Assembly (NCBI GenBank): GCA_016900015.1
Contig: JACJJM010000003.1
Location: 124,001 to 188,000, forward strand
Length of the DNA stretch: 64,000 nt
DNA from: Phocaeicola coprophilus
GTDB lineage: Bacteria > Bacteroidota > Bacteroidia > Bacteroidales > Bacteroidaceae
Reading direction: 5' to 3'
Below are positions 1 through 64,000 of the stretch, piece by piece; the first letter of the stretch is position 1; each line of letters starts with the position of its first letter. The position numbers and the translations under genes are program-made. Below the pieces are notes generated by a model, which was not told where the DNA came from, searched no databases, and saw only the letters and a list, made by a program, of their open reading frames with translations.

Positions 1-15
1 TAATAACAGCAAAAC

Positions 16-33
16 TTTGCCTGAAAAGGCAAA
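16..33. terminator. short perfect hairpin at the window start
   Basis: A 7-bp stem (TTTGCCT / AGGCAAA) closes a GAAA tetraloop. It probably ends a gene that lies before the window. The run of T after it is weak on the plus strand, so its role as a terminator is inferred. Confidence 0.35.
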
Positions 34-82
34 ATTGATGCTATTTTGTTGCCTATTCCTCTTTTGAAAAGCGAATATATGT

Positions 83-90
83 TATCTTTG
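83..90 (+). promoter_or_regulatory. -7 box of the pectin operon
   Basis: TATCTTTG matches the Bacteroidota -7 consensus TAnnTTTG and lies 38 bp before the GH28 start codon. A TTTTG at 62-66 is a possible -33 element, but its spacing of about 16 bp is short. Confidence 0.5.
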
Positions 91-127
91 TCCCGACAAT
101 ATTTATCCTACTAATAACCAACATCAA

Positions 128-1735
128 ATGAACACACATCTGACTAAAGCCTTTGTTATGGCCATGGGCTTGGCCTTATTTGCGTCATGCCAGTCCACAC
201 CTACTGCCAACCAAGAATCTGCAACCGTTTCCATCATCAGCGAAGACACGTATGCCAACCTTCCGTTTGAGATGGACAAAGTGAGACAACCGGCGTTTCC
301 CGCCTATGAAGTTTCAATCGTCGACTTCGGAGCCAAACCTGACGGCATAACCCTCAATACCGAAGCTATCAACAAAGCCATCCGGCAAGTGCATGAAAAA
401 GGCGGAGGCAAGGTCATCGTCCCCGCCGGACTCTGGCTGACCGGTCCAATCGAACTTCTAAGCAATGTCAACCTGCACTTGGAATACAACGCACTGGTGC
501 TTTTCTCTGCCGACCATTCGCTCTATCCCATCATCTCCACATCCTTTGAAGGACTGAGCACGATGCGCTGCCAGTCACCCATCTTCGCACGGAATGCGGA
601 AAACATCGCCATCACCGGCCACGGCACCATCGACGGCAACGGTGACACATGGCGTCCGGTGAAGAAAAGCAAACTCACCGAAGGACAATGGAAGAAGCTC
701 TTGGCATCCGGAGGCGTGACCAACGAGAAGGGCGACGTGTGGTATCCCAGCCAGGGCGCACTCGACGGGGCCACCGTGACAAAAGACTTCAATGTGCCCG
801 ATAGTGAAATCGTCAATGCCGACAACCACCCGGGATGGGAATCCATACGCGACTTCCTCCGTCCCGTGCTCCTGAGCTTCTCCGAGTGCCGGACAGTGCT
901 TCTCGAAGGCGTGACATTCAAAAACTCCCCCAGTTGGTGCCTGCACCCGATGATGTGCGAACACCTGACGGTCAATAATATCAGCGTCTCCAACCCCTGG
1001 TATTCACAAAACGGCGACGCCCTTGACATCGAATCATGCACCAACGTCCTCGTGCTCAACTCCACCTTCGACGCCGGAGACGACGCCATCTGCATCAAAT
1101 CGGGCAAAAATGAAGAAGGACGCAAACGCGGCATACCGACGCAAAACGTCATCGTGCGCAACAACACCGTCCTGCACGGACACGGAGGGTTCGTCGTCGG
1201 CAGCGAGATGTCCGGCGGTGTGAAAAACATCTTCGTGGACAACTGCACCTTCCTCGGCACGGACGTCGGACTCCGCTTCAAGAGCACACGCGGACGTGGC
1301 GGCATCGTGGAAAACATACATATAAATAAGGTGAACATGATAAACATCCCCGGAGAACCCATACTCTTCGACCTCTTCTACGGAGGAGCTTCGGCTAAGG
1401 ACGACGTGCCTCCCGTGAGCGAAGAGACACCCGTGTTCCGCAACATCTACATCGACGACGTCACCTGCAAAGGCTCCGGACGAGCCATCTTCTTCAACGG
1501 ACTGCCGGAAATGCCCATCGAAAATATCAACCTGAACGGAATCACCATCTCCGACGCAACCGAAGGAGCTGTCCTCAGCCATGCCAAAGGGGTCAATATC
1601 GACCGGCTGACCATCACAACCAAGACTCCTTCGCCCACAGTAAGCCTGCGCAATGTCTCGACTATCAAAATCAACGGGCAAGCCATCGACGAGGTGGGTG
1701 AAGAAGGCAAGACGCTCAACTTCGACAATCACTAA
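128..1735 (+). CDS. GH28 polygalacturonase-family lipoprotein
   Basis: A 535-residue glycoside hydrolase of family 28, the polygalacturonase/rhamnogalacturonase group, which cleaves galacturonic acid linkages in pectin by inversion. The N-terminus is a lipoprotein signal ending in the lipobox-like FASC, so the enzyme is probably anchored in the envelope. The family signatures are present in order: NGDALDIES (about residue 295), the paired acids in DAGDDAICIKSG, the GHGG block, and RFKSTRGRGG, which corresponds to the RIK substrate-binding motif. Length is normal for a bacterial GH28. It heads an operon with a DUF4861 protein 18 bp downstream and a GH43, a combination usual in rhamnogalacturonan-degrading loci. 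Exact substrate (homogalacturonan, RG-I or RG-II chain) cannot be read from sequence. Confidence 0.9.
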   Translation: MNTHLTKAFVMAMGLALFASCQSTPTANQESATVSIISEDTYANLPFEMDKVRQPAFPAYEVSIVDFGAKPDGITLNTEAINKAIRQVHEKGGGKVIVPAGLWLTGPIELLSNVNLHLEYNALVLFSADHSLYPIISTSFEGLSTMRCQSPIFARNAENIAITGHGTIDGNGDTWRPVKKSKLTEGQWKKLLASGGVTNEKGDVWYPSQGALDGATVTKDFNVPDSEIVNADNHPGWESIRDFLRPVLLSFSECRTVLLEGVTFKNSPSWCLHPMMCEHLTVNNISVSNPWYSQNGDALDIESCTNVLVLNSTFDAGDDAICIKSGKNEEGRKRGIPTQNVIVRNNTVLHGHGGFVVGSEMSGGVKNIFVDNCTFLGTDVGLRFKSTRGRGGIVENIHINKVNMINIPGEPILFDLFYGGASAKDDVPPVSEETPVFRNIYIDDVTCKGSGRAIFFNGLPEMPIENINLNGITISDATEGAVLSHAKGVNIDRLTITTKTPSPTVSLRNVSTIKINGQAIDEVGEEGKTLNFDNH

Positions 1736-1753
1736 ACACATACGAGATATACA

Positions 1754-2989
1754 ATGAAACACATCGCTATCCTTCTGTTTGCCCTGGCCGCTGCCCCGAC
1801 GGCGGCCTCGGCGCAAACCCCAGAAAAGACCGTCAGCATCACGGTCGAAAACACCTGGGACAAAGCTAAAACAGACGAACCTGTCGTCATCCGTCTGGCC
1901 GACCTGAAGCCCGGCTTCGAAGTGCGTTCGGCCACGGTGTACAGAGGCACAGAGGAAATCCCTTCCCAGCTCGACGACCTCAACCGCGACACACAGGCCG
2001 ACGAACTGGCTTTCGTCGCCGACATCCCCGCCGGAGCGAAGGAAGACTTCCGCATCGTCCTCTCCCCCACACCGTCTGCCAAGACTTATCCGGCACGCAC
2101 CTACGCCCAAATGCGCCTCAACGACAAGGGCCAGAAGTGCCCGCACATCCAGTACATCACCTTCGACGGCCGTGTCCCCGTCAAGCAGTCATACAGCGCG
2201 ATGTACCACCACGGGCCTGCTTTCGAGTCTGAACTCGTCGCCTTCCGTGCCTACATGGACAACCGCCAATCCATCGACCTCTACGGCAAGAAATACCAAC
2301 GGCTGGAACTCGCCGAGACCAACTTCTATCCGAAGAAAGAACAACTCGCCGCAGGCTATGGTGACGATGTCCTCTGGGCCGGAACGAGCATCGGTGTGGG
2401 TTCCTTCCGCGGCTGGATAGACGGCAAACTCCAGACCATCGACTCCGTCGCCACACGCAGCGCAGGCGTATTGGCCTCAGGCCCCGTGCGCACAGTCATC
2501 GAGTTCTTCGACCGTGACTGGCAATACGACGGCGCGACGCTCAACATGACCCAACGCTACACCCTCTACGCCGGACACCGCGACGTCCGCGTCGACATCT
2601 CCTTCAAGGAAGAAGATGCCACACACAAGGCATTCGCCACCGGCATACAGAAGCTGGAGCGTGACAACGTGGGCTTCCTTGACGCCGACGGGTTGGCAGG
2701 CTCCTGGGGGAGCAACCTCGCCTACAAGAACGACACCGTGAACCACCCGCGTGAGACCGTCGGCCTGGGCATCTACGTCCCCGGACGATTTGTCACGCTC
2801 ACGAAGGAAGACGACATCAACTACCTTATACAAATGCACACCAACCGCGACCGGCAGCTCACCTACTTCTTCACCTTCGCCGCCGCCAAGGAAGAAGAAG
2901 GATTCAAGGACAGCCGTGCGTGGTTCGACCACCTCGTGGAGTGGCAAAGCCGCCAGGCACACCCGTGCAAAGTAACCATCAAAAATTAA
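1754..2989 (+). CDS. DUF4861 secreted protein of a pectin operon
   Basis: A 411-residue protein with a clear signal peptide (cleavage near ASAQT) and a DUF4861 body. Family members occur in Bacteroidota loci for pectin and glucuronate-containing glycans, mostly beside GH28, GH105 and GH43 enzymes. Their biochemical activity is not established to my knowledge. The gene sits 18 bp after the GH28 stop and its end lies 14 bp before the GH43 start, so the three are almost certainly co-transcribed. I see no classic catalytic motif. A carbohydrate-active or carbohydrate-binding role is inferred from context only. Confidence 0.8.
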   Translation: MKHIAILLFALAAAPTAASAQTPEKTVSITVENTWDKAKTDEPVVIRLADLKPGFEVRSATVYRGTEEIPSQLDDLNRDTQADELAFVADIPAGAKEDFRIVLSPTPSAKTYPARTYAQMRLNDKGQKCPHIQYITFDGRVPVKQSYSAMYHHGPAFESELVAFRAYMDNRQSIDLYGKKYQRLELAETNFYPKKEQLAAGYGDDVLWAGTSIGVGSFRGWIDGKLQTIDSVATRSAGVLASGPVRTVIEFFDRDWQYDGATLNMTQRYTLYAGHRDVRVDISFKEEDATHKAFATGIQKLERDNVGFLDADGLAGSWGSNLAYKNDTVNHPRETVGLGIYVPGRFVTLTKEDDINYLIQMHTNRDRQLTYFFTFAAAKEEEGFKDSRAWFDHLVEWQSRQAHPCKVTIKN

Positions 2990-3003
2990 ATCACCAGAGA
3001 AAC

Positions 3004-4683
3004 ATGAAACGAAAAACATCACTCCTCGCCAGCCTCATGCTGGCCTTCACACTGCCCCTCGCGGCACAACAAGCCGAGCCATACCGCTCGCAAGTCTGGG
3101 TCGCCGACCAAGGCGACGGCACGTACAAGAACCCCGTGCTCTACGCTGACTACTCCGACCCCGACGCATGCCGCGTCGGCGACGACTTCTACCTCACCTC
3201 TTCCAGCTTCAACTGCGTCCCCGGACTCCAGATACTCCACTCGAAGGACCTCGTCAACTGGACCATCATCGGCTCCGCCGTGCCTTGGGCCGTTCCCCCG
3301 ACAAGCGACACAGCTCCCCAGCACGGCAAGCGCATCTGGGCCCCCTGCATACGCCATCACGACGGATGGTTCTACATCTTCTGGGGCGACCCTGACCAAG
3401 GAGCTTTCATGGTCAAAGCCCAAGACCCCCGCGGCCCCTGGACAGAACCCGTCCTCGTCAAGCCCGGCATCGGCATCATCGACACCACCCCTCTCTGGGA
3501 CGACGACGGCCGCGTCTACATGGCCCACGCCTACGCCGGCAGCCGCGCCCAGCTCAAGAGCGTCATCGCCGTCTGCGAACTCTCGGCCGACGCCTCACGC
3601 GCCATCACCCCCTCACGCATCGTCTTCGACGGCCACGAAGGGCAAGGTACGTGCGAAGGACCGAAATTCTACAAACGGGGCGGCTACTACTACATCTTCC
3701 ACCCCGCAGGAGGCGTACCGACCGGTTTCCAGACCGTCCAACGCTCGAAGCACGTCTACGGTCCGTATGAAAACCGCATCGTGCTCGCCCAGGGCAAGAG
3801 TCCCGTCAACGGCCCTCACCAAGGAGCATGGGTCGACACCCCGACGGGCGAAGACTGGTTTCTCCACTTCCAGGACGTCGGCGCATACGGACGCCTCGTC
3901 CACCTGCAACCCATGCGCTGGATTGACGACTGGCCCGTCATCGGCATCGACGACGACGGTGACGGCTGTGGTGACCCCGTCCTGACATACAAGAAGCCCA
4001 ACGTCGGCAAGGAATACCCCATCTGCACCCCGCAGGAAAGCGACGAGTTCGACAGCATGACCCTCGGACTGCAATGGCAGTGGCAGGCCAACTACAATGA
4101 GAAGTGGGCCTACTGCGCCGGCGACCGCAGCCTCCTGCGCCTCTACTCCTACCCCGTCACGGAGACGTACAAGAACCTCGGCGACGTGCCCAACATGCTC
4201 CTCCAGAAGACCACAGCTCCCGCACAGACCGTCACCGTCAAGATGACCTTCCGGCCCACGTCCAAATACCGCGGCGAGCGCACGGGCCTCACCATCTTCG
4301 GCCGTGACTATGCCGCCCTCACGGTGGAAAACAGCGAACAGGGCCTCGTGCTCTCCCAAGTCGAGTGCCGCCAGGCCGATAAGGGAAAACCCGAAACGGT
4401 GAACGAAACAACGACCCTCAAGGACAGCACCTTCTACCTCCGCGCCGACATCCGCGACTCGGGCGAGAAGCTCAGCAAGAGCGAGGGAGGACACGACCAG
4501 CGCGTGATGTGCCAATTCTCTTATAGCACCGACGGGCGCAAGTTCCGCCCGCTGGGCAAACCCTTCCAAGTGCGCGAAGGCACGTGGATAGGCGCAAAAC
4601 ACGGCATCTTCTGCACCCGCCCGCACATCGTCACGAACGACGGCGGATGGGTCGACGTCGACTGGTATCGCGTGACACGATAA
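3004..4683 (+). CDS. GH43 beta-xylosidase/arabinofuranosidase-family protein
   Basis: A glycoside hydrolase family 43 protein of 559 residues from the chosen start. The open frame extends upstream to 2920, but ATG 3004 begins a proper signal peptide (MKRKTS...LPLAAQQ) and follows the DUF4861 stop by 14 bp. The five-bladed propeller catalytic acids are visible: Asp in DYSDPDA, Asp in IIDTTPLWDDDG and Glu in GTCEGPKFY. A C-terminal beta-sandwich-like region of about 200 residues follows. The family removes arabinose or xylose side chains. With GH28 and DUF4861 upstream it likely trims arabinan or other side chains of pectin in the periplasm. Substrate specificity is not determinable here. Confidence 0.88.
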   Translation: MKRKTSLLASLMLAFTLPLAAQQAEPYRSQVWVADQGDGTYKNPVLYADYSDPDACRVGDDFYLTSSSFNCVPGLQILHSKDLVNWTIIGSAVPWAVPPTSDTAPQHGKRIWAPCIRHHDGWFYIFWGDPDQGAFMVKAQDPRGPWTEPVLVKPGIGIIDTTPLWDDDGRVYMAHAYAGSRAQLKSVIAVCELSADASRAITPSRIVFDGHEGQGTCEGPKFYKRGGYYYIFHPAGGVPTGFQTVQRSKHVYGPYENRIVLAQGKSPVNGPHQGAWVDTPTGEDWFLHFQDVGAYGRLVHLQPMRWIDDWPVIGIDDDGDGCGDPVLTYKKPNVGKEYPICTPQESDEFDSMTLGLQWQWQANYNEKWAYCAGDRSLLRLYSYPVTETYKNLGDVPNMLLQKTTAPAQTVTVKMTFRPTSKYRGERTGLTIFGRDYAALTVENSEQGLVLSQVECRQADKGKPETVNETTTLKDSTFYLRADIRDSGEKLSKSEGGHDQRVMCQFSYSTDGRKFRPLGKPFQVREGTWIGAKHGIFCTRPHIVTNDGGWVDVDWYRVTR

Positions 4684-4973
4684 GCACACTTTTTCCTCTA
4701 TATTTCACTTCTGAGACGCCTGCCATGCGCGATGCAGCGCAGCGTCCGTCCCCTTTCCCGCCCGGCGCAGCAATGTGCCGGGCGGATTTCATATAATATA
4801 ATGTGGGATGCGCGCGAAGGCGCACCTCCCTCCCGTTTTATGTTTAAGAACATGTATGAAACGTTTGGAATCTCCCCGATAAGTCCTATATTTGGACATG
4901 GATGGAGAGATACGTAAGTTCGTGGTATGGTAAATATATCCAACGAATAGGATACATGCGGAACTACCCGACT
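4684..4973. other. intergenic stretch before the HU-like gene
   Basis: No gene is supported here. It holds a GC-rich hairpin at 4758-4785 (CCGCCCGGC / GCCGGGCGG, 9-bp stem) that may end the pectin operon. The rest shows no recognisable element. Confidence 0.5.
4758..4785 (+). terminator. hairpin after the pectin operon
   Basis: Perfect 9-bp stem with a 10-nt loop, 75 bp after the GH43 stop, followed by ATTTCATAT. The weak T tract makes it a moderate candidate. Confidence 0.4.
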
Positions 4974-5060
4974 GACACATTATAATGTGTCTGCATGAGA
5001 CATTATAATCTCTCCGTCGGACACATTATAATCTCTCCATCGGACACATTATAATGTGTC
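4974..5060. repeat. four 23-bp tandem units with palindromic cores
   Basis: ATTATAAT occurs four times at 4979, 5002, 5025 and 5048, exactly 23 bp apart. The first and last units are perfect 18-bp palindromes (GACACATTATAATGTGTC). The middle units are half-altered, with CTCTC replacing GTGTC on one side. The array ends 105 bp before the HU-like start codon. It looks like a cluster of operator sites on one face of the helix, and autoregulation by the HU-like protein is one possibility. Confidence 0.75.
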
Positions 5061-5164
5061 GACTGCCCACTTTACATACTCCCTTTCGGGGCAGGCCGGA
5101 CACTCCGAAAAGGAAATGCAACAGAGAGAAATAACAAATGTATAATATTTTAAATCAGATGATT

Positions 5165-5689
5165 ATGGCAGTACCTTACAAAATTCAGCGCAAGCGCAAC
5201 CCCCAAAAGCCCAATGAGCCGGGACAGTGGCACGCAGTGCCTAAGACGGGAAGTCCCGTAAAGGAAAAATTCATGACACGTATGGCGACGGAAGACACCA
5301 CCGTGGCCGACATCGAACTGGCCGCAGCGGCCAAACTCATCGGCAAGTTCATCTACAACCAGAGCATACAAGGCAAGCGTGTGCGCATCCCCGGATTGGG
5401 GTCGTTTCGTGTGTCGTTTGGCAGTGAGGGCGTAGACGACATCATGGACTTCCACACGGGGTTGATCCGCAACGTGAAAATCGTGTTTACCCTCGACAGC
5501 GACCTACGTGCCTCCATCTTGAACGACATATCGTTTGAAAATGCGGGCGTCGACGACGAAGGCGTGCAGTATGCGTCGCTGGAAAACTACAAGCAGGTGA
5601 AAGGCCTCTCGGGAGACAACACGCAGGGAAGCGGCACGCCCGGCACGGGCGGAGGCTCGGACGACGGCAACGACGATGGCGAACTTTGA
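5165..5689 (+). CDS. HU-like DNA-binding protein with acidic glycine-rich tail
   Basis: A histone-like HU/IHF-related protein of 174 residues, of the larger Bacteroidota type. I start it at ATG 5165 (MAVPYKIQRKRNP), which matches where these proteins usually begin. An upstream in-frame ATG at 5138 would add nine residues. The HU fold covers roughly residues 30-120 (IELAAAAKLIGKFI..., RIPGLGSFRVSFGSEG). The C-terminal 30 residues are a low-complexity Gly/Asp/Ser tail. It is monocistronic: a strong hairpin follows and the 23-bp palindrome array precedes it. The role is inferred to be nucleoid or regulatory DNA binding. Confidence 0.8.
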   Translation: MAVPYKIQRKRNPQKPNEPGQWHAVPKTGSPVKEKFMTRMATEDTTVADIELAAAAKLIGKFIYNQSIQGKRVRIPGLGSFRVSFGSEGVDDIMDFHTGLIRNVKIVFTLDSDLRASILNDISFENAGVDDEGVQYASLENYKQVKGLSGDNTQGSGTPGTGGGSDDGNDDGEL

Positions 5690-5718
5690 CCCCCGCCCCC
5701 GGCCTCAGGCGTATGGGC

Positions 5719-5755
5719 GAAGTGCCGTCCCCCGTCCGCGAGGGGGCGGCACTTC
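5719..5755 (+). terminator. terminator after the HU-like gene
   Basis: GAAGTGCCG-CCCCC pairs with GGGGG-CGGCACTTC (14 pairs, one bulged T), followed by CGTTT. It lies 30 bp after the stop codon. Confidence 0.7.
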
Positions 5756-5828
5756 CGTTTCCCGGAGGGAGAAAATGACGTTTTTCCAAAAAATATCCGT
5801 CCATCGAGAAAAAAGTAGGCCAAAGTCT

Positions 5829-5857
5829 TTGTATATTCCATAGATTACTTATATTTG
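5829..5857 (+). promoter_or_regulatory. promoter of the carboxyltransferase gene
   Basis: TTG at 5829-5831 and TATATTTG at 5850-5857 are spaced 18 bp, a good match to the Bacteroidota -33/-7 pattern, 39 bp before the start codon. Confidence 0.6.
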
Positions 5858-5896
5858 TCGAGCAAAAAGTAAGAACGATTAAAATCTTATACCTCC

Positions 5897-7672
5897 ATGA
5901 AAAAGCAGATAAAATTCAGTCTTGTCTACCGGGACATGTTCCAATCATCCGGTAAGTACCAACCTCGCATCGACCAACTGGAGCGAGTAGCCCCGCACAT
6001 CATCGACATGGGTTGCTTCGCCCGTGTGGAAACCAACGGCGGCGCCTTCGAACAGGTCAACCTGCTCTATGGCGAAAACCCGAACAAGGCCGTGCGTGCC
6101 TTCACTAAGCCTTTCAACGAGGTGGGCATCCAGACACACATGCTCGACAGAGGCCTGAACGCCCTCCGCATGTATCCCGTCCCGGCCGATGTACGCCGCC
6201 TGATGTACAAGGTGAAGAAGGCGCAAGGTGTGGACATCACGCGTATCTTCTGCGGACTGAACGACGTGCGCAACATCATCCCCTCCATCAAGTATGCACT
6301 TGAGGCAGGCATGATCCCGCAGGCGACGCTCTGCATCACGACTTCGCCCGTGCACACAGTCGACTACTATTGCGGCATCGCCGACCAGCTCATCGCCGCC
6401 GGCGCTCCCGAAATCTGCCTGAAGGACATGGCCGGCATCGGCCAGCCCGCCATGCTGGGCGAACTGGTGCGCCGCATCAAGGAGAAACACCCCGATGTCA
6501 TCATACAGTATCACGGCCACTCCGGCCCGGGCCTCTCGATGGCCTCCATCCTCGAGGTCTGCAAGAACGGAGCGGACATCATCGACACGGCCATGGAGCC
6601 CCTCGCCTGGGGTAAGGTCCACCCGGACATCATCTCCGTGCAGTCGATGCTGAAGAATGCAGGCTTCGACGTGCCTGAAATCAACATGAACGCCTACATG
6701 AAAGTGCGTAGCCTGACACAGGAGTTCATCGACGACTTCCTGGGCTACTTCATGGACCCGACGAACAAATACATGTCTTCTCTGTTGCTGGGCTGCGGCC
6801 TGCCGGGCGGCATGATGGGCTCGATGATGGCCGACCTGAAGGGCGTCCATGCAGGCATCAATATGATACTCAAGGGCCAAGGCAAAGAGCCGCTCTCCAT
6901 CGACGACCTGCTTGTCATGCTCTTCGACGAAGTGGCCTACGTATGGCCGAAGCTCGGCTATCCTCCCTTGGTGACACCGTTCAGCCAGTATGTGAAGAAT
7001 GTAGCGCTGATGAACGTCATGCAGCTCGTCAAGGGCGAGGAACGTTTCACGATGATTGACAACCACACGTGGGACATGATTCTGGGCAAGAGCGGACGCC
7101 TGCCCGGCAAGTTAGCTCCCGAAATCATCGAACTGGCAAAATCGAAAGGCTACGAGTTTACGGAAGAAGATCCGCAGAGCTATTATCCTGACGAACTGGA
7201 CAAGTATCGCAAGGAGATGGACGAAAACGGTTGGGAATACGGCGAGGACGACGAAGAACTGTTCGAACTGGCCATGCACGACCGTCAGTATCGCGACTAT
7301 AAGTCAGGCGTGGCTAAGAAACGCTTCCTTGACGACTTGCAGCGTGCCAAGGACGCCGCCATGGCCAAGAAGGGCTTCGATGAAGAGACCATCAAGAAGA
7401 TGAAGCGTGCGAAGGCCGACCCGATTGTGGCACCGCGCCGCGGCCAAATCCTCTACGGAGTAAACTTCAACGGCGAACTGATGGAGCCGTTCGTAGGCCG
7501 CAAATACCAGCACGACGAAGTGTTCTGTTCGATTTCGACTCCGTGGGGTGAAAACGAGGACATCCTCACGGGATTCACAGGCCGCGTAGTAGAAGTCTGC
7601 GCCAAACAAGGGCAGACGGTCAATGCCGGCGAAGTCATCGCCTACTTGGAACGTTCGGAAATATTTGCCTAA
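5897..7672 (+). CDS. oxaloacetate decarboxylase/pyruvate carboxylase-type carboxyltransferase lacking the biotin lysine
   Basis: A 591-residue carboxyltransferase related to oxaloacetate decarboxylase alpha and pyruvate carboxylase subunit B, which move CO2 between biotin and oxaloacetate/pyruvate. The TIM barrel keeps the metal ligands: Asp13 in YRDMFQS, Lys176 in LKDMAG (the carbamylated lysine) and His206/His208 in YHGHSG. The C-terminal about 50 residues fold like a biotin carrier domain (GRVVEVCAKQGQTVNAGEVIAYLE), but the AMKM motif is replaced by STPWGENEDI, so no lysine is present for biotin. No biotin carboxylase or carrier gene lies nearby. It either uses a carrier encoded elsewhere or works without biotin. 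It has its own promoter and a terminator, so it is a single-gene unit. Confidence 0.8.
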   Translation: MKKQIKFSLVYRDMFQSSGKYQPRIDQLERVAPHIIDMGCFARVETNGGAFEQVNLLYGENPNKAVRAFTKPFNEVGIQTHMLDRGLNALRMYPVPADVRRLMYKVKKAQGVDITRIFCGLNDVRNIIPSIKYALEAGMIPQATLCITTSPVHTVDYYCGIADQLIAAGAPEICLKDMAGIGQPAMLGELVRRIKEKHPDVIIQYHGHSGPGLSMASILEVCKNGADIIDTAMEPLAWGKVHPDIISVQSMLKNAGFDVPEINMNAYMKVRSLTQEFIDDFLGYFMDPTNKYMSSLLLGCGLPGGMMGSMMADLKGVHAGINMILKGQGKEPLSIDDLLVMLFDEVAYVWPKLGYPPLVTPFSQYVKNVALMNVMQLVKGEERFTMIDNHTWDMILGKSGRLPGKLAPEIIELAKSKGYEFTEEDPQSYYPDELDKYRKEMDENGWEYGEDDEELFELAMHDRQYRDYKSGVAKKRFLDDLQRAKDAAMAKKGFDEETIKKMKRAKADPIVAPRRGQILYGVNFNGELMEPFVGRKYQHDEVFCSISTPWGENEDILTGFTGRVVEVCAKQGQTVNAGEVIAYLERSEIFA

Positions 7673-7694
7673 GTTGTTCAATAAAAAAGTTAAA

Positions 7695-7739
7695 AAAAAG
7701 CGGCCTCGGGGAAGCGATTCCCCGGGGTCGCCTGCTTTT
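7695..7739. terminator. bidirectional terminator between convergent genes
   Basis: An A-rich flank (AAAAGCG), a CGGGGAA / TTCCCCG stem with GCGA loop, and a T-rich flank (CGCCTGCTTTTC) lie between the carboxyltransferase and the AlaX-type gene. A and T tracts on both sides suit termination in both directions. Confidence 0.75.
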
Positions 7740-8209
7740 CATTCGGGCAAGTCGAGACGGAAGACGATGCGGAACACGCCGTCGGCATAGCGTGTGCTGC
7801 TGATGCGGAAACGCCCGATCTCGGCCGTGTGGGCCACGTGGGTGCCAATGCAGGGACAGGCATCATAGTCGCCGACACGTACGATGCGGAGCGTAGAGCT
7901 TGCGTCTTCGGGCAACTTACCGAGGTCAAACAGCCGGACTGCCTCTTCCTGCGTCATGTAGTCCATCGTGACGGGCAGGTCGCGGGCGATGACTTCGTTG
8001 ACCCGGCGTTCGATTTCGGCCACCTGCTCCGCCGTGGGACACGTGGGAAGCTGATAGTCCAGCTTGCTTTTCTTGCGTTCGATATGCGTATGTCGCGAAC
8101 GTTCGCAACCGAACATGCGCACCATGGTCTGGTTGAGGATATGTTCGGCGGTATGCGCAGGAGGAAACTCCTGCTTGTTGTGTTCGTTGAGTTGAGGTTG
8201 TTGCTCCAT
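7739..8209 (-). CDS. AlaX-type alanyl-tRNA editing protein
   Basis: A 156-residue stand-alone relative of the alanyl-tRNA synthetase editing domain, which hydrolyses Ser or Gly mischarged on tRNA-Ala in the cytoplasm. The zinc ligands are visible: HTAEH near residue 19 and C-IGTH near residue 122. The SAD-type core (CPCIGTHVAHTAEIGRF) is intact. It lacks the N-terminal beta-barrel, so it is the short AlaX class. It faces the carboxyltransferase across a shared terminator, and its start is 102 bp from the divergent dehydrogenase gene. Confidence 0.82.
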   Translation of the reverse strand: MEQQPQLNEHNKQEFPPAHTAEHILNQTMVRMFGCERSRHTHIERKKSKLDYQLPTCPTAEQVAEIERRVNEVIARDLPVTMDYMTQEEAVRLFDLGKLPEDASSTLRIVRVGDYDACPCIGTHVAHTAEIGRFRISSTRYADGVFRIVFRLDLPE

Positions 8210-8271
8210 AGGGTTGACTGTTTTAGTTCGTAATTTTCGGCGAAAGTATAACTAATTTTGTTCCTATCACC

Positions 8272-8279
8272 TATCTTTG
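8272..8279 (+). promoter_or_regulatory. -7 box of the 2-hydroxyacid dehydrogenase-like gene
   Basis: TATCTTTG matches the Bacteroidota -7 consensus and lies 31 bp before the start at 8311. No convincing -33 element at the expected distance. Confidence 0.5.
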
Positions 8280-8310
8280 CCCCCTGATTTAATCTAAAAA
8301 CCCCAAAGAC

Positions 8311-9216
8311 ATGTTTAAGAAACTTGTAGCCATCGAAAACACGCTGCTCCATGAGGATGCTCTGAAGAAGTTGTCCGACTATGCGGCATGTGTGGAACTG
8401 CATGACGAGCGTGCAGCTGATGAGGATGAGCTAATCCGTCGGATAGGCGATGCCGACGCAGTGCTGGTATCCTTCAAGACGACAATAAGCAAGACGGTGC
8501 TCGACGCCTGCCCGAACATACGCTATATCGGAATGTGTTGCACGCTCTACGAGCAAGCCTGCAACGTCGACCTTACCGAGGCCCGCAAGCTGGGCATCAC
8601 CGTGACAGGCGTACGCGACTACGGCGACGAAGGTGTCGTGGAGTATGCCATCAGCGAGCTGGTGCGTTTCCTTCATGGCTTCGGCGAATGCCAGTGGAAG
8701 CCAGTCCGGCAGGAACTGACACGGCAGAAAGTGGGTGTCATCGGCCTGGGCCGCACGGGCCGCATGCTGGCCGACGCCTTCCGTTTCCTCGGAGCTGACG
8801 TGGCTTACTACAGCCGCACACGCAAGACAGATGCCGAGGAAGCTGGCATAGCCTACCATCCGCTTCAAGACCTCCTTCGCCACTCCGACATCGTGTTCAC
8901 CTGCCTTCCCCGCAACACCCGCCTGCTGGGCGAGGAGGAGTTTCGTCTGATGGGCAACGGGCGCATCCTGCTGAACACATCCATAGGGCCTACATTTGAT
9001 GTAGCCGCGCTGAAGGCTTGGCTGACTGCCAACGACCACAGTTTTTACTTCTGTGACGGCACAGGCATGGGAACAGCCGTAGACGAACTGGCCGGTCATC
9101 CACAAGTGATGTACACGCCGGTTGTCGCAGGCTCGTCAGCACAAAGCATCGAACGCCTGTCCCGGAAAGCACTGGCAAATATCGAGGCTTACTTGCGCCA
9201 AAACGGAGAATTGTGA
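8311..9216 (+). CDS. D-2-hydroxyacid dehydrogenase-like protein with catalytic residues replaced
   Basis: A 301-residue protein with the two-domain fold of D-isomer-specific 2-hydroxyacid dehydrogenases. The NAD-binding motif VIGLGRTG is intact. The catalytic positions are not: the Arg of the usual N-x-A-R-G segment is Ile (LNTSIGPTFD, about residue 225), the His of the usual TPHxAG segment is Val (TPVVAGSS, about residue 271), and the catalytic Glu region reads CDGTGMGTAVDELAG. It may be an NAD-binding sensor or an enzyme of altered chemistry. It has its own promoter and is followed by a hairpin embedded in the convergent DUF1573 gene. Confidence 0.78.
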   Translation: MFKKLVAIENTLLHEDALKKLSDYAACVELHDERAADEDELIRRIGDADAVLVSFKTTISKTVLDACPNIRYIGMCCTLYEQACNVDLTEARKLGITVTGVRDYGDEGVVEYAISELVRFLHGFGECQWKPVRQELTRQKVGVIGLGRTGRMLADAFRFLGADVAYYSRTRKTDAEEAGIAYHPLQDLLRHSDIVFTCLPRNTRLLGEEEFRLMGNGRILLNTSIGPTFDVAALKAWLTANDHSFYFCDGTGMGTAVDELAGHPQVMYTPVVAGSSAQSIERLSRKALANIEAYLRQNGEL

Positions 9217-9220
9217 AGTT

Positions 9221-9643
9221 TCAACGCCTGAAAGGACAGGAAGGGAACTGCTGTCCGGACCGCCGTGCCGGAGCGACAGTTCCCTTTATTTGTAACACAT
9301 AAGGCCGGACCTGCCCGGCAAAATAGACAGACACCTTACGGAGAAACTTCCCCGGACGTCCTGCCGGGTCGAAGGTGACAATGACATACCCCGTCTGTCC
9401 GGGTTGCACGGGACGTTTCCCATACGAGGCCCGCAAGCATCCGCAGGAAGTACTGACACGGCTCAATGCGACGACCGTATCCCCCTCATTGACAAAAGAG
9501 AACTCACAGCGGGGAAGCCTTACAGTGTCTTCCGGTATCGTGCCCAAGTCAAGGGTCGTACGGGCAAATCTCACTTGAGCGTGGACGAATCCACACATAA
9601 CTAACAGGAAAAGACAAAAAAGAATATGCCGTCGAGAAACCAT
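9221..9643 (-). CDS. DUF1573 secreted protein
   Basis: A 140-residue protein with a signal peptide (cleavage near VHAQ) and one DUF1573 domain, an immunoglobulin-like fold common in exported Bacteroidota proteins. The family hallmark is visible: a F-x-N-x-G start followed by the STSCGC motif and GQTGYVIVTFDPAGRPG. Function is unknown; a periplasmic binding or structural role is likely. The last 18 or so codons overlap, on the opposite strand, the hairpin that ends the dehydrogenase-like gene, and its low-complexity tail (RRSGQQFPSCPFRR) may be a by-product of that. Confidence 0.8.
   Translation of the reverse strand: MVSRRHILFCLFLLVMCGFVHAQVRFARTTLDLGTIPEDTVRLPRCEFSFVNEGDTVVALSRVSTSCGCLRASYGKRPVQPGQTGYVIVTFDPAGRPGKFLRKVSVYFAGQVRPYVLQIKGTVAPARRSGQQFPSCPFRR
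9241..9287 (+). terminator. terminator hairpin inside the DUF1573 3' end
   Basis: AAGGGAACTG pairs perfectly with CAGTTCCCTT, followed by TATTTG, 25 bp after the dehydrogenase-like stop. The hairpin lies wholly within the convergent DUF1573 coding region. Confidence 0.65.
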
Positions 9644-9692
9644 TGTCTAATCGGTTTAATGGGCACAAAGGCTGAATTTATCCCGTAATTGC

Positions 9693-9700
9693 TACCTTTG
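9693..9700 (+). promoter_or_regulatory. -7 box of crcB
   Basis: TACCTTTG matches TAnnTTTG, 28 bp before the crcB start. I looked for a fluoride riboswitch in 9644-9727 and found no convincing motif. Confidence 0.5.
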
Positions 9701-9727
9701 CACCCTGTAAACATTCATCTATTCTTT

Positions 9728-10105
9728 ATGATACGTTCTTTCTTGATTGTTGGCTTGGGGAGTTTCCTGGGCGGAGGCTTGCGCTTCCTCTTCTCCCGTC
9801 TGGTTCAAACCTACGTGCATCATCCGTTTCCCTTGGCGACATGGGCCGTCAATGTGCTGGGTTGCCTCCTTATCGGGATGCTCAACGGTTATTTCGAACG
9901 CAGCCACCTGCTGAACCCTGACATACGGCTTTTCCTGACAGTAGGCCTCTGTGGAGGATTCACTACTTTCTCTACTTTCATGAACGAGAACTTCCAACTA
10001 CTGAAAGGCGAGCAATTTTTCATTCTCACGCTCTATGCTTCGCTCAGCCTGCTCATAGGCTTACTGGCCGTATGGGCGGGATACGCCCTGTTTACCCGAG
10101 GTTGA
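9728..10105 (+). CDS. crcB: fluoride ion channel CrcB/FluC
   Basis: A 125-residue inner-membrane fluoride exporter with four hydrophobic helices. The frame opens at 9689, but ATG 9728 (MIRSFLIVGLGSFLGGGLRF) gives the normal family start. Diagnostic motifs are GGGLRF near the N-terminus, the Asn in WAVNVLGC, and GLCGGFTTFSTF, the phenylalanine/sodium-site segment. It works as a dual-topology dimer to relieve fluoride toxicity. It is divergent from DUF1573 and convergent with the NMO/FabK-like gene, which ends 15 bp after it. Confidence 0.92.
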   Translation: MIRSFLIVGLGSFLGGGLRFLFSRLVQTYVHHPFPLATWAVNVLGCLLIGMLNGYFERSHLLNPDIRLFLTVGLCGGFTTFSTFMNENFQLLKGEQFFILTLYASLSLLIGLLAVWAGYALFTRG

Positions 10106-10120
10106 GCCGAAAGACGCCTC

Positions 10121-11074
10121 TCACTCGTCCAACAAAGAAGACGACTTCAGAGCTGCCAAAGCCGCATCATACTCTTCCACCATCTCGCGCATGACCTCAG
10201 CCACGGTCTGCGATTGTCGGAAAAGCGAAGCTACTTGGCCCAACTCCAATTCTCCGTCCTCAAGGTCACCTTCGAAGATGCCCTTCTTGGCGCGGCCGCG
10301 TCCCAAGAGTTCGCGCAGCTCTTCCACAGACGCCCCACGGCTTTCCGCTTCCTCCACCGCTTGGCAAAACGCTCCCTTCACCAGTCTGGTGGGAGATAGC
10401 TTTTTAAGCAACAACTTCGTGTCACCCTCCTCCAACGTAAGTCCATACGCCTTAAAGTCTGGATGTGCAGAGCTTTCCTGCGTCAAGGCGAAACGTGTGC
10501 CCACCTGAACACCTTCAGCGCCCAAAGCCATGGCAGCCAGCAATCCCCGTCCTGTCCCAACGCCTCCTGCTGCAATCAAAGGCAGGCTTGTCGCACGACG
10601 TACCGCCGGAATCAAGCAGAAAGTGGTCGTCTCTTCACGTCCGTTGTGTCCTCCGGCCTCGAAGCCCTCGGCTACGACTGCATCCACTCCGGCTTCCTCA
10701 CACTTGCGTGCAAAGCGGGACGACGACACCACATGAGCCACCGTAACACCGTGCTCTTTCAAAAACGGTGTCCACAGCTTGGGATTGCCAGCTGAAGTGA
10801 AGACCACCTTCACCCCTTCCTCGACCAGCAAATGCATAATCTCCTTAATCTGCGGATACATCAACGGCACATTGACGCCAAACGGCTTGTCCGTAGCTGC
10901 CTGACATTTACGGATATGTTCACGCAACGTGTCGGGATGCATGGAACCAGCTCCAAGCAAACCCAATCCTCCGGCATTGCTGACAGCCGATGCCAACCGC
11001 CAGCCACTACACCACACCATGCCACCTTGGATGATGGGATATTTAATCTGAAACAGAGAAGTAATTCGGTTCAT
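10121..11074 (-). CDS. nitronate monooxygenase / FabK-like flavoprotein
   Basis: A 317-residue FMN-dependent TIM-barrel protein of the 2-nitropropane dioxygenase/FabK family. Motifs seen: PIIQGGMVW at the N-terminus, the catalytic-type His in EGFEAGGHNG (about residue 145), AAGGVGTG for phosphate binding and EGVQVGTRF. The family includes nitronate monooxygenases, which detoxify nitronates, and enoyl-ACP reductase II, which works in fatty-acid elongation. Sequence alone does not decide between them, and the absence of fab neighbours gives no support for a lipid role. It lies 13 bp downstream of a nitroreductase-like gene on the same strand, so the two flavoproteins are probably co-transcribed. 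Confidence 0.82.
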   Translation of the reverse strand: MNRITSLFQIKYPIIQGGMVWCSGWRLASAVSNAGGLGLLGAGSMHPDTLREHIRKCQAATDKPFGVNVPLMYPQIKEIMHLLVEEGVKVVFTSAGNPKLWTPFLKEHGVTVAHVVSSSRFARKCEEAGVDAVVAEGFEAGGHNGREETTTFCLIPAVRRATSLPLIAAGGVGTGRGLLAAMALGAEGVQVGTRFALTQESSAHPDFKAYGLTLEEGDTKLLLKKLSPTRLVKGAFCQAVEEAESRGASVEELRELLGRGRAKKGIFEGDLEDGELELGQVASLFRQSQTVAEVMREMVEEYDAALAALKSSSLLDE

Positions 11075-11087
11075 AAGCTAATCATGT

Positions 11088-11744
11088 TTATTTCTTGGGA
11101 TAACCCACAGGATTGTTCAACAAAGGTATCTGCTGCTCGCCCAGCTTCAACAGTCGGCGCACGGCAGGCTCATCCATCGAAGCACGCGGGACGGTGCACA
11201 GTCCGACAGATGCACAAAACAGGCTTACGTTCTCCGACACGATGCCGGCATCCATCGCAGCCATCAGTTTCACCCGTTCGCCTTCCATGCCGAAACGGGA
11301 AAGGTCAGACACAAACAGGAGTATGACGGGAAAGTCCTTGACAAAGTCTTGGGCTCGGGCCGGAGACGGAGGACCTGCCAACGCTTCACGATGGTCGCCT
11401 TCAGCCACTTGCTGCAAGGCATGCTCCTGCGGCAAATAGAGGTACACGCCCTCTGCCGTGAACACATAGATGTCAATATCTTGCTTGTTCAGGGCCGAAG
11501 GAGCCGTGCGGCGTCCCTCTTCAGGGCGGTTTATGCCGTTAGCAGCCCAAATCACATCAGACATATCATTCAAACTCAATTCTTCCGATGAACATTCACG
11601 CACAGACACCCGGTCGGCCAAAGCCTGCATCACAGCTGTGCCACGTGTCTTGTCCGGTTCGGGAAGACGGATGACATTCGTGTCTTGCGCCTCGGCCCAT
11701 GTCATGCAACCCGCAGTCACAGCAGCCATAACTAATCTCTTCAT
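11088..11744 (-). CDS. exported nitroreductase-family protein (SagB-like)
   Basis: A 218-residue nitroreductase-fold flavoprotein with an apparent signal peptide (MKRLVMAAVTAGCMTWAEAQ). The SagB/ThcOx-like features are RVSVRECSSEELSL at the start of the domain, WAANGINRPEEGRRTAPSA (FMN-contacting) and the C-terminal LLNNPVGYPK, equivalent to the family's usual P-x-G-x-P segment. Many Bacteroidota carry such small periplasmic members, and the substrate is unknown. It is the first gene of a pair with the NMO/FabK-like flavoprotein 13 bp downstream. Confidence 0.8.
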   Translation of the reverse strand: MKRLVMAAVTAGCMTWAEAQDTNVIRLPEPDKTRGTAVMQALADRVSVRECSSEELSLNDMSDVIWAANGINRPEEGRRTAPSALNKQDIDIYVFTAEGVYLYLPQEHALQQVAEGDHREALAGPPSPARAQDFVKDFPVILLFVSDLSRFGMEGERVKLMAAMDAGIVSENVSLFCASVGLCTVPRASMDEPAVRRLLKLGEQQIPLLNNPVGYPKK

Positions 11745-11821
11745 AATTCTTCTTTTGGTTTAAACATAGATGTTACTCTACGAATATAAGCCTTTTCCGA
11801 ATACCCTCATCTGAACGAACG

Positions 11822-13453
11822 TTAAAACATGGCTTTCTGTTCCACTTTTATCCACTGTCCCGTCACCGGATGGCGAAATTCCAGGCGTTCGGCATGCAGA
11901 TAAAGGCGGTCTGACGAACGGCCATAGAGCGTGTCGCCGACAATGGGAGCATCCAAGCCCAAAGGATGAGCGGCATGGACGCGCAACTGATGCGTCCGCC
12001 CGGTCAATGGGTAGAGTGCCACACGGGTATATTCCCCCTCACGCCCAAGTACCTCATAGCGGGTGACAGACGGCTTCCCATAAGCCTGGTTTACCTGCTG
12101 TAACGGACGTTCGTCGGGGTCGGGACACAAGGGCAGACGGACAAAACCTTTGTCTGCCGGAGGCCAGCCGTCCAGCAACGCCACATAGCGTTTTCTCACC
12201 GCACGGGTTTCAAACAAAGCCTGCATGGCTGCATGGACTTGTTTGTTCTTGGCCAACAGCAAGAGGCCTGATGTCGCCATGTCCAGACGGTGGACCACAA
12301 GCGGACCGTCAGCCTGGGGACAACGGCGGCGCATCCACTCCCACACGGAAAAACCATCCTCCTTGCCCGGCACTGAAAGCATACCGGCAGGCTTGTCAAC
12401 CAAAACCAGATAGTCATCCTCCCACACCACTTCCGGCTCCATCCGCCTACGTGCGGCGTCAAGGAGCGGATTGGCCTCCACGTCAAGTCCCTGCAACATG
12501 TGTTTCAAGATGGGTTCACACTTGCTGCGACAAGCCGGATAGTAATAGCCATGACGACGAAGTTCATTCTTGGGCGAATGTCCCCACCAGAATTCCGCCA
12601 TACACAGAGGGCGAAGCGCATGCTCGTAGGCATACTGCAACAGCTTTGGCGCTGCACATTCCCCCGCACCGGCAGGCGGGACAGACCGTCCGGCCTCCGA
12701 AAAAATCTGGCAGAGGTCTTTCTCCTCGCCTCGGGCGTTCAGCATACAGAAATGACGAAAGAGTGTTTTCTGAAGTGCTGCCGAACGGCGATGACGCTCC
12801 TGTTTCCATGCGGCCAGTTGGCTGTCAAAAGCTTCCAATGCCTGCCGACACCGGGCTATCACTCCAGCCCAACGCTGCTCCAGCCTCCGGTATTCCGCCC
12901 GCTGATGCTGGCTCTCACGGCTGAGCATTTCGGCCTCCTGCAGACTGAGCGTCCCGCTCTGACGCCGGCTGTCGCGCACGGCTTTCGCTTGCGCCATCGC
13001 TGCGCGGGCATCCTCCAGTGCCATGCGGCTCTGTGCCTCGGCTTCTTCCAGTTCCTTACGGGCCTGTATGTAAGCATCCGATGAAGACAACGTTTCTATC
13101 TGATGATTGATAGCAGAGATTTTCCCTTCTTCCTCCCGGAAAAAACCGTCCGGCTGAAGCAAGTCATAGACAGGAGGCACGAAATAGTCATGCACATTCC
13201 TCCCGGCCAATATACCGGAAAAAGCTGCCAAGAAACCGAGACCACCCTCCTCATCCTGCACGACCAGCACTCCGAACATCTTCCCGGCGTCCAACTCCTC
13301 TGCCCAGTCGGCACGCCCTCTCAAATAGGCCTGCACCCGGGCGGCAGCATTCTCGCACAACGGATGGGGTGTGTAGTGAAACGGATATGTGAAATGCCGA
13401 GGAAGTTCGATTCCCTGCACACTGGCATCAAAACGATGAAGACATGATTGCAT
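11822..13453 (-). CDS. RluA-family pseudouridine synthase with long N-terminal extension
   Basis: A 543-residue RNA pseudouridine synthase. The C-terminal 220 residues form the RluA-type catalytic domain, with HRLDMATSGLLL carrying the catalytic Asp (about residue 394), the IVHRL-like segment and GRTHQLRVHAAH. The N-terminal 320 residues are unusual for RluA in general but common in Bacteroidota: an alpha-rich region with a long coiled coil (about 105-230) followed by a conserved block WWGHSPKNELRRHGYYYPACRSKCEPI that may bind metal or RNA. E. coli relatives modify 23S rRNA U746 and tRNA U32; the target here is inferred, not shown. It is not obviously in an operon. Confidence 0.85.
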   Translation of the reverse strand: MQSCLHRFDASVQGIELPRHFTYPFHYTPHPLCENAAARVQAYLRGRADWAEELDAGKMFGVLVVQDEEGGLGFLAAFSGILAGRNVHDYFVPPVYDLLQPDGFFREEEGKISAINHQIETLSSSDAYIQARKELEEAEAQSRMALEDARAAMAQAKAVRDSRRQSGTLSLQEAEMLSRESQHQRAEYRRLEQRWAGVIARCRQALEAFDSQLAAWKQERHRRSAALQKTLFRHFCMLNARGEEKDLCQIFSEAGRSVPPAGAGECAAPKLLQYAYEHALRPLCMAEFWWGHSPKNELRRHGYYYPACRSKCEPILKHMLQGLDVEANPLLDAARRRMEPEVVWEDDYLVLVDKPAGMLSVPGKEDGFSVWEWMRRRCPQADGPLVVHRLDMATSGLLLLAKNKQVHAAMQALFETRAVRKRYVALLDGWPPADKGFVRLPLCPDPDERPLQQVNQAYGKPSVTRYEVLGREGEYTRVALYPLTGRTHQLRVHAAHPLGLDAPIVGDTLYGRSSDRLYLHAERLEFRHPVTGQWIKVEQKAMF

Positions 13454-13859
13454 AATACATCTTTATTATATAAGTTCTCCAGCCCGGAAACCCTTGCAAC
13501 CAAGAGCCACTAAAAAGCCCTGTTAAGGGTAGGCTTGCACGGCTTCCTTTCCGCTCCGGGACGCCTTCCTTTCCGTGGTCGGCTACCCTCCTTTCCGCTC
13601 CCGGCTACCCTTTATACCGTTCATGGCAGTTGGTTTTCCGGCCTGTTTTTCCGGGTTGGCAAAGATAGTGCTTATTTAGAAATACATCGCAGTTTCTTCC
13701 TCCTCCATCTGCCGGCCTGCACCAACAGAACCCGCGACAAATAATGAAAGGGACTTACTTCTGACTGGAAAATCCCACAGAAATGGATGGTTGGGAACTT
13801 TTTTAGTGCTGAATGATAAGTTTATGACCAATAAATTAGGAAATGCAAACGATTGTTTC
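13454..13859. other. repeat-containing intergenic region
   Basis: This 400-bp gap holds a TGTTAAG-type repeat (13519-13620) and otherwise no supported gene. A 69-codon open frame at 13535-13744 is made mostly of the repeat and is not credible. Confidence 0.5.
13519..13620. repeat. TGTTAAG/CTTTCCG intergenic element, copy 1
   Basis: Begins CTGTTAAGGGTA and continues with three CCTTTCCG blocks and two GGCTACCCT blocks. The same vocabulary recurs at 42325-42419, 49023-49118 and 62734-62815, always between genes. Confidence 0.65.
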
Positions 13860-13867
13860 TACATTTG
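13860..13867 (+). promoter_or_regulatory. -7 box of the GNAT gene
   Basis: TACATTTG matches the Bacteroidota -7 consensus, 24 bp before the start codon. Confidence 0.45.
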
Positions 13868-13890
13868 GATAATTCTTAAATCACAGCCTT

Positions 13891-14193
13891 ATGAAGATAG
13901 AGCATTATCCTGAAAAGAATCGTTTCGAAACCGTCGTCGACGGTGTGACGGCGTATGTGTCCTATGCGGAAGACGACACCTGTGTGGACATACGCCATAC
14001 CATTGTCCCCGAAGCTATCGGCGGCAGAGGCATAGCCTCAGCACTCGTCCGTGCGACCTATGACTATGCACGCGCGAAAGGGCTGAAACCTGTGGCCACT
14101 TGTTCCTATGCAGCCGTCTGGCTGCAACGCCATCCGGAATATGAAGGAAGCACCAGTGCCGACTATGGCGGAGGAGACAGTTGCGCACTCTAA
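13891..14193 (+). CDS. small GNAT-family N-acetyltransferase
   Basis: A 100-residue protein of the short GNAT type (YjdJ/NATD1-like). It keeps the acetyl-CoA pyrophosphate loop as GGRGIASALVRATYDYAR (residues about 46-63), the family's core motif, and then the conserved CSYAAVWLQRHPEY segment. Small members of this family acetylate unknown small molecules or protein amines. It lies 37 bp upstream of a lipoprotein gene on the same strand and could share its transcript. Confidence 0.82.
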   Translation: MKIEHYPEKNRFETVVDGVTAYVSYAEDDTCVDIRHTIVPEAIGGRGIASALVRATYDYARAKGLKPVATCSYAAVWLQRHPEYEGSTSADYGGGDSCAL

Positions 14194-14230
14194 ATCTGTT
14201 TTCCCCCTTTATCTTCAAACACCTCTTGTC

Positions 14231-15253
14231 ATGAAACTGCCGACTCTACTCCCCTTCATGTGTGCCTGCCTGCTGCTCGCAGGATGCGCCCACCGGACAT
14301 CGTCCCCGGCAGCGGAACTTGCGACCGACAGTATCCGCACGGACACGACTCCGACACGTCCCGCACCCAAGCCGTTGCTCAAGGGTACGGACATCGTGAT
14401 AGAAAAAGACTTACTCTATGACAAGTACACCCTGAAGGACACCTACCCGCAGAAAGACACGGCATGGAGTTTCAAATGGACACTCATCGAAGAGTGGCTG
14501 GCAGAGGTGGAAAACATGCAACGCGACTCCACTTGCCGGTGGGTCGTGATGCAAAACTACAAGAACCGCAACCGGGAAGCTCCCGTCGTGAGGAACTATC
14601 ATCGAAATGACTACGGCCGTGTCTCTGACAGCCTGAACATCGAGCGATACCAGTCCGCACCGCTCTATCTCCTCACCGACACGGCCGTGCCTGAACGCTA
14701 CGGACGCGACGGCACGCTGGCCTACGGGGAGGGAGAAGAGGGTAGCTTCATGCGGATACGCCTCACAGGCTCTGGAGAAAAATGGCTCGTCCCCAAACGC
14801 TACTTGAAAGAGTTGCCCGACAGCACGCGGTTCCACCATGTCGTCATCGTCGACCGAGGCAGCCAGCACATCGCCACTCTGGAACGCCAGGCGAAAGGCC
14901 ATTGGCTGGTGCGCAGCATGAACCCGTGCACCACCGGACGACGCCGGCCACCCTACGCACAACCCACACCGCTGGGCATGTTCCTGCTTCAGGAAAAGAA
15001 GCGGCGCATGGTCTACCTGAAAGACGGTTCGGCGGAACATGGAGGATTCGCACCCTACGCTTGCCGCTTCACCAACGGAGCCTATCTGCATGGTGTCCCC
15101 GTGAACGCACCCCACACCCAAGAAATCGAATACAGCTACTCACTGGGCACGACCCCACGTTCACACATGTGTGTACGTGTCGCAACTTCTCATGGAAAGT
15201 TCATCTACGAATGGGCGCCGGTGCTCCAGTCACTCATCATCGTCGTCGAATGA
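14231..15253 (+). CDS. L,D-transpeptidase (YkuD-like) lipoprotein
   Basis: A 340-residue putative peptidoglycan-modifying lipoprotein. The frame opens at 14108, but ATG 14231 starts a lipoprotein signal with lipobox LLAGC. The C-terminal 130 residues resemble the YkuD catalytic domain: an ITVDR-like strand (VVIVDRGSQH), TPLGMFLL, the LHG histidine, and the Cys in SHMCVRV. The usual SHGC has Met in place of Gly, while Cys and Arg are kept. The family forms 3-3 cross-links or anchors lipoproteins to peptidoglycan. A second, differently built L,D-transpeptidase gene follows 87 bp downstream. Confidence 0.75.
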   Translation: MKLPTLLPFMCACLLLAGCAHRTSSPAAELATDSIRTDTTPTRPAPKPLLKGTDIVIEKDLLYDKYTLKDTYPQKDTAWSFKWTLIEEWLAEVENMQRDSTCRWVVMQNYKNRNREAPVVRNYHRNDYGRVSDSLNIERYQSAPLYLLTDTAVPERYGRDGTLAYGEGEEGSFMRIRLTGSGEKWLVPKRYLKELPDSTRFHHVVIVDRGSQHIATLERQAKGHWLVRSMNPCTTGRRRPPYAQPTPLGMFLLQEKKRRMVYLKDGSAEHGGFAPYACRFTNGAYLHGVPVNAPHTQEIEYSYSLGTTPRSHMCVRVATSHGKFIYEWAPVLQSLIIVVE

Positions 15254-15307
15254 CGCGGGAGGCTCATATTTAACATCTTACCTTCTGCCTAATCGGGAAA
15301 TATGGAT

Positions 15308-15315
15308 TATCTTTG
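15308..15315 (+). promoter_or_regulatory. -7 box of the second L,D-transpeptidase gene
   Basis: TATCTTTG lies 25 bp before ATG 15341, which suggests this gene can be transcribed separately from its upstream neighbour. Confidence 0.5.
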
Positions 15316-15340
15316 CGGAAATTTTCAGCCTAAGACATCC

Positions 15341-16060
15341 ATGCAGAGACTTCTATATTCCTTACTATTGTCAGTGCTTATCATACCCGGACTGTGCCTG
15401 CTGACAGGAAGCAGCACCGGCGAACCAGCTGTCACATCAACGCAGCCGGAAAATCCCGCGCCGACAACAGCCTACGAACAACTCTATGACACCCTCCAGC
15501 TCGACAGCCTTGTCAGCCGGGAAGCATTCCGCCAAGCAGTGGAGGGATTTTACAAAATCGAAAGCCGGAAACGGGACGTGCTCACGCTTATCGACTTTTC
15601 CAAACCATCCACCGAAAAGCGCCTGTTCGTCATCGACATGCAGAAGAGGAAATTGCTGTTCTCCTCCGTCGTGTCACACGGCAAAAACAGCGGGGAAAAC
15701 TACGCGACATCCTTTTCCAACGAAAACGGTTCGCACAAGAGTTCACTGGGCTTTTATCTCACGGGCAACACCTATCAGGGGCGAAACGGCTATTCCCTCA
15801 TCCTCGACGGACTGGAAAAAGGCATCAACGACCGCGCCCGCGAACGAGCCATCGTGATGCACGGGGCAGCTTATTCCAATCCGTCGGTCATCCGCTCATG
15901 CGGCCGTCTGGGACGCAGCTTCGGTTGTCCGGCAGTCCCTCAGGCACTCTCCCGCCCCATCATCGACGCCATCAAGGGAGGCAGCGTCATCTATATTTAT
16001 GCTCCCAAGCCGGAGTATCTCGTCCGAAGCACCATCCTGTCACCCGAGCCCCATGCATAG
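15341..16060 (+). CDS. murein L,D-transpeptidase catalytic-domain protein (YkuD_2 type)
   Basis: A 239-residue exported protein. The frame opens at 15302, but ATG 15341 begins a signal peptide (MQRLLYSLLLSVLII...) and the stretch before it contains the -7 box, so 15341 is the start. The YkuD_2-type domain shows the expected HG (VMHGAAYS, about residue 172) and the nucleophilic Cys in GRSFGCPAV (about residue 196). Family members are thought to act on peptidoglycan in the periplasm. It overlaps the start of the DUF3810 gene by 8 bp, so the two are translationally coupled. Confidence 0.8.
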   Translation: MQRLLYSLLLSVLIIPGLCLLTGSSTGEPAVTSTQPENPAPTTAYEQLYDTLQLDSLVSREAFRQAVEGFYKIESRKRDVLTLIDFSKPSTEKRLFVIDMQKRKLLFSSVVSHGKNSGENYATSFSNENGSHKSSLGFYLTGNTYQGRNGYSLILDGLEKGINDRARERAIVMHGAAYSNPSVIRSCGRLGRSFGCPAVPQALSRPIIDAIKGGSVIYIYAPKPEYLVRSTILSPEPHA

Positions 16061-17090
16061 AAGACGTTTATGCCGGCTCCTGCGCTGGAGCATGCTGGCT
16101 CTGCTGCTGGCTTTCATCTTCGTGTGCCAGCTCTGCCCGCAGGCCGGAGAATGGTATGCACGGCACATCTATCCCCACACCGCATCCATCCTCTCACGCA
16201 CGGCTTCGCTCGTGCCGTTTTCTCTGGAAGAAACAGTCGCACTGGTCATCGGGATATGCCTGCTGGGCTACCCCATCCTCGCCCGCAGAGGTGGCCAAGG
16301 ATGGAAACGCATCCTGCGAAGAGAAGCAGAAATCATCCTCTGGGTATATGCCTGGTTCTATTGGGGATGGGGGTTGAACTATTTCCGGGAGTCGTTCTAT
16401 GTCCGCGCCGGAGTGAAGCCGGCTGCATACGAGGAAGCGAAGTTCCGTTCCTTCCTGCACTCGTACACCGACAGCCTGAACACCAACTACTGCGACGTGG
16501 CATCCATCGACACGCTGGCCGTGCAGCAAGACATCCGGACGCTCTACGCGACAGTGCCTGCCGGATATGGGCTGGACGCACCGGAATCCTATCACTGCCC
16601 GAAAGACCTATGGTTCAACACGCTTTATTCCCATGTTGGCGTCTTGGGATATGCCGGCCCGTTCTTTGTCGAAATGCAACTGAACGAAGAATTGTTGCCT
16701 TCCCAACATCCATTTACTTATGCCCACGAACTGGCTCACCTGCTGGGCGTCAGCAGCGAAGCGGAAGCCAACTATTGGGCCTATCGCATCTGTACGCAGT
16801 CCGGCCGTCCGGAAGTGCGGTACAGCGGCTACATGGGGTTGCTGTCTTACGTCATCATCAATGCCCGCGCCGTGATGGAACCTGAGACCTATCGGGAGTG
16901 GACACTCACCCTGCGCGATGAAGTCGTGCGGGAATTAGGAAACAGGGACACTTACTGGAGCGAAAAATACAGCCACGCATTGGGAAGCATCCAAGACTGG
17001 GTCTATGACCTCTTCCTCAAAGGAAACCAAATCACGTCCGGGAAAAAGAACTACGCCGAAGTCATCCAGATGATACTCTCCACCCACTAA
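16053..17090 (+). CDS. DUF3810 membrane-anchored putative zinc metalloprotein
   Basis: A 345-residue protein starting at ATG 16053 inside the end of the L,D-transpeptidase gene. Two hydrophobic segments near the N-terminus (about 12-32 and 52-75) and a third near 95-110 anchor it in the membrane. The DUF3810 domain carries an HELAH zinc-binding motif (TYAHELAHLLG, about residue 230) followed by a downstream Glu in SSEAEANYWAY, like gluzincin peptidases. No substrate is known. Coupling to an L,D-transpeptidase suggests an envelope or peptidoglycan role. Its last codon overlaps the convergent MATE gene by 4 bp. Confidence 0.82.
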   Translation: MHRRRLCRLLRWSMLALLLAFIFVCQLCPQAGEWYARHIYPHTASILSRTASLVPFSLEETVALVIGICLLGYPILARRGGQGWKRILRREAEIILWVYAWFYWGWGLNYFRESFYVRAGVKPAAYEEAKFRSFLHSYTDSLNTNYCDVASIDTLAVQQDIRTLYATVPAGYGLDAPESYHCPKDLWFNTLYSHVGVLGYAGPFFVEMQLNEELLPSQHPFTYAHELAHLLGVSSEAEANYWAYRICTQSGRPEVRYSGYMGLLSYVIINARAVMEPETYREWTLTLRDEVVRELGNRDTYWSEKYSHALGSIQDWVYDLFLKGNQITSGKKNYAEVIQMILSTH

Positions 17091-18448
17091 GCCGGCGCGT
17101 GCATCTTTTTCAATATACGGGGAAACTGGATGGCAAAGATGGTCGTGCAGCAGATGGCAGCCAAAGCGTCGGAAATGCCTTCCGCGGCGAAGACACCCAT
17201 CAGCCCGATGAACTTGGGAAGAATGATGGCCAGCGGCACCAGCAAGATCACCTTCCGCAGGAGCGCGATGAAGACCGACACGCGGGCCTGCCCCAAGGCG
17301 ACAAACATGTTCTGACAAGCACGTTGCAGTCCGAAGATGGTCATGCCGCCGAGGAACACGGGCATCACCCGTTCCACGGTCTGAATCAGCACGTCATCAC
17401 TCGTGAAAGCCGAGGCCACGAGATGGGGAAAGAGAATCATCAAGACTATCAACAGGAAATTGAACGAAAACATCACCGTCAGCGCCACCTTGAAGCAGGA
17501 CTTCACACGTTCGCGGTCGCCATGCCCGTAATTGTAGCTCACGATGGGAATAAATCCTTGGGCAAACCCGGTCAGTGGCACACTCACCAACATCATGGCG
17601 CTCTGCATGATGGCCAGGGCACTTACGTAGATGTCGCCGAAGTGTTTCAGCCCCGTGTTGAGCACAAAGCCCACGAGACTCTCCGTGCTGGCCATGATGA
17701 AAGGAGACACGCCCAATGCAAGGATGCTCAGGACAATGCGCTTGTCCAGCTTCATGTAGCGACGCTCCAGACGGAGGGACGCCCGCTTGGACGTAAGAAA
17801 TGACAAAACCCATGCGGCACTGCATGCCTGCGAGATGATAGTGGCCAATGCCGCCCCTTTCACGCCCATGCCAAAAGTGAAAATGAAGAGCGGGTCGAGC
17901 ACGATGTTGAGGAATGCCCCGATGAGCACGGACTTCATGGCGATGGCAGGACGCCCCTGCGTATTGATGAACGTATTGAGCCCGACCGACACTTCCACAA
18001 ACAGCGTCCCGAGCAGATAGATGGACAGATAGTCGACGGCGTAGCCTATGGTGTGTTCCGAAGCCCCCGTGAAAAGCAGGACGGGCCGCATGAAGATATA
18101 TGCCGTCACGGACGTGAGCAATGTGAACATCAGCAGAAGAGTAAAGCCATTGCCCAGGATTTTCCCGGCACGCACACGGTCACCCTGCCCCAACGCGATG
18201 GCGGCCAGCGGCGCACCCCCTCCTCCCACGATGGCAGAGAAAGCCGAAATCAAGATGATGACAGAACTGGTCACGCCTATGCCTGCCAGCGCGTCAGTGC
18301 CTATGACCGGGATATGGCCGATGTAGATGCGGTCGACGAGATTGTACAACAGATTGACGATTTGTGCTGCCACGGCCGGAAGCGCCATTCGAAACACCAG
18401 CGGCAACATACGGTCCGTCCCCAGACGTTCCTCATAAACATTGCTCAT
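17087..18448 (-). CDS. MATE-family efflux transporter
   Basis: A 453-residue multidrug and toxic compound extrusion transporter with about twelve hydrophobic helices. Typical signatures are FRMALPAVAAQIVNLLYNLVDRIYIGHI at the start (helix 1), GVTSSVIILISAFS and the later PLTGFAQGFIPIVSYNYGHGD, the second-half copy of the repeat. MATE proteins export cationic drugs or metabolites by sodium or proton antiport. The substrate is not predictable. It is convergent with, and overlaps by 4 bp, DUF3810, with no terminator between. Confidence 0.9.
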   Translation of the reverse strand: MSNVYEERLGTDRMLPLVFRMALPAVAAQIVNLLYNLVDRIYIGHIPVIGTDALAGIGVTSSVIILISAFSAIVGGGGAPLAAIALGQGDRVRAGKILGNGFTLLLMFTLLTSVTAYIFMRPVLLFTGASEHTIGYAVDYLSIYLLGTLFVEVSVGLNTFINTQGRPAIAMKSVLIGAFLNIVLDPLFIFTFGMGVKGAALATIISQACSAAWVLSFLTSKRASLRLERRYMKLDKRIVLSILALGVSPFIMASTESLVGFVLNTGLKHFGDIYVSALAIMQSAMMLVSVPLTGFAQGFIPIVSYNYGHGDRERVKSCFKVALTVMFSFNFLLIVLMILFPHLVASAFTSDDVLIQTVERVMPVFLGGMTIFGLQRACQNMFVALGQARVSVFIALLRKVILLVPLAIILPKFIGLMGVFAAEGISDALAAICCTTIFAIQFPRILKKMHAPA

Positions 18449-18509
18449 TTTCTTTCATGCACTTAAAAATCGTGCAAATGTAAGCATTTTATGGCGGACG
18501 AGTCCGGAT

Positions 18510-18638
18510 TTACTCCGCCTTTTTCACCTTCTGGCGAAGAGCTTTCACTTTCTTTTTCCCCAGCTTACGCGCCTTTTCCCATGCGGCTTTCCGAGCTTCA
18601 TACTGCTCATATTGACGTTCGATGTAATTGTCTGCCAT
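18510..18638 (-). CDS. 42-residue very basic small protein
   Basis: An open frame of 42 codons: MADNYIERQY at the start, then alternating Lys/Arg-rich helix (EARKAAWEKARKLGKKKVKAL...) ending KKAE. It is strongly basic and helical, has no Cys or Pro, and fills a gap between the MATE and DUF6057 genes. Similar short Lys-rich proteins are annotated in other Bacteroidales as hypothetical. I do not know its function; nucleic-acid or ribosome association is a guess from charge. Confidence 0.55.
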   Translation of the reverse strand: MADNYIERQYEQYEARKAAWEKARKLGKKKVKALRQKVKKAE

Positions 18639-18775
18639 TGTATTCCAATCGTTTGTTTACTATATCCAATGATGTGCAAAGGTATAAAAAACGGAGCAAA
18701 CGGCGGCTCGTCCGTCCGCTATTTCCCACACCCTCCGTCCTTCACAGCGGTCTTTCCGAAGCTGCACGGTCCTGT

Positions 18776-18870
18776 TTATGAAGAAAGACAGGCATATCCT
18801 TGAAAAAACATATGTGTCTATAATGAATAAGGTGTACACCTTATGAAGAAAACATAGTGGTGTTCCTCCA
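18776..18870. repeat. dispersed element with GGTGTACACC palindrome, copy 1
   Basis: A 17-bp string (TTATGAAGAAAGACAGG) at 18776-18792 and the palindrome AAGGTGTACACCTT at 18829-18842 both recur in the same order at 58167-58183 and 58242-58255. The rest of 18639-18982 holds nothing recognised. Confidence 0.6.
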
Positions 18871-18982
18871 CAAGCATAAGCGTGCGCATGCGAAGACACC
18901 GCCGTCACAGTCCGTGACGACAAGCATCCGCAGAAAAAAGAAAAGCCGGAAAGAAATACATCCCCCGTCCTTCCCGACACAA

Positions 18983-20110
18983 TTATTCGAAGCGAATCGT
19001 CGTGTGGTCGTAATAATACCAATAAGTTTTCTGATGTGCCGCAGGCGAAAGCCGATAGAGCTGGTAGTCGCGGCCCACGGCGGACAGGTCGAAAGGAGGC
19101 GTCAGCTCGGCATGCCCGGCATAATAGAGGAAAAGCGCCTCCTGATAAGCACGCGGAAGGGAAGGTTCCACGTAACAATAATAGTTCAGCTCCGCGACAA
19201 ACGTGTCCAGTTCTTTCCGCAACAAGAGTGCGCAGAGATAGTAATCCAGTGCCGGTTCGTTGCCCGTCTCTTCGTGGCAAAGACGTCGCAAATAGTCCGT
19301 GACGCTTTCCCCAGCACGAGGAGTATCGCCCAAATATTCATACACAGCCGTGGGTTTCAGCCACGTCGTGGCAGGAAGTCCGGCCTCAAACAGCAATCCG
19401 CGGGAAGCGTCACGCTGAGGATAGTCAAAAAGCTTCTCACCCAGCAACCCCGTGCGGCTCAGGGCATACGTCCGCAAGACCGTCAGTTCGCGCGATGTGC
19501 GGGGCGAGTCCGCACCGATGGACAACACGGCTTCATAATCGTCGCGTAGCAAAGCCGCATCAGCGGCAGTCTCATAGTGAAACACTTCATCCGTATTTCC
19601 CCACGCCATACATCCGACACAGAGCAGGAACAGCGTGAGGGTATTGGGCAACAAACGCCCCAGCCAGGTCTGTTCACGATTGTCATCGCCAAGCCAATCC
19701 CAACGCCGACACACCCACGACACTCCAAACAGTGCGACGACAGACAGCGGGATTATCCAACTCCAATGTCCGATAGAGACACTCTCGTAAATGCTTTTGT
19801 CAAAGCCCGTGATGCATGAAAGCAACAACACGGAAGGTAAATAGGTCAGCGCATGACAACGTTCGGGCAAACGCACAGCCTGGCTCACGCCAAACTGCAC
19901 CAGGCAAAGCACCAGTGTAATAATCCATGTCCCCCAACGGGCGGCATACGCCGTCTGTCCGTCAGAAAGCACTTTCTGGAGCATCTCAAGCAAGTGGGTC
20001 TGAAAGAAAAGATAGAATGAGCAAAACAGAATAAAAACAAGGCCACACGCGATGCGTATACTACGTGCGGCCTTGTATCTTATTGTTAAACTTTTTGTCA
20101 TGATATGCAA
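18983..20110 (-). CDS. DUF6057 membrane protein
   Basis: A 375-residue protein with about five hydrophobic segments in its first 190 residues (for example ACGLVFILFCSFYLFF) and a long, soluble, Tyr- and Leu-rich C-terminal half with TPR-like helices (DYEAVLSIGADSPRTSRELTVLRTYALSR). It matches the Bacteroidota DUF6057 group, whose role is unknown. Its start codon directly follows the glgB stop on the same strand; the in-frame ATG at 20101 is an alternative start. Confidence 0.75.
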   Translation of the reverse strand: MHIMTKSLTIRYKAARSIRIACGLVFILFCSFYLFFQTHLLEMLQKVLSDGQTAYAARWGTWIITLVLCLVQFGVSQAVRLPERCHALTYLPSVLLLSCITGFDKSIYESVSIGHWSWIIPLSVVALFGVSWVCRRWDWLGDDNREQTWLGRLLPNTLTLFLLCVGCMAWGNTDEVFHYETAADAALLRDDYEAVLSIGADSPRTSRELTVLRTYALSRTGLLGEKLFDYPQRDASRGLLFEAGLPATTWLKPTAVYEYLGDTPRAGESVTDYLRRLCHEETGNEPALDYYLCALLLRKELDTFVAELNYYCYVEPSLPRAYQEALFLYYAGHAELTPPFDLSAVGRDYQLYRLSPAAHQKTYWYYYDHTTIRFE

Positions 20111-22129
20111 TTATTCCTTTACTTTTCGGAGGACAACAGCCGATCGGGCAGGAATGTAGAGTTTCAACCACTCTTTCTTGTCCTTCGCATACAGAGGGTC
20201 ATAGTTGGTGAAATGTCTCACCGTGTCGTCGGCCAGCCCGTTGCCTCCAAACTGCACGGCATCCGTATTGAGCACCACGTCGTATGAGCCTCGGGGCACG
20301 AGGAAGCCGTAATCGACAAACGAGCGCGTGGGACTGAAGTTGAAGACAAAGATATGGTCGCGACGCATATAAGCCAACACCTGGTCTCCATCATTGTGCC
20401 AAATCTCCACAACCGGTGTTTTCTGGATGTTCTTCACATCCTTAATGACGCTCAACATCGCCTTATCAAAATCACCCAAGTAGCAATAGCACAAGTCCTG
20501 ATTGTCGACCAAACTCCACTGGCGGCGTGCATACTTGTAGCTCCACCCGTTGCCTTCACGTGGGAAATCTATCCACTCGGGATGTCCAAACTCATTGCCC
20601 ATAAAGTTGAGATAACCTCCATTCAGCGTCGAGCTGGTCAGCAGGCGAATCATCTTGTGCAAGGCAATGCCGCGGTGTACCCGTTCGTTCTCATCTCCTT
20701 TCTTGAAATGCCAATACATATCGGAATCTACCAGACGGAAGATGATGGTCTTGTCCCCGACCAATGCCTGGTCATGGCTTTCAGCATATGATATGGTCTT
20801 CTCGTCTTTACGGCGATTGGTGACTTCCCAAAACATGCTGGACGGTTTCCAATCCTCATCCACCTTTTCCTTTATGATTTTAATCCAGTAGTCAGGTATA
20901 TTCATTGCCAGACGATAGTCAAACCCATAACCGCCATCAAGAACAGGCAGTGCCAATCCCGGCATACCGGACACTTCTTCGGCAATAGTAATGGCCTTCG
21001 AGTTGACCTCATGAATCAACAAGTTGGCCAAAGACAAATAGCAGATGGCATTATCATCTTGGTGCCCGTTATAATAATCGTTGTAATTACAGAAGGCTTC
21101 ACCCAATCCATGACTGTAATAGAGCATGGAAGTCACTCCATCAAAACGGAAACCATCGAATTTAAATTCCTCTAACCAATAACGGCAATTGGACAACAGA
21201 AAATGCAGCACTTCATTCTTGCCATAGTCGAAGCAAAGAGAGTCCCATGCAGGATGCTCGTGCCGTTCTCCCGGATAAAAATATTGATTGGGATCTCCTG
21301 CAAAGTTGCCTAATCCTTCGACTTCATTCTTCACCGCATGCGAATGAACAATGTCCATAATCACAGCAATGCCGTTTTGATGGGCCTCATCAATCAATTG
21401 CTTCAACTCGTCAGGTGTGCCAAAACGAGAAGATGGCGCAAAAAAACTGGATACATGATAACCGAAACTTCCATAGTAAGGATGCTCCTGGACTGCCATA
21501 ATTTGAATGCAATTATATCCATCGGCAATCACACGTGGCAATACTTTTTCACGAAACTCTGTGTAAGAACCCACCTTTTCTTCCTCTTGTGACATGCCTA
21601 TGTGGCATTCATAAATCAGTAACGGAGAAGTGTTCGGTCTGAAGACCCTTTTCTTAAATTTATAAGGTTTTTCAGGTTCCCACACTTGTGCACTGAAGAT
21701 TTTTGTCTGCTCATCCTGAACGACTCTACGAACCCATGCCGGAATACGCTCTCCGCAACCACCGTCCCAATAGACTTTCAATTTGTACAAATCGCCATGT
21801 TTCAGTACATTGGGTTTCAACTTAATCTCCCAATTACCCGTGTTGCGCAAACGCTTCAACCTGAATTCAGGCTTTTCCTGCCAATCATTAAAGTCGCCGA
21901 TCAAATAGATCTCGGTTGCATTGGGTGCCCACTCGCGGAACACCCATCCCTTATCCGTGCGATGTAATCCAAAATAAAGGTGACCCGACGCAAAATCAGT
22001 CAACGTCTTACGACCATTATTGGTCAGTTCCTTCACTTTATCCATCACATGTGCATGACGCCCATTGATAGCATTTTCAAAGGGCTCTAACCAAGAGTCA
22101 TTCTTTAATAACCTCAACTTCAGTTCCAT
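20111..22129 (-). CDS. glgB: 1,4-alpha-glucan branching enzyme
   Basis: A 672-residue GH13 branching enzyme that makes alpha-1,6 branches in glycogen in the cytoplasm. It has an N-terminal CBM48-like module (HLYFGLHRTDKGWVFREWAPNA), then the GH13 regions DIVHSHAV, GFRFDGVTS (nucleophile Asp), EEVSG (acid/base Glu) and SHD. The length and the N-terminus resemble the eukaryote-like GH13_8 branching enzymes rather than E. coli GlgB. No other glg gene is adjacent. YhcH and an inositol-phosphatase gene precede it on the same strand with 15 and 32 bp gaps, so it is probably in that operon. Confidence 0.93.
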   Translation of the reverse strand: MELKLRLLKNDSWLEPFENAINGRHAHVMDKVKELTNNGRKTLTDFASGHLYFGLHRTDKGWVFREWAPNATEIYLIGDFNDWQEKPEFRLKRLRNTGNWEIKLKPNVLKHGDLYKLKVYWDGGCGERIPAWVRRVVQDEQTKIFSAQVWEPEKPYKFKKRVFRPNTSPLLIYECHIGMSQEEEKVGSYTEFREKVLPRVIADGYNCIQIMAVQEHPYYGSFGYHVSSFFAPSSRFGTPDELKQLIDEAHQNGIAVIMDIVHSHAVKNEVEGLGNFAGDPNQYFYPGERHEHPAWDSLCFDYGKNEVLHFLLSNCRYWLEEFKFDGFRFDGVTSMLYYSHGLGEAFCNYNDYYNGHQDDNAICYLSLANLLIHEVNSKAITIAEEVSGMPGLALPVLDGGYGFDYRLAMNIPDYWIKIIKEKVDEDWKPSSMFWEVTNRRKDEKTISYAESHDQALVGDKTIIFRLVDSDMYWHFKKGDENERVHRGIALHKMIRLLTSSTLNGGYLNFMGNEFGHPEWIDFPREGNGWSYKYARRQWSLVDNQDLCYCYLGDFDKAMLSVIKDVKNIQKTPVVEIWHNDGDQVLAYMRRDHIFVFNFSPTRSFVDYGFLVPRGSYDVVLNTDAVQFGGNGLADDTVRHFTNYDPLYAKDKKEWLKLYIPARSAVVLRKVKE

Positions 22130-22144
22130 AACCAGGAAGACTAA

Positions 22145-22588
22145 TTAGACACGTACTTTTACAATCACTTTCTGAATGGTTTCCTCGTCAGCTATGCAAG
22201 GAGCATGTCCATCTTGCGGGAAAAATATGGCAAACATTCCCGGATGGACCGGAATATAAGCTTCTGAAGGAAGCGTAAATTTTGTGATGTCCTTTTCTGC
22301 ATTATAATCACCTTCCGGCAGATTACATGCCGGAGTGTATCCCATTACTTCCGTACAAGAAAGAGGAATTTGAATATCAATGAAATTCTTGTGAGTTTCC
22401 AGCTGAGCCTGTTCTTTTGTCTTTCCTTTAGCCATAGAAAAGTTTACGACCAAGTCTTTCCCTTGTAATTCCACTTTGCCCACTTCATGAGCCTTTAAAT
22501 CGGTCGATTTCAAATATTCGATAGCTTTAGCAAACAAAGGATTTACCGAAGCATATTTTTCCAGATTGTCTAGTGTATCAATGATCAT
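22145..22588 (-). CDS. YhcH/YjgK/YiaL-family cupin-like protein
   Basis: A 147-residue member of the YhcH/YjgK/YiaL family, cupin-like proteins often found with sugar-acid and sialic-acid genes (EbgC is a relative). The conserved metal-site region is seen as THKNFIDIQIPLSC and then HPGMFAIFFPQDGHAP. The precise reaction is unknown. It is followed 15 bp later by glgB. A -7 box lies 42 bp before its start. Confidence 0.85.
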   Translation of the reverse strand: MIIDTLDNLEKYASVNPLFAKAIEYLKSTDLKAHEVGKVELQGKDLVVNFSMAKGKTKEQAQLETHKNFIDIQIPLSCTEVMGYTPACNLPEGDYNAEKDITKFTLPSEAYIPVHPGMFAIFFPQDGHAPCIADEETIQKVIVKVRV

Positions 22589-22620
22589 AATTCTTAAGGA
22601 TTAAAAGAGTTTATATTATT

Positions 22621-23424
22621 TCAGTCGCACAAATATAATGAATTTTGTACTATATGTAACAAATCTTTGTGGATTTTTCCATTGCTTGCAAGAACTTCTT
22701 TCCCGGAATAGAAATCATCACCACCTGCAAACGTTGACAACTTGCCACCAGCCTGCTGCACGATGAGTGTTCCAGCTGCAATGTCCCATGGTCCAAGAAA
22801 GGCTTCCAATCGCGCTTCAAAACGCCCTGCTGCTACATAGCACAACTCCGCAGCCGCAGAACCTTGCACACGAATGCCTCCGACATGACCATACAACTGT
22901 CTTATGACATCGACCATGAATGCCCGACTCCGCTCTGCCTGATAAGGGAAGCCCAGCTGAATGAACGATTCATCCAGCAAAGACACAGATGAAACATGTA
23001 TCTCATGCCCATTCATAAAGGCCGGACTGTCCTTCCATGCCCAAAAACATTCATTTCGACAAACTTCATACACGACTCCCACCAATAACTCTGCGGAATT
23101 TCGCAAAGCAATGCTAACACAGAAAGGAGCATTCCCGTGTATAAAATTGGTCGTTCCATCCAGAGGGTCAACAATCCAGCAATATTCTTCCGTCGTGTGG
23201 GAGGCACTGCCTTCTTCTGTAATGAAACCTGCTTCGGGCAGAATCTCACGAAGACGAGCGACAATCCGGCGCTCCGACTCCTTGTCGACATAAGATACAT
23301 AGTCATGCGCTCCTTTCTTCTCCACACGCTCACGGTGGAAATTCATACATTCATGACGTAGAAAGTCTCCAGTCTCAAGAGCCAAACTACGGACCTCCTC
23401 TGTTATCTTTTCCAGCTCTAACAT
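22621..23424 (-). CDS. inositol monophosphatase-family phosphatase
   Basis: A 267-residue Mg-dependent phosphatase of the inositol monophosphatase superfamily. Metal-binding motifs are intact: the Glu in TEEGSA (about residue 69), DPLDGTTNF (about 88) and WDIAAGTLIVQQAGG (about 211). Substrates could be inositol phosphates, as for SuhB, or phosphoadenosine phosphate, as for CysQ; I lean to the SuhB side because there are no sulfate-assimilation neighbours. It is downstream of the MORN gene with a 20-bp gap. Confidence 0.85.
   Translation of the reverse strand: MLELEKITEEVRSLALETGDFLRHECMNFHRERVEKKGAHDYVSYVDKESERRIVARLREILPEAGFITEEGSASHTTEEYCWIVDPLDGTTNFIHGNAPFCVSIALRNSAELLVGVVYEVCRNECFWAWKDSPAFMNGHEIHVSSVSLLDESFIQLGFPYQAERSRAFMVDVIRQLYGHVGGIRVQGSAAAELCYVAAGRFEARLEAFLGPWDIAAGTLIVQQAGGKLSTFAGGDDFYSGKEVLASNGKIHKDLLHIVQNSLYLCD
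22630..22637 (-). promoter_or_regulatory. minus-strand -7 box before the YhcH gene
   Basis: TATATTTG on the minus strand, with a TTTG about 22 bp upstream (22659-22662). It overlaps the 3' end of the phosphatase gene, so the YhcH-glgB-DUF6057 group could be transcribed independently. Confidence 0.5.
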
Positions 23425-23444
23425 ATTCTCTTCAGATTATAGCC

Positions 23445-24566
23445 TCACTTACTGACTGTGTCCAAGCGTCCAAACTTATATGTGCCTCGACGAATGACAT
23501 TGCCGTCACCGTCCTTTTCTATAAATGGCCCATCTTTCACATCTTGCTTGAAGAATCCCTCAAAGCGGTTTCCGTCTTTATCAATCAATGTACCTTGCCC
23601 ATCCTTCTTTCCTTTAGAAAACTGGCCCTTGTACATCGACCCATCCGAATTGACCAACTCTCCATAGCCGTCTGCAAGATTATCTTTCCATTCTCCTTTA
23701 TAGACATCGCCGTTCATCCAGGTATAAGTGCCTTTGCCTTCACGCTTATTTTTTTTCCATTGTCCATCATAGACCGAACCATTAGCCCATGTGAATTTGC
23801 CGTTCCCAGTCTGTTCGCCATCGACAAAATCACCGACATACATGTCTCCGTTAGCATGAGTATAGATGCCCCGGCCTGTACGTTTCCCATGAAAATAGTC
23901 CCCTTCATATTTGTCTTTGTTATTATATATATAGGTACCCTTCCCATGCTGTTCGTTATTACTCCATTCTCCTATATATTCATCACCATTGGAATAATAG
24001 TATTTCCCTTTGCCATCGCGCATATCGCTCTTCCATTCGCCGACATAGCGTGACCCATCGTTCCAGTCCAATGTTCCTGTGCCATTCTTTTTGTCATTTT
24101 TCCAGTCACCCGTATAAAACGCACCGTTAGACCAGGTATATTTTCCTTTGCCTTCACGCTTGTCATAGGCCCAATTTCCTTCATAAATATCACCATTGTA
24201 ATAATACATCGTGCCTATCCCATGCTGATGGTCGGCATACCACATGCCTTCATAGCGATTATTGTTATTGAAATATTTAATGCCTTTCCCATGACGGACA
24301 TCCTGGTACCAATTACCTTCAAAACGCTCACCGTCCTTCTTGATATAGACTCCATAGCCTTCACGCTTCCCCTTTACATATTCACCTTCATAAGTATCAC
24401 CGTTTTTAAAAAGGGTCTTGCCTTTTCCATTCGGTTTGCGACTTTTTATCTCACCGGTATATTCAGCCCCGTCTTTAAAAGTGTAATTACCTATTTTGAT
24501 TTGTGCATTCCCGGAAAAAGGTATTGCGAACAAGAAGAATGCATATAATATGTATTTTTTCTTCAT
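23445..24566 (-). CDS. exported MORN-repeat protein (14 repeats)
   Basis: A 373-residue protein with a signal peptide (ending SGNAQIKIG) followed by fourteen tandem MORN units of exactly 23 residues, such as YEGEYVKGKREGYGVYIKKDGER. MORN repeats form an elongated beta-sheet scaffold that binds lipid or proteins. Function here is unknown; it may be at the inner face of the outer membrane. It has its own promoter at 24594-24625 and precedes the phosphatase gene by 20 bp. Confidence 0.9.
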   Translation of the reverse strand: MKKKYILYAFFLFAIPFSGNAQIKIGNYTFKDGAEYTGEIKSRKPNGKGKTLFKNGDTYEGEYVKGKREGYGVYIKKDGERFEGNWYQDVRHGKGIKYFNNNNRYEGMWYADHQHGIGTMYYYNGDIYEGNWAYDKREGKGKYTWSNGAFYTGDWKNDKKNGTGTLDWNDGSRYVGEWKSDMRDGKGKYYYSNGDEYIGEWSNNEQHGKGTYIYNNKDKYEGDYFHGKRTGRGIYTHANGDMYVGDFVDGEQTGNGKFTWANGSVYDGQWKKNKREGKGTYTWMNGDVYKGEWKDNLADGYGELVNSDGSMYKGQFSKGKKDGQGTLIDKDGNRFEGFFKQDVKDGPFIEKDGDGNVIRRGTYKFGRLDTVSK

Positions 24567-24593
24567 GAGTCATCTCTGTTTTATAGATTTGTT

Positions 24594-24625
24594 CAAATGT
24601 AACTGATTCCCTCTTATAGGGCCAA
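24594..24625 (-). promoter_or_regulatory. promoter of the MORN gene
   Basis: On the minus strand, TTTGG with TTG at 24623-24625 and TACATTTG at 24594-24601, spaced 21 bp, close to the Bacteroidota consensus and 27 bp before the start codon. Confidence 0.6.
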
Positions 24626-24657
24626 ACTTATTAAGCTTTCTTTCACTTTCTGGCATA

Positions 24658-25965
24658 TCAAGCATTCATTTCATCGCATTTTTTACCTGCGATTACCTCA
24701 GTAAAGCTTTCTTTACGCAAATATTTGCAAGCCATATCACGCACATCTTCAGCTGTGATGTCTGCCACAGTTTGCTGAGCACGTGTAAAAAAATCATCCG
24801 ACAAGCCTGAAGTCTCCAAAAAGATGTAAGCATCAGCCATGGAAAAAGGACTCTCGTAACTGCGGCACATATCACCCATCACATAATTCTTCACCATGTC
24901 CAATTCCTCACTCGAAACCAGTTCGGCTTGCAACCGCTCCATCTCGTAGTTCACTTCCCTTATGACTTCATTCGCATATTCATTAGCAGCTTGTGTATTC
25001 ACCACCAACATGTTGCGAAACGGATAAGCGACAAGCCCGGCACCGATACCATACGTATACCCCTTGTCTTCACGTATGTTTTTCATCAGACGACTTCCGA
25101 AATATCCGCCAAAAAGTGTTACCATAAATCGTAACTTCAAGAAGTCTGGATGCTGAGAATCTACCGTGAAACATCCCATGCGGACAGCACTCTGCAATGC
25201 TTCAGGACGCTCTATGAAACAACGCTTTCCATTCCAACTTTCAGGCAAGCAATCTACCAAAGAGGGAGAAATCCCCTCTGCACTACCCCACATATCCTGC
25301 CCCAATTCAGACTCCATGAGTTTCAATATCTCATCGGTCACATAACCCGACAAATAACAAGTGCAGTTCTTTGCACAATAGTAGTGCTGATGCATCGTGC
25401 GTAAAACTGCAGTTGTTATCCGTTCATAATCCTCAAGCTCGGCATAACGCCCAAACGGATGATTACGTCCGAAAAGACGGATATTCAACTCTTTGCGAGC
25501 CAACACTTCCACTTTCTCCCGATTGACAAGAAACTGTTGCCGGTTTCCATCCACGACAACCGCAAATTCCCTTTCCGGGAATGTCGGTTCCTTCAGCATG
25601 GACACCAGCAAAGCAAATGTCTGAGCAAAATATTTATTGAGAGTGTACAACGTCAGAAATGAATGAGTCATGGAAGACGACACATCCAGCCATGCACCAT
25701 AATAGTCCAACTTTTCAGCTATCTCTGCAGACGAAAAACGGGCTGTCCCCTCTCGCAACATACGAGCCGTGAAGACAGCCTGCAAAGGTTGCGTCTGTTC
25801 CAACAGTCCGCCTCGAATCATAATGTCCAGACGGACGACTTCTTCTTCCCCTGCACGAAATATCCTCACAGGTATGCCATTGGGCATCTCCAGCATCTCG
25901 GGACGTTGTATTTGAAATGTCTCCATCGGACAGATGGAGGGTTGTTTTGTCCTATCTAGCTCCAT
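24658..25965 (-). CDS. M16-family peptidase-like protein lacking the zinc motif
   Basis: A 435-residue protein with the two-domain fold of M16B (insulinase-like) peptidases. The zinc motif HxxEH should lie where the sequence reads VFTARMLREGT; aligned with the standard HFLEHMLFKGT, the His, Glu and His positions are Val, Ala and Arg. The C-terminal R/Y pair seen in inactive or partner subunits is present (SRLMKNIREDKGYTYGIGA). Typically such non-catalytic subunits pair with a catalytic M16 protein, but none is encoded beside it. It overlaps kdsB by 14 bp on the same strand. Confidence 0.82.
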   Translation of the reverse strand: MELDRTKQPSICPMETFQIQRPEMLEMPNGIPVRIFRAGEEEVVRLDIMIRGGLLEQTQPLQAVFTARMLREGTARFSSAEIAEKLDYYGAWLDVSSSMTHSFLTLYTLNKYFAQTFALLVSMLKEPTFPEREFAVVVDGNRQQFLVNREKVEVLARKELNIRLFGRNHPFGRYAELEDYERITTAVLRTMHQHYYCAKNCTCYLSGYVTDEILKLMESELGQDMWGSAEGISPSLVDCLPESWNGKRCFIERPEALQSAVRMGCFTVDSQHPDFLKLRFMVTLFGGYFGSRLMKNIREDKGYTYGIGAGLVAYPFRNMLVVNTQAANEYANEVIREVNYEMERLQAELVSSEELDMVKNYVMGDMCRSYESPFSMADAYIFLETSGLSDDFFTRAQQTVADITAEDVRDMACKYLRKESFTEVIAGKKCDEMNA

Positions 25966-26710
25966 GTAATCTCAAAAATTCTTCAGCTTTCACTAAATCT
26001 TCGGGCGTATCAATGCCTATGGTTTCCACCTGACTGACACCCACTGTTATCGTATATCCATTTTCCAGCCAGCGCAACTGTTCCAATGATTCCGCTTGCT
26101 CCAAAGCAGACTGAGGCATAGCCGTAATCTGCCTCAACACCTCTGCACGATATGCATAAAGCCCGATGTGCTTGTAAAAGGTGTGGGACGAAAGCCATTT
26201 CTCACGCGGCACACTCCGTAAATAGGGGATAACCGAACGGCTGAAATAAAGAGCATGCATCTGCGCATCGACCACGACCTTGGGAGAGTTGGGATTCTCC
26301 AACGCCGCCAGACCATCCGACTCCGTGAAAGGTTTGACCAGCGTCGCTATCTGAGTCGCACCATCGTCAAAACAAGCTTTCACCGTTTCTAGTTGTTCCG
26401 GATGAATAAAAGGCTCGTCACCCTGGATGTTGATGATGACATCAAATCCTGCTCCGACCTTTGTATAGGCTTCATAACAACGATCTGTGCCGCTCCGATG
26501 AGAAGCCGAAGTCATAACGACGTTTCCACCAAAAGCTCTTACGGCAGCCTCTATGCGTTCGTCATCAGTGGCGACGTAAACATCATCGAGCGTGCCCTTC
26601 ACTTGTTCATAGACACGCTGAATAATTGGTTTGCCGCCAAGCAATTTCAATGGCTTGCCGGGAAACCGGGTAGATGCATATCTTGCAGGGATTATTCCGA
26701 TAAATTTCAT
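25952..26710 (-). CDS. kdsB: 3-deoxy-manno-octulosonate cytidylyltransferase
   Basis: A 252-residue CMP-Kdo synthetase that activates Kdo for attachment to lipid A in LPS synthesis. The nucleotide-binding start MKFIGIIPARYASTRFPGKPL is diagnostic, as are NIQGDEPFI and SAVIPY-like residues (SRSVIPYLR), and the family KHIGLYAYR segment. Normal length. Its end overlaps the M16 gene start by 14 bp, which suggests co-transcription. Confidence 0.95.
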   Translation of the reverse strand: MKFIGIIPARYASTRFPGKPLKLLGGKPIIQRVYEQVKGTLDDVYVATDDERIEAAVRAFGGNVVMTSASHRSGTDRCYEAYTKVGAGFDVIINIQGDEPFIHPEQLETVKACFDDGATQIATLVKPFTESDGLAALENPNSPKVVVDAQMHALYFSRSVIPYLRSVPREKWLSSHTFYKHIGLYAYRAEVLRQITAMPQSALEQAESLEQLRWLENGYTITVGVSQVETIGIDTPEDLVKAEEFLRLHGAR

Positions 26711-26908
26711 ACAATCTGTTTCTTAAAGTCTAATTTGAAACTTAGCCAAAAAGCTATAACTAAGAACTCCTGAAGATTTGCCATAGTGCCAGAATGAATC
26801 ATCTTTTGGAATTACAAATAAATCTCCACTCCATCCCTCAGAGTTCCTGCAAATATACGCAACTTCCTTTGGAGTTCCTAACAGAATATATTTATTTTGT
26901 CCGCTATT

Positions 26909-27277
26909 ATGAAGAATGTTATTTGCATCATCAGTTTAGGTTCAAACACCGATGCTGTTTCCAACCTACAAAAAGCACGAGACCTTCTGACTCGTGCTTA
27001 TCCCGGCATTTCATTTTCACCCATCCGGGAAACATCTCCTGTCGACATGAAGCATAATCAAGCCCCGTTTCTGAACCAATTGGCCAAGTTCTCCACCGAA
27101 CAGGAAGCCAACGAAGTGCATGCGGCACTAAAAGTCATGGAACGTTTCTGTGGACGACGCCCTACAGATAAAGAGCAGGAAAACATCCACATCGACATAG
27201 ATCTTCTGGCTCATGGAGACACCATCGTCAAGCCAATGGATTTTGCCCGCTACACGAATGAGCTCAAAGCTCTGTGA
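26909..27277 (+). CDS. folK: short HPPK (folate pyrophosphokinase)-like protein
   Basis: A 122-residue protein that resembles 6-hydroxymethyl-7,8-dihydropterin pyrophosphokinase, the folate-pathway enzyme. ATG 26909 gives the SLGSNT start; an upstream TTG at 26897 is unlikely. Motifs kept: SLGSNTD, the YETxPV-like RETSPVD, FLNQL, GRRP, and IDIDLL with the Mg-binding Asp pair. It is about 40 residues shorter than E. coli FolK and lacks the WGPRTID stretch before the Asp pair, reading NIHIDIDLL. Similar short forms occur in Bacteroidota, so it may be functional. It is convergent with ruvA (1-bp gap). Confidence 0.72.
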   Translation: MKNVICIISLGSNTDAVSNLQKARDLLTRAYPGISFSPIRETSPVDMKHNQAPFLNQLAKFSTEQEANEVHAALKVMERFCGRRPTDKEQENIHIDIDLLAHGDTIVKPMDFARYTNELKAL

Positions 27278-27278
27278 A

Positions 27279-27875
27279 TCAAAGACGCTTCAATGCCAAT
27301 TTAATAACCTGCTCCACCGGGCTATCTGGCAATTCCTTCAATATCGCATGTACGACTTTCTGAGACGCCGCAGCCGGAAATCCTAACATCGTGAGAGCTG
27401 CCACAGCTTCTTCCACGATTTCCGGTTCGGGATAGGAAAGCGTAGTTTGCCCCATAGGTGTACCATTTATGCTTATCGTCTTTATCTTGTCTTTCAAATC
27501 GACTATAATGCGTTGGGCCGTCTTCAGCCCAATGCCTTTTATGGTCTTCAATATCTTGTCATTTCCGCTGCTGATTACCTCACACAGCTCCGTCGTCGTA
27601 AGAGCTGACAATATCATACGAGCCGTGTTGCCCCCGATACCCGACACTGAAATCAGCAGCATGAACAACTCCCGCTCTGATTTGTCCGCAAACCCATAAA
27701 GCACATGCGCGTCTTCACGAATGGACTCATATATATATAGTTTCGTACGCTGCATACTCTGTATGGCTGAGTATGTATTAAGCGAAATATTTATTTCATA
27801 CCCGATTCCTCCGCATTCAAGGATGACACAGGCCGGAGCCAGCTCCGAAATATCACCTTTAATATATTCTATCAT
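27279..27875 (-). CDS. ruvA: Holliday junction branch-migration protein RuvA
   Basis: A 198-residue RuvA. The frame opens at 27908, but ATG 27875 (MIEYIKGDI) gives the family start. It binds four-way junctions as a tetramer and loads RuvB. Domain I OB-fold is residues 1-62; the paired helix-hairpin-helix motifs are [11 protein letters not shown] and [11 protein letters not shown]; domain III ([12 protein letters not shown]) contacts RuvB. A -7 box and the start of divergent ddh share a compact 105-bp intergenic region. Confidence 0.95.
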
Positions 27876-27902
27876 AAATTCACTCAAGTATTCTATTGTT
27901 CG

Positions 27903-27933
27903 TTGCAAATATAGTGATATTTGTATACTTTTG
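27903..27933. promoter_or_regulatory. overlapping divergent promoters of ruvA and ddh
   Basis: For ddh (plus): TTG 27903-27905 and TACTTTTG 27926-27933, 20-bp spacing. For ruvA (minus): TATATTTG at 27913-27906, inside the ddh spacer. The two core promoters overlap. Confidence 0.6.
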
Positions 27934-27980
27934 CAGCAAAAAGACAGAATTTTGTAATCTTAGTTATACGCATTAATTTT

Positions 27981-28880
27981 ATGAAAAAGATTAGAGCTGC
28001 AATTGTCGGATATGGAAATATCGGACATTACACACTGGAAGCGCTTCAAGCGGCTCCTGATTTTGAGATTGTGGGAATCGTACGCCGCAGCGGAGCCGAA
28101 AATAAACCGATGGAACTGGAACCGTATCGTGTGGTGAAAAACATCACCGAATTAGAAAATGTCGATGTCGCCATCCTGGCAACTCCCACCCGCAGCGTGG
28201 AAGCCTACGCAAAAGAATGCCTGGCTCTGGGAATCAACACAGTGGACAGCTTCGACATCCACACACAAATCGTAGACTTGCGCCGCTCGCTCGACGCTGT
28301 GGCCAAAGAACACAACTCCGTGTCCATCATCTCCGCCGGATGGGATCCGGGAAGTGACTCCATCGTCCGCACCCTGATGCAAAGCCTTGCTCCCAAAGGC
28401 ATCAGCTACACGAACTTCGGCCCGGGCATGAGCATGGGACACACCGTGGCTGTAAAAGCCATCAAAGGCGTGAAAGCAGCCCTCTCCATGACCATCCCTG
28501 TGGGCACCGGCATCCATCGCCGCATGGTCTATGTCGAACTGGAAGACGGTTATACGCTGGAAGAAGTGTCAGCTGCCATCAAGGCCGACCCCTACTTTGC
28601 CAGTGACGAGACCCACGTGATGCAAGTGCCCTGCGTCGACGACCTGAAAGACATGGGACACGGCGTGCACCTGACCCGCAAAGGCGTTTCCGGCAAGACG
28701 CAAAACCAACTGTTCGAATTCAACATGCACATCAACAACCCGGCATTGACGGCTCAAGTGCTGGTCAACGTGGCCCGCGCTTCCATGAAGCAACGCCCTG
28801 GATGCTACACCATGATTGAAATCCCTGTCATCGACATGTTGCCCGGCGACCGCGAAGAGCTGATTGCACATTTGGTTTAA
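27981..28880 (+). CDS. ddh: meso-diaminopimelate dehydrogenase
   Basis: A 299-residue NADPH-dependent meso-DAP D-dehydrogenase, which makes meso-diaminopimelate for lysine and peptidoglycan in one step from tetrahydrodipicolinate. ATG 27981 is chosen over upstream codon 27921 because MKKIRAAIVGYGNIG begins the Rossmann domain. Further signatures are SFDIHT, ISAGWDPGSDS and GPGMSMGHTVA in the substrate-binding domain. It is monocistronic, with a strong hairpin after it, and is the left neighbour of the accessory island. Confidence 0.93.
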   Translation: MKKIRAAIVGYGNIGHYTLEALQAAPDFEIVGIVRRSGAENKPMELEPYRVVKNITELENVDVAILATPTRSVEAYAKECLALGINTVDSFDIHTQIVDLRRSLDAVAKEHNSVSIISAGWDPGSDSIVRTLMQSLAPKGISYTNFGPGMSMGHTVAVKAIKGVKAALSMTIPVGTGIHRRMVYVELEDGYTLEEVSAAIKADPYFASDETHVMQVPCVDDLKDMGHGVHLTRKGVSGKTQNQLFEFNMHINNPALTAQVLVNVARASMKQRPGCYTMIEIPVIDMLPGDREELIAHLV

Positions 28881-28904
28881 AAGACAGTGTAAGCCCCGGC
28901 TACA

Positions 28905-28985
28905 AAAAGATTAGTCCGAGAACACGAATGATTCGTGAACTCGGGCTAATCTTTTATATATGCAGTTTTCATAACGATATCGCCC
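28905..28985. terminator. bidirectional terminator/repeat copy A at left island edge
   Basis: AAAGATTAG-CCGAG-ACACGAAT pairs with ATTCGTG-CTCGG-CTAATCTTTT, a long A/T-flanked hairpin just after ddh. Positions 28919-28958 are 39/40 identical to 37354-37393 near htpG, and the similarity extends some 25 bp further. Confidence 0.75.
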
Positions 28986-29261
28986 CCAAAACAACTTTAA
29001 TGGCTTACTATGCAAAAAAAGATGATTGCTATGTCAAACCGCTTTCATTGCATTTGGCAAATTGACAATGCTTCCACTGCAGAAAGCGGCAAACACATAG
29101 TTCTACCCCTACAAAGCATTTACACCATAAAGAGTGAAATTCACTAACTTTAACCCAAATCATTAGAAACCTATGATTGCTTTGGACAGGTGTGGATCTC
29201 TAAATGCTTATAATCAATCGATTTTGTTTTAATTGTTTTCATCGAACTTACATAAATAATA
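28986..29261. other. gap at the left end of the island
   Basis: No gene is supported. A 45-codon frame (29010-29147, MQKKMIAMSNRF...) has no recognised similarity and no promoter; it could be a remnant. AT-rich, unlike the ddh side. Confidence 0.35.
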
Positions 29262-31862
29262 TCATTTCTCAATTTCATACACTTTCCAATTACCATCTCC
29301 GGTATAGACTGCTTTCGCATTCACATAACAATTGGAAGTAATGTTATATTTTTCCAGTATAGTTTTATGGACATAGTAATCACCAATAAATGCAAAATCT
29401 GGTTCTTCTCCATCATACCTATCTTTATATTTGAGTTCCAAATTACCGGAGAAGCGTTTTACTAAGTCACTATTACTCCCGTCAGTCAACTCTGCCCTAA
29501 GCACTTCCACTAATTTCTTTTGCTTACCCGGATTCTTCTTGTCACTGATTTCCTTGACAAAATAATGAATCTTAATGCAATCACCAACGGATGGACGCAA
29601 ATCCGTCTGATCATAGTGCAGAATACCCGAAGCCTGTTTGGTACCTAATACAAAATGGAATAGTTTACGCTGATTATTGACATCATCTACTGCTGCAATC
29701 CTACACTTGAACTTCTCAATAGCTTCATCCTCAGCACACTTTTGTATGTTACATAAGAAAGTCTTGCTCTCTTCCTTGACTTTCTTTTTGTATTGGCGCA
29801 GTTTGACAAAATCTCCTTTTTCAAGTTCCTTCCGCTCATAGTGCTCATAAACGAGTGTTGAATCGGTCAAATAAATATGATAGACCTTTTTCTCTGTGTT
29901 TATATACTGAACATAGCCATATTGAATCGGCAAATTAAACCAATCTGCCGTTTCTGAGGGAATGGCAGTCAAAGGAATATATTTGATTACTGCTTCTTTC
30001 TTGGGCTGCTGCCATGGATAATCACCGGGAATGGTTCGGATTGTTTCGTCTTTATACAATTTGAATTTCCAAACTTGTCCTTTATGACTATCGTTTAGCC
30101 CTGGAAATCTCTTCTTATCGGTAGCAAATTCAATTGCTTTACCGTCGACAAAAACTATCATGGTCTTTCCGTTCCCGTTTTTCCATTTGTCCACAAGTAC
30201 AACTTCCGTGAAAGAAATATCTTCGTAAGCGTATTCTTCCGCTCTTGAGATATTTTCGGCATAAAGTGCCGCATTATTGTCAGATGCAGGAGTAACCGAG
30301 GAGCATTGCTCAAGAAGAGCATCCACTTCTGAATCAATACGCCAGCCCTTTTCAGCATAGTGTTTCTTATATTGGTCAAGTTCAACTACTGCATTTGCAT
30401 ATTTCTTGGATTTAATTAGTTGTTGAGCCAATTCCATTCGTATCTTCCCTATGAAGTCTTCATTCTTCTCTAAGCTTAGAGCTTTGCAAAGAAAAGCAAT
30501 CTTTACATCCACATCTTCCCAACAATCGGCAAATTCACTCCAGATGTAGTATTTCTCTCCCATCTTCTGGCAAAGCTTTTTATAGATATCCTTTGCTTCT
30601 GCTTGCTGACCAGCGCGCAGATGAAGTAACGCTTTCGACCTGATATTCCAATCATCATCCGGTATCTTCTCTATGGCTATTCCATAGAGGTCAATAAGCC
30701 ATTGGAGGTCTCCTAGTTGTTCATCAGAAAGATTCTCAAGAGCTTCTTTTACTCTTTTCAGCGATTTGACAGCTAACGGTTTATAGGTTTCCCCATTATC
30801 TCCTTTCTCTTCTTGCCAGTCAGCTGTTCTTAGTTTCTCTGGGTTCCACCCTCTAAAAAAATCATAGAATCGCCATGCATTGTTTTCCTTCATTGTGCGC
30901 TCGGCTAACCCAAGAACTTTCGAATGAGAAGTAGAGGCCGGAGTATCATTGGATAACTCTATATATTGGTTAAACAGCTCCCATGTAGATGAAGAAACAC
31001 CGTCCTCAGTACTATGATACAGTTTCCAGAAGAAATGGTTTTTTATCATTTCGATAAAATCGTCTTTCCTATAGGGGATAAGCCTAACAAATTCTTGAAT
31101 CTCATCTAAAGGATAATCAACAATAGCCTTTGCAATTCTCGACATCAACGATGGAATGGTTTTGCCTTCGTTGCTACGTGAATCTTCAAAATCATCCAGT
31201 CGCAAATTGTTCGGATTCCATAACTTGAGAAACGATATGAGTTTGAAATTGCCATCTTGTTTAGAGTAATTAAGGGCGAAGTTCAATATTTGGGAATGCA
31301 GCATCGAAGGGCGCTCATTATGAAGGTAAATATAGTTCTTCAGTTGCTTCCGCACCTGTATTGAATCAAGTTGTGCAATGTGATCTCGCAAATAACGGTA
31401 TATTGCCCATCCATAGCTTTCATGCGCTTCTTCAGGAAGATTTCCGTCTACTGACAATTGGGTAAGAATTCCCCATGCTTTATCATTGTTGCCTTTCTGA
31501 CTCAATTCTTTAGCTTCTTGAATCTGAGCGTAGAAAGGATTCACCATTAGTCTAAGTGCTTGTATTTTTCTAACAAGCATTTCCGCAAACTCATCGAATT
31601 GGGTCTCGAAGTGCATACGCGACAGAAGAGCTGAAATTTTTCGCGCATCTACAATATTTCCTTTCTGTTGCTCCCTTTTGCAGATATCAATCAATGTCCA
31701 AGCATAGGCTTTCAGAACATCTATATCTGTTCTGTTTTTTTGAAGATAATCTTCAGCCAGTTGTCTGGCATCATCCAATAAACCATCGCGACGGAGAGCA
31801 TAGATTTTAGTTGATATGCGAGGGGAGTAATCATTCTTATTATGAGAACTAAACTTTGCCAT
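29262..31862 (-). CDS. large TPR-like protein with OB/cold-shock-like C-terminal segments
   Basis: An 866-residue cytoplasmic protein, unrecognised as a named family. Residues about 10-550 are a run of helical-pair repeats (TPR-like; for example DDARQLAEDYLQKNRTDIDVLKAYAWTL). From about 560 on, the sequence is beta-rich with several segments resembling OB/cold-shock folds, such as GYVQYINTEKKVYHIYL and the final FAFIGDYYVHKTILEKYNI...KVYEIEK, which resembles a cold-shock domain core (F-x-G-D-x-Y-V). A nucleic-acid-binding effector or adaptor is inferred. It starts 14 bp after the stop of the NERD/pseudo-helicase gene, so they form one unit, and lies at the end of the island. Confidence 0.7.
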   Translation of the reverse strand: MAKFSSHNKNDYSPRISTKIYALRRDGLLDDARQLAEDYLQKNRTDIDVLKAYAWTLIDICKREQQKGNIVDARKISALLSRMHFETQFDEFAEMLVRKIQALRLMVNPFYAQIQEAKELSQKGNNDKAWGILTQLSVDGNLPEEAHESYGWAIYRYLRDHIAQLDSIQVRKQLKNYIYLHNERPSMLHSQILNFALNYSKQDGNFKLISFLKLWNPNNLRLDDFEDSRSNEGKTIPSLMSRIAKAIVDYPLDEIQEFVRLIPYRKDDFIEMIKNHFFWKLYHSTEDGVSSSTWELFNQYIELSNDTPASTSHSKVLGLAERTMKENNAWRFYDFFRGWNPEKLRTADWQEEKGDNGETYKPLAVKSLKRVKEALENLSDEQLGDLQWLIDLYGIAIEKIPDDDWNIRSKALLHLRAGQQAEAKDIYKKLCQKMGEKYYIWSEFADCWEDVDVKIAFLCKALSLEKNEDFIGKIRMELAQQLIKSKKYANAVVELDQYKKHYAEKGWRIDSEVDALLEQCSSVTPASDNNAALYAENISRAEEYAYEDISFTEVVLVDKWKNGNGKTMIVFVDGKAIEFATDKKRFPGLNDSHKGQVWKFKLYKDETIRTIPGDYPWQQPKKEAVIKYIPLTAIPSETADWFNLPIQYGYVQYINTEKKVYHIYLTDSTLVYEHYERKELEKGDFVKLRQYKKKVKEESKTFLCNIQKCAEDEAIEKFKCRIAAVDDVNNQRKLFHFVLGTKQASGILHYDQTDLRPSVGDCIKIHYFVKEISDKKNPGKQKKLVEVLRAELTDGSNSDLVKRFSGNLELKYKDRYDGEEPDFAFIGDYYVHKTILEKYNITSNCYVNAKAVYTGDGNWKVYEIEK

Positions 31863-31876
31863 TTTTACTGTCTAAA

Positions 31877-34810
31877 TTATAGTTTTGTTGATTTAAATAC
31901 AATCATTTCCCGCACCTCACTTGCAATGGTGGTATCAGTAACGTCGAACATCTCAATTTTGTTGATAAACCCTTTGCTATGGCTTTCCAAGCTGGTTCCA
32001 TACCATAGGCGGAGCATAGCGTTGCCGTTATCAGATGTAACCTTGCAGACAATCTGATAATCTTTACTGGACACTACCTCAAGCTTGAATCCCCGCTCTT
32101 TCATCTGCTCACCAAATACCTTAACGACTTCCAAAATATAATCAGGAGTATCCACAGATTTATTATATGACACAGCCTGGGAGAAGACTGTGTCGATGCA
32201 CTGCTCAATACAGGTGGCATCAACTAACTCATTCGGCTCCATTCTAATTGCCGAGATACCATAAGAATCCTTAGCACCCTTGTTATGAATATCAATTACC
32301 AATTTCTTTTTTATCCCTTGTGGTACTGAAAATACGGCCTTGGTCAAATAATCATTGCACGGTTTGACCACCTCCAAGATATAACCGCTTGGTTCGATAA
32401 GCTTTGCCAATTCACAAATAGCAGCTGACGCATTGACGTTATTAAGAACCATATCGGAAAAACGGGATGGCACTTTATACCCATCATATATAAGCAATTG
32501 CTTCGGTGGGTTAACACCTGAATCTGTTTCGCTCACGGTACAATTCATAAATGGATGGACATATTGCGGTTGTGCAATATAGAATACTCCTGCCGTAACA
32601 CAGAGCCCACTGTATAGCCATCTGAAATAAGACTCATTGCATATTCCGTCATTCTCCGTGCGGAATCCTTTCAAGATGACATTGTCAAATTCGGAGCCGA
32701 CAGCCTTATGAACAGTTATAGCCCATGCATATTTCGCATACATTACATTGATAAGCGGATCGTTCTCACGGGAAGACCGTTGAATGTCACTCTCGTACCT
32801 ATCATAATAACATTTGAGTAATGAACGGGCCACTTTCGTTGTTTTGACCGGTACCCTATCTTCTTTCTGGACAGAACGGTTTTGAATAATGTTTTCTATC
32901 GCTTCTTTCTCATCATTAGAGAGGGCTTGATAGTCCGCATCAGATAGTAACTGACTATAAAATTCAGTCTTGGCAAATGGTGACGACTTCTTTCGTTCAG
33001 TAATACGACGATTAATGAAGACATTAACTGCAATCTGTTCCTCCTTAGTCAATTCATCTGAACAATCCAAATAATTGTCAAGTACCCAAATTTCGGCATC
33101 CTGCCCACTTAGGCTCAAACATTTAACAGATATTTTTGTAAAAGACAGAAACATTGGACGAGGATAAGCCTTAATGGAGATTGTTTCACTATGCTTCTCA
33201 AGCACATCCTTTACAGTAAAATACATCCCGTTCAGCACTCTTTTGGGATTACCAAACCCGGTCTCATCAGGGATATAGATATTATTATTGGCAATAAGAA
33301 GGTCGCCTGCTGCAAGTTCCTTCCCATTATTCAAACAATGATGCTTAACCCAAAGATTGGTTTTCAGACAGTCGCTTTTCTTGAAAAACAGGACCGACAG
33401 CTTAGGTTCTTGCTGCAATGGAGCCATAAACCATTCTTTCATTTTGTCGGTAATCGCATCTTTCCTGATCTCAACGATAGACCCGTCATCAAAGGCATAA
33501 TTCAAGTTGTTGAACAGCTGTGCATCCATACTCTTGGCGAGACTACATTTTAGAGACTCCTTGCAGGACTCATGTGAATCGCAGGCCGGCTGATGATAGT
33601 AATGAATAACCCTATCCTCGCAGATAGTTTGAAGATTAGCCACATTGATAGCAGAATCGTCGGAAGAGCCGAAAGATAGCATATAAGGGTCACCGATGAA
33701 AACGATTTTCCGCTCAGATGCCGGATTGGCAAAGGCGATGAAGTCCTCAAGCAAACGCCCTGTTCCAAAGCGAAGCAAATCTGATTGAGAGAGGCTGCGG
33801 CTTACAAGATGCGCATCATACACCATTAACAATGCTCGCTCATCCAATCCGGCATCCGAACGGATGGGAATAACCTGCATGGCCTCATCGTCTTCTTCAT
33901 CTTCGGATGTCTCGTTCCCTCCGTATATGAATGAGTAAAGGCTGGAAGCCTCTATCCCGCGCTGTCCCAACCGGCGGCTAATTCTATTTGAATGACAAAG
34001 TCCTTGAATTTCAGGAATTCTGTAATTATCTGCAATAGAAAAAATGTATTTTGCCCAATTATCCCGTTCTTCTGCATCCATCGACGTTAAGACAAGAAGG
34101 TCGTTGCCCTCTGTTTGCATAAAGGTATCGATAGTAGATTTTGCCCCTTTCCCGACAATGATGTCTTGCTTGCAAATCACCCCCGTATCAAATGAATAGT
34201 CTTGAATATATTCATCGGATGGGAAGATGCTTTTAATCGCCTTGGCTATCTCTTCATCGAAAGCATTATCATTATTCAAATCATAAAGCAAGGCCCCTAT
34301 CTCCGATTCTTGTACAATCTTATAATAAGGATATTTCCCCGGAACCTTATTGCTGAGCTTAAGCGGTCCTGAAAAGATATTTGCTATGCACACCCGGGAT
34401 GGATTGATTTTTTGCCCGAGAATTGGATTATGCTCAACGATTTCTCTGAATGCGTTTCTATATGAAACAAGCTGGAGAAACGGATTCAAGAAATGGGCAC
34501 CTGCCTTAACCTCTATATTCTGGCAGTCCGATACTTTTTCTGCATACCAAGGATAACTCTTAAATTCATCATCGCCCCGTGGAATAATCAGTTGACCCGA
34601 ATAGTCTTTGAAGTCAATAATTATCACTCCATGATTGAAAAAGAGAATCGCATCTGCACGAAAGCGCCGATATTTCTCATTAAATGGATTACCAATAAGA
34701 ATGCCATCGTAATTGTGCTTTTTGAACGCGGCATCTACTATCTTGACCACGCGGCGGAATTGCTCATTCTCGTGCGTTGCTGCCTGCTGATGTAAAACCT
34801 CTAACGCCAT
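31877..34810 (-). CDS. NERD-like nuclease fused to a degenerate superfamily 1 helicase
   Basis: A 977-residue protein. Residues 1-72 resemble a NERD-type PD-(D/E)xK nuclease domain, with Asp53 in RADAIL and Asp66-x-Lys68 in IIDFKDYSG, so the nuclease core looks intact. The centre has the fold order of an SF1 helicase but every catalytic motif is altered: the P-loop position reads LTSMDAEERDNW (238-252, no GKT), Walker B reads LLMVYDAH (327-334), motif III GDPYMLSFG lacks the Gln, motif V reads TVHKAVGSEFD (Val for Gln), motif VI LYSGLCVTAG lacks the TR/Arg finger. The C-terminal 230 residues contain two YILEVVK repeats. It probably does not hydrolyse ATP by the usual route. A TPR partner follows at 14 bp. 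Confidence 0.75.
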   Translation of the reverse strand: MALEVLHQQAATHENEQFRRVVKIVDAAFKKHNYDGILIGNPFNEKYRRFRADAILFFNHGVIIIDFKDYSGQLIIPRGDDEFKSYPWYAEKVSDCQNIEVKAGAHFLNPFLQLVSYRNAFREIVEHNPILGQKINPSRVCIANIFSGPLKLSNKVPGKYPYYKIVQESEIGALLYDLNNDNAFDEEIAKAIKSIFPSDEYIQDYSFDTGVICKQDIIVGKGAKSTIDTFMQTEGNDLLVLTSMDAEERDNWAKYIFSIADNYRIPEIQGLCHSNRISRRLGQRGIEASSLYSFIYGGNETSEDEEDDEAMQVIPIRSDAGLDERALLMVYDAHLVSRSLSQSDLLRFGTGRLLEDFIAFANPASERKIVFIGDPYMLSFGSSDDSAINVANLQTICEDRVIHYYHQPACDSHESCKESLKCSLAKSMDAQLFNNLNYAFDDGSIVEIRKDAITDKMKEWFMAPLQQEPKLSVLFFKKSDCLKTNLWVKHHCLNNGKELAAGDLLIANNNIYIPDETGFGNPKRVLNGMYFTVKDVLEKHSETISIKAYPRPMFLSFTKISVKCLSLSGQDAEIWVLDNYLDCSDELTKEEQIAVNVFINRRITERKKSSPFAKTEFYSQLLSDADYQALSNDEKEAIENIIQNRSVQKEDRVPVKTTKVARSLLKCYYDRYESDIQRSSRENDPLINVMYAKYAWAITVHKAVGSEFDNVILKGFRTENDGICNESYFRWLYSGLCVTAGVFYIAQPQYVHPFMNCTVSETDSGVNPPKQLLIYDGYKVPSRFSDMVLNNVNASAAICELAKLIEPSGYILEVVKPCNDYLTKAVFSVPQGIKKKLVIDIHNKGAKDSYGISAIRMEPNELVDATCIEQCIDTVFSQAVSYNKSVDTPDYILEVVKVFGEQMKERGFKLEVVSSKDYQIVCKVTSDNGNAMLRLWYGTSLESHSKGFINKIEMFDVTDTTIASEVREMIVFKSTKL

Positions 34811-34938
34811 AAGACCTTAATTATTTCTAATTATAAAATTTTGCAATTCTTCCTCAATTGGATTTAATCCATACATTATGCAAGATAGTTAATGAATATC
34901 TCAGTTTCGTTTATATCAACATTAATGTATGCCATACG

Positions 34939-35952
34939 TCAACGATTATTTTTCCATTCCAATGCCCTGAATCTGTCCTGCAACTCATGCAACTGCTCCA
35001 TAATCTCATCAAACGAGGGCGCATTAGCATAAATAAAGCCGATTTGCATCTGCTTATAGTCGTCCCGCAAAGCCTCTTCAATGCTTTCAGGAGGAAGAAA
35101 TGATATTGTATGCGGAAGATGTGTTGTGTAATCCAGTCCGCTCCATGCCGTAAACTTATTGCGATGAGCCACAATGTCTTCATAGAGTTGTACATTTTGC
35201 ATTGCTTCCATTGCAAACGGTTTATCCATCATCTTTACAATGTCATACATGTGTCGTGTGATACGTTCGATATGCGTACAGCCATTGGGACGGTTAAACT
35301 CTTCATGCAAAAGAAAAACCTTTTCCAAGAATGTCCGTCCTGGCACTACTGTGGGGACTGCAAATATCGGCAATGAAAAATCTTCATCCGGATAGGCATC
35401 TTCTATCATAGAACGCATTTCTATCTGTTCCGACGGTTCCATGAGAGAACGACAACTTATCTCAACTTTGACTCGCTCCGGTATATATTGCATTTTCGTT
35501 TGCAGCACTGAATTATACTCGACAAACAGGACTACAGGGTCAAGGTCGCTGACAGACGTCTCCGGAACTATGACTTTACAACACTCTGAAAGATCATACT
35601 CTTTTAATCTGTTCTCTACGTCAAGCGCAAAAGTGCCATCTATGAACTTCTTGGAGTCTTTCCGCAACTTAGTCCGTTGACTTTTAGTCTCAATATTTGT
35701 GAAACCGAGATATTGGGGATCTATTGCAAGGTCAATATCTTCCGAAAACCGTTCTATTAATCCCCAACCTTTGCTAAGGCTTGTTCCTCCCTTGAAAACA
35801 AAAGCTGCTGCATACGGCAAAGAAAATATGGCACGTAACACCATACTGACCCAGTAGTCCTTTTCTACGGCATTGTCCACAATCCCTTTCTCTTCGGCTA
35901 CATTAGCCAAAATGGTAAGTTGTTCTTCTTTTGTAAGCTTAGTAAAATTCAT
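34939..35952 (-). CDS. abiEii: AbiEii-type nucleotidyltransferase toxin
   Basis: A 337-residue toxin of the type IV AbiE system, a nucleotidyltransferase-fold protein (COG2253). The signature block KGGTSLSKGWGLIERFSEDIDLAI (about residues 56-79) contains the catalytic GGTSLSK and DxD residues. Such toxins modify tRNA 3' ends or otherwise stop growth during phage infection. It overlaps the antitoxin stop by 4 bp (ATGA), so translation is coupled. A 128-bp gap separates it from the NERD/pseudo-helicase gene. Confidence 0.88.
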   Translation of the reverse strand: MNFTKLTKEEQLTILANVAEEKGIVDNAVEKDYWVSMVLRAIFSLPYAAAFVFKGGTSLSKGWGLIERFSEDIDLAIDPQYLGFTNIETKSQRTKLRKDSKKFIDGTFALDVENRLKEYDLSECCKVIVPETSVSDLDPVVLFVEYNSVLQTKMQYIPERVKVEISCRSLMEPSEQIEMRSMIEDAYPDEDFSLPIFAVPTVVPGRTFLEKVFLLHEEFNRPNGCTHIERITRHMYDIVKMMDKPFAMEAMQNVQLYEDIVAHRNKFTAWSGLDYTTHLPHTISFLPPESIEEALRDDYKQMQIGFIYANAPSFDEIMEQLHELQDRFRALEWKNNR

Positions 35953-36545
35953 AATGCAAGTCTTTGTTTAATCCATTGCGGGGCAATGCTGTAATCGTAT
36001 TTGATTTCATCAGGACTACCATATTTTTCAATGGTTTGTTTTATGATTGCAACCTGTTCATCTGTCACGTTATCTTTCCCTAATTCTTTCATGGCAGCGA
36101 CTATAAGTGGGAACAAGTCTGTCTTGTAGGCAAAATTGCGAGGTACGCTACGCTTGAATATGATTTTACGGTTCCCGATAGTAAGTTCCCTTGCTGTGGC
36201 ATCTGTCAGATAGACTGCATTCATCGTGACCTGTGTGGAAAGTCCCAATTTGTTCAATGCTGTCAATCCACTAGGTATAATACGAGCCTTATCCTTTTCC
36301 GCTATAGCGTATGCGATATCTTCTATAGAGGGACGAAGTACACCGAACTTATTCCGTAATGGATATAGATATAGACCTTGAGAAAGACGAATGAGCACAC
36401 CCTCTTTTTCTAATCGGGAAAGCGCACGAGTAACTAGCCCATCATTATTCAGATGGGCAAAATCACTCACCATATAAAGCCTGTTCGGTCCGTTTCGGTC
36501 TATGATGTTTCGTATTTCCTTCGTCAGTATCGTCTTCATATCCAC
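35949..36545 (-). CDS. abiEi: AbiEi-like antitoxin (DUF6088 type)
   Basis: A 198-residue antitoxin partner of AbiEii. The N-terminal 70 residues form a winged-helix DNA-binding domain (LVTRALSRLEKEGVLIRLSQGLYLYP), which in the family represses its own operon. The remainder (LNKLGLSTQVTMNAVYLTDATARELTIGNRKIIFKR) matches the AbiEi/DUF6088 core. The antitoxin gene comes first, as usual. A good promoter lies directly upstream at 36560-36590. Confidence 0.85.
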   Translation of the reverse strand: MDMKTILTKEIRNIIDRNGPNRLYMVSDFAHLNNDGLVTRALSRLEKEGVLIRLSQGLYLYPLRNKFGVLRPSIEDIAYAIAEKDKARIIPSGLTALNKLGLSTQVTMNAVYLTDATARELTIGNRKIIFKRSVPRNFAYKTDLFPLIVAAMKELGKDNVTDEQVAIIKQTIEKYGSPDEIKYDYSIAPQWIKQRLAL

Positions 36546-36559
36546 AATGATTCCACTTG

Positions 36560-36590
36560 CAAAGATACGATATTACTCTTGATGTAGCAA
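36560..36590 (-). promoter_or_regulatory. promoter of the AbiE operon
   Basis: On the minus strand, TTG at 36588-36590 and TATCTTTG at 36560-36567, spaced 20 bp and 15 bp before the start codon. This is the best-formed promoter of the island and could drive all four genes. Confidence 0.65.
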
Positions 36591-36656
36591 TAAAATGTCC
36601 GAAATTCTTAAAGAAAATCGGACATTATAGAATGCTTTGCGGCTTAATACCCCGAT

Positions 36657-36896
36657 CATGAACCGAGTACATTAAGTTAGGGTTATCATAGTTCGCCAAT
36701 GGGTTGTTCTAACCAACCTTTTGGCGAACATTAACACCATACCTCAAAATGAAGAGCTTTTATTAGACAGTGGAGCAAAATAATAATAACCTTTGGGAAA
36801 CCGACAGAATATGGGAACTATACGGTATCAAATAAAAGATAAAGACTAATATATAAATTGATTATCAGATTAGTATATAATCATTCTCGGTTCATG
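36657..36896. repeat. 240-bp segment bounded by perfect 11-bp inverted repeats
   Basis: CATGAACCGAG (36657-36667) and CTCGGTTCATG (36886-36896) are exact inverted copies. Inside sits a strong hairpin at 36691-36729 (GTTCGCCAA / TTGGCGAAC plus GGTTG / CCAACC). It may be a folded RNA or a small mobile element. Confidence 0.5.
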
Positions 36897-37240
36897 CGTG
36901 GAGCCGAACCTTGTTGCCCGTTCCACGATTCAAAGGCTCTCGCATTGCCCAGTTAGTCGAAACGAGCAACGTCGAAAGCCCCACGCCGATGCATGTATAT
37001 ATCACACCCTTACTCATAGCATCCCCGCAGGGATGCTATGAGGGCTGTATATAATACACCCCGAGAGACATTCACCGTTGCTTTGTTTTTGACTAACTGT
37101 ATAGAACTTGCGAGATTCTTGAATCGTCAAAACCAAAGCGCCAAGTAAACGCCTTTTATGTATATGTATGCCCCACCCATCCTTACCTGCTAAAACAGGG
37201 TCGGCGTGAGAAGGCGCTACAAATTTATGTATTTATTTGG
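36897..37240. repeat. imperfect foldback centred on a perfect 13-bp hairpin
   Basis: Left arm 36925-36970 and right arm 37077-37127 are imperfect inverted copies sharing blocks such as GTTGCT, GACTAACTG, TGCGAGA and TTGAATCGT. At the centre, CTCATAGCATCCC (37013-37025) pairs perfectly with GGGATGCTATGAG across a CGCA loop. No protein-coding frame is supported here. Confidence 0.6.
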
Positions 37241-37353
37241 ATTTTATGATTATCTCTTCCAGAAAAAAGAAGTATAAAAAAAAGCATATAAGGATAGTCA
37301 GGCTTTTATTATATGTCTTTTGGCTTAGGCATCGATTATAAAAAATTAACCCA

Positions 37354-37393
37354 AGAACACGAATGACTCGTGAACTCGGGCTAATCTTTTATA
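37354..37393. terminator. bidirectional terminator/repeat copy B at right island edge
   Basis: Second copy of the 28919-28958 sequence with one mismatch. It forms a hairpin with T tracts in both directions (GGGTTAATTTTTT on the minus strand) and lies 35 bp after the htpG stop, so it likely ends htpG. Confidence 0.75.
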
Positions 37394-37427
37394 CGTATAG
37401 CTTTCAAAACGGTGTCGTCAAACCGTC

Positions 37428-39476
37428 TTAGCCTATCATCTCAAGACTTCTCTTGATGAAATTGTTCAAGGCTTCACCTTTCAGCATATTGTTTTGCAGC
37501 AATGCCAGGTCGACCAGTTGGCGCACGACTTTATTGCCTCCGGCATAAGTCGACAAGATGGACTCTTTCTTCGCCTTTTCATCAGCCATCTTCTTCTCCA
37601 CCTCTTCCAAGGCGTCCTTGTCTGCCGTCGGAATCTCTTCGGCTTTCTTGCCTTCCTGAGCTTTATGAAGTTCTTCATGACGTTTGTTCAGGTCAGCCAG
37701 CGACAGATTCAGCGGGGTCAAATCTGCGGCACATTCAGTTTCAGAATTGTTCAGCACCTCTTTTACCAATTTGTTGTCCACATTGATTACCACATTGAAC
37801 ATGTCGGGCATTTCTCCGTAGAAACTCATGCCCGGCTGGATGCGTGCCATCTCTTTCATACGGCGCATGTATTCACTCTGGGTAATCAATATCGGTGCTA
37901 CATTTTCACCCAAGCCCTGTGCCTCGACGTTGAATTCCACCTTGTCCACCTTGGGCAACTGGCTTCGGAATACGGTCGCCAACATCTCACGCTTGTCAGC
38001 TTCCAAGTCTGTCGTCCGGGCGTCTTCTTTCGCAATAAGGCGGTCGATGACATCGCTGTCCACGCGCGTAAAGCGGCTCTTTTCCATCTTCCGTTCTAGC
38101 AAGCTGATGAGAGCGACATCAAGCTGGCCGTCCATAAGCAGGACATTGTAACCTTTGTTCTTGGCAGCCTCGATATAGCTGTATTGTTCCTCGGCGTTGT
38201 TGGCATAGAGATAGACGAGGTTGCCGTCCTTGTCCGTTTGCTCGCCTTTGATCAGGTTCTGGTATTCTTCATACGTATAATACTTGGAATCCGTATCTTT
38301 CAACAGCGCAAACTTATTTGCCTTGTCATAGAAATCCTCTTCTGTCAGCATGCCATAGTGGATGAAGATTTTCAGGTCATCCCACTTCGACTCAAAGTCT
38401 TTACGGTCATTCTTGAAGATGGACTGCAGGCGGTCGGACACCTTCTTGGATATGTAAGTCGAAATCTTCTTCACATTCGAATCGCTCTGCAGATAGGAAC
38501 GGGAGACGTTCAAAGGAATGTCCGGCGAATCTATCACACCGTGAAGCAAGGTGAGGAAGTCCGGCACGATGCCCTCTACGGAATCGGTCACATAAACCTG
38601 GTTACAATACAGTTGTATCTTGTTTTTCTGCAAATCGATGTTACTCTTGATGCGCGGGAAGTAAAGGATACCGGTCAGGTTGAACGGATAGTCCACGTTG
38701 AGGTGAATCCAGAAGAGCGGTTCGTCAGACATCGGATAGAGGTCACGATAGAAAGCCTTGTAGTCCTCGTCTTTCAGTTCCGAAGGCTTGCGCGTCCACA
38801 AAGGAGTCGTGTCGTTAATGACATTGTCTTCTTCCGTATCCACCTGCTTCCCGTCCTTCCATTCTTTCTTCTTCCCGAAAGCGACAGGTATCGGCAGGAA
38901 GTGACAGTATTTTCTCAACAGAGAAGACAAGCGTGCTTCCTCCAGAAACTCCCGACAGTCGTCATCTATATAAAGGATAATATCCGTACCGCGGCCCTCC
39001 TTCTCCGTGCCTTCCAGCGTAAACTCCGGACTGCCGTCACAGGTCCATTTCATGGGCTGCGCATCTTCCTTGTAGGAGCGGGTCACAATCTCTACGCGCT
39101 TGGCCACCATGAAGGCTGAATAGAAGCCCAAACCGAAGTGGCCGATGATTGCATTCGCATCGTCTTTGTATTTTGCCAGGAAGTCATTGGCTCCCGAGAA
39201 GGCTATCTGGTTGATGTACTTCTCAATTTCTTCGGCTGTCATGCCCAATCCGCGGTCTGAAATCGTAATCGTGTCCTTGTCCAAGGATACATGAATGGTC
39301 AAATCGCCCAATTCACCTTTAAACTCGCCTTTGGATGCGAGCGTCTTCAACTTTTGCGTCGCGTCTACGGCATTGGACACCAACTCACGCAGGAATATTT
39401 CATGATCGCTATATAAGAACTTTTTAATGATGGGGAAAATGTTCTCTGTCGTAACCCCAATATTTCCTTTTTGCAT
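37428..39476 (-). CDS. htpG: molecular chaperone HtpG (Hsp90)
   Basis: A 682-residue bacterial Hsp90. The frame opens at 39569, but ATG 39476 (MQKGNIGVTTENI) is the family start. It is an ATP-dependent chaperone in the cytoplasm. GHKL ATPase motifs are intact: ELVSNAVDA (catalytic Glu and Asn), DRGLGM, and GHFGLGFYS. The middle and C-terminal dimerisation domains follow. Downstream of clpC by 110 bp but separated from it by a hairpin. Confidence 0.95.
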   Translation of the reverse strand: MQKGNIGVTTENIFPIIKKFLYSDHEIFLRELVSNAVDATQKLKTLASKGEFKGELGDLTIHVSLDKDTITISDRGLGMTAEEIEKYINQIAFSGANDFLAKYKDDANAIIGHFGLGFYSAFMVAKRVEIVTRSYKEDAQPMKWTCDGSPEFTLEGTEKEGRGTDIILYIDDDCREFLEEARLSSLLRKYCHFLPIPVAFGKKKEWKDGKQVDTEEDNVINDTTPLWTRKPSELKDEDYKAFYRDLYPMSDEPLFWIHLNVDYPFNLTGILYFPRIKSNIDLQKNKIQLYCNQVYVTDSVEGIVPDFLTLLHGVIDSPDIPLNVSRSYLQSDSNVKKISTYISKKVSDRLQSIFKNDRKDFESKWDDLKIFIHYGMLTEEDFYDKANKFALLKDTDSKYYTYEEYQNLIKGEQTDKDGNLVYLYANNAEEQYSYIEAAKNKGYNVLLMDGQLDVALISLLERKMEKSRFTRVDSDVIDRLIAKEDARTTDLEADKREMLATVFRSQLPKVDKVEFNVEAQGLGENVAPILITQSEYMRRMKEMARIQPGMSFYGEMPDMFNVVINVDNKLVKEVLNNSETECAADLTPLNLSLADLNKRHEELHKAQEGKKAEEIPTADKDALEEVEKKMADEKAKKESILSTYAGGNKVVRQLVDLALLQNNMLKGEALNNFIKRSLEMIG

Positions 39477-39528
39477 AGTCTTTATAGTATTGTTTTTTAT
39501 TTCTTTCAATTCACACGCTTCTTTGTAC

Positions 39529-39561
39529 AAAAAAAATGCCAGGCATGTAGATGCCTGACAT
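39529..39561 (-). terminator. terminator of clpC
   Basis: On the minus strand, ATGTCAGGCA pairs with TGCCTGGCAT across a 6-nt loop, followed by eight T. It is 26 bp after the clpC stop. Confidence 0.8.
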
Positions 39562-39586
39562 TTTGACATTATCCCCTATATCTGTT

Positions 39587-42154
39587 TCAGACTTCCGCTT
39601 TGGCTTCGACCGGCAGCGCTTCAAAAGCCAGCTTGTCTTTGTCTGCCTCATCGACCTTGACCGCGAGCATGCTGCCCGGCTGAGGTTCTTTATTGATGAG
39701 CAACTCTGACAAGCCGTCCTCCAGGTAAGTCTGGATGGCACGGCGCAAGGGTCGTGCCCCATACTGAAGGTCAAAACCATGGTCGGCGATGAAGGATTCC
39801 ACCTCGTCTGACAAGGCCAGCTTGTAGCCCAGCAGTTCCACACGTTTGACCAGTTCCACCAATTCCAACTTGACAATGCGGCGGATGGCCGGACGGTCGA
39901 GTTTGTCGAAGGTGATGACCTCGTCGATACGGTTCAGAAACTCCGGTGCGAACGACTTGTTCAATGCCTTCTGGATGACTCCGCGGGCATACTCCTTGTC
40001 GTCCTCATCATGCATCCGGGCCGAGAAGCCTACACCGCGGCCGAAGTCTTTCAACTGGCGCGTACCGATGTTGGAAGTCATGATGATGACCGTGTTCTTA
40101 AAGTCAATGGTACGGCCATAGCTGTCTGTCAGACGGCCTTCGTCCATCACCTGCAACAGCAGGTTGAAGACATCGCCATGCGCCTTCTCTATCTCGTCGA
40201 GCAACACGATGGAATACGGATGGCGGCGCACCTTCTCCGTCAACTGTCCGCCTTCCTCATAGCCGACATAACCCGGAGGTGCACCCACCAGACGGGAGAC
40301 TGTGAACTTCTCCATGTATTCACTCATGTCAATACGAATCAGCGCATCGGCCGAACCGAACATATACTTAGCCAGTTCTTTGGCCAACAGTGTCTTACCC
40401 ACTCCGGTCGGTCCCAGGAAAAGGAACGTGCCGATGGGGCGGTTCGGATCTTTCAGTCCCACGCGGCTGCGCTGGATGGCACGCACCAGCTTGTCCACGG
40501 CTGCATCTTGTGCGATGATGCGGCTCGTCAGTTCCTCGCGCATGCCTTTCAGACGAACGGTTTCTGCCTGCGCCATCCGCTGCACGGGGACACCCGACAT
40601 CATCGAGACGACATCGGCTATCTGCTCTTCGTCCACCACTTCGCGGTTGTCCTTCAGGCTTTCTTCCCACGCACGCTTCATGTCGTCCAGCTTCACCTGC
40701 AAGCCTTTTTCTTCATCGCGGTAGTTAGCCGCCAACTCATAATTCTGAGCCTTCACGGCGTTCATCCGCAGCTGCTTCAGCTGGTCGATGCGCTTCTCCT
40801 GCTCCTCAATCTCCTTCGGGACGGTTATGTTGGTCAGATGCACGCGCGACCCTGCCTCGTCCATCGCGTCGATAGCCTTGTCGGGGAAGTTGCGGTCGGA
40901 GATGTAACGTTCGGTCAACTTGACACAGGCCTCCAACGCTTCCGGTGTATAGGTCACGTTGTGATGGTCTTCATACTTATCCTTTATATTGTTCAATATC
41001 TGCAATGTCTCCGCAGCCGTCGTCGGCTCCACAATCACTTTCTGGAAACGGCGTTCCAACGCACCGTCTTTCTCGATGCTCTTGCGGTATTCGTCCAGCG
41101 TCGTGGCCCCGATGCATTGTATCTCGCCGCGCGCCAATGCCGGTTTGAGCATATTGGCCGCATCCATCGAGCCCGGTGCCGAACCGGCACCCACGATGGT
41201 GTGAATCTCGTCGATAAACAGGATGACATTAGGATTGTCTTTCAGTTCCTTGAGTATGCCGCGGATACGCTCTTCAAACTGGCCGCGGTACTTAGTACCG
41301 GCCACGACGGAGGTCATGTCGAGCGAGACGACCCGCTTGTCAAACAAGATGCGCGACACTTTTTTCTCCACGATGCGCAGGGCCAGACCTTCCACGATGG
41401 CAGACTTTCCGACACCCGGCTCGCCTATCAGCACCGGATTGTTCTTCTTGCGACGGCTCAAAATCTGGGCCAGCCGCTCGATTTCCTTCTCACGTCCGAC
41501 CACCGGGTCAAGCCGTCCCAGTTCGGCGGCTTTCGTCAGATCCATGCCAAACATGTCGATGGTCGGCGTGTCGTTGACCGGCCGGCGTGTCTGCGTCTGC
41601 GGGCCCGGCGAAGCGTTCCCCGGATTGCTGTTCGACGACGGAGCTTGCCCGGGCATGTCCTCCTCGTCTTCATCATAACCGCTCATCCCGGCATTGACGT
41701 CCGCCTGTTTCAGCGAAAGCTCTTCGAACACGAGCGGATAGGTGACATCGTTTTTTTCCAGCACCTGTGCTGCCAGATTGTCATGCTGCTTTAAGATGGC
41801 AAGCAGCAAATGCTCGTCGCCCACGACTTCTTTCTTCAGCAGCCGTGCCTCCAAGATGCCCAAGCGCAGGATACGCGCACTTATTTCATCGAGCATAATC
41901 TCGTTAAATGTACTTGTATTGCGAAATGAAAGCTGTGCCTCATCCTTCCGTATGCACGCCTCAAGCTCATCCTTTATGCCTTCGATATTGACATATAGCT
42001 TGTTGCGCAATATATCCATCGCTTTCCCCGAACCTTCTTTGAGTAAGCCCAGCAACAGATGTTCCGGCCCCACATGGTCGCTGTGGAGGCGGATAGCCTC
42101 TTGCTTGCTATACACTAGAATTTCAGATACTTTCTGTGAAAATTGGTTGCTCAT
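39587..42154 (-). CDS. clpC: ClpC/ClpA-type AAA+ ATPase of Clp protease
   Basis: An 855-residue Hsp100 unfoldase that feeds proteins to ClpP. I choose the start MSNQFSQKV (an in-frame ATG six codons upstream is possible). Domains in order: Clp-N repeat (1-145), first AAA+ with GEPGVGKS and [10 protein letters not shown], a UVR-like linker ([16 protein letters not shown]), second AAA+ with GPTGVGKT and [10 protein letters not shown], and C-terminal D2-small domain. A ClpP-contacting IGF/LGF loop should lie in the second AAA+; the candidate is near GVGFSARM. It is divergent from gyrA and convergent with nothing. Confidence 0.9.
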
Positions 42155-42194
42155 AGCCTTTTTACCTCTCATAATAATTACTATTGCAAATATA

Positions 42195-42797
42195 GGGATT
42201 TTTCAATGCCTTACATTTGTTTTTTATTATATATAACAAATAACATACCAAAATCGCGAAAAAGAGAATTTCCGGTGCACAAAGTGTCGGTAACCATCCC
42301 CTAAAAGAAGGGCGAAAAGGCAGGCCTTAACACGGCCCGACCTTACCCTAGACTCCGTCCACGGACGGAAAGGAGTCCGCGCCCGGCTAGCCTCCTTTCC
42401 GTGCGCGGGCACTGTTAAGAGGGCTTTGACTCCCAAAGTAACAGGCGGTCAATCAGCTTCTTACCAACAAGGTTCAAAGACTCGTCCGGCCACCTCTTCG
42501 CAGACTGAATTTATTTTACCCTGACAATAAAAAAACACAAGGCCTCCCGTCCCGACACTCTCCACCATAGGACCGCTCTTGAAGAAAGGCACCAGCCTTC
42601 ATTTATCATTCTTTTTCAAAACAAACCAGCACACACGGCCAGCGCATTCCTGCTTCTTGAAAAAAGCGGTCAGCAACCCGCATCCGAGCTTTTCCAAAAG
42701 CAGATTACTGTTTTTAAGAAGAAAAATATTCGGTATTTCACAAATTTGTCGTATTTTAGCATGAATTTTACGAGATGTATCATTAATATTCATTTAA
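42195..42797. other. clpC-gyrA divergent intergenic region
   Basis: About 600 bp. It contains a minus-strand -7 candidate before clpC (TATATTTG at 42187-42194, adjoining), the TGTTAAG-type repeat 42325-42419, and no supported gene. A 61-codon frame at 42579 is not credible. Confidence 0.5.
42325..42419. repeat. TGTTAAG/CTTTCCG intergenic element, copy 2
   Basis: Bounded by CCTTAACA on the left and TGTTAAG on the right as inverted ends, with an internal stem ACTCCGTCC / GGACGGA-AGGAGT and the CCTCCTTTCCGT block. Confidence 0.65.
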
Positions 42798-45290
42798 ATG
42801 CTTGAACAAGACAGAATTATAAAAATCAACATCGAAGAGGAAATGAAGACTTCGTACATTGACTACTCCATGTCAGTCATTGTAGCGAGAGCCCTCCCGG
42901 ATGTAAGAGATGGTTTCAAACCGGTCCATCGCCGCATCCTGTACGGAATGATGGAACTAGGCAACACATCGGACAAGCCTTACAAGAAATCAGCGAGAAT
43001 CGTCGGTGAAGTCCTCGGTAAATACCACCCGCACGGCGATTCATCCGTATATGGCGCCTTGGTGCGCATGGCACAAGAGTGGGCCATGCGCTATCCGTTG
43101 GTAGACGGCCAAGGAAACTTCGGTTCGGTCGACGGCGACAGCCCGGCGGCCATGCGTTACACCGAAGCCCGCCTGAAAAAATTAGGTGAGGAAATGATGC
43201 AGGACCTCTACAAGGAAACAGTCGACTTCCAGGACAACTTCGACGGCACCCTGCAAGAGCCCACCGTCATGCCAACCCGCATCCCGCAACTGCTCATCAA
43301 TGGAGCTTCGGGCATCGCTGTGGGTATGGCGACCAACATCCCTCCCCACAACCTTTCTGAAGTCATCGACGCCTGCGTGGCATATATCGAGGACAACGAC
43401 ATCGACACCGAAGGGCTGATGCACTATGTGAAAGCCCCCGATTTCCCAACGGGAGGATACATCTACGGCATCAACGGCGTGCGCGAAGCCTACGAGACGG
43501 GCCGCGGACGCATCGTCATGCGTGCCAAGGCCGAAATCGAAAGCGGCGACACGCACGACAAAATCATCGTCAACGAGATTCCCTACAATGTCAACAAGGC
43601 TGAACTCATCAAGGGCATAGCCGACTTGGTCAACGAAAAGAAAATCGACGGCATTTCCAACATCAATGACGAGTCGGACCGCGAAGGCATGCGCATCGTC
43701 ATCGACGTGAAACGCGATGCCAACGCCAGCGTCGTGCTGAACAAGCTGTTCAAGATGACGGCCCTGCAGTCGTCGTTCAGCGTGAACTGCATCGCGCTCG
43801 TACACGGACGGCCCAAGACCCTCAGCTTGAAAGACTGCATCAAATACTTCGTCGAGCACCGCCATGAAGTGGTCATCCGCCGCACGAAGTTCGACCTCCG
43901 CAAAGCACAGGAACGTGCGCACATCCTCGAAGGCCTCATCATCGCGTCGGACAACATCGACGAAGTGATACGCATCATCCGGGCTGCCAAAACGCCCAAT
44001 GACGCCATCAACGACTTGATGGCACGGTTCAGCCTGAGCGAAATCCAGGCACGCGCCATCGTGGAAATGCGTCTGCGCCAACTCACAGGACTGATGCAAG
44101 ACCAGCTGCACGCCGAATATGAAGAAATCAAACGCCAGATAGCCTATTTCGAAAGCATTCTTTCGGACGATGAAATGTGTAAGAAGGTCATCAAGGATGA
44201 ACTCATCGAAGTGAAAGACAAATATGGCGACGCACGCCGCACAGAAATCGTCTATTCTTCAGAAGAGTTCAACCCGGAAGATTTCTATGCTGACGACGAA
44301 ATGGTCATCACCATCTCCCACTTGGGCTATATCAAACGCACACCGCTTGCCGACTTCCACGCACAAAACCGCGGTGGTGTAGGCGCCAAGGGAAGCGACA
44401 CGCGCGACATGGACTTCGTCGAGAACATCTATCCGGCCACCATGCACAACACAATGCTGTTCTTCACGAAGAAAGGACGCTGTTACTGGCTCAAGGTCTA
44501 TGAAATTCCCGAAGGGTCAAAGAACTCCAAAGGACGGGCCATCCAAAACCTGCTCAACATCGACTCCGATGACATGGTGACAGCCTTCATCCGTGTGAAA
44601 ACCCTCAATGACCCTGATTATATCAACAATCACTATCTGCTCTTCTGCACCAAACACGGCACCATTAAAAAGACGTGTCTGGAGCAGTATTCCCGCCCGC
44701 GCCAAAATGGTGTAAACGCCATCAACCTTGTGGAGGGAGACAGTGTGATAGAAGTACGCATGACCAACGGTAACAATGAAATAATCATTGCCAACCGTAA
44801 TGGACGTGCCATCCGCTTCCATGAAAGCACCGTCCGTGACATGGGTCGCACGGCAACGGGCGTGAGAGGAATCACACTCGACGAAGACGGAAACGACGAA
44901 GTGGTCGGTATGATTTGCATCAAAGATCCGGCTAAAGAATCCATCATGGTGGTTTCCGAACAAGGATATGGAAAACGCTCCGACTTGGAGGATTACCGGA
45001 AAACGAACAGAGGCGGTAAGGGCGTGAAGACGCTTAACATCACGGAAAAGACCGGAAAACTTGTAGCCATCAAGTCGGTGACAGACGACAACGACCTCAT
45101 GATTATCAACAAATCAGGCATAACTATCCGCCTGAAAGTTGCTGATGTCCGCATCATGGGTCGGGCCACTCAAGGTGTCCGCCTCATCAACCTTGAAAAG
45201 CGCAACGACCAAATCGCATCTGTCTGCAAAGTGAACACAGACAATGGCGAGAACGAAAATATGATAAACGATAGTGCAACTCAAGAATGA
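42798..45290 (+). CDS. gyrA: DNA gyrase subunit A
   Basis: An 830-residue type IIA topoisomerase subunit that cuts and reseals DNA during supercoiling. The catalytic Tyr is in AMRYTEARL (about residue 120), with the winged-helix QRDR segment [19 protein letters not shown] before it. Conserved [14 protein letters not shown] and the coiled-coil tower follow, then six beta-pinwheel repeats; a GyrA-box-like [10 protein letters not shown] (near 525) supports gyrase rather than ParC. Compared with E. coli, position 87 is Gly. It is followed 38 bp later by a TPR gene on the same strand. Confidence 0.95.
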
Positions 45291-45328
45291 CATAATAACC
45301 ACTGAATAACTATTAATTATCAATCATT

Positions 45329-46576
45329 ATGAAAAAAGTATTATTTTCCGTAGCGTTAGTCATGGCTTCCTGCGTAGCCTTTGGACAGACGAAAGCTGTC
45401 AAAGAAGCCAAAAGACAAGCTGACGCAAAGAAGTTTGCCGAAGCTGAACAGTTAATCAACTCTGCCTTGGAAAACGAAGAAACCAAAAACCAAGCAAACA
45501 CATGGAATGTGGCCGGCTACATCCAACAGAAGATTAATGAAGAAGAGAACACCAAAGCGTACTTGAAGCAGCCCTTCGACACGGTGAAGATGTACAACAG
45601 CACCTACAAGATGTTTGAGTACTTCACAAAGTGTGATGAATTGGAACAGATTCCCAACGAGAAAGGCAAGGTCAAAATCAAATATAGAAAAGCAAATGCT
45701 GCTACCATGCAACAGAATCGCCCGAACCTGATCAACGGCGGTGTGCTCTACTTCAACCAAGGCAACGACGCTGAGGCTTATAAATACTTCAGCATGTATA
45801 TCGACTCAGCCGAATACCCGATGCTGCAAGAAGCTAATATTGCCGCAACTGACAGTATGATGCCGACCATCGCTTACTATACCTCACTGGCTGCTGTCAA
45901 AATGGCCCAGGCTGCCGAAGAAAACGACAAAGCTGCAGCTGCAAAGGAATATCAAAACGTGTTGAAATACGTAGACTTGGCATCCCAAGACAAGGAAAAC
46001 GGCAAATACGCCTTGGAATTCAAATCTACAGCCTACAAAGCACTCGGCGACACTGTTAAATGGGTCGAATCCTTACAAGAAGGCATGCAAAGATTCCCGG
46101 AGCACTCTTTCTTCTTCGGAAACCTGATCGACTACTATTCCAACTCCGGAAAGTATGCTGAAGCCATCAAGTTCGCAGATGACATGATTGCTAAAAACGG
46201 CAACTCAGACTTCTACCAATACGTGAAAGGATACTTGTATCAAAACATGAAAGACTACGACAATGCCATTGCCGCTTACAAACAAGCCATCGAATTAAAG
46301 CCGGACTACACCGAAGCTTATTCAAATCTCGGTTTGTGCTATTGCCAGCAGGCCATCGCTTATGGTGAGAAGGCCGTTTCTGATATGGACGATCCCAAGT
46401 ATCAGGAAGAGCAAGCCAAAATCAAGGAATTCTACGAGCAAGCCAAACCCTATTATGAAAAAGCCCGCGAACTGGCTCCGGACAAAAAGGATTTGTGGGT
46501 CAATGGCCTATACACCATCTACTACAAACTCAACATGGGTGAGCAGTTTAAAGAAATCGAAAAGCTGATGCAATAA
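45329..46576 (+). CDS. exported TPR protein
   Basis: A 415-residue protein with a signal peptide (MKKVLFSVALVMASCVAFGQ) and several TPR-type helix pairs; the clearest are NAIAAYKQAIELKPDYTEAYSNLGLCY (about 310-340) and YYEKARELAPDKKDLWV. TPR arrays mediate protein contacts, so a periplasmic scaffolding role is likely. It follows gyrA by 38 bp and ends in an excellent terminator. Confidence 0.85.
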   Translation: MKKVLFSVALVMASCVAFGQTKAVKEAKRQADAKKFAEAEQLINSALENEETKNQANTWNVAGYIQQKINEEENTKAYLKQPFDTVKMYNSTYKMFEYFTKCDELEQIPNEKGKVKIKYRKANAATMQQNRPNLINGGVLYFNQGNDAEAYKYFSMYIDSAEYPMLQEANIAATDSMMPTIAYYTSLAAVKMAQAAEENDKAAAAKEYQNVLKYVDLASQDKENGKYALEFKSTAYKALGDTVKWVESLQEGMQRFPEHSFFFGNLIDYYSNSGKYAEAIKFADDMIAKNGNSDFYQYVKGYLYQNMKDYDNAIAAYKQAIELKPDYTEAYSNLGLCYCQQAIAYGEKAVSDMDDPKYQEEQAKIKEFYEQAKPYYEKARELAPDKKDLWVNGLYTIYYKLNMGEQFKEIEKLMQ

Positions 46577-46612
46577 GTTTCTAAACGAAGCTCTCACTTG
46601 ACAGAGATAACG

Positions 46613-46654
46613 ACGTGTGCAAATGAATTGAATTTCATTTGCACACGTTTTTTT
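46613..46654 (+). terminator. strong terminator after the gyrA-TPR operon
   Basis: A perfect 15-bp stem (ACGTGTGCAAATGAA / TTCATTTGCACACGT) with a 6-nt loop followed by seven T. Confidence 0.92.
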
Positions 46655-46719
46655 ATGATTCGACACCACCTTTTCCACTCCTTTCACATACTTCCACTGT
46701 CCGGGGGCAGCTTTAGGTC

Positions 46720-46838
46720 TACTTTTGCAATCAATTATTTTTCAACACTTTAAATATTATCCCTAAAAATTACCTATAACTTAATCAAAAAAAGTAGAAT
46801 TTTTATTTGTCATTAATCGTTTTTTATGCCTACTTTTA
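46720..46838 (+). promoter_or_regulatory. two candidate -7 boxes before the GLUG lipoprotein
   Basis: TACTTTTG at 46720-46727 is a full match to the -7 consensus. A nearer, imperfect TACTTTTA at 46831-46838 has TTG at 46807-46809 spaced 21 bp. Either could start the lipoprotein transcript. Confidence 0.4.
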
Positions 46839-46864
46839 GACAGAATACTTAATTTAATTACTTT

Positions 46865-49018
46865 ATGAAAATTTTAATCCCGGGCATTCTAATACCAGTA
46901 GCGCTCCTATCGCTCCATGGATGCCAAGAAACACAATTCGAGAGAGACAACAACAGTGTCGCATCTTCAAACACTGAAGTATTATTCACAAGCCACATCG
47001 TTTCAAGGGTAACCGACAACACATGGGAGATAGATGACCACATCGGCGTATTCATGTTCCGCACCGGAACGAGCTTATCCGATGAAACCATCATCAACTA
47101 TGCTGCCAACATGAACTACACCTACACGGAGGGAGCCAAATTTCAACCGGCAACGAGCGACGACTGCATGTATTACCCTGCAAAAGAAGCCGTGGACTTC
47201 ATCGCCTACTATCCATACAAAAGCGTAGAAAACTACACCGTCTCTATCGACCTTACCAGACAACAAGACCCGGCAGCCATCGACCTGCTATACAGCAACA
47301 ACCTGAAAAACATACAAAACACGACGGAAACACAAACACTGACTTTCAGACACCAGCTCTCCAGGCTCATTTTCCACATCAAAGCCGGAGAAGGACTAAA
47401 CGATGAAAAACTGGAAGACTTCAATGTCCTCGTCAAAAACATTCCCTCACAAGTTTCGCTCAACTTGGCTTCGGCTGCAATCACTCCCGAAGAAGCTTCG
47501 ATCAAAGACATCCACGCACTCGTACAAGGAACGACGGCTTATGCCATCGTCAGTCCGGGTGAGTCGCGCGGCAAAGAAATCACGGTTATCCTGCCTACCG
47601 GAGAATATAAATTCCAAATCTCAAACGAAAGCGCAAATTGGGAAAGCGGCTATCAATACACCTATTCGCTGACATTGAACAAAAACAACAATACACCGAC
47701 ACTGGAAGCGGAAATCGAGCCGTGGATTGACGGAAAAGGCGAAGATTTGGAAAACTCCGAAAGCGACATCATAGCCCAGCCCTGGGACGGACAGACAGCA
47801 GACACTGACTGGTATGACGCTGAAAGCAACGCGTTCACCCTGAACAATGCCAAGGAATTGGCTGGCCTTGCCAAACTGGTCAACACCGGCACTAATTTCC
47901 AAGGAAAAACCATCACCCTCTCCCAAGACTTGGACTTGAACAACCACCCATTCACCCCCATCGGCAACGACGAACATCCGTTCGCAGGTACGCTTGACGG
48001 AAATCAGAAACAAATCATCGGCTATGCTCCTCAATATATCAACGCAAACAACACCGTAGCTCTGATAGGAACCAATCAAGGGACTGTCAAAAACCTGACA
48101 ATCATCGGCAGCGGAATCATCAATTATGAGGGAAACAAAGCCTTCAAGGCCGGAAACTTCGTCGGCAACAATGCAGGCAACGTGGAAGGATGTTGCAGCT
48201 ACGTGAAAATAAGACTGGCAGCAACAGCCAGCGACAGCATACAGGTGGCCCTGGGAGGCATCGCCGGAGTCAACACCGGCAACATCTCACACTGCCAAAA
48301 CTACGGAGCTTTGGAATACACGAGTGACAACCCACAGTTCATTACAACATTTATGGGAGGAATCGCCGGACTCGTGAGAAACGGCACAGTCAGCCAATCT
48401 GACAACCATCAGAACCTGACAGCCCAAGGCTCGACCATCTCGCTGGGAGGCATCTGCGGCGAACGCAATCTCAAAGATGAAGATGGAAGCAAAATCGTGT
48501 CCAGCATCCTCACATGCAACAATTACGGCGACATCACGCTCTCAGATGCCACGGTCAGAGGATACGCAGGTGGAATCATCGGCAAAGCGGGCAACTGGGC
48601 GACTGTCCAATCCTGCGCAAACATGGGTAACATCACGACAGCGTCCGTCGCAGAAAAAGGATACATCTACGCCGGGGGCATTGCCGGAAGAGCCGTCAGA
48701 TGCACATTCCGGGATGACCGAAACAGTGGCCTCATCGAAAGTAAAAACTCAGAAAATCCCTCCTATACCTACGGAGGCGGCATAGCCGGCTACCTGTCGA
48801 GCGACTGTGAAATTCATACCTCCACCCATGCGGCTGAAGCGTCAGTGACCTCCAACGGCTGGCAGGGAGGCATTGTGGGCAACATTGCATCGCAAAGCGA
48901 AAACACCTTCGTCTACGATTGCAACCAGAACCTCGGCATGCCCAAGAAATGGATAGGCTCCGCCAAGGGGAACAATGACAAAGAGGGCGTCAGTCAAGAC
49001 ATTCATGAGGACGAATAA
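46865..49018 (+). CDS. fimbrillin-family lipoprotein with GLUG repeats
   Basis: A 717-residue surface lipoprotein. The signal ends LHGC, a lipobox. Residues about 35-290 match the Mfa-like fimbrillin fold (IGVFMF, YYPAKEAVDFIAYYPYK, LTFRHQLSRL), typical of Bacteroidota pilin or adhesin-type proteins. Residues about 330-700 carry repeated Gly-rich GLUG-like motifs (GGIAGVNTGNISHCQNYG, GGIAGLVRNGTVSQS, GGIAGYLSSDC). The combination suggests an adhesin displayed at the outer membrane. It stands alone with a repeat element directly after it. The ligand is unknown. Confidence 0.85.
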   Translation: MKILIPGILIPVALLSLHGCQETQFERDNNSVASSNTEVLFTSHIVSRVTDNTWEIDDHIGVFMFRTGTSLSDETIINYAANMNYTYTEGAKFQPATSDDCMYYPAKEAVDFIAYYPYKSVENYTVSIDLTRQQDPAAIDLLYSNNLKNIQNTTETQTLTFRHQLSRLIFHIKAGEGLNDEKLEDFNVLVKNIPSQVSLNLASAAITPEEASIKDIHALVQGTTAYAIVSPGESRGKEITVILPTGEYKFQISNESANWESGYQYTYSLTLNKNNNTPTLEAEIEPWIDGKGEDLENSESDIIAQPWDGQTADTDWYDAESNAFTLNNAKELAGLAKLVNTGTNFQGKTITLSQDLDLNNHPFTPIGNDEHPFAGTLDGNQKQIIGYAPQYINANNTVALIGTNQGTVKNLTIIGSGIINYEGNKAFKAGNFVGNNAGNVEGCCSYVKIRLAATASDSIQVALGGIAGVNTGNISHCQNYGALEYTSDNPQFITTFMGGIAGLVRNGTVSQSDNHQNLTAQGSTISLGGICGERNLKDEDGSKIVSSILTCNNYGDITLSDATVRGYAGGIIGKAGNWATVQSCANMGNITTASVAEKGYIYAGGIAGRAVRCTFRDDRNSGLIESKNSENPSYTYGGGIAGYLSSDCEIHTSTHAAEASVTSNGWQGGIVGNIASQSENTFVYDCNQNLGMPKKWIGSAKGNNDKEGVSQDIHEDE

Positions 49019-49022
49019 ACCC

Positions 49023-49118
49023 TGTTAAGTCCGTGCTCGCCAGCCTTCCTTTCGGCTCTCGGGCCGAAAGGAGGCCGCTCACGGACGGAAAGGAAGGCGT
49101 GGTCGGCTTCCCTTAACA
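49023..49118. repeat. TGTTAAG/CTTTCCG intergenic element, copy 3
   Basis: TGTTAAG at 49023-49029 and CTTAACA at 49112-49118 are inverted ends. Internally CCTTTCGGC / GCCGAAAGG forms a stem and ACGGACGGAAAGGAAGG repeats copy 2. Confidence 0.7.
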
Positions 49119-49374
49119 CGCACTTTGACGCCATACGGCACACCTGAAAAATGACGGGTAGGACCTGCAAGCAGCAAGCCCTACCCGTCTCAGCTAACCA
49201 ATTATTAACAATTAAATTTAGTAATTATGAAAGTGTCAGCTCATACGGCTTCAGCAGCAAGACACCACGTCCATGCATTCCCGGCAACTTGACCGACGCA
49301 ACGGGGATTCTCCCGTCTCACATCCTGTCTCCCGGACAACGGTTCTCTCGTGTCGTCGTCTGCCACAGCCGACA
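49119..49374. other. gap with a terminator-like hairpin
   Basis: Holds a perfect 10-bp hairpin at 49153-49189 (GACGGGTAGG / CCTACCCGTC). A 21-codon frame at 49227 (MKVSAHTASA...) is noted but has no other support. Nothing else recognised. Confidence 0.45.
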
Positions 49375-49761
49375 TCAGAAAGGAAGATCATCCTTTTCGT
49401 CCGTTGCCGCAAAGTCAACAGGCGGCACAGAAACAGGCGGCACTGCTGATTCCATCGACGCAGGAGCCGCACCCATCACACCGGGAGCAGCCACACGCTC
49501 CACTTTCCAAGCACGAATACTGTTGAACCAGCGGTCTTGCCATTGGCGTGCATCAATATCAAACGACACGGTCAGTTCCTCTCCCATCTGGATGTTAAAC
49601 TGTGCTATCTTGTCCGCGCCAAACACCTCGAAACACATCTTACGAGGATACTGGTCATGGTTCTCGATGACATATTCCTGAGCCTTCCACTCATTGCCTG
49701 TACTCTTTGAAACACCGCCTTTGGGCTGAAGTATTGCAATAATCTTACCTGTAAATTCCAT
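49375..49761 (-). CDS. DUF3127 protein with SSB-like acidic C-terminal tip
   Basis: A 128-residue protein of the DUF3127 family, conserved across Bacteroidota. The domain begins MEFTGKIIAILQPKGGVSKSTG and includes CFEVFGADKIAQFNI, an OB-like fold pattern. A Pro/Ala-rich linker follows, then a terminal DEKDDLPF resembling the DDDIPF tip with which SSB recruits replication and repair proteins. A nucleic-acid maintenance role is inferred from this and from divergence with dnaN. Confidence 0.8.
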   Translation of the reverse strand: MEFTGKIIAILQPKGGVSKSTGNEWKAQEYVIENHDQYPRKMCFEVFGADKIAQFNIQMGEELTVSFDIDARQWQDRWFNSIRAWKVERVAAPGVMGAAPASMESAVPPVSVPPVDFAATDEKDDLPF

Positions 49762-49862
49762 GATTCTATTCGATTCAATTAATTCAGTCGCGAAAGTAAC
49801 TCATTCCGACTAATTAAACGAATTTTCGAAGCCTTTTTTACAAGTGTTCCACATAAATTTAG

Positions 49863-49870
49863 TAGCTTTG
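49863..49870 (+). promoter_or_regulatory. -7 box of the dnaN operon
   Basis: TAGCTTTG matches TAnnTTTG and lies 39 bp before the dnaN start. Confidence 0.55.
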
Positions 49871-49909
49871 TCCTCCAATAATAACCAACAATCATAAATA
49901 GACAGACGT

Positions 49910-51034
49910 ATGAAATTTATCATTTCCAGCACAGCTCTTTTCAGTCATCTGCAAGCGATTAGCCGCGTCATTAATTCTAAAAATACACTCCCCATCCTTG
50001 ACTGTTTCCTCTTCGATCTCCAAGGTGGGACGCTCTCCATCACCGCATCCGACACCGAAACCACGATGGTGACCTCCGTCGAAGTGACGGAAAGCGACAG
50101 CGACGGACGCATAGCCATCACGGCACGCACACTGCTCGACGCGATGAAGGAAATCCCGGAACAGCCCCTGACATTCAACATTGACGACAAGACACTGGAA
50201 GTCATCGTACAATACATGAACGGACAGTATTCCGTCATGGGACAAAATGCTGACGAATATCCCCAAGCCGCCACCCTGAGCGACAGCGCTGTCCATGTGA
50301 ATATCCCCGCGGACACGTTGCTGAACGGCATCAACCGCACGCTCTTCGCCACGGCCGACGATGAGTTGCGTCCGGTGATGAACGGCATTTATTTCGACAT
50401 CACTCCTGAAAACATCACCATGGTGGCTTCCGACGGACACAAACTGGTGAAAAATCAGAACCTGACCATCAAAGGAAGCGAAAAAGCGGCTTTCATCCTT
50501 CCTAAAAAGCCTGCCAACTTGTTAAAAAACATCCTGACCAAGGAAGAAAGCAGCGTGAACATCGACTTCGACGAACGCAATGCAGTCATCACACTGGCCA
50601 AATACCGCATGGTATGCCGTCTGATCGAAGGACGTTATCCGAACTACAACTCCGTCATCCCGCAAAACAATCCTTATAAGATTACCATTGACAGAGCCGT
50701 GCTCCTGAGCGCCTTGCGCCGTGTGTCAGTGTTCTCATCCCAGTCAAGCAGCCTCGTGAAGCTCCGTCTGGAAGCCAGCAAACTCATTATTTCGACACAA
50801 GACATCGACTTCTCCACTTCGGCAGAAGAGACACTCAGCTGCCTGTATGAAGGAGCACCGATGAGCATTGGTTTCAAAGCTCCCTTCCTCATCGACATAC
50901 TCAACAATACGCCCGGACAGGATGTAGTCATCGAACTGGCTGACCCGTCGCGTGCCGGTGTCATCGTCCCTGCAGAACAGGAAGAGGACGCCAACCTGGT
51001 GATGTTGCTCATGCCCATGATGCTCAATGACTAA
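49910..51034 (+). CDS. dnaN: DNA polymerase III beta sliding clamp
   Basis: A 374-residue clamp that tethers polymerase III to DNA as a dimeric ring. All three repeats of the clamp fold are present: MKFIISSTALFSHLQAISRVI opens domain 1, TLLNGINRTLFATADDELRPVMNGI domain 2, and LLSALRRVSVFSS domain 3. The C-terminus VMLLMPMML matches the hydrophobic-pocket end. It leads a block of same-strand genes spaced 34, 12, 7 and 29 bp apart. dnaA is not in the window. Confidence 0.95.
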   Translation: MKFIISSTALFSHLQAISRVINSKNTLPILDCFLFDLQGGTLSITASDTETTMVTSVEVTESDSDGRIAITARTLLDAMKEIPEQPLTFNIDDKTLEVIVQYMNGQYSVMGQNADEYPQAATLSDSAVHVNIPADTLLNGINRTLFATADDELRPVMNGIYFDITPENITMVASDGHKLVKNQNLTIKGSEKAAFILPKKPANLLKNILTKEESSVNIDFDERNAVITLAKYRMVCRLIEGRYPNYNSVIPQNNPYKITIDRAVLLSALRRVSVFSSQSSSLVKLRLEASKLIISTQDIDFSTSAEETLSCLYEGAPMSIGFKAPFLIDILNNTPGQDVVIELADPSRAGVIVPAEQEEDANLVMLLMPMMLND

Positions 51035-51067
51035 CACTTACGTACTCCATTTTTATACTACCACTGC

Positions 51068-51838
51068 ATGAAACTAAACTTAAAGAATCCTATCATATTC
51101 TTCGACCTGGAGACCACAGGAACTAACATAAACTCCGACCGCATCGTCGAAATCTGTTATTTGAAAATCCATCCAAACGGCAACGAAGAAAGTAAAACGA
51201 TGCGAATCAATCCGGAAATGCACATCCCGGAAACGGCGTCGGCCGTACATGGTATCTACGACAAGGACGTGGCTGACTGTCCACGCTTCAAAGACGTGGC
51301 AGCCTCCATCGCACATGATTTCATGGGTTGCGACTTGGGCGGATTTAATTCAAACCGATTTGACATCCCGGTGCTGGCAGAGGAATTTCTGCGTGCCGGA
51401 ATCGACATCGACCTGAACCGCCGCAAGTTTGTCGACGTGCAAGTCATCTACCACAAGCTGGAACAACGCACGCTGTCAGCAGCCTACAAATTCTACTGCC
51501 ACAAGAATCTGGAAGACGCCCATACGGCAGAAGCTGACACCCGAGCCACCTACGAAGTGCTTCAAGCCCAACTGGATTTCTATCCGGACGTGCTGAAAAA
51601 TGACATAGCTTTCCTGTCTGAATACTCCAGCTTCAACCGCAATGTGGACTTTGCCGGTCGCATGGTATATGACGACAAAGGCGTGGAGATATTCAACTTC
51701 GGCAAATACAAAGGAATGCCCGTAGCCGAAGTGCTACGCAGAGACCCGGGCTATTATAGCTGGATTCTGCAAGGTGACTTCACGCTCAACACCAAACAGA
51801 TGTTGACAAAAATCAGAATCCGCGAAGCCGGCAAATAA
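51068..51838 (+). CDS. DnaQ-like 3'-5' exonuclease
   Basis: A 256-residue DEDDh exonuclease. The catalytic acids are in FDLETTG (residues about 14-20), HGIYDKDV and FNSNRFDIP, then H/D in HTAEADTRAT. A C-terminal DUF3820-like module (NFGKYKGMPVAEVLRRDPGYYSWIL) is typical of these proteins in Bacteroidota. It may be a proofreading partner or a separate exonuclease (ExoX-like). Its position straight after dnaN supports a replication role. Confidence 0.88.
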   Translation: MKLNLKNPIIFFDLETTGTNINSDRIVEICYLKIHPNGNEESKTMRINPEMHIPETASAVHGIYDKDVADCPRFKDVAASIAHDFMGCDLGGFNSNRFDIPVLAEEFLRAGIDIDLNRRKFVDVQVIYHKLEQRTLSAAYKFYCHKNLEDAHTAEADTRATYEVLQAQLDFYPDVLKNDIAFLSEYSSFNRNVDFAGRMVYDDKGVEIFNFGKYKGMPVAEVLRRDPGYYSWILQGDFTLNTKQMLTKIRIREAGK

Positions 51839-51850
51839 ACATTCAGTACT

Positions 51851-53056
51851 ATGCTACAAGGAAAGAAAATCGTTTTAGGCATCACTGGAAGCATTGCCGC
51901 CTACAAAGCTGCCTACCTCATCCGTGCCCTCATCAAGAAGGGCGCGGAAGTACAGGTGGTCATCACGCCGGCAGGCAAAGAGTTCATCACGCCCATCACA
52001 CTCTCTGCCCTGACCAGCAAACCGGTCATCAGTGAATTCTTCGCACAGCGCGACGGCACGTGGCATAGCCATGTCGACCTGGGACTATGGGCTGACGCCA
52101 TGGTCATCGCCCCGGCCACAGCTTCCACCATCGGAAAGATGGCACACGGCATTGCCGACAATATGCTCGTGACCACCTATCTTTCGATGAAAGCGCCGGT
52201 GTTCGTCGCTCCGGCAATGGACCTTGACATGTTCGCCCATCCTGCCACCCAGAAGAACTTGGACATCCTGCGTTCGTATGGCAACCACATCATCGAGCCG
52301 GGCGAAGGCGAGCTGGCCAGCCACCTGGTAGGCAAAGGACGGATGGAAGAGCCGGACAACATCGTCCGCGTGCTGGAAGACTTCTTCTCCAGAAAAGAAG
52401 AGTTGGCAAAAAAAAAAGTAATCATCACGGCCGGACCGACGTATGAAAAAATTGACCCCGTGCGTTTCATCGGCAATTATTCTTCGGGCAAGATGGGATA
52501 TGCTTTGGCCGAAGAATGCGCGACACGGGGAGCTGACGTGACCCTGATCAGCGGTCCGGTCAACCTGACAGCCACTCATCCCAACATACGTACCATCAAA
52601 GTGGAAAGCGCCGAAGAGATGTTCCTGGCAGCCACATCCGAATTTACCACCGCCGATGCAGCTATCCTTTGTGCGGCCGTCGCGGATTTTACTCCGGAAC
52701 AGACAGCCGACCACAAAATCAAACGGGAAAAAGAAGACCTTGTCCTGCGCCTGAAGCCGACCCATGACATCGCCGCGGCTTTGGGAGCTGCCAAAGCCGC
52801 CCATCAGAAACTGGTGGGTTTTGCGCTGGAAACAGACAACGAAATGACGCATGCGCAAGACAAACTCCAGCGGAAAAACCTGGACTTTATCGTGCTCAAC
52901 TCACTCCGCGACAACGGAGCCGGATTCCAACACGACACCAACAAAATCACCATCATCGACGCACATAAAGCCCAACCTTATCCCTTAAAGACCAAAAAAG
53001 AAGTGGCAACAGACATCATAGACCGCCTATGCATGGAATTTGTTTCACAACAGTAG
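51851..53056 (+). CDS. coaBC: phosphopantothenoylcysteine synthetase/decarboxylase
   Basis: A 401-residue bifunctional coenzyme A enzyme: the N-terminal CoaC decarboxylase is flavin-dependent (GITGSIAAYKAAYL, APATASTIGKMAHGIADN, then AMDLDMF in place of the usual AMN motif) and the C-terminal CoaB synthetase starts near residue 190 (ITAGPTYEKIDPVRFIGNYSSG). The AMD in place of AMN is a mild difference; the PASANT-like loop and catalytic His in WHSHVDLG are present. It lies 12 bp after the exonuclease and 7 bp before recN. Confidence 0.93.
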   Translation: MLQGKKIVLGITGSIAAYKAAYLIRALIKKGAEVQVVITPAGKEFITPITLSALTSKPVISEFFAQRDGTWHSHVDLGLWADAMVIAPATASTIGKMAHGIADNMLVTTYLSMKAPVFVAPAMDLDMFAHPATQKNLDILRSYGNHIIEPGEGELASHLVGKGRMEEPDNIVRVLEDFFSRKEELAKKKVIITAGPTYEKIDPVRFIGNYSSGKMGYALAEECATRGADVTLISGPVNLTATHPNIRTIKVESAEEMFLAATSEFTTADAAILCAAVADFTPEQTADHKIKREKEDLVLRLKPTHDIAAALGAAKAAHQKLVGFALETDNEMTHAQDKLQRKNLDFIVLNSLRDNGAGFQHDTNKITIIDAHKAQPYPLKTKKEVATDIIDRLCMEFVSQQ

Positions 53057-53063
53057 ATAGAAT

Positions 53064-54725
53064 ATGTTACAATCCTTATTCATACAAAACTATGCTTTAA
53101 TCGACACGCTGGACATCCGTTTCCACTCCGGTTTTTCCGTAATCACGGGAGAAACCGGAGCAGGTAAATCCATCATCCTGGGAGCCATAGGCCTATTGCT
53201 CGGACAACGTGCAGACACGAAAGCCATCAAAAAAGGGGCTTCGCGCTGCATCATCGAAGCACATTTCCAAATCGGCAACTACAACATGGAAGACTTCTTC
53301 GAGCGCAATGACCTGACGTATGAACCAGAATGTATCCTACGGCGCGAGATTATGGCATCCGGTAAAAGCCGGGCATTCATCAATGACACGCCGTCGTCGC
53401 TCAGCCAGATGAAAGAACTGGGCGAAATGCTCATCGACATCCATTCCCAACATCAGAACCTGCTGCTCAACAGTGAAGGCTTCCAGCTAAATGTCGTCGA
53501 CATCATCGCACAGGACACGACGTTGCTCTCACACTACAAACAATGCTTCGCAAAATACAAGAACAGCAGCAAAGCCCTCGCCGAAGCCATCGAGACAGCC
53601 AAGCGAAACAAAGCTGACGAAGACTACATCCGTTTCCAACTGGAACAATTCACAGAGGCAGGCTTGAAAGAAGGCGAACAAGAGGAACTGGAACAGGAAG
53701 TGGAGCTGCTGAACCATGCAGAAGAAATCAAGAGCGGACTCTACCAAATCGACGCCATCATGGCCGGTGACGAAGGAGGCATATTGTCCGGTCTGAAAGA
53801 AGTCCAGAACCGGCTGCACGACTTAAAGTCCATCTACCCCTCGACGGAGGAACTGGCCGAACGACTCGACAGCTGCTACATCGAACTAAAAGACATCGAA
53901 CACGAGATAAGCAACCAAAGCGAAGAAGTGGAATTCAACCCGCAACGCCTAGAGTATGTGAACGAACGCCTCAACCAGCTCTATTCTTTGCAGCAAAAAC
54001 ATCATGTGAACACGGTCAGCGAACTGATGACCATCGAACAGTCCTATCAAGACAGACTCAATGCCATCACCTCATCAGAAGACCAAATCGCCGAACTCAC
54101 GGCCCAAAAGGACAAAGACCTGGAGAAAGTACTTGAAATAGCCCGCGAACTGACTGCCGTCCGCACAGAGGCCGCCCGGAAAATCGAGCAGCAAATGAAA
54201 AGCTACCTTATTCCCTTGGGCATACCCAACGTGCAATTTGTCGTCGAACTGACGCCACGCAAAGAACCCGACAACAATGGTGCTGACTGCGTGAACTTCC
54301 TATTCTCGGCCAACAAGAACGGCACGCTTCAAAACGTAGCTTCCGTGGCTTCGGGAGGAGAAATAGCCCGCGTCATGCTCTCCATCAAGGCTCTGATTGC
54401 CGGGGCTGTCAAACTGCCGACCATCATCTTCGACGAAATCGACACCGGAGTGTCCGGACAAATAGCCGAACGCATGGCACACATCATGCAGGAAATGGGC
54501 AACCGCAAGCGGCAAGTCATCAGCATTACCCACCTGCCGCAAATCGCCGCTTTGGGAAGCTACCACTATAAGGTATATAAGCAGGACGACGAACAGGGCA
54601 CGACCAGCCACATCCGACAACTGACTCCGGAAGAGCGTGTCGAGGAAATCGCACACATGCTGAGCGGTGCGACACTGACCGATGCCGCCATCAACAACGC
54701 AAAAGCCCTGCTCCAACACCCCTGA
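53064..54725 (+). CDS. recN: DNA repair protein RecN
   Basis: A 553-residue SMC-like ATPase for double-strand-break repair. The Walker A is GETGAGKS (about residue 28), the coiled-coil arms run from about 155 to 370, and the signature/Walker B block is VASGGEIARVML and IIFDEIDTGVSG. Same operon as dnaN and coaBC, with a 29-bp gap to rlmB. Confidence 0.95.
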   Translation: MLQSLFIQNYALIDTLDIRFHSGFSVITGETGAGKSIILGAIGLLLGQRADTKAIKKGASRCIIEAHFQIGNYNMEDFFERNDLTYEPECILRREIMASGKSRAFINDTPSSLSQMKELGEMLIDIHSQHQNLLLNSEGFQLNVVDIIAQDTTLLSHYKQCFAKYKNSSKALAEAIETAKRNKADEDYIRFQLEQFTEAGLKEGEQEELEQEVELLNHAEEIKSGLYQIDAIMAGDEGGILSGLKEVQNRLHDLKSIYPSTEELAERLDSCYIELKDIEHEISNQSEEVEFNPQRLEYVNERLNQLYSLQQKHHVNTVSELMTIEQSYQDRLNAITSSEDQIAELTAQKDKDLEKVLEIARELTAVRTEAARKIEQQMKSYLIPLGIPNVQFVVELTPRKEPDNNGADCVNFLFSANKNGTLQNVASVASGGEIARVMLSIKALIAGAVKLPTIIFDEIDTGVSGQIAERMAHIMQEMGNRKRQVISITHLPQIAALGSYHYKVYKQDDEQGTTSHIRQLTPEERVEEIAHMLSGATLTDAAINNAKALLQHP

Positions 54726-54754
54726 CAACACTCACTAACGAATAATAAAAGACT

Positions 54755-55507
54755 ATGATACAAGAAAAAAGCGACATGATATTCGGCGTAAGAGCCGTTA
54801 TCGAAGCCATCGAAGCCGGCAAAGACATCGACAAGATACTGGTCAAGCGCGACATTCAGAGCGACTTGTCCAAGGAACTGTTTGCCGCACTGAAAGGAAA
54901 ATTCATCCCCGTGCAGCGCGTCCCTGTCGAGAAGATAAACCGCATCACGCGCAAAAACCACCAAGGCGTGGTGGCATTCATCGCCGCCGTGACCTACCAG
55001 CGGACGGAAGACATCGTCCCCACCCTGTTTGAAGAAGGGAAAACGCCCCTGCTCGTGATGCTCGACGGAGTGACCGACGTGCGCAACTTCGGCGCCATAG
55101 CCCGCACCTGCGAATGCGCCGGAGTGGATGCCGTCATCATCCCCGCCAAAAACAGCGCAAGCGTCAACGCCGACGCCATGAAGACATCGGCCGGCGCACT
55201 CCACACACTGCCCGTCTGCCGCGAACAGAGCCTGACAGTCACCATCAAATACCTGAAGGAAAGCGGATTCAAAATCATCGCCGCTACGGAAAAAGGCGAC
55301 TATGACTACACCCGCGCCGACTACACCGCCCCCACGTGCATCATCATGGGAGCAGAAGACACCGGCATACCCTACGACCACCTCTCACTGTGCGACGAAT
55401 GGGTGAAAATCCCCCTGATGGGGCACATCGCCTCGCTCAACGTGTCCGTTGCCGCAGGCATCCTCATCTATGAAGCCGTCCGCCAACGCGGCTTCCGCCA
55501 AGAATAA
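54755..55507 (+). CDS. rlmB: 23S rRNA (guanosine 2251-2'-O)-methyltransferase
   Basis: A 250-residue SPOUT-class methyltransferase of the TrmH/RlmB group. An N-terminal L30e-like substrate-binding part (DMIFGVRAVIEAIEAG) is followed by the knotted domain with NFGAIARTCECAG, MGAEDTGIPY and SLNVSVAAGILIYEAVRQR. It methylates G2251 in the ribosomal P-loop in E. coli; the same target is likely. It precedes a pseudo-protease/TPR gene by 22 bp. Confidence 0.92.
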   Translation: MIQEKSDMIFGVRAVIEAIEAGKDIDKILVKRDIQSDLSKELFAALKGKFIPVQRVPVEKINRITRKNHQGVVAFIAAVTYQRTEDIVPTLFEEGKTPLLVMLDGVTDVRNFGAIARTCECAGVDAVIIPAKNSASVNADAMKTSAGALHTLPVCREQSLTVTIKYLKESGFKIIAATEKGDYDYTRADYTAPTCIIMGAEDTGIPYDHLSLCDEWVKIPLMGHIASLNVSVAAGILIYEAVRQRGFRQE

Positions 55508-55529
55508 GTCAAACCTTAACACACGCATT

Positions 55530-57209
55530 ATGAAAAAACTACTATCTGCCGCCTTCTGCCTGCTGCTCTCCCTGACGGCGCAAGCGCAGACTCCCAAATG
55601 GGCCAGCCAAGCACGGAAGGCCATCATCTCCATCGTCACGTATGACAAAGACAATAAAATCATGAACACAGGCAACGGATTCTTCGTGAAAGCCGACGGC
55701 ACAGCCGTGTCAGACTACGGCCTCTTCGAAGGAGCACAACGGGCTGTCGTCATCGACTCGGACGGAAAAGAATTCCCCGTCGACTGCATCCTCGGCGCCA
55801 ACGCCATGTATGACGTCGTCAAATTCCGCATCCAGACGGACAAAGAAGTCGACGCGCTCACGCTGGCAAACACTCCCGCCGCTGTCGGGAGCACCGTCTT
55901 CCTCCTGCCCTACGCCTCTCAGAAAGATGTCACACCGGCACGCGGAACGGTCGACGCCTGCACCCAGGTGGAAGGGAAATACCACTACTACACCCTGCAT
56001 CTCCAGACGAGCGACAAGACCGTCAGCTGTCCCATCACCAACGCCGAGGGACAAGTGCTGGGCATGATACAGAAATCAGCCGACGCCGACGCGGCAAACA
56101 GCTACGCCATCGACGCGGCCTTTGCCTCCGACCTGACCCTCAACGCCCTCTCACGCGTCGACCATGCGCTCAACAGCATCGGCATCCGTAAGGGACTCCC
56201 CGATAAGGAGGACGACGCCCAGGTCTACCTCCTCATGTCCGCAGGACTGCCTGAAGCAGACTACCTCGCCCTCATCAACGACTACATCCGCCAGTTCCCC
56301 ACCAGCCACGAAGGATACCTCCGCCGCGCGACCTTCTACATGGACAAAAAGGACGACGAACACAACAAACTGGCCGAAGCCGACATCACCCGTGCCCTCG
56401 AAGTCTCCACCCGCAAGGACGACGCTTACTACAACGCCTGCAAGCTGGTCTACCAAGCCGTCGCCAACGGGCTGCAATACCCCGACTGGACACTCCAGCG
56501 AGCCATGCAGCTCATCGAGGAAGCCATCAAGCTCCGCCCCCTGCCGCTCTACGTGCAGACACAAGGCGACCTCTACTTCGGCATGAAGGACTACGCGAAG
56601 GCCTACGAGTGCTATGACCGCGTCAACCACTCCGAACTACGCTCCGCCGAAAGCCTCTTCAGCGCCGCACGCACCAAGCAAGTGATGGGCGCCAACGACG
56701 AAGCACTGGCACTCATGGACAGCACCGTCGCCTTCTTCGGCCCGCTCCTGACGGAGAAAGCAGCCCCCTACGTGTTCCAACGCGCACAGATGAAAGCCTC
56801 CATAGGCAAATACCGCGAAGCCGTCGCCGACTACAACGAGTATGAACGCCTCGTGCTGGGCAAGGCCAACGCCGAATTCTTCTTCATCCGCGAACAGGCC
56901 GAAATGCAGTGCCGCCTCTACCAGCAGGCACTCGACGACATCGAAAAGGCCGTCGAAATGGACCCCAAGCAGGTCGCCTACATCATCGAACAAGTGGCCC
57001 TCTACACCCGCTTCAGCCAGTTTGACAAAGCCGTCGAAGCTGCCCGCCGGGGCATTGAGCTTGCGCCCGACAACGCCGACCTCTACCGCATGATGGGATT
57101 CGGCCAAATCCAACTCAAACAGAAGGAAGCCGGACGCCAAAGCCTCCTCAAAGCCAAGGAACTGGGCGACCCGAACGCCGCGACGCTCCTGGAGAAATAC
57201 GGCAAATAA
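55530..57209 (+). CDS. exported trypsin-like/TPR protein without catalytic triad
   Basis: A 559-residue protein. ATG 55530 begins a signal peptide (cleavage near TAQAQ); the longer frame from 55449 overlaps rlmB. Residues 25-205 resemble an HtrA-type trypsin domain: GNGFFVKADG, then SDYGLFEGA where TNxHVxxxA is expected (His lost), YDVVKFRI with the Asp kept, and VSCPITNAEGQVLGMI where GNSGGPL is expected (Ser-Gly-Gly lost). A TPR array of about ten helices fills residues 230-555. It is probably a non-catalytic binding protein in the periplasm. It is the last gene of the dnaN operon. Confidence 0.8.
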   Translation: MKKLLSAAFCLLLSLTAQAQTPKWASQARKAIISIVTYDKDNKIMNTGNGFFVKADGTAVSDYGLFEGAQRAVVIDSDGKEFPVDCILGANAMYDVVKFRIQTDKEVDALTLANTPAAVGSTVFLLPYASQKDVTPARGTVDACTQVEGKYHYYTLHLQTSDKTVSCPITNAEGQVLGMIQKSADADAANSYAIDAAFASDLTLNALSRVDHALNSIGIRKGLPDKEDDAQVYLLMSAGLPEADYLALINDYIRQFPTSHEGYLRRATFYMDKKDDEHNKLAEADITRALEVSTRKDDAYYNACKLVYQAVANGLQYPDWTLQRAMQLIEEAIKLRPLPLYVQTQGDLYFGMKDYAKAYECYDRVNHSELRSAESLFSAARTKQVMGANDEALALMDSTVAFFGPLLTEKAAPYVFQRAQMKASIGKYREAVADYNEYERLVLGKANAEFFFIREQAEMQCRLYQQALDDIEKAVEMDPKQVAYIIEQVALYTRFSQFDKAVEAARRGIELAPDNADLYRMMGFGQIQLKQKEAGRQSLLKAKELGDPNAATLLEKYGK

Positions 57210-57239
57210 ACGATATGTCTTTCTGACGTTGACGACCCA

Positions 57240-57430
57240 TTTTTTAGACGCGGATGGCGCGGATGACGCGGATTTTTAATTATCCACGCATGGGCATTTG
57301 CCTGACAACTGTATCCGCAGAAGTGGGAATTGCCCGCCCGAACACGCGCCCCTGCCTCTGCGGACGATAGTTTTCAAGGAAAAAAAAACACCAAAAACCC
57401 GCGTCATCCGCACCATCCGCGTCTAAAAAA
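57240..57430. repeat. foldback element with 38-bp inverted ends
   Basis: 57240-57277 and 57393-57430 are inverted copies with two mismatches, each ending in T6/A6 and built from a CGCGGATGACGCGG motif. Inside lies a second pair TCCGCAGA / TCTGCGGA. The 115-bp interior holds no gene. It sits between the TPR gene and msrC. Confidence 0.8.
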
Positions 57431-57485
57431 TAGGACATCAGCATCCCCAAAATCCACCATCCACACAAACAAACATCCCCACATC

Positions 57486-57986
57486 ATGGCAGAAACACTC
57501 ACCCTCACAGCTACCGACAAAGCCGGACGGTATGAAGAAATATTGCCCCAAATCGCGTCCGTCACGGCAGACGAAACCGACCGCACGGCCAACCTGGCCA
57601 ACACGGCCGCCATCCTCAAGGAAGCGTTCGACTTCTTCTGGGTCGGCTTCTACGAAGTGAAATCCACAGACGGCGGCGAGGCCCAACTCGTCCTCGGCCC
57701 GTTCCAAGGCCCGCTCGCCTGCACGCGCATCCGTCGGGGCCGCGGCGTCTGCGGCACAGCCTGGGCCGAACGCCGCACGCTGGTCGTCCCCGACGTCGAC
57801 CTGTTTCCCGGCCACATCGCATGCAGCTCGCTGTCACGCTCCGAAATCGTCGTCCCCATCTTCGCCCCCGACAGCGATGAAGTCGTCGCCGTCATCGACA
57901 TCGACAGCCGCGAACCCGCCACGTTCGACGACACCGACCGCCGCCACCTCGAACGCCTAGCCGTCCTCCTCAGCGCGCGCTGGTAG
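57486..57986 (+). CDS. msrC: free methionine-R-sulfoxide reductase (GAF type)
   Basis: A 166-residue GAF-domain enzyme that reduces free Met-R-SO to methionine. ATG 57486 is chosen over 57330 because the latter lies inside the foldback repeat. The three catalytic/relay cysteines are visible: GPLACTRI (about 79), GRGVCGTAW (about 89) and FPGHIACSS (about 113), plus VVPDVD, matching yeast fRMsr spacing. An oxidative-stress repair role is likely. It has no clear operon partner. Confidence 0.9.
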   Translation: MAETLTLTATDKAGRYEEILPQIASVTADETDRTANLANTAAILKEAFDFFWVGFYEVKSTDGGEAQLVLGPFQGPLACTRIRRGRGVCGTAWAERRTLVVPDVDLFPGHIACSSLSRSEIVVPIFAPDSDEVVAVIDIDSREPATFDDTDRRHLERLAVLLSARW

Positions 57987-58034
57987 CCCTCCCCGCCCGC
58001 ACACGCCCCCATTTTCATAAAAACCTCACCCAAA

Positions 58035-58137
58035 ACGTAGGGACGCACGGCTCGTGCGTCCGAAGCACACAGGCTGAAACAGCCCATATCACACCCATGC
58101 AAATACAGCGGACGAACGACCCACACGTTCCTACGCC
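58035..58137. repeat. REP-like element with GGACGCACG hairpin
   Basis: GGACGCACG (58041-58049) pairs perfectly with CGTGCGTCC (58053-58061). Outer ends CGTAGGGACG and CGTTCCTACG are inverted with one mismatch. It may act as the msrC terminator. Confidence 0.6.
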
Positions 58138-58166
58138 ATAGCTTATTTGGAAAAATACGGCGATGA

Positions 58167-58447
58167 TTATGAAGAAAGACAGGTATGTCCATGAATGAAT
58201 ACGGGCATAACCATAAAGAAAGACAGTCGTCTATTCGCCAAAAGGTGTACACCTTCTGAAAGACATACAGTGATGATTTTTCAAGAAGACAGGCATGTTT
58301 ATTAAAAAAGACGACTGTGTACGGAGACGGATATAGGGATGTCCGTGAAAAAAGACAGTTGTCCGCCGGTAGATACATGTACATGTGTTATAGTGATACA
58401 TGTACATGAGACACATCAACACATGTACATGTATTGGAGAAAAGACA
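58167..58447. repeat. degenerate AAGAAAGACAG array with GGTGTACACC palindrome, copy 2
   Basis: AAGAAAGACAG-like cores occur at 58172, 58216, 58256, 58281, 58303, 58347 and 58437, with spacings often near 22 or 44 bp. The first 17 bp and the palindrome at 58242-58255 match copy 1 at 18776-18842. Confidence 0.55.
58375..58431. repeat. three ACATGTACATG copies, 23-bp period
   Basis: Copies start at 58375, 58398 and 58421, exactly 23 bp apart. Each is nearly palindromic (ACATGTACATGT). Confidence 0.7.
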
Positions 58448-58526
58448 GCGGTGTTTCTCCATGAATACGACTGTGTTTTCCCCTGTCCACGGGCGTCCGC
58501 TTCCGACGGGAGAGGCATTTCTCCGG

Positions 58527-58575
58527 AAAAAAACATGCCCCCGCACGGCCTCGGAGGGAGGGGTGCAGGGGCATA
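58527..58575 (-). terminator. terminator of the M13 peptidase gene
   Basis: On the minus strand, ATGCCCC-TGCA pairs with GTGC-GGGGGCAT, followed by seven T, 22 bp after the stop. Confidence 0.75.
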
Positions 58576-58596
58576 CCTTATTATATATAGGGACAT

Positions 58597-60642
58597 TTAC
58601 CAGATGTCGACGCGCTCAGCCTTGGGGATGTAGAGCGAATCGCTCTCCGTGATGTTGAAGGCTTCATACCAGGCGTCGATGTGCGGCAGGGCACCGTTCA
58701 CGCGCCAGCGGCCCAGGGAGTGCGGGTCACTCTTGGTCAGGTTGCGGATTTCCTCGTCGCGGATGTTGGAAGCCCACAGGCCTGCATAGGCGAGGAAGAA
58801 GCGTTGTTCGGGAGTGAATCCTTCCTTCACGGGCAGCGGAGCGTCCTTCGTCGCAGTCTTAAATGCCTGGAAGGCGACGTTCAGACCGCCGTGGTCGGCG
58901 ATGTTCTCACCCAGCGTGAGCTGGCCGTTGGCTTTCAGGTCGGGGAGGACATTGATTTTGTTGAAGAAGTCGACCATCACCTGCGTGCGTGCCTTGAACT
59001 TCTCGGCGTCGTCTGCGCCCCACCAGTCAGCGAAGTTTCCTTCCTTGGTGAACTGGCGGCCCTGGTCGTCAAATCCGTGGGTCATCTCGTGTCCGATGAC
59101 GACGCCTATCGCTCCGTAGTTGTACGCATCGTCAGCCGCCATGTCGAAGAAGGGCGGTTGGAGGATACCGGCCGGGAAGCAGATTTCGTTGGTCGTGGGG
59201 TTGTAGTAGGCATTGACAGTCTGCGGGGTCATCTGCCACTCGTCTCGGTCGACGGGCTTGCCATACTTGTCAGCAATCATCTTGCGCCATGCGAACATGT
59301 TGGCACGCTGTGTGTTCACCCAGAAACTGGACTCCTTGTCGATGACGAGGTCGGTGTAGTCTGTCCACTTGTCGGGATAACCGATTTTGACATAGAAGGC
59401 GTCGAGCTTTTCGATGGCTTTTGCCTTGGTGCTGTCGCTCATCCAGTCCTGCACTTGGATGCGCTCCTTCAGCGAGGCTTGCAGGTTCTTCACCAGCGTG
59501 GTCATGCGCTCTTTGGCCTCAGCCGGGAAGTATTTCTGCACGTACATCTGTCCCAGCGCTTCGCCGAGGCAGCTTTCGACGGTGTTGACAGCGCGTTTCC
59601 AGCGGGCCGAACGCTCCTGTTGTCCGGACATGACGCGACCGAAGAAGTTGAATTGTTCCTCCCCGATTTCGTCGCTCAGGCAGCCGGCTGCGCTGTTGAT
59701 GAGCTTCCAGGTCATGTAAGCCTTCTGTTTGTCGAGGTCTACATTGTTCAGGATGTCGGCGACTTCCTTCAGGTAGACGGGATGGTCGAGGCTGAGTTCC
59801 TGCAGGCTGTCGATGCCGAGGGCCTGGAAGTGTACGTCCCAGTTGATGCCGGGCACTTCCTTCTTCAGCTCGTCGAGGGTCATCTTGTGGTAGCTGTTGG
59901 CCGGATTGCGAAGTTCGACTGCGCTGAGCGAAGCCTTGGCGAGGCGGGTCTCTATCTCCATGACAGCCTCCATGTTCCACTTGGCGTTGTATTCATCCAC
60001 GCCGAAGAGCTTGAAGAGGTTGACGATATATTCCTTGTATTTCTCGCGGATTTCCTTTGTCTTGGCATCGTTGTCGAGGTAATATTCCTTTTCGCCCAGC
60101 GTGATGCCGCCCTGGCAGACGCCCACGATGTTGGCCGTACTGTTCATCATGTCGGTGCTGACATAGGTGCCGAAGTATCCGGGTATGCCTTTCATCATCA
60201 TGAGGTCCATGGTCGGGAGTATCTGGTCCTTCTCCTTGATGACGCGGATAGCCCCCATGTCGGTGCGTACAGGCTCCATGCCTTCGCTGTTGAGGCGGGT
60301 GGAATCCATGGCGATATTGTAGAGGTCGCCGATTTTCTGCTCGATGCTTCCGGGAGTGTTCTCGGCTTCGGGAGCGGCGAGGGAGGTGATGATGTCATGG
60401 AGTTGCTTGCGGTTGTTCTCACGCAGCTCGTTGAATGTGCCGAATTGTGAATATTCGGCCGTCAAGGGATGGGCCTTCATCCAGCCGCCGCAAGCGTATT
60501 GATAGAAGTCATTGCCCGGCACGGCCGTCGTGTCCAGGTCGGCCAGGTCGATACCGGCAGTCAGGGGAGCCGGTTTGTTGCCACACGAAGCCAGCGTAAG
60601 CATGGCCACAGTGACGAGGGGTAAACAATACTTGATTTTCAT
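58597..60642 (-). CDS. pepO: M13-family metallopeptidase lipoprotein (PepO-like)
   Basis: A 681-residue neprilysin-type zinc endopeptidase. The signal (MKIKYCLPLVTVAMLTLASCG) ends in a lipobox, so it is anchored in the envelope. Zinc motif HEMTH (in VVIGHEMTHGFDDQGRQF, about residue 505), the third ligand Glu in GENIADHGG and the substrate-binding NAYYNP are intact. It cleaves short peptides. The ABC-F gene lies 7 bp upstream on the same strand. Confidence 0.93.
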   Translation of the reverse strand: MKIKYCLPLVTVAMLTLASCGNKPAPLTAGIDLADLDTTAVPGNDFYQYACGGWMKAHPLTAEYSQFGTFNELRENNRKQLHDIITSLAAPEAENTPGSIEQKIGDLYNIAMDSTRLNSEGMEPVRTDMGAIRVIKEKDQILPTMDLMMMKGIPGYFGTYVSTDMMNSTANIVGVCQGGITLGEKEYYLDNDAKTKEIREKYKEYIVNLFKLFGVDEYNAKWNMEAVMEIETRLAKASLSAVELRNPANSYHKMTLDELKKEVPGINWDVHFQALGIDSLQELSLDHPVYLKEVADILNNVDLDKQKAYMTWKLINSAAGCLSDEIGEEQFNFFGRVMSGQQERSARWKRAVNTVESCLGEALGQMYVQKYFPAEAKERMTTLVKNLQASLKERIQVQDWMSDSTKAKAIEKLDAFYVKIGYPDKWTDYTDLVIDKESSFWVNTQRANMFAWRKMIADKYGKPVDRDEWQMTPQTVNAYYNPTTNEICFPAGILQPPFFDMAADDAYNYGAIGVVIGHEMTHGFDDQGRQFTKEGNFADWWGADDAEKFKARTQVMVDFFNKINVLPDLKANGQLTLGENIADHGGLNVAFQAFKTATKDAPLPVKEGFTPEQRFFLAYAGLWASNIRDEEIRNLTKSDPHSLGRWRVNGALPHIDAWYEAFNITESDSLYIPKAERVDIW

Positions 60643-60649
60643 AAGATAA

Positions 60650-62590
60650 CTATTTGGTTTGTTCTTTCAGTTCTTCCAGTTCCAGCGAAGCCGCCTCCCA
60701 CTCTTCGACCACGGCGTCCATGTCTTTCTTCAGGGCCGCATGCTGTTCGTAGAGCTTCATGTCTGAAGCTCCTTCGGGGGTCGCCATCCGGGCTTCGAGG
60801 GCAGCGATGTCCTGCTCCAGCCGCTCGATGCGCTGCTCGCAGTCGGCCACTTGCTTTTCAATCCGGCGCATCTTCTTGGCCAATTCTTTCTGGGCTTCAT
60901 AATTCAGCTTGGACTCCGACACGGGCTGTGCTTCCGTCTTCTGGACCGTGGGCGAAGCGGAAAGTTGCAGTTCGGCGAGCGAATCTATTTTCTTTTTCGC
61001 GAGGAAGTCGTAGATGCCTCCGAGATGTTCGCGCACACGGCCGCCGCCAAACTCATAGACCTTGGTCACCAGTCCGTCAAGGAACTCGCGGTCGTGGCTG
61101 ACGACGATGACAGTCCCGTCGAAGTCGCGGATGGCATCCTTGAGCACGTCCTTCGAACGCATGTCGAGGTGGTTGGTCGGCTCGTCGAGGATGAGCAGGT
61201 TCACCGGCTCGAGAAGCAGGCGTATCATCGCCAGCCGGCTTCGTTCGCCGCCCGACAGCACCTTGACTTTCTTCTCCGAGGCTTCGCCGCCGAACATGAA
61301 TGCACCCAGGATGTCGCGTATCTTCAAGCGGATGTCGCCCACGGCCACACGGTCGATGGTGTCAAACACGGTCAGGTTCTCATCGAGGAGCTGTGCCTGG
61401 TTTTGCGCGAAATAGCCGATTTGCACGTTGTGCCCGATGGTGAGCTTGCCGTCAAAGGGCGTCTCGCCCATGATACATTTCACCAGTGTCGTCTTTCCTT
61501 CGCCGTTTTTCCCGACAAAAGCCACCTTTTCACCCCGTTTGATGGTCAAGTCCACGTGGTCGAACACCAGATGGTCGCCGTATGCCTTGCGCACGTCTTC
61601 GCAGATGACCGGATAGTTGCCGCTGCGCACAGCCGGAGGGAACTTCAGGCGCAAAGCCGAATTATCCTCTTCGTCCACCTCGATGGGGACGATTTTCTCC
61701 AGCTGCTTAATGCGGCTCTGCACCTGGACGGCCTTGGTCGCCTTGTAGCGGAAGCGTTCGATGAACTCCTCGGTGTCCTGTATCTGCTTCTGCTGGTTTT
61801 CATACGCACGGAGCTGCTGCTCGCGGCGTTCCTTGCGGAGCTTCACAAACTCGTCGTATGGGACCTTGTAGTCATAGATACGCCCGCAGGTGATTTCTAT
61901 GGTGCGTGTCGTCACATTATTGATAAAGGCACGGTCGTGGCTCACCAGGACGACGGCATTGCAGCGCGTGGCCAGAAAGTTTTCAAGCCACTGGATACTC
62001 TCGATGTCCAGATGGTTGGTCGGCTCGTCGAGCAAGAGCACGTCCGGGCGGCGCAACAAGAGCTTGGCCAGCTCGATGCGCATGCGCCAGCCGCCGCTGA
62101 ACTCCGAGGTGGGCCGTCCGAAATCGGCCCGGCTGAATCCCAAGCCTTGCAGGGTGCGTTCCGCCTCCGCGCGGTAATTCGTGCCTCCCATCAGAAGGAA
62201 ACGTTCGTTTTCATGCGTGAAGCGCTCGATGAGCGCATGATAGCTCTCTGATTCGTAATCGGTGCGGTCGGCCAGTTCCTGGTTCATCCGCTCCAGGCGG
62301 GCCTGCATCTCCGTGATGTGTTCGAAGGCTTTTTCAGCTTCTTCCATCACAGTGCATTCATCGCTCAGCACCATCACCTGGGGCAAGTAACCGACAGTCA
62401 CCTCCCGCGGCACAGCTACCACGCCCGCCGTGGGGCGTTGCAGTCCGGCCAATATCTTCAACATTGTGGATTTTCCGGCGCCATTCTTCCCCACCAATGC
62501 AATGCGGTCTTTCTTGTTGATGACGAAAGACACGTCCTCAAATAGCGGAGTGGCACCAAACTCCACCTTCAAATTATCAACTGAAATCAC
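60650..62590 (-). CDS. ABC-F family ATPase
   Basis: A 646-residue protein with two ABC ATPase domains and no membrane segment. Walker A boxes are GKNGAGKS and GKNGEGKT, signature LSGGERSRLAMIRLL, Walker B LLILDEPTNHLD in both halves. The P-site tRNA interaction motif linker is about residues 240-310. A C-terminal coiled coil (about 550-640, Lys/Glu-rich) resembles the Uup type. ABC-F proteins act on ribosomes in translation quality control or antibiotic protection. It precedes pepO by 7 bp. Confidence 0.92.
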   Translation of the reverse strand: MISVDNLKVEFGATPLFEDVSFVINKKDRIALVGKNGAGKSTMLKILAGLQRPTAGVVAVPREVTVGYLPQVMVLSDECTVMEEAEKAFEHITEMQARLERMNQELADRTDYESESYHALIERFTHENERFLLMGGTNYRAEAERTLQGLGFSRADFGRPTSEFSGGWRMRIELAKLLLRRPDVLLLDEPTNHLDIESIQWLENFLATRCNAVVLVSHDRAFINNVTTRTIEITCGRIYDYKVPYDEFVKLRKERREQQLRAYENQQKQIQDTEEFIERFRYKATKAVQVQSRIKQLEKIVPIEVDEEDNSALRLKFPPAVRSGNYPVICEDVRKAYGDHLVFDHVDLTIKRGEKVAFVGKNGEGKTTLVKCIMGETPFDGKLTIGHNVQIGYFAQNQAQLLDENLTVFDTIDRVAVGDIRLKIRDILGAFMFGGEASEKKVKVLSGGERSRLAMIRLLLEPVNLLILDEPTNHLDMRSKDVLKDAIRDFDGTVIVVSHDREFLDGLVTKVYEFGGGRVREHLGGIYDFLAKKKIDSLAELQLSASPTVQKTEAQPVSESKLNYEAQKELAKKMRRIEKQVADCEQRIERLEQDIAALEARMATPEGASDMKLYEQHAALKKDMDAVVEEWEAASLELEELKEQTK

Positions 62591-62620
62591 TTCTCCGTGA
62601 AATAATGGTTATAACGGGTG

Positions 62621-62628
62621 CAAATATA
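62621..62628 (-). promoter_or_regulatory. minus-strand -7 box of the ABC-F/pepO operon
   Basis: TATATTTG on the minus strand, 31 bp before the start codon. A -33 match at normal distance is not clear. Confidence 0.45.
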
Positions 62629-62733
62629 ACAAATTGCCATGAACCATATCTCCAATCTTTAAAGAAATATGAATTCGCCGGCTGACACCTCCAGCCATAT
62701 CCTGCAACTCCCCTCAAGAGGAAGGAATCTGAC

Positions 62734-62815
62734 TGTTAAGGGTAACCCTACCTTACCCTCTACTCCGCTCCCGGCTACCCTCCTTTCCGTGGTCGTCTAC
62801 CCTTTACTCCGTCCA
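62734..62815. repeat. TGTTAAG/CTTTCCG intergenic element, copy 4
   Basis: Starts TGTTAAGGGTAACCC and contains ACTCCGCTCCCGGCTACCC and CCTCCTTTCCGTGGTCG, shared with copy 1. The rest of the gap (62591-62978) holds promoters only. Confidence 0.65.
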
Positions 62816-62941
62816 AACCGCCCTTGGAGACAGTCCGAAAGCGTCTTCCAGCCCATGTCTGTCTGCTGTCCGGCGAAGGGAGAAAAATCAACAAATATTT
62901 AAATAACACTAAACAATCGTTAAGATTCATACAAATATGCT

Positions 62942-62949
62942 TACCTTTG
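62942..62949 (+). promoter_or_regulatory. -7 box of the beta-helix gene
   Basis: TACCTTTG, 30 bp before ATG 62979. Confidence 0.5.
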
Positions 62950-62978
62950 GACGTTTACTAACTTTCAAAAACCTAATC

Positions 62979-64000
62979 ATGCGAAAAACAGTATTTCTTT
63001 GCAGTTTTCTGCTGGCACTTTCCGCCTCTGCAGAAAAACTGATTAAAACGACTCCTGAAACATTCCTTCAAGACTTGGAGTCTGTGAAACAAGCCGTACA
63101 AAATCAGAGCGAGGACATCGTCGTGGAACTGAAAGGCGGCACTTACACACTCACACAGCCTCTCACACTGGACGAAGCCTACAGCGGAAGAAACGGACAC
63201 AAAGTCATCTTCCGGGCAGCTCAGGGAGAAACCCCGGTCATCAGCGGAGGTGTGCGTGTCACCGGTTGGCAACACGTATCCGGCCCGCTCTACAAAGCAC
63301 CCCTCAAAAGCAATGAAAAACTACGCTCCCTCTTCGTCAACGGCGAACGTTGCCGCATGGCCGGCGGACGTGCTCTGGAAAAAGGCATGGGCACGGTAGA
63401 CTCCGTGGAAATCAAAGGCACCGAGCCGTGGGCCCTGGGAGCCGGGAAAAACGTGGACGGCATCAAGTTCATGGTGGGCAAGGAGCTGAACCTGTTCCGC
63501 AACCCGGAAGACATCGAGCTCGTCCAGAAACGTGTATGGTCTGAGAAAATCATCTGCGTGCGCGACATGGAAAAATGGGGCGACACCATCGTCGTCCGCC
63601 TGCAACAGCCTTACGGATACATCGTCAACTCGCTGGGATGGGCCGCCAAGCTGAAACCGCTGGGTGGAGACTTCTACGTGCGCAATGCCTACGAACTGCT
63701 TGACGAACCGGGCGAATTCTATTTCGACCGCAAGGAGCAAATGCTCTACTACTACAGCCGCGGCGAGAACATGGCAGAAGCTGAAGTCATCGCTCCGGTG
63801 AGCCAAGGCCTGCTGCGCATCCACGGCAGCTCGCTGAAATCACGCGTGGAAAACCTCACCTTTGAAGGACTCACGTTCAGCTACGACGCATGGAACTTGA
63901 TGGAAGTGGCCGGCTCGCATGGCTTCTGCGGCATCCAGAGCCTCGGACTGTCTGTCAAATACATCCCCGACGGCAACTGGCATCCGCACAAATATAATAA
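62979..64000 (+). CDS. secreted right-handed beta-helix protein, 3' end outside the window
   Basis: Partial; 340 codons are present and the frame stays open at the window edge. A signal peptide (MRKTVFLCSFLLALSASA) is followed by a repeat-rich domain: VELKGGTYTLTQPL, VIFRAAQGETPVISGG, VRVTGWQ, LRSLFVNGERCRMA. This opening resembles GH141-type and other parallel beta-helix glycosidases of Bacteroidota that act on plant glycans such as rhamnogalacturonan II. Catalytic residues would lie downstream, so family assignment is tentative. Confidence 0.7.
   Translation, partial: MRKTVFLCSFLLALSASAEKLIKTTPETFLQDLESVKQAVQNQSEDIVVELKGGTYTLTQPLTLDEAYSGRNGHKVIFRAAQGETPVISGGVRVTGWQHVSGPLYKAPLKSNEKLRSLFVNGERCRMAGGRALEKGMGTVDSVEIKGTEPWALGAGKNVDGIKFMVGKELNLFRNPEDIELVQKRVWSEKIICVRDMEKWGDTIVVRLQQPYGYIVNSLGWAAKLKPLGGDFYVRNAYELLDEPGEFYFDRKEQMLYYYSRGENMAEAEVIAPVSQGLLRIHGSSLKSRVENLTFEGLTFSYDAWNLMEVAGSHGFCGIQSLGLSVKYIPDGNWHPHKYN

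Follow-up and report, generated by a model that had tools for sequence, protein, structure and literature searches.

The window, which is the whole stretch of 64,000 nucleotides of Phocaeicola coprophilus DNA analysed here, contains on its minus strand an island of four genes, comprising two large adjacent genes (here called A and B) and an AbiE toxin-antitoxin pair (Table 1). Gene A is an uninterrupted reading frame of 977 codons (31877-34810, minus) that matches the PADLOC model PDC-M16A (E 4.5e-61), and gene B matches PDC-M16B (E 9e-101) as well as the Pfam families TPR_14 (E 1.9e-5, above the cut-off), S1CSD-TOTE-1 (E 5.1e-17), and S1CSD-TOTE-2 (E 3.4e-5, below its cut-off). The two-gene locus looks like an anti-phage system. 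The G+C content is 0.36-0.44 across the island stretch versus 0.43-0.56 in the flanking 1-kb windows, a difference that fits a foreign insert and does not prove one. Six regions from the same genus all contain ddh, five of the six contain ruvA, and none contains A, B, AbiE, or htpG; since some of these contigs end nearby, a clean empty site could not be shown. A search of the window for tRNA genes found none.

Table 1. Features of the A-B locus and its neighbours (positions in the window; residue numbers refer to protein A)
Feature	Position	Strand	Remark
Gene A: NERD nuclease, SF1B pseudo-helicase, C-terminal TBP-like element; 977 aa (PADLOC PDC-M16A)	31877..34810	-	
NERD (PD-(D/E)xK) nuclease region, about aa 1-180	34271..34810	-	
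NERD catalytic core, D53 ... D66-F-K68	34607..34654	-	kept in 28/28 covering rows
Dead RecA-like domain 1, about aa 214-417	33560..34171	-	structural match to Dda/RecD2/Pif1; alignment with intact relatives
Former Walker A, aa 241-252, now L-x-S-M-x4-R-D-x-W	34055..34090	-	alignment A2
Former Walker B, aa 329-334: first Asp gone, acid 332 retained	33809..33826	-	
Former motif III, aa 373-381, GDPY(S/M)L: Gln gone	33668..33694	-	position 377: S20/M9
Former motif V, aa 696-708: Gln gone; T699 and K702 retained in 26/26	32687..32725	-	position 704: I13/V9/L4
Former motif VI, aa 728-741: Arg gone	32588..32629	-	position 738: A11/T10/V3/S2; Arg in 0/26 rows
C-terminal domain, about aa 770-970: two alpha-beta4-alpha repeats, TBP-like element	31901..32503	-	AF2 pLDDT 83.8
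Gene B: TPR, DUF7017, S1/CSD (OB); 866 aa (PADLOC PDC-M16B)	29262..31862	-	14 bp downstream of A
AbiEii nucleotidyltransferase toxin; neighbour, probably outside the module	34939..35952	-	upstream of A
AbiEi/DUF6088 antitoxin; neighbour, probably outside the module	35949..36545	-	

Pfam places NERD at residues 33-127 of protein A and UvrD_C_2 at residues 694-735, each slightly below its curated cut-off when the protein is scanned singly; across the family alignment, at E<=0.1, NERD matches 28 of the 29 members and UvrD_C_2 24 of the 29. Neither A nor B matches a Pfam ATPase family, and none of the four proteins of the island (A, B, AbiEii, and AbiEi) matches a Pfam SF2 helicase family. The AF2 model of A is of moderate quality (pLDDT 74, pTM 0.38, with residues 695-740 below 50), and in this model RecA domain 1 is predicted to share the SF1B fold of Dda, Pif1, and RecD2. 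A profile search of the PDB gave a single weak match, again Dda (E 7e-4), and the same search with A as a single sequence gave no useful match. The C-terminal domain is matched by Pfam TBP-TOTE in 8 of the 29 members of the dead family, the window protein itself not being among them, and TBP-TOTE occupies the same position in P-loop-bearing NERD relatives (L167, E 1.9e-32 over two stretches; L169, E 9.1e-10).

The state of the individual motifs was determined from an alignment (A2) of 29 rows, consisting of the window protein and 28 relatives. The nuclease residues E14, D53, D66, K68, and Q113 are unchanged in all 28 rows that cover them. At the old P-loop, S243, R249, D250, and W252 are invariant in all rows, and residue 244 is Met in 28 rows and Ile in one; the Walker Lys is thus replaced by Arg (R249) and the Thr by Asp (D250) in 29/29. 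In the former Walker B, position 331 varies (H10/Y6/A6/T4/P2/N1) and position 332 is always acidic (E22/D7). The hallmarks of an active SF1 helicase, namely the Walker A Lys-Thr/Ser, the first Walker B Asp, and the motif VI Arg, are missing from the window protein and from every covering row (29, 29, and 26 rows, respectively), and a scan of 26 dead proteins for another P-loop of the pattern [AG]x4GK[ST] found none. Invariant columns make up 35/179 of the NERD region, 32/197 of RecA domain 1, 10/119 of the RecA domain 2 region, and 6/210 of the C-terminal domain; their enrichment at the old P-loop is modest (5/15 versus 111/969, P 0.02). The alignment confirms that A joins a NERD domain of intact catalytic core to a predicted SF1B helicase fold in which a key residue is gone from every motif listed (Walker A, Walker B, III, V, and VI). 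The claim of the sequence-only reading that the SF1 motifs are changed and the nuclease core kept is therefore upheld, since the strings it named are present and the positions are altered relative to intact relatives; its expectation of a helicase-like fold also agrees with the structure prediction, in which RecA domain 1 resembles Dda, RecD2, and Pif1, with low TM-scores to Dda (0.16/0.31).

The same dead motifs occur in three full-length orthologs of A (87, 73, and 46% identity), and a more distant NERD protein (L099, 26%) retains its P-loop. Relatives were sought more widely by scanning 84,980 species, each represented by a single genome, with the NERD-end peptides THENEQF and L[IV]GNPFNE; seeded by these peptides only, the scan was blind to the helicase part and did not select for loss of the motor. 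It returned 32 loci, the three earlier orthologs among them (as L110, L113, and L115). Three loci fall outside the count, being a copy 100% identical to the window protein (L109), a protein with an SF2 helicase (L140), and a frame that ends before the helicase (L137). All 29 remaining relatives, each with a readable P-loop region (28 aligned, plus the broken L138), have S-(M/I)-x4-R-D-x-W in its place. Their sources are several families of Bacteroidota as well as contigs that bear the labels Acinetobacter lwoffii and Clostridiales, and the replacement residues persist down to 35% identity. The L099 NERD protein, used as the query against 395 genomes of the phylum at E<=1e-15, found matches in 10 genomes, one of them the window's own, and yielded three further P-loop-retaining NERD proteins (L141-L143). 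In these, GTxxSGK(S/T), DES, and a motif VI Arg persist, but motif IV is without its Arg and motif V without its Gln, so that they look intermediate. The PDC-M16B model at E<=1e-10 matches 27 of 393 genomes of the same order, including the window's own, and 15 regions around such matches were retrieved. Many matches in the homology searches were frames of ~470-510 aa that resemble a common short RecD-like helicase and not this family (few were aligned). A search for a phage home had a negative outcome: two pattern-based scans of IMG/VR gave no relative, and at E<=1e-5 a phage collection gave none either.

A maximum-likelihood tree of 46 rows, calculated with the motif columns removed, groups the 26 dead rows as a single clade (support 100/99); a single loss of the motor explains the dead NERD rows. 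The four P-loop-bearing NERD rows adjoin this clade, with weaker support for the joint branch (85/76). The branch of L147 and L166 is very long, and long branches among the rows without NERD likewise drew a warning from the tree program; given their damaged motifs and unsure placement, a second, separate motor loss is possible. L166 (3997-7771), which has the same gene pair as L147, encodes a 791-aa NERD-less relative that reads GAFSTGKR and VESH and lacks a canonical motif VI Arg. This protein carries a TBP-TOTE domain, has a partner that matches PDC-M16B, and may be a second, separate pseudo-helicase. Omega values (Nei-Gojobori, own script) were obtained for 13 pairs that overlap in their sequences and are not independent. 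In nine of these pairs omega is 0.08-0.19 for the whole of gene A and 0.05-0.21 for the dead RecA domain 1; the other four are saturated. The dead RecA domain is thus under purifying selection. In eight of these nine pairs NERD has the lower value of the two, so that constraint on the dead domain is somewhat weaker than on the nuclease; by its invariant columns, the RecA domain 2 region is looser still. The sequences show that loss of the motor goes back to the ancestor of a broad clade and has been maintained.

In the 24 of 29 relatives in which the next gene could be judged on an unbroken contig, that gene encodes a TPR-OB family protein in every case. A long B ortholog adjoins A in 18/29 relatives (split over two frames in L115 and L132, and cut by the contig end in L114), and six relatives (L123, L125, L126, L127, L133, and L136) have a short partner of 479-530 aa that matches a PADLOC TPR-OB model, with a Pfam S1 domain in four of the six; the contig ends beside A in L117, L128, L129, and L130. 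The P-loop-bearing proteins likewise have long (L169 and L099) or short (L167 and L168) partners, and in the tree both kinds accompany dead and P-loop-bearing A. A single partner family was ruled out, the short TPR-S1 HMM matching none of 15 long B proteins at E<=10.

The surroundings of 22 loci were surveyed by running PADLOC on chosen large-ORF neighbours (limits 1e-10 to 1e-15). Restriction-modification (RM) or BREX genes lie close by in 12 of the 22 (L112, L120, L121, L122, L124, L125, L126, L127, L130, L131, L133, and L136), a raw count, in a setting where defence genes cluster anyway. The other 10 (L110, L111, L113, L115, L118, L119, L123, L134, L138, and L139) have no RM or BREX gene; eight of them have no PADLOC match at all, L138 has an SNF2/DrmD-like helicase, and L134 has a PDC-M37B/DolB match. 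Two loci contain A and its TPR-S1 partner within a BREX gene order: in Haloflavibacter (L127:102-18003) the genes run BrxC, GmrSD, PglX, A, TPR-S1, PglZ, and BrxL on one strand and tightly packed, and in L136 (2-18041) they run BrxC, PglX, A, TPR-S1, PglZ, and BrxL. L126 has hsdM, hsdS, and hsdR ahead of the pair. The four genes of the window's island include no BrxC, PglX, or PglZ, and only AbiE adjoins A and B; a fixed association with AbiE was rejected, as among the 32 scan loci the AbiE pair occurs only at the window's own copy (L109) and at L138. Other genes seen at single loci include a prokaryotic Argonaute two genes upstream of the pseudo-helicase and after a type I restriction gene (L124:5416-7641), and a Drt2 reverse transcriptase and an MkoA-like gene that directly flank the A-B pair (L122:7423-8979 and 14735-18100). 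In L138 (9001-12218) A is broken, with most of the helicase gone, near an IS66 transposase and the AbiE pair.

Among known systems, AddB and RecC work in complexes that are driven by an active motor partner. They resemble A in placing a dead helicase-like scaffold, as a recognition part, beside a nuclease (PMC4824097 and PMC1185551), and they differ in that active partner, no ATPase family being matched by A or B. In Hachiman, as described in PMC12278908, a helicase-fold sensor similarly controls a nuclease effector, but HamB is an active helicase on a chain separate from the nuclease HamA. By its components the pair resembles the TOTE (TPR, OB, TBP, Effector) conflict systems (Aravind, Iyer and Burroughs 2022, as cited in PMC12458937): B has TPR and S1CSD-TOTE domains, relatives of A have TBP-TOTE, and a nuclease effector is present, so that TPR, OB (S1/CSD), TBP-like, and effector components are all found, the last from the NERD catalytic residues by sequence only. 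The difference is that the effector here is a NERD domain joined to an ATPase-dead SF1B helicase. TALON, described in PMC12458937, shares the NERD nuclease, the TPR-CSD fusion, and the TBP genes, and differs in having a YprA-family SF2 helicase where A has an SF1B fold and a dead scaffold. A 1093-aa frame with an uncultured Prevotella label (L140:8965-12243), in which NERD (E 4.4e-9) is fused to a DEAD/Helicase_C SF2 helicase and whose N-terminus also matches PDC-M16A, is nearer to TALON.

The sequence-only reading knew of no described defence system with this arrangement, a view that the analysis does not support: the pair corresponds to the PADLOC candidate PDC-M16A/B, with TOTE domains, both adjacent genes (14 bp apart) matching its models. 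PDC-M16A models also match proteins with an intact P-loop, with or without NERD, and the NERD end of L140. A literature search found no paper naming PDC-M16 and, among the papers listed, no description of NERD fused to a dead SF1B helicase. A survey of BREX components (PMC12839542) mentions NERD for PglW and DndF, and the words TPR, tetratricopeptide, and TOTE do not occur in its main text. As a kind of system, then, the pair is already known as a candidate (PDC-M16/TOTE); what is new is the conserved loss of the motor, the replacement motif, and the relatives within BREX operons or beside restriction genes.

The changed motor suggests reuse as a nucleic-acid-binding or control part. The preferred reading, to which we assign a probability of roughly 0.6, is that A and B form a TOTE-type (PDC-M16) module in which an ATP-dead pseudo-helicase binds nucleic acid or a partner and gates the NERD nuclease. 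The OB domains of B and the TBP-like and pseudo-helicase parts of A would grip the nucleic acid of an invader, or each other, without ATP turnover, and this engagement would release or position NERD to cut DNA; S-(M/I)-x4-R-D-x-W, no longer an ATP site, may serve as a switch within the structure or as a surface for docking. Since neither protein matches a working ATPase family, it is natural to suppose that the module acts without ATP. The module would act as an anti-invader nuclease, frequently alongside restriction or BREX systems. A bolder version, offered tentatively and with the odds against it, treats NERD, the ATP-free pseudo-helicase, and the TPR-OB partner as a plug-in effector with a conserved switch, which in some lineages would sit within BREX operons and beside type I restriction genes, giving these systems an extra means of cutting DNA and of sensing what escapes them.

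It is doubtful that A is instead an accessory nuclease of restriction or BREX systems, dependent on the host system for its signal and unable to stand alone: the 12 loci with such genes, the placement inside BREX order in L127 and L136, and the position after hsdM, hsdS, and hsdR in L126 agree with this idea, but the 10 loci without them and the window, where AbiE is the only neighbour, do not, and the neighbours examined are a chosen subset. A domain that binds nucleotide without hydrolysing it, as a switch or a sensor of phage-made nucleotides with R249-D250 reshaping the site, appears rather unlikely. An arginine in place of the lysine is by itself compatible with binding, R249 and D250 occupy the old Lys and Thr positions in 29/29 rows, and the second Walker B acid is also kept (E22/D7 at 332); PMC12839542 proposes sensor roles for inactive P-loop domains and nucleotide binding for that of BREX PglZ. 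Against this, the loop has lost its glycines, arginines are missing from their usual places in motifs IV and VI, and the loop is short, the predicted helix beginning at residue 246 (DSSP line of the AF2 model).

Also improbable, slightly more so, is a toxin-like effector in which A would cut host DNA when B is disturbed and so kill or arrest the cell (abortive infection). The proposal in the same source that NERD is a suicidal backup nuclease in the PglW of Type-2 BREX (PMC12839542) and the AbiE toxin-antitoxin pair beside A in the window favour such a role; however, the ORF maps (ORFs of at least 100 aa) contain no conserved small antitoxin-like gene with A, and AbiE lies near A in just one other scan locus, L138. 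That the window copy is a pseudogene-like helicase whose motifs were recently lost is very improbable, and one-off decay is rejected. The module does decay at times, as the broken relatives L138 (most of A gone, with an IS66 transposase as the next gene) and L132 (several frames) indicate, but the replacement residues common to 29/29 readable relatives, the full-length open frame, the purifying selection, and the single clade all speak against decay here. The same observations bear out the earlier proposal of a selected pseudo-helicase, whose motif loss is conserved in homologs, with close homologs dead in 29/29 and the P-loop keepers forming a separate, neighbouring clade; the sensor role controlling the nuclease that it also suggested is an inference.

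If the nuclease of this ATP-dead module does work without ATP, it would represent an unusual, motor-free form of helicase-nuclease defence. Living genomes contain a graded series, from intact helicases without NERD, through NERD-fused proteins with a P-loop and altered motifs IV and V, to NERD-fused proteins that are dead, which allows testing of how a motor turns into a sensor, and with the relatives embedded in BREX operons one can test directly if the module adds a DNA-cutting arm to BREX. A plasmid search for the wider family matched 50 records, mostly from Klebsiella and Escherichia, and one such helicase, which keeps its P-loop, lacks NERD, and is followed by a hypothetical gene, is found on a Klebsiella plasmid (L062:4555-8915).
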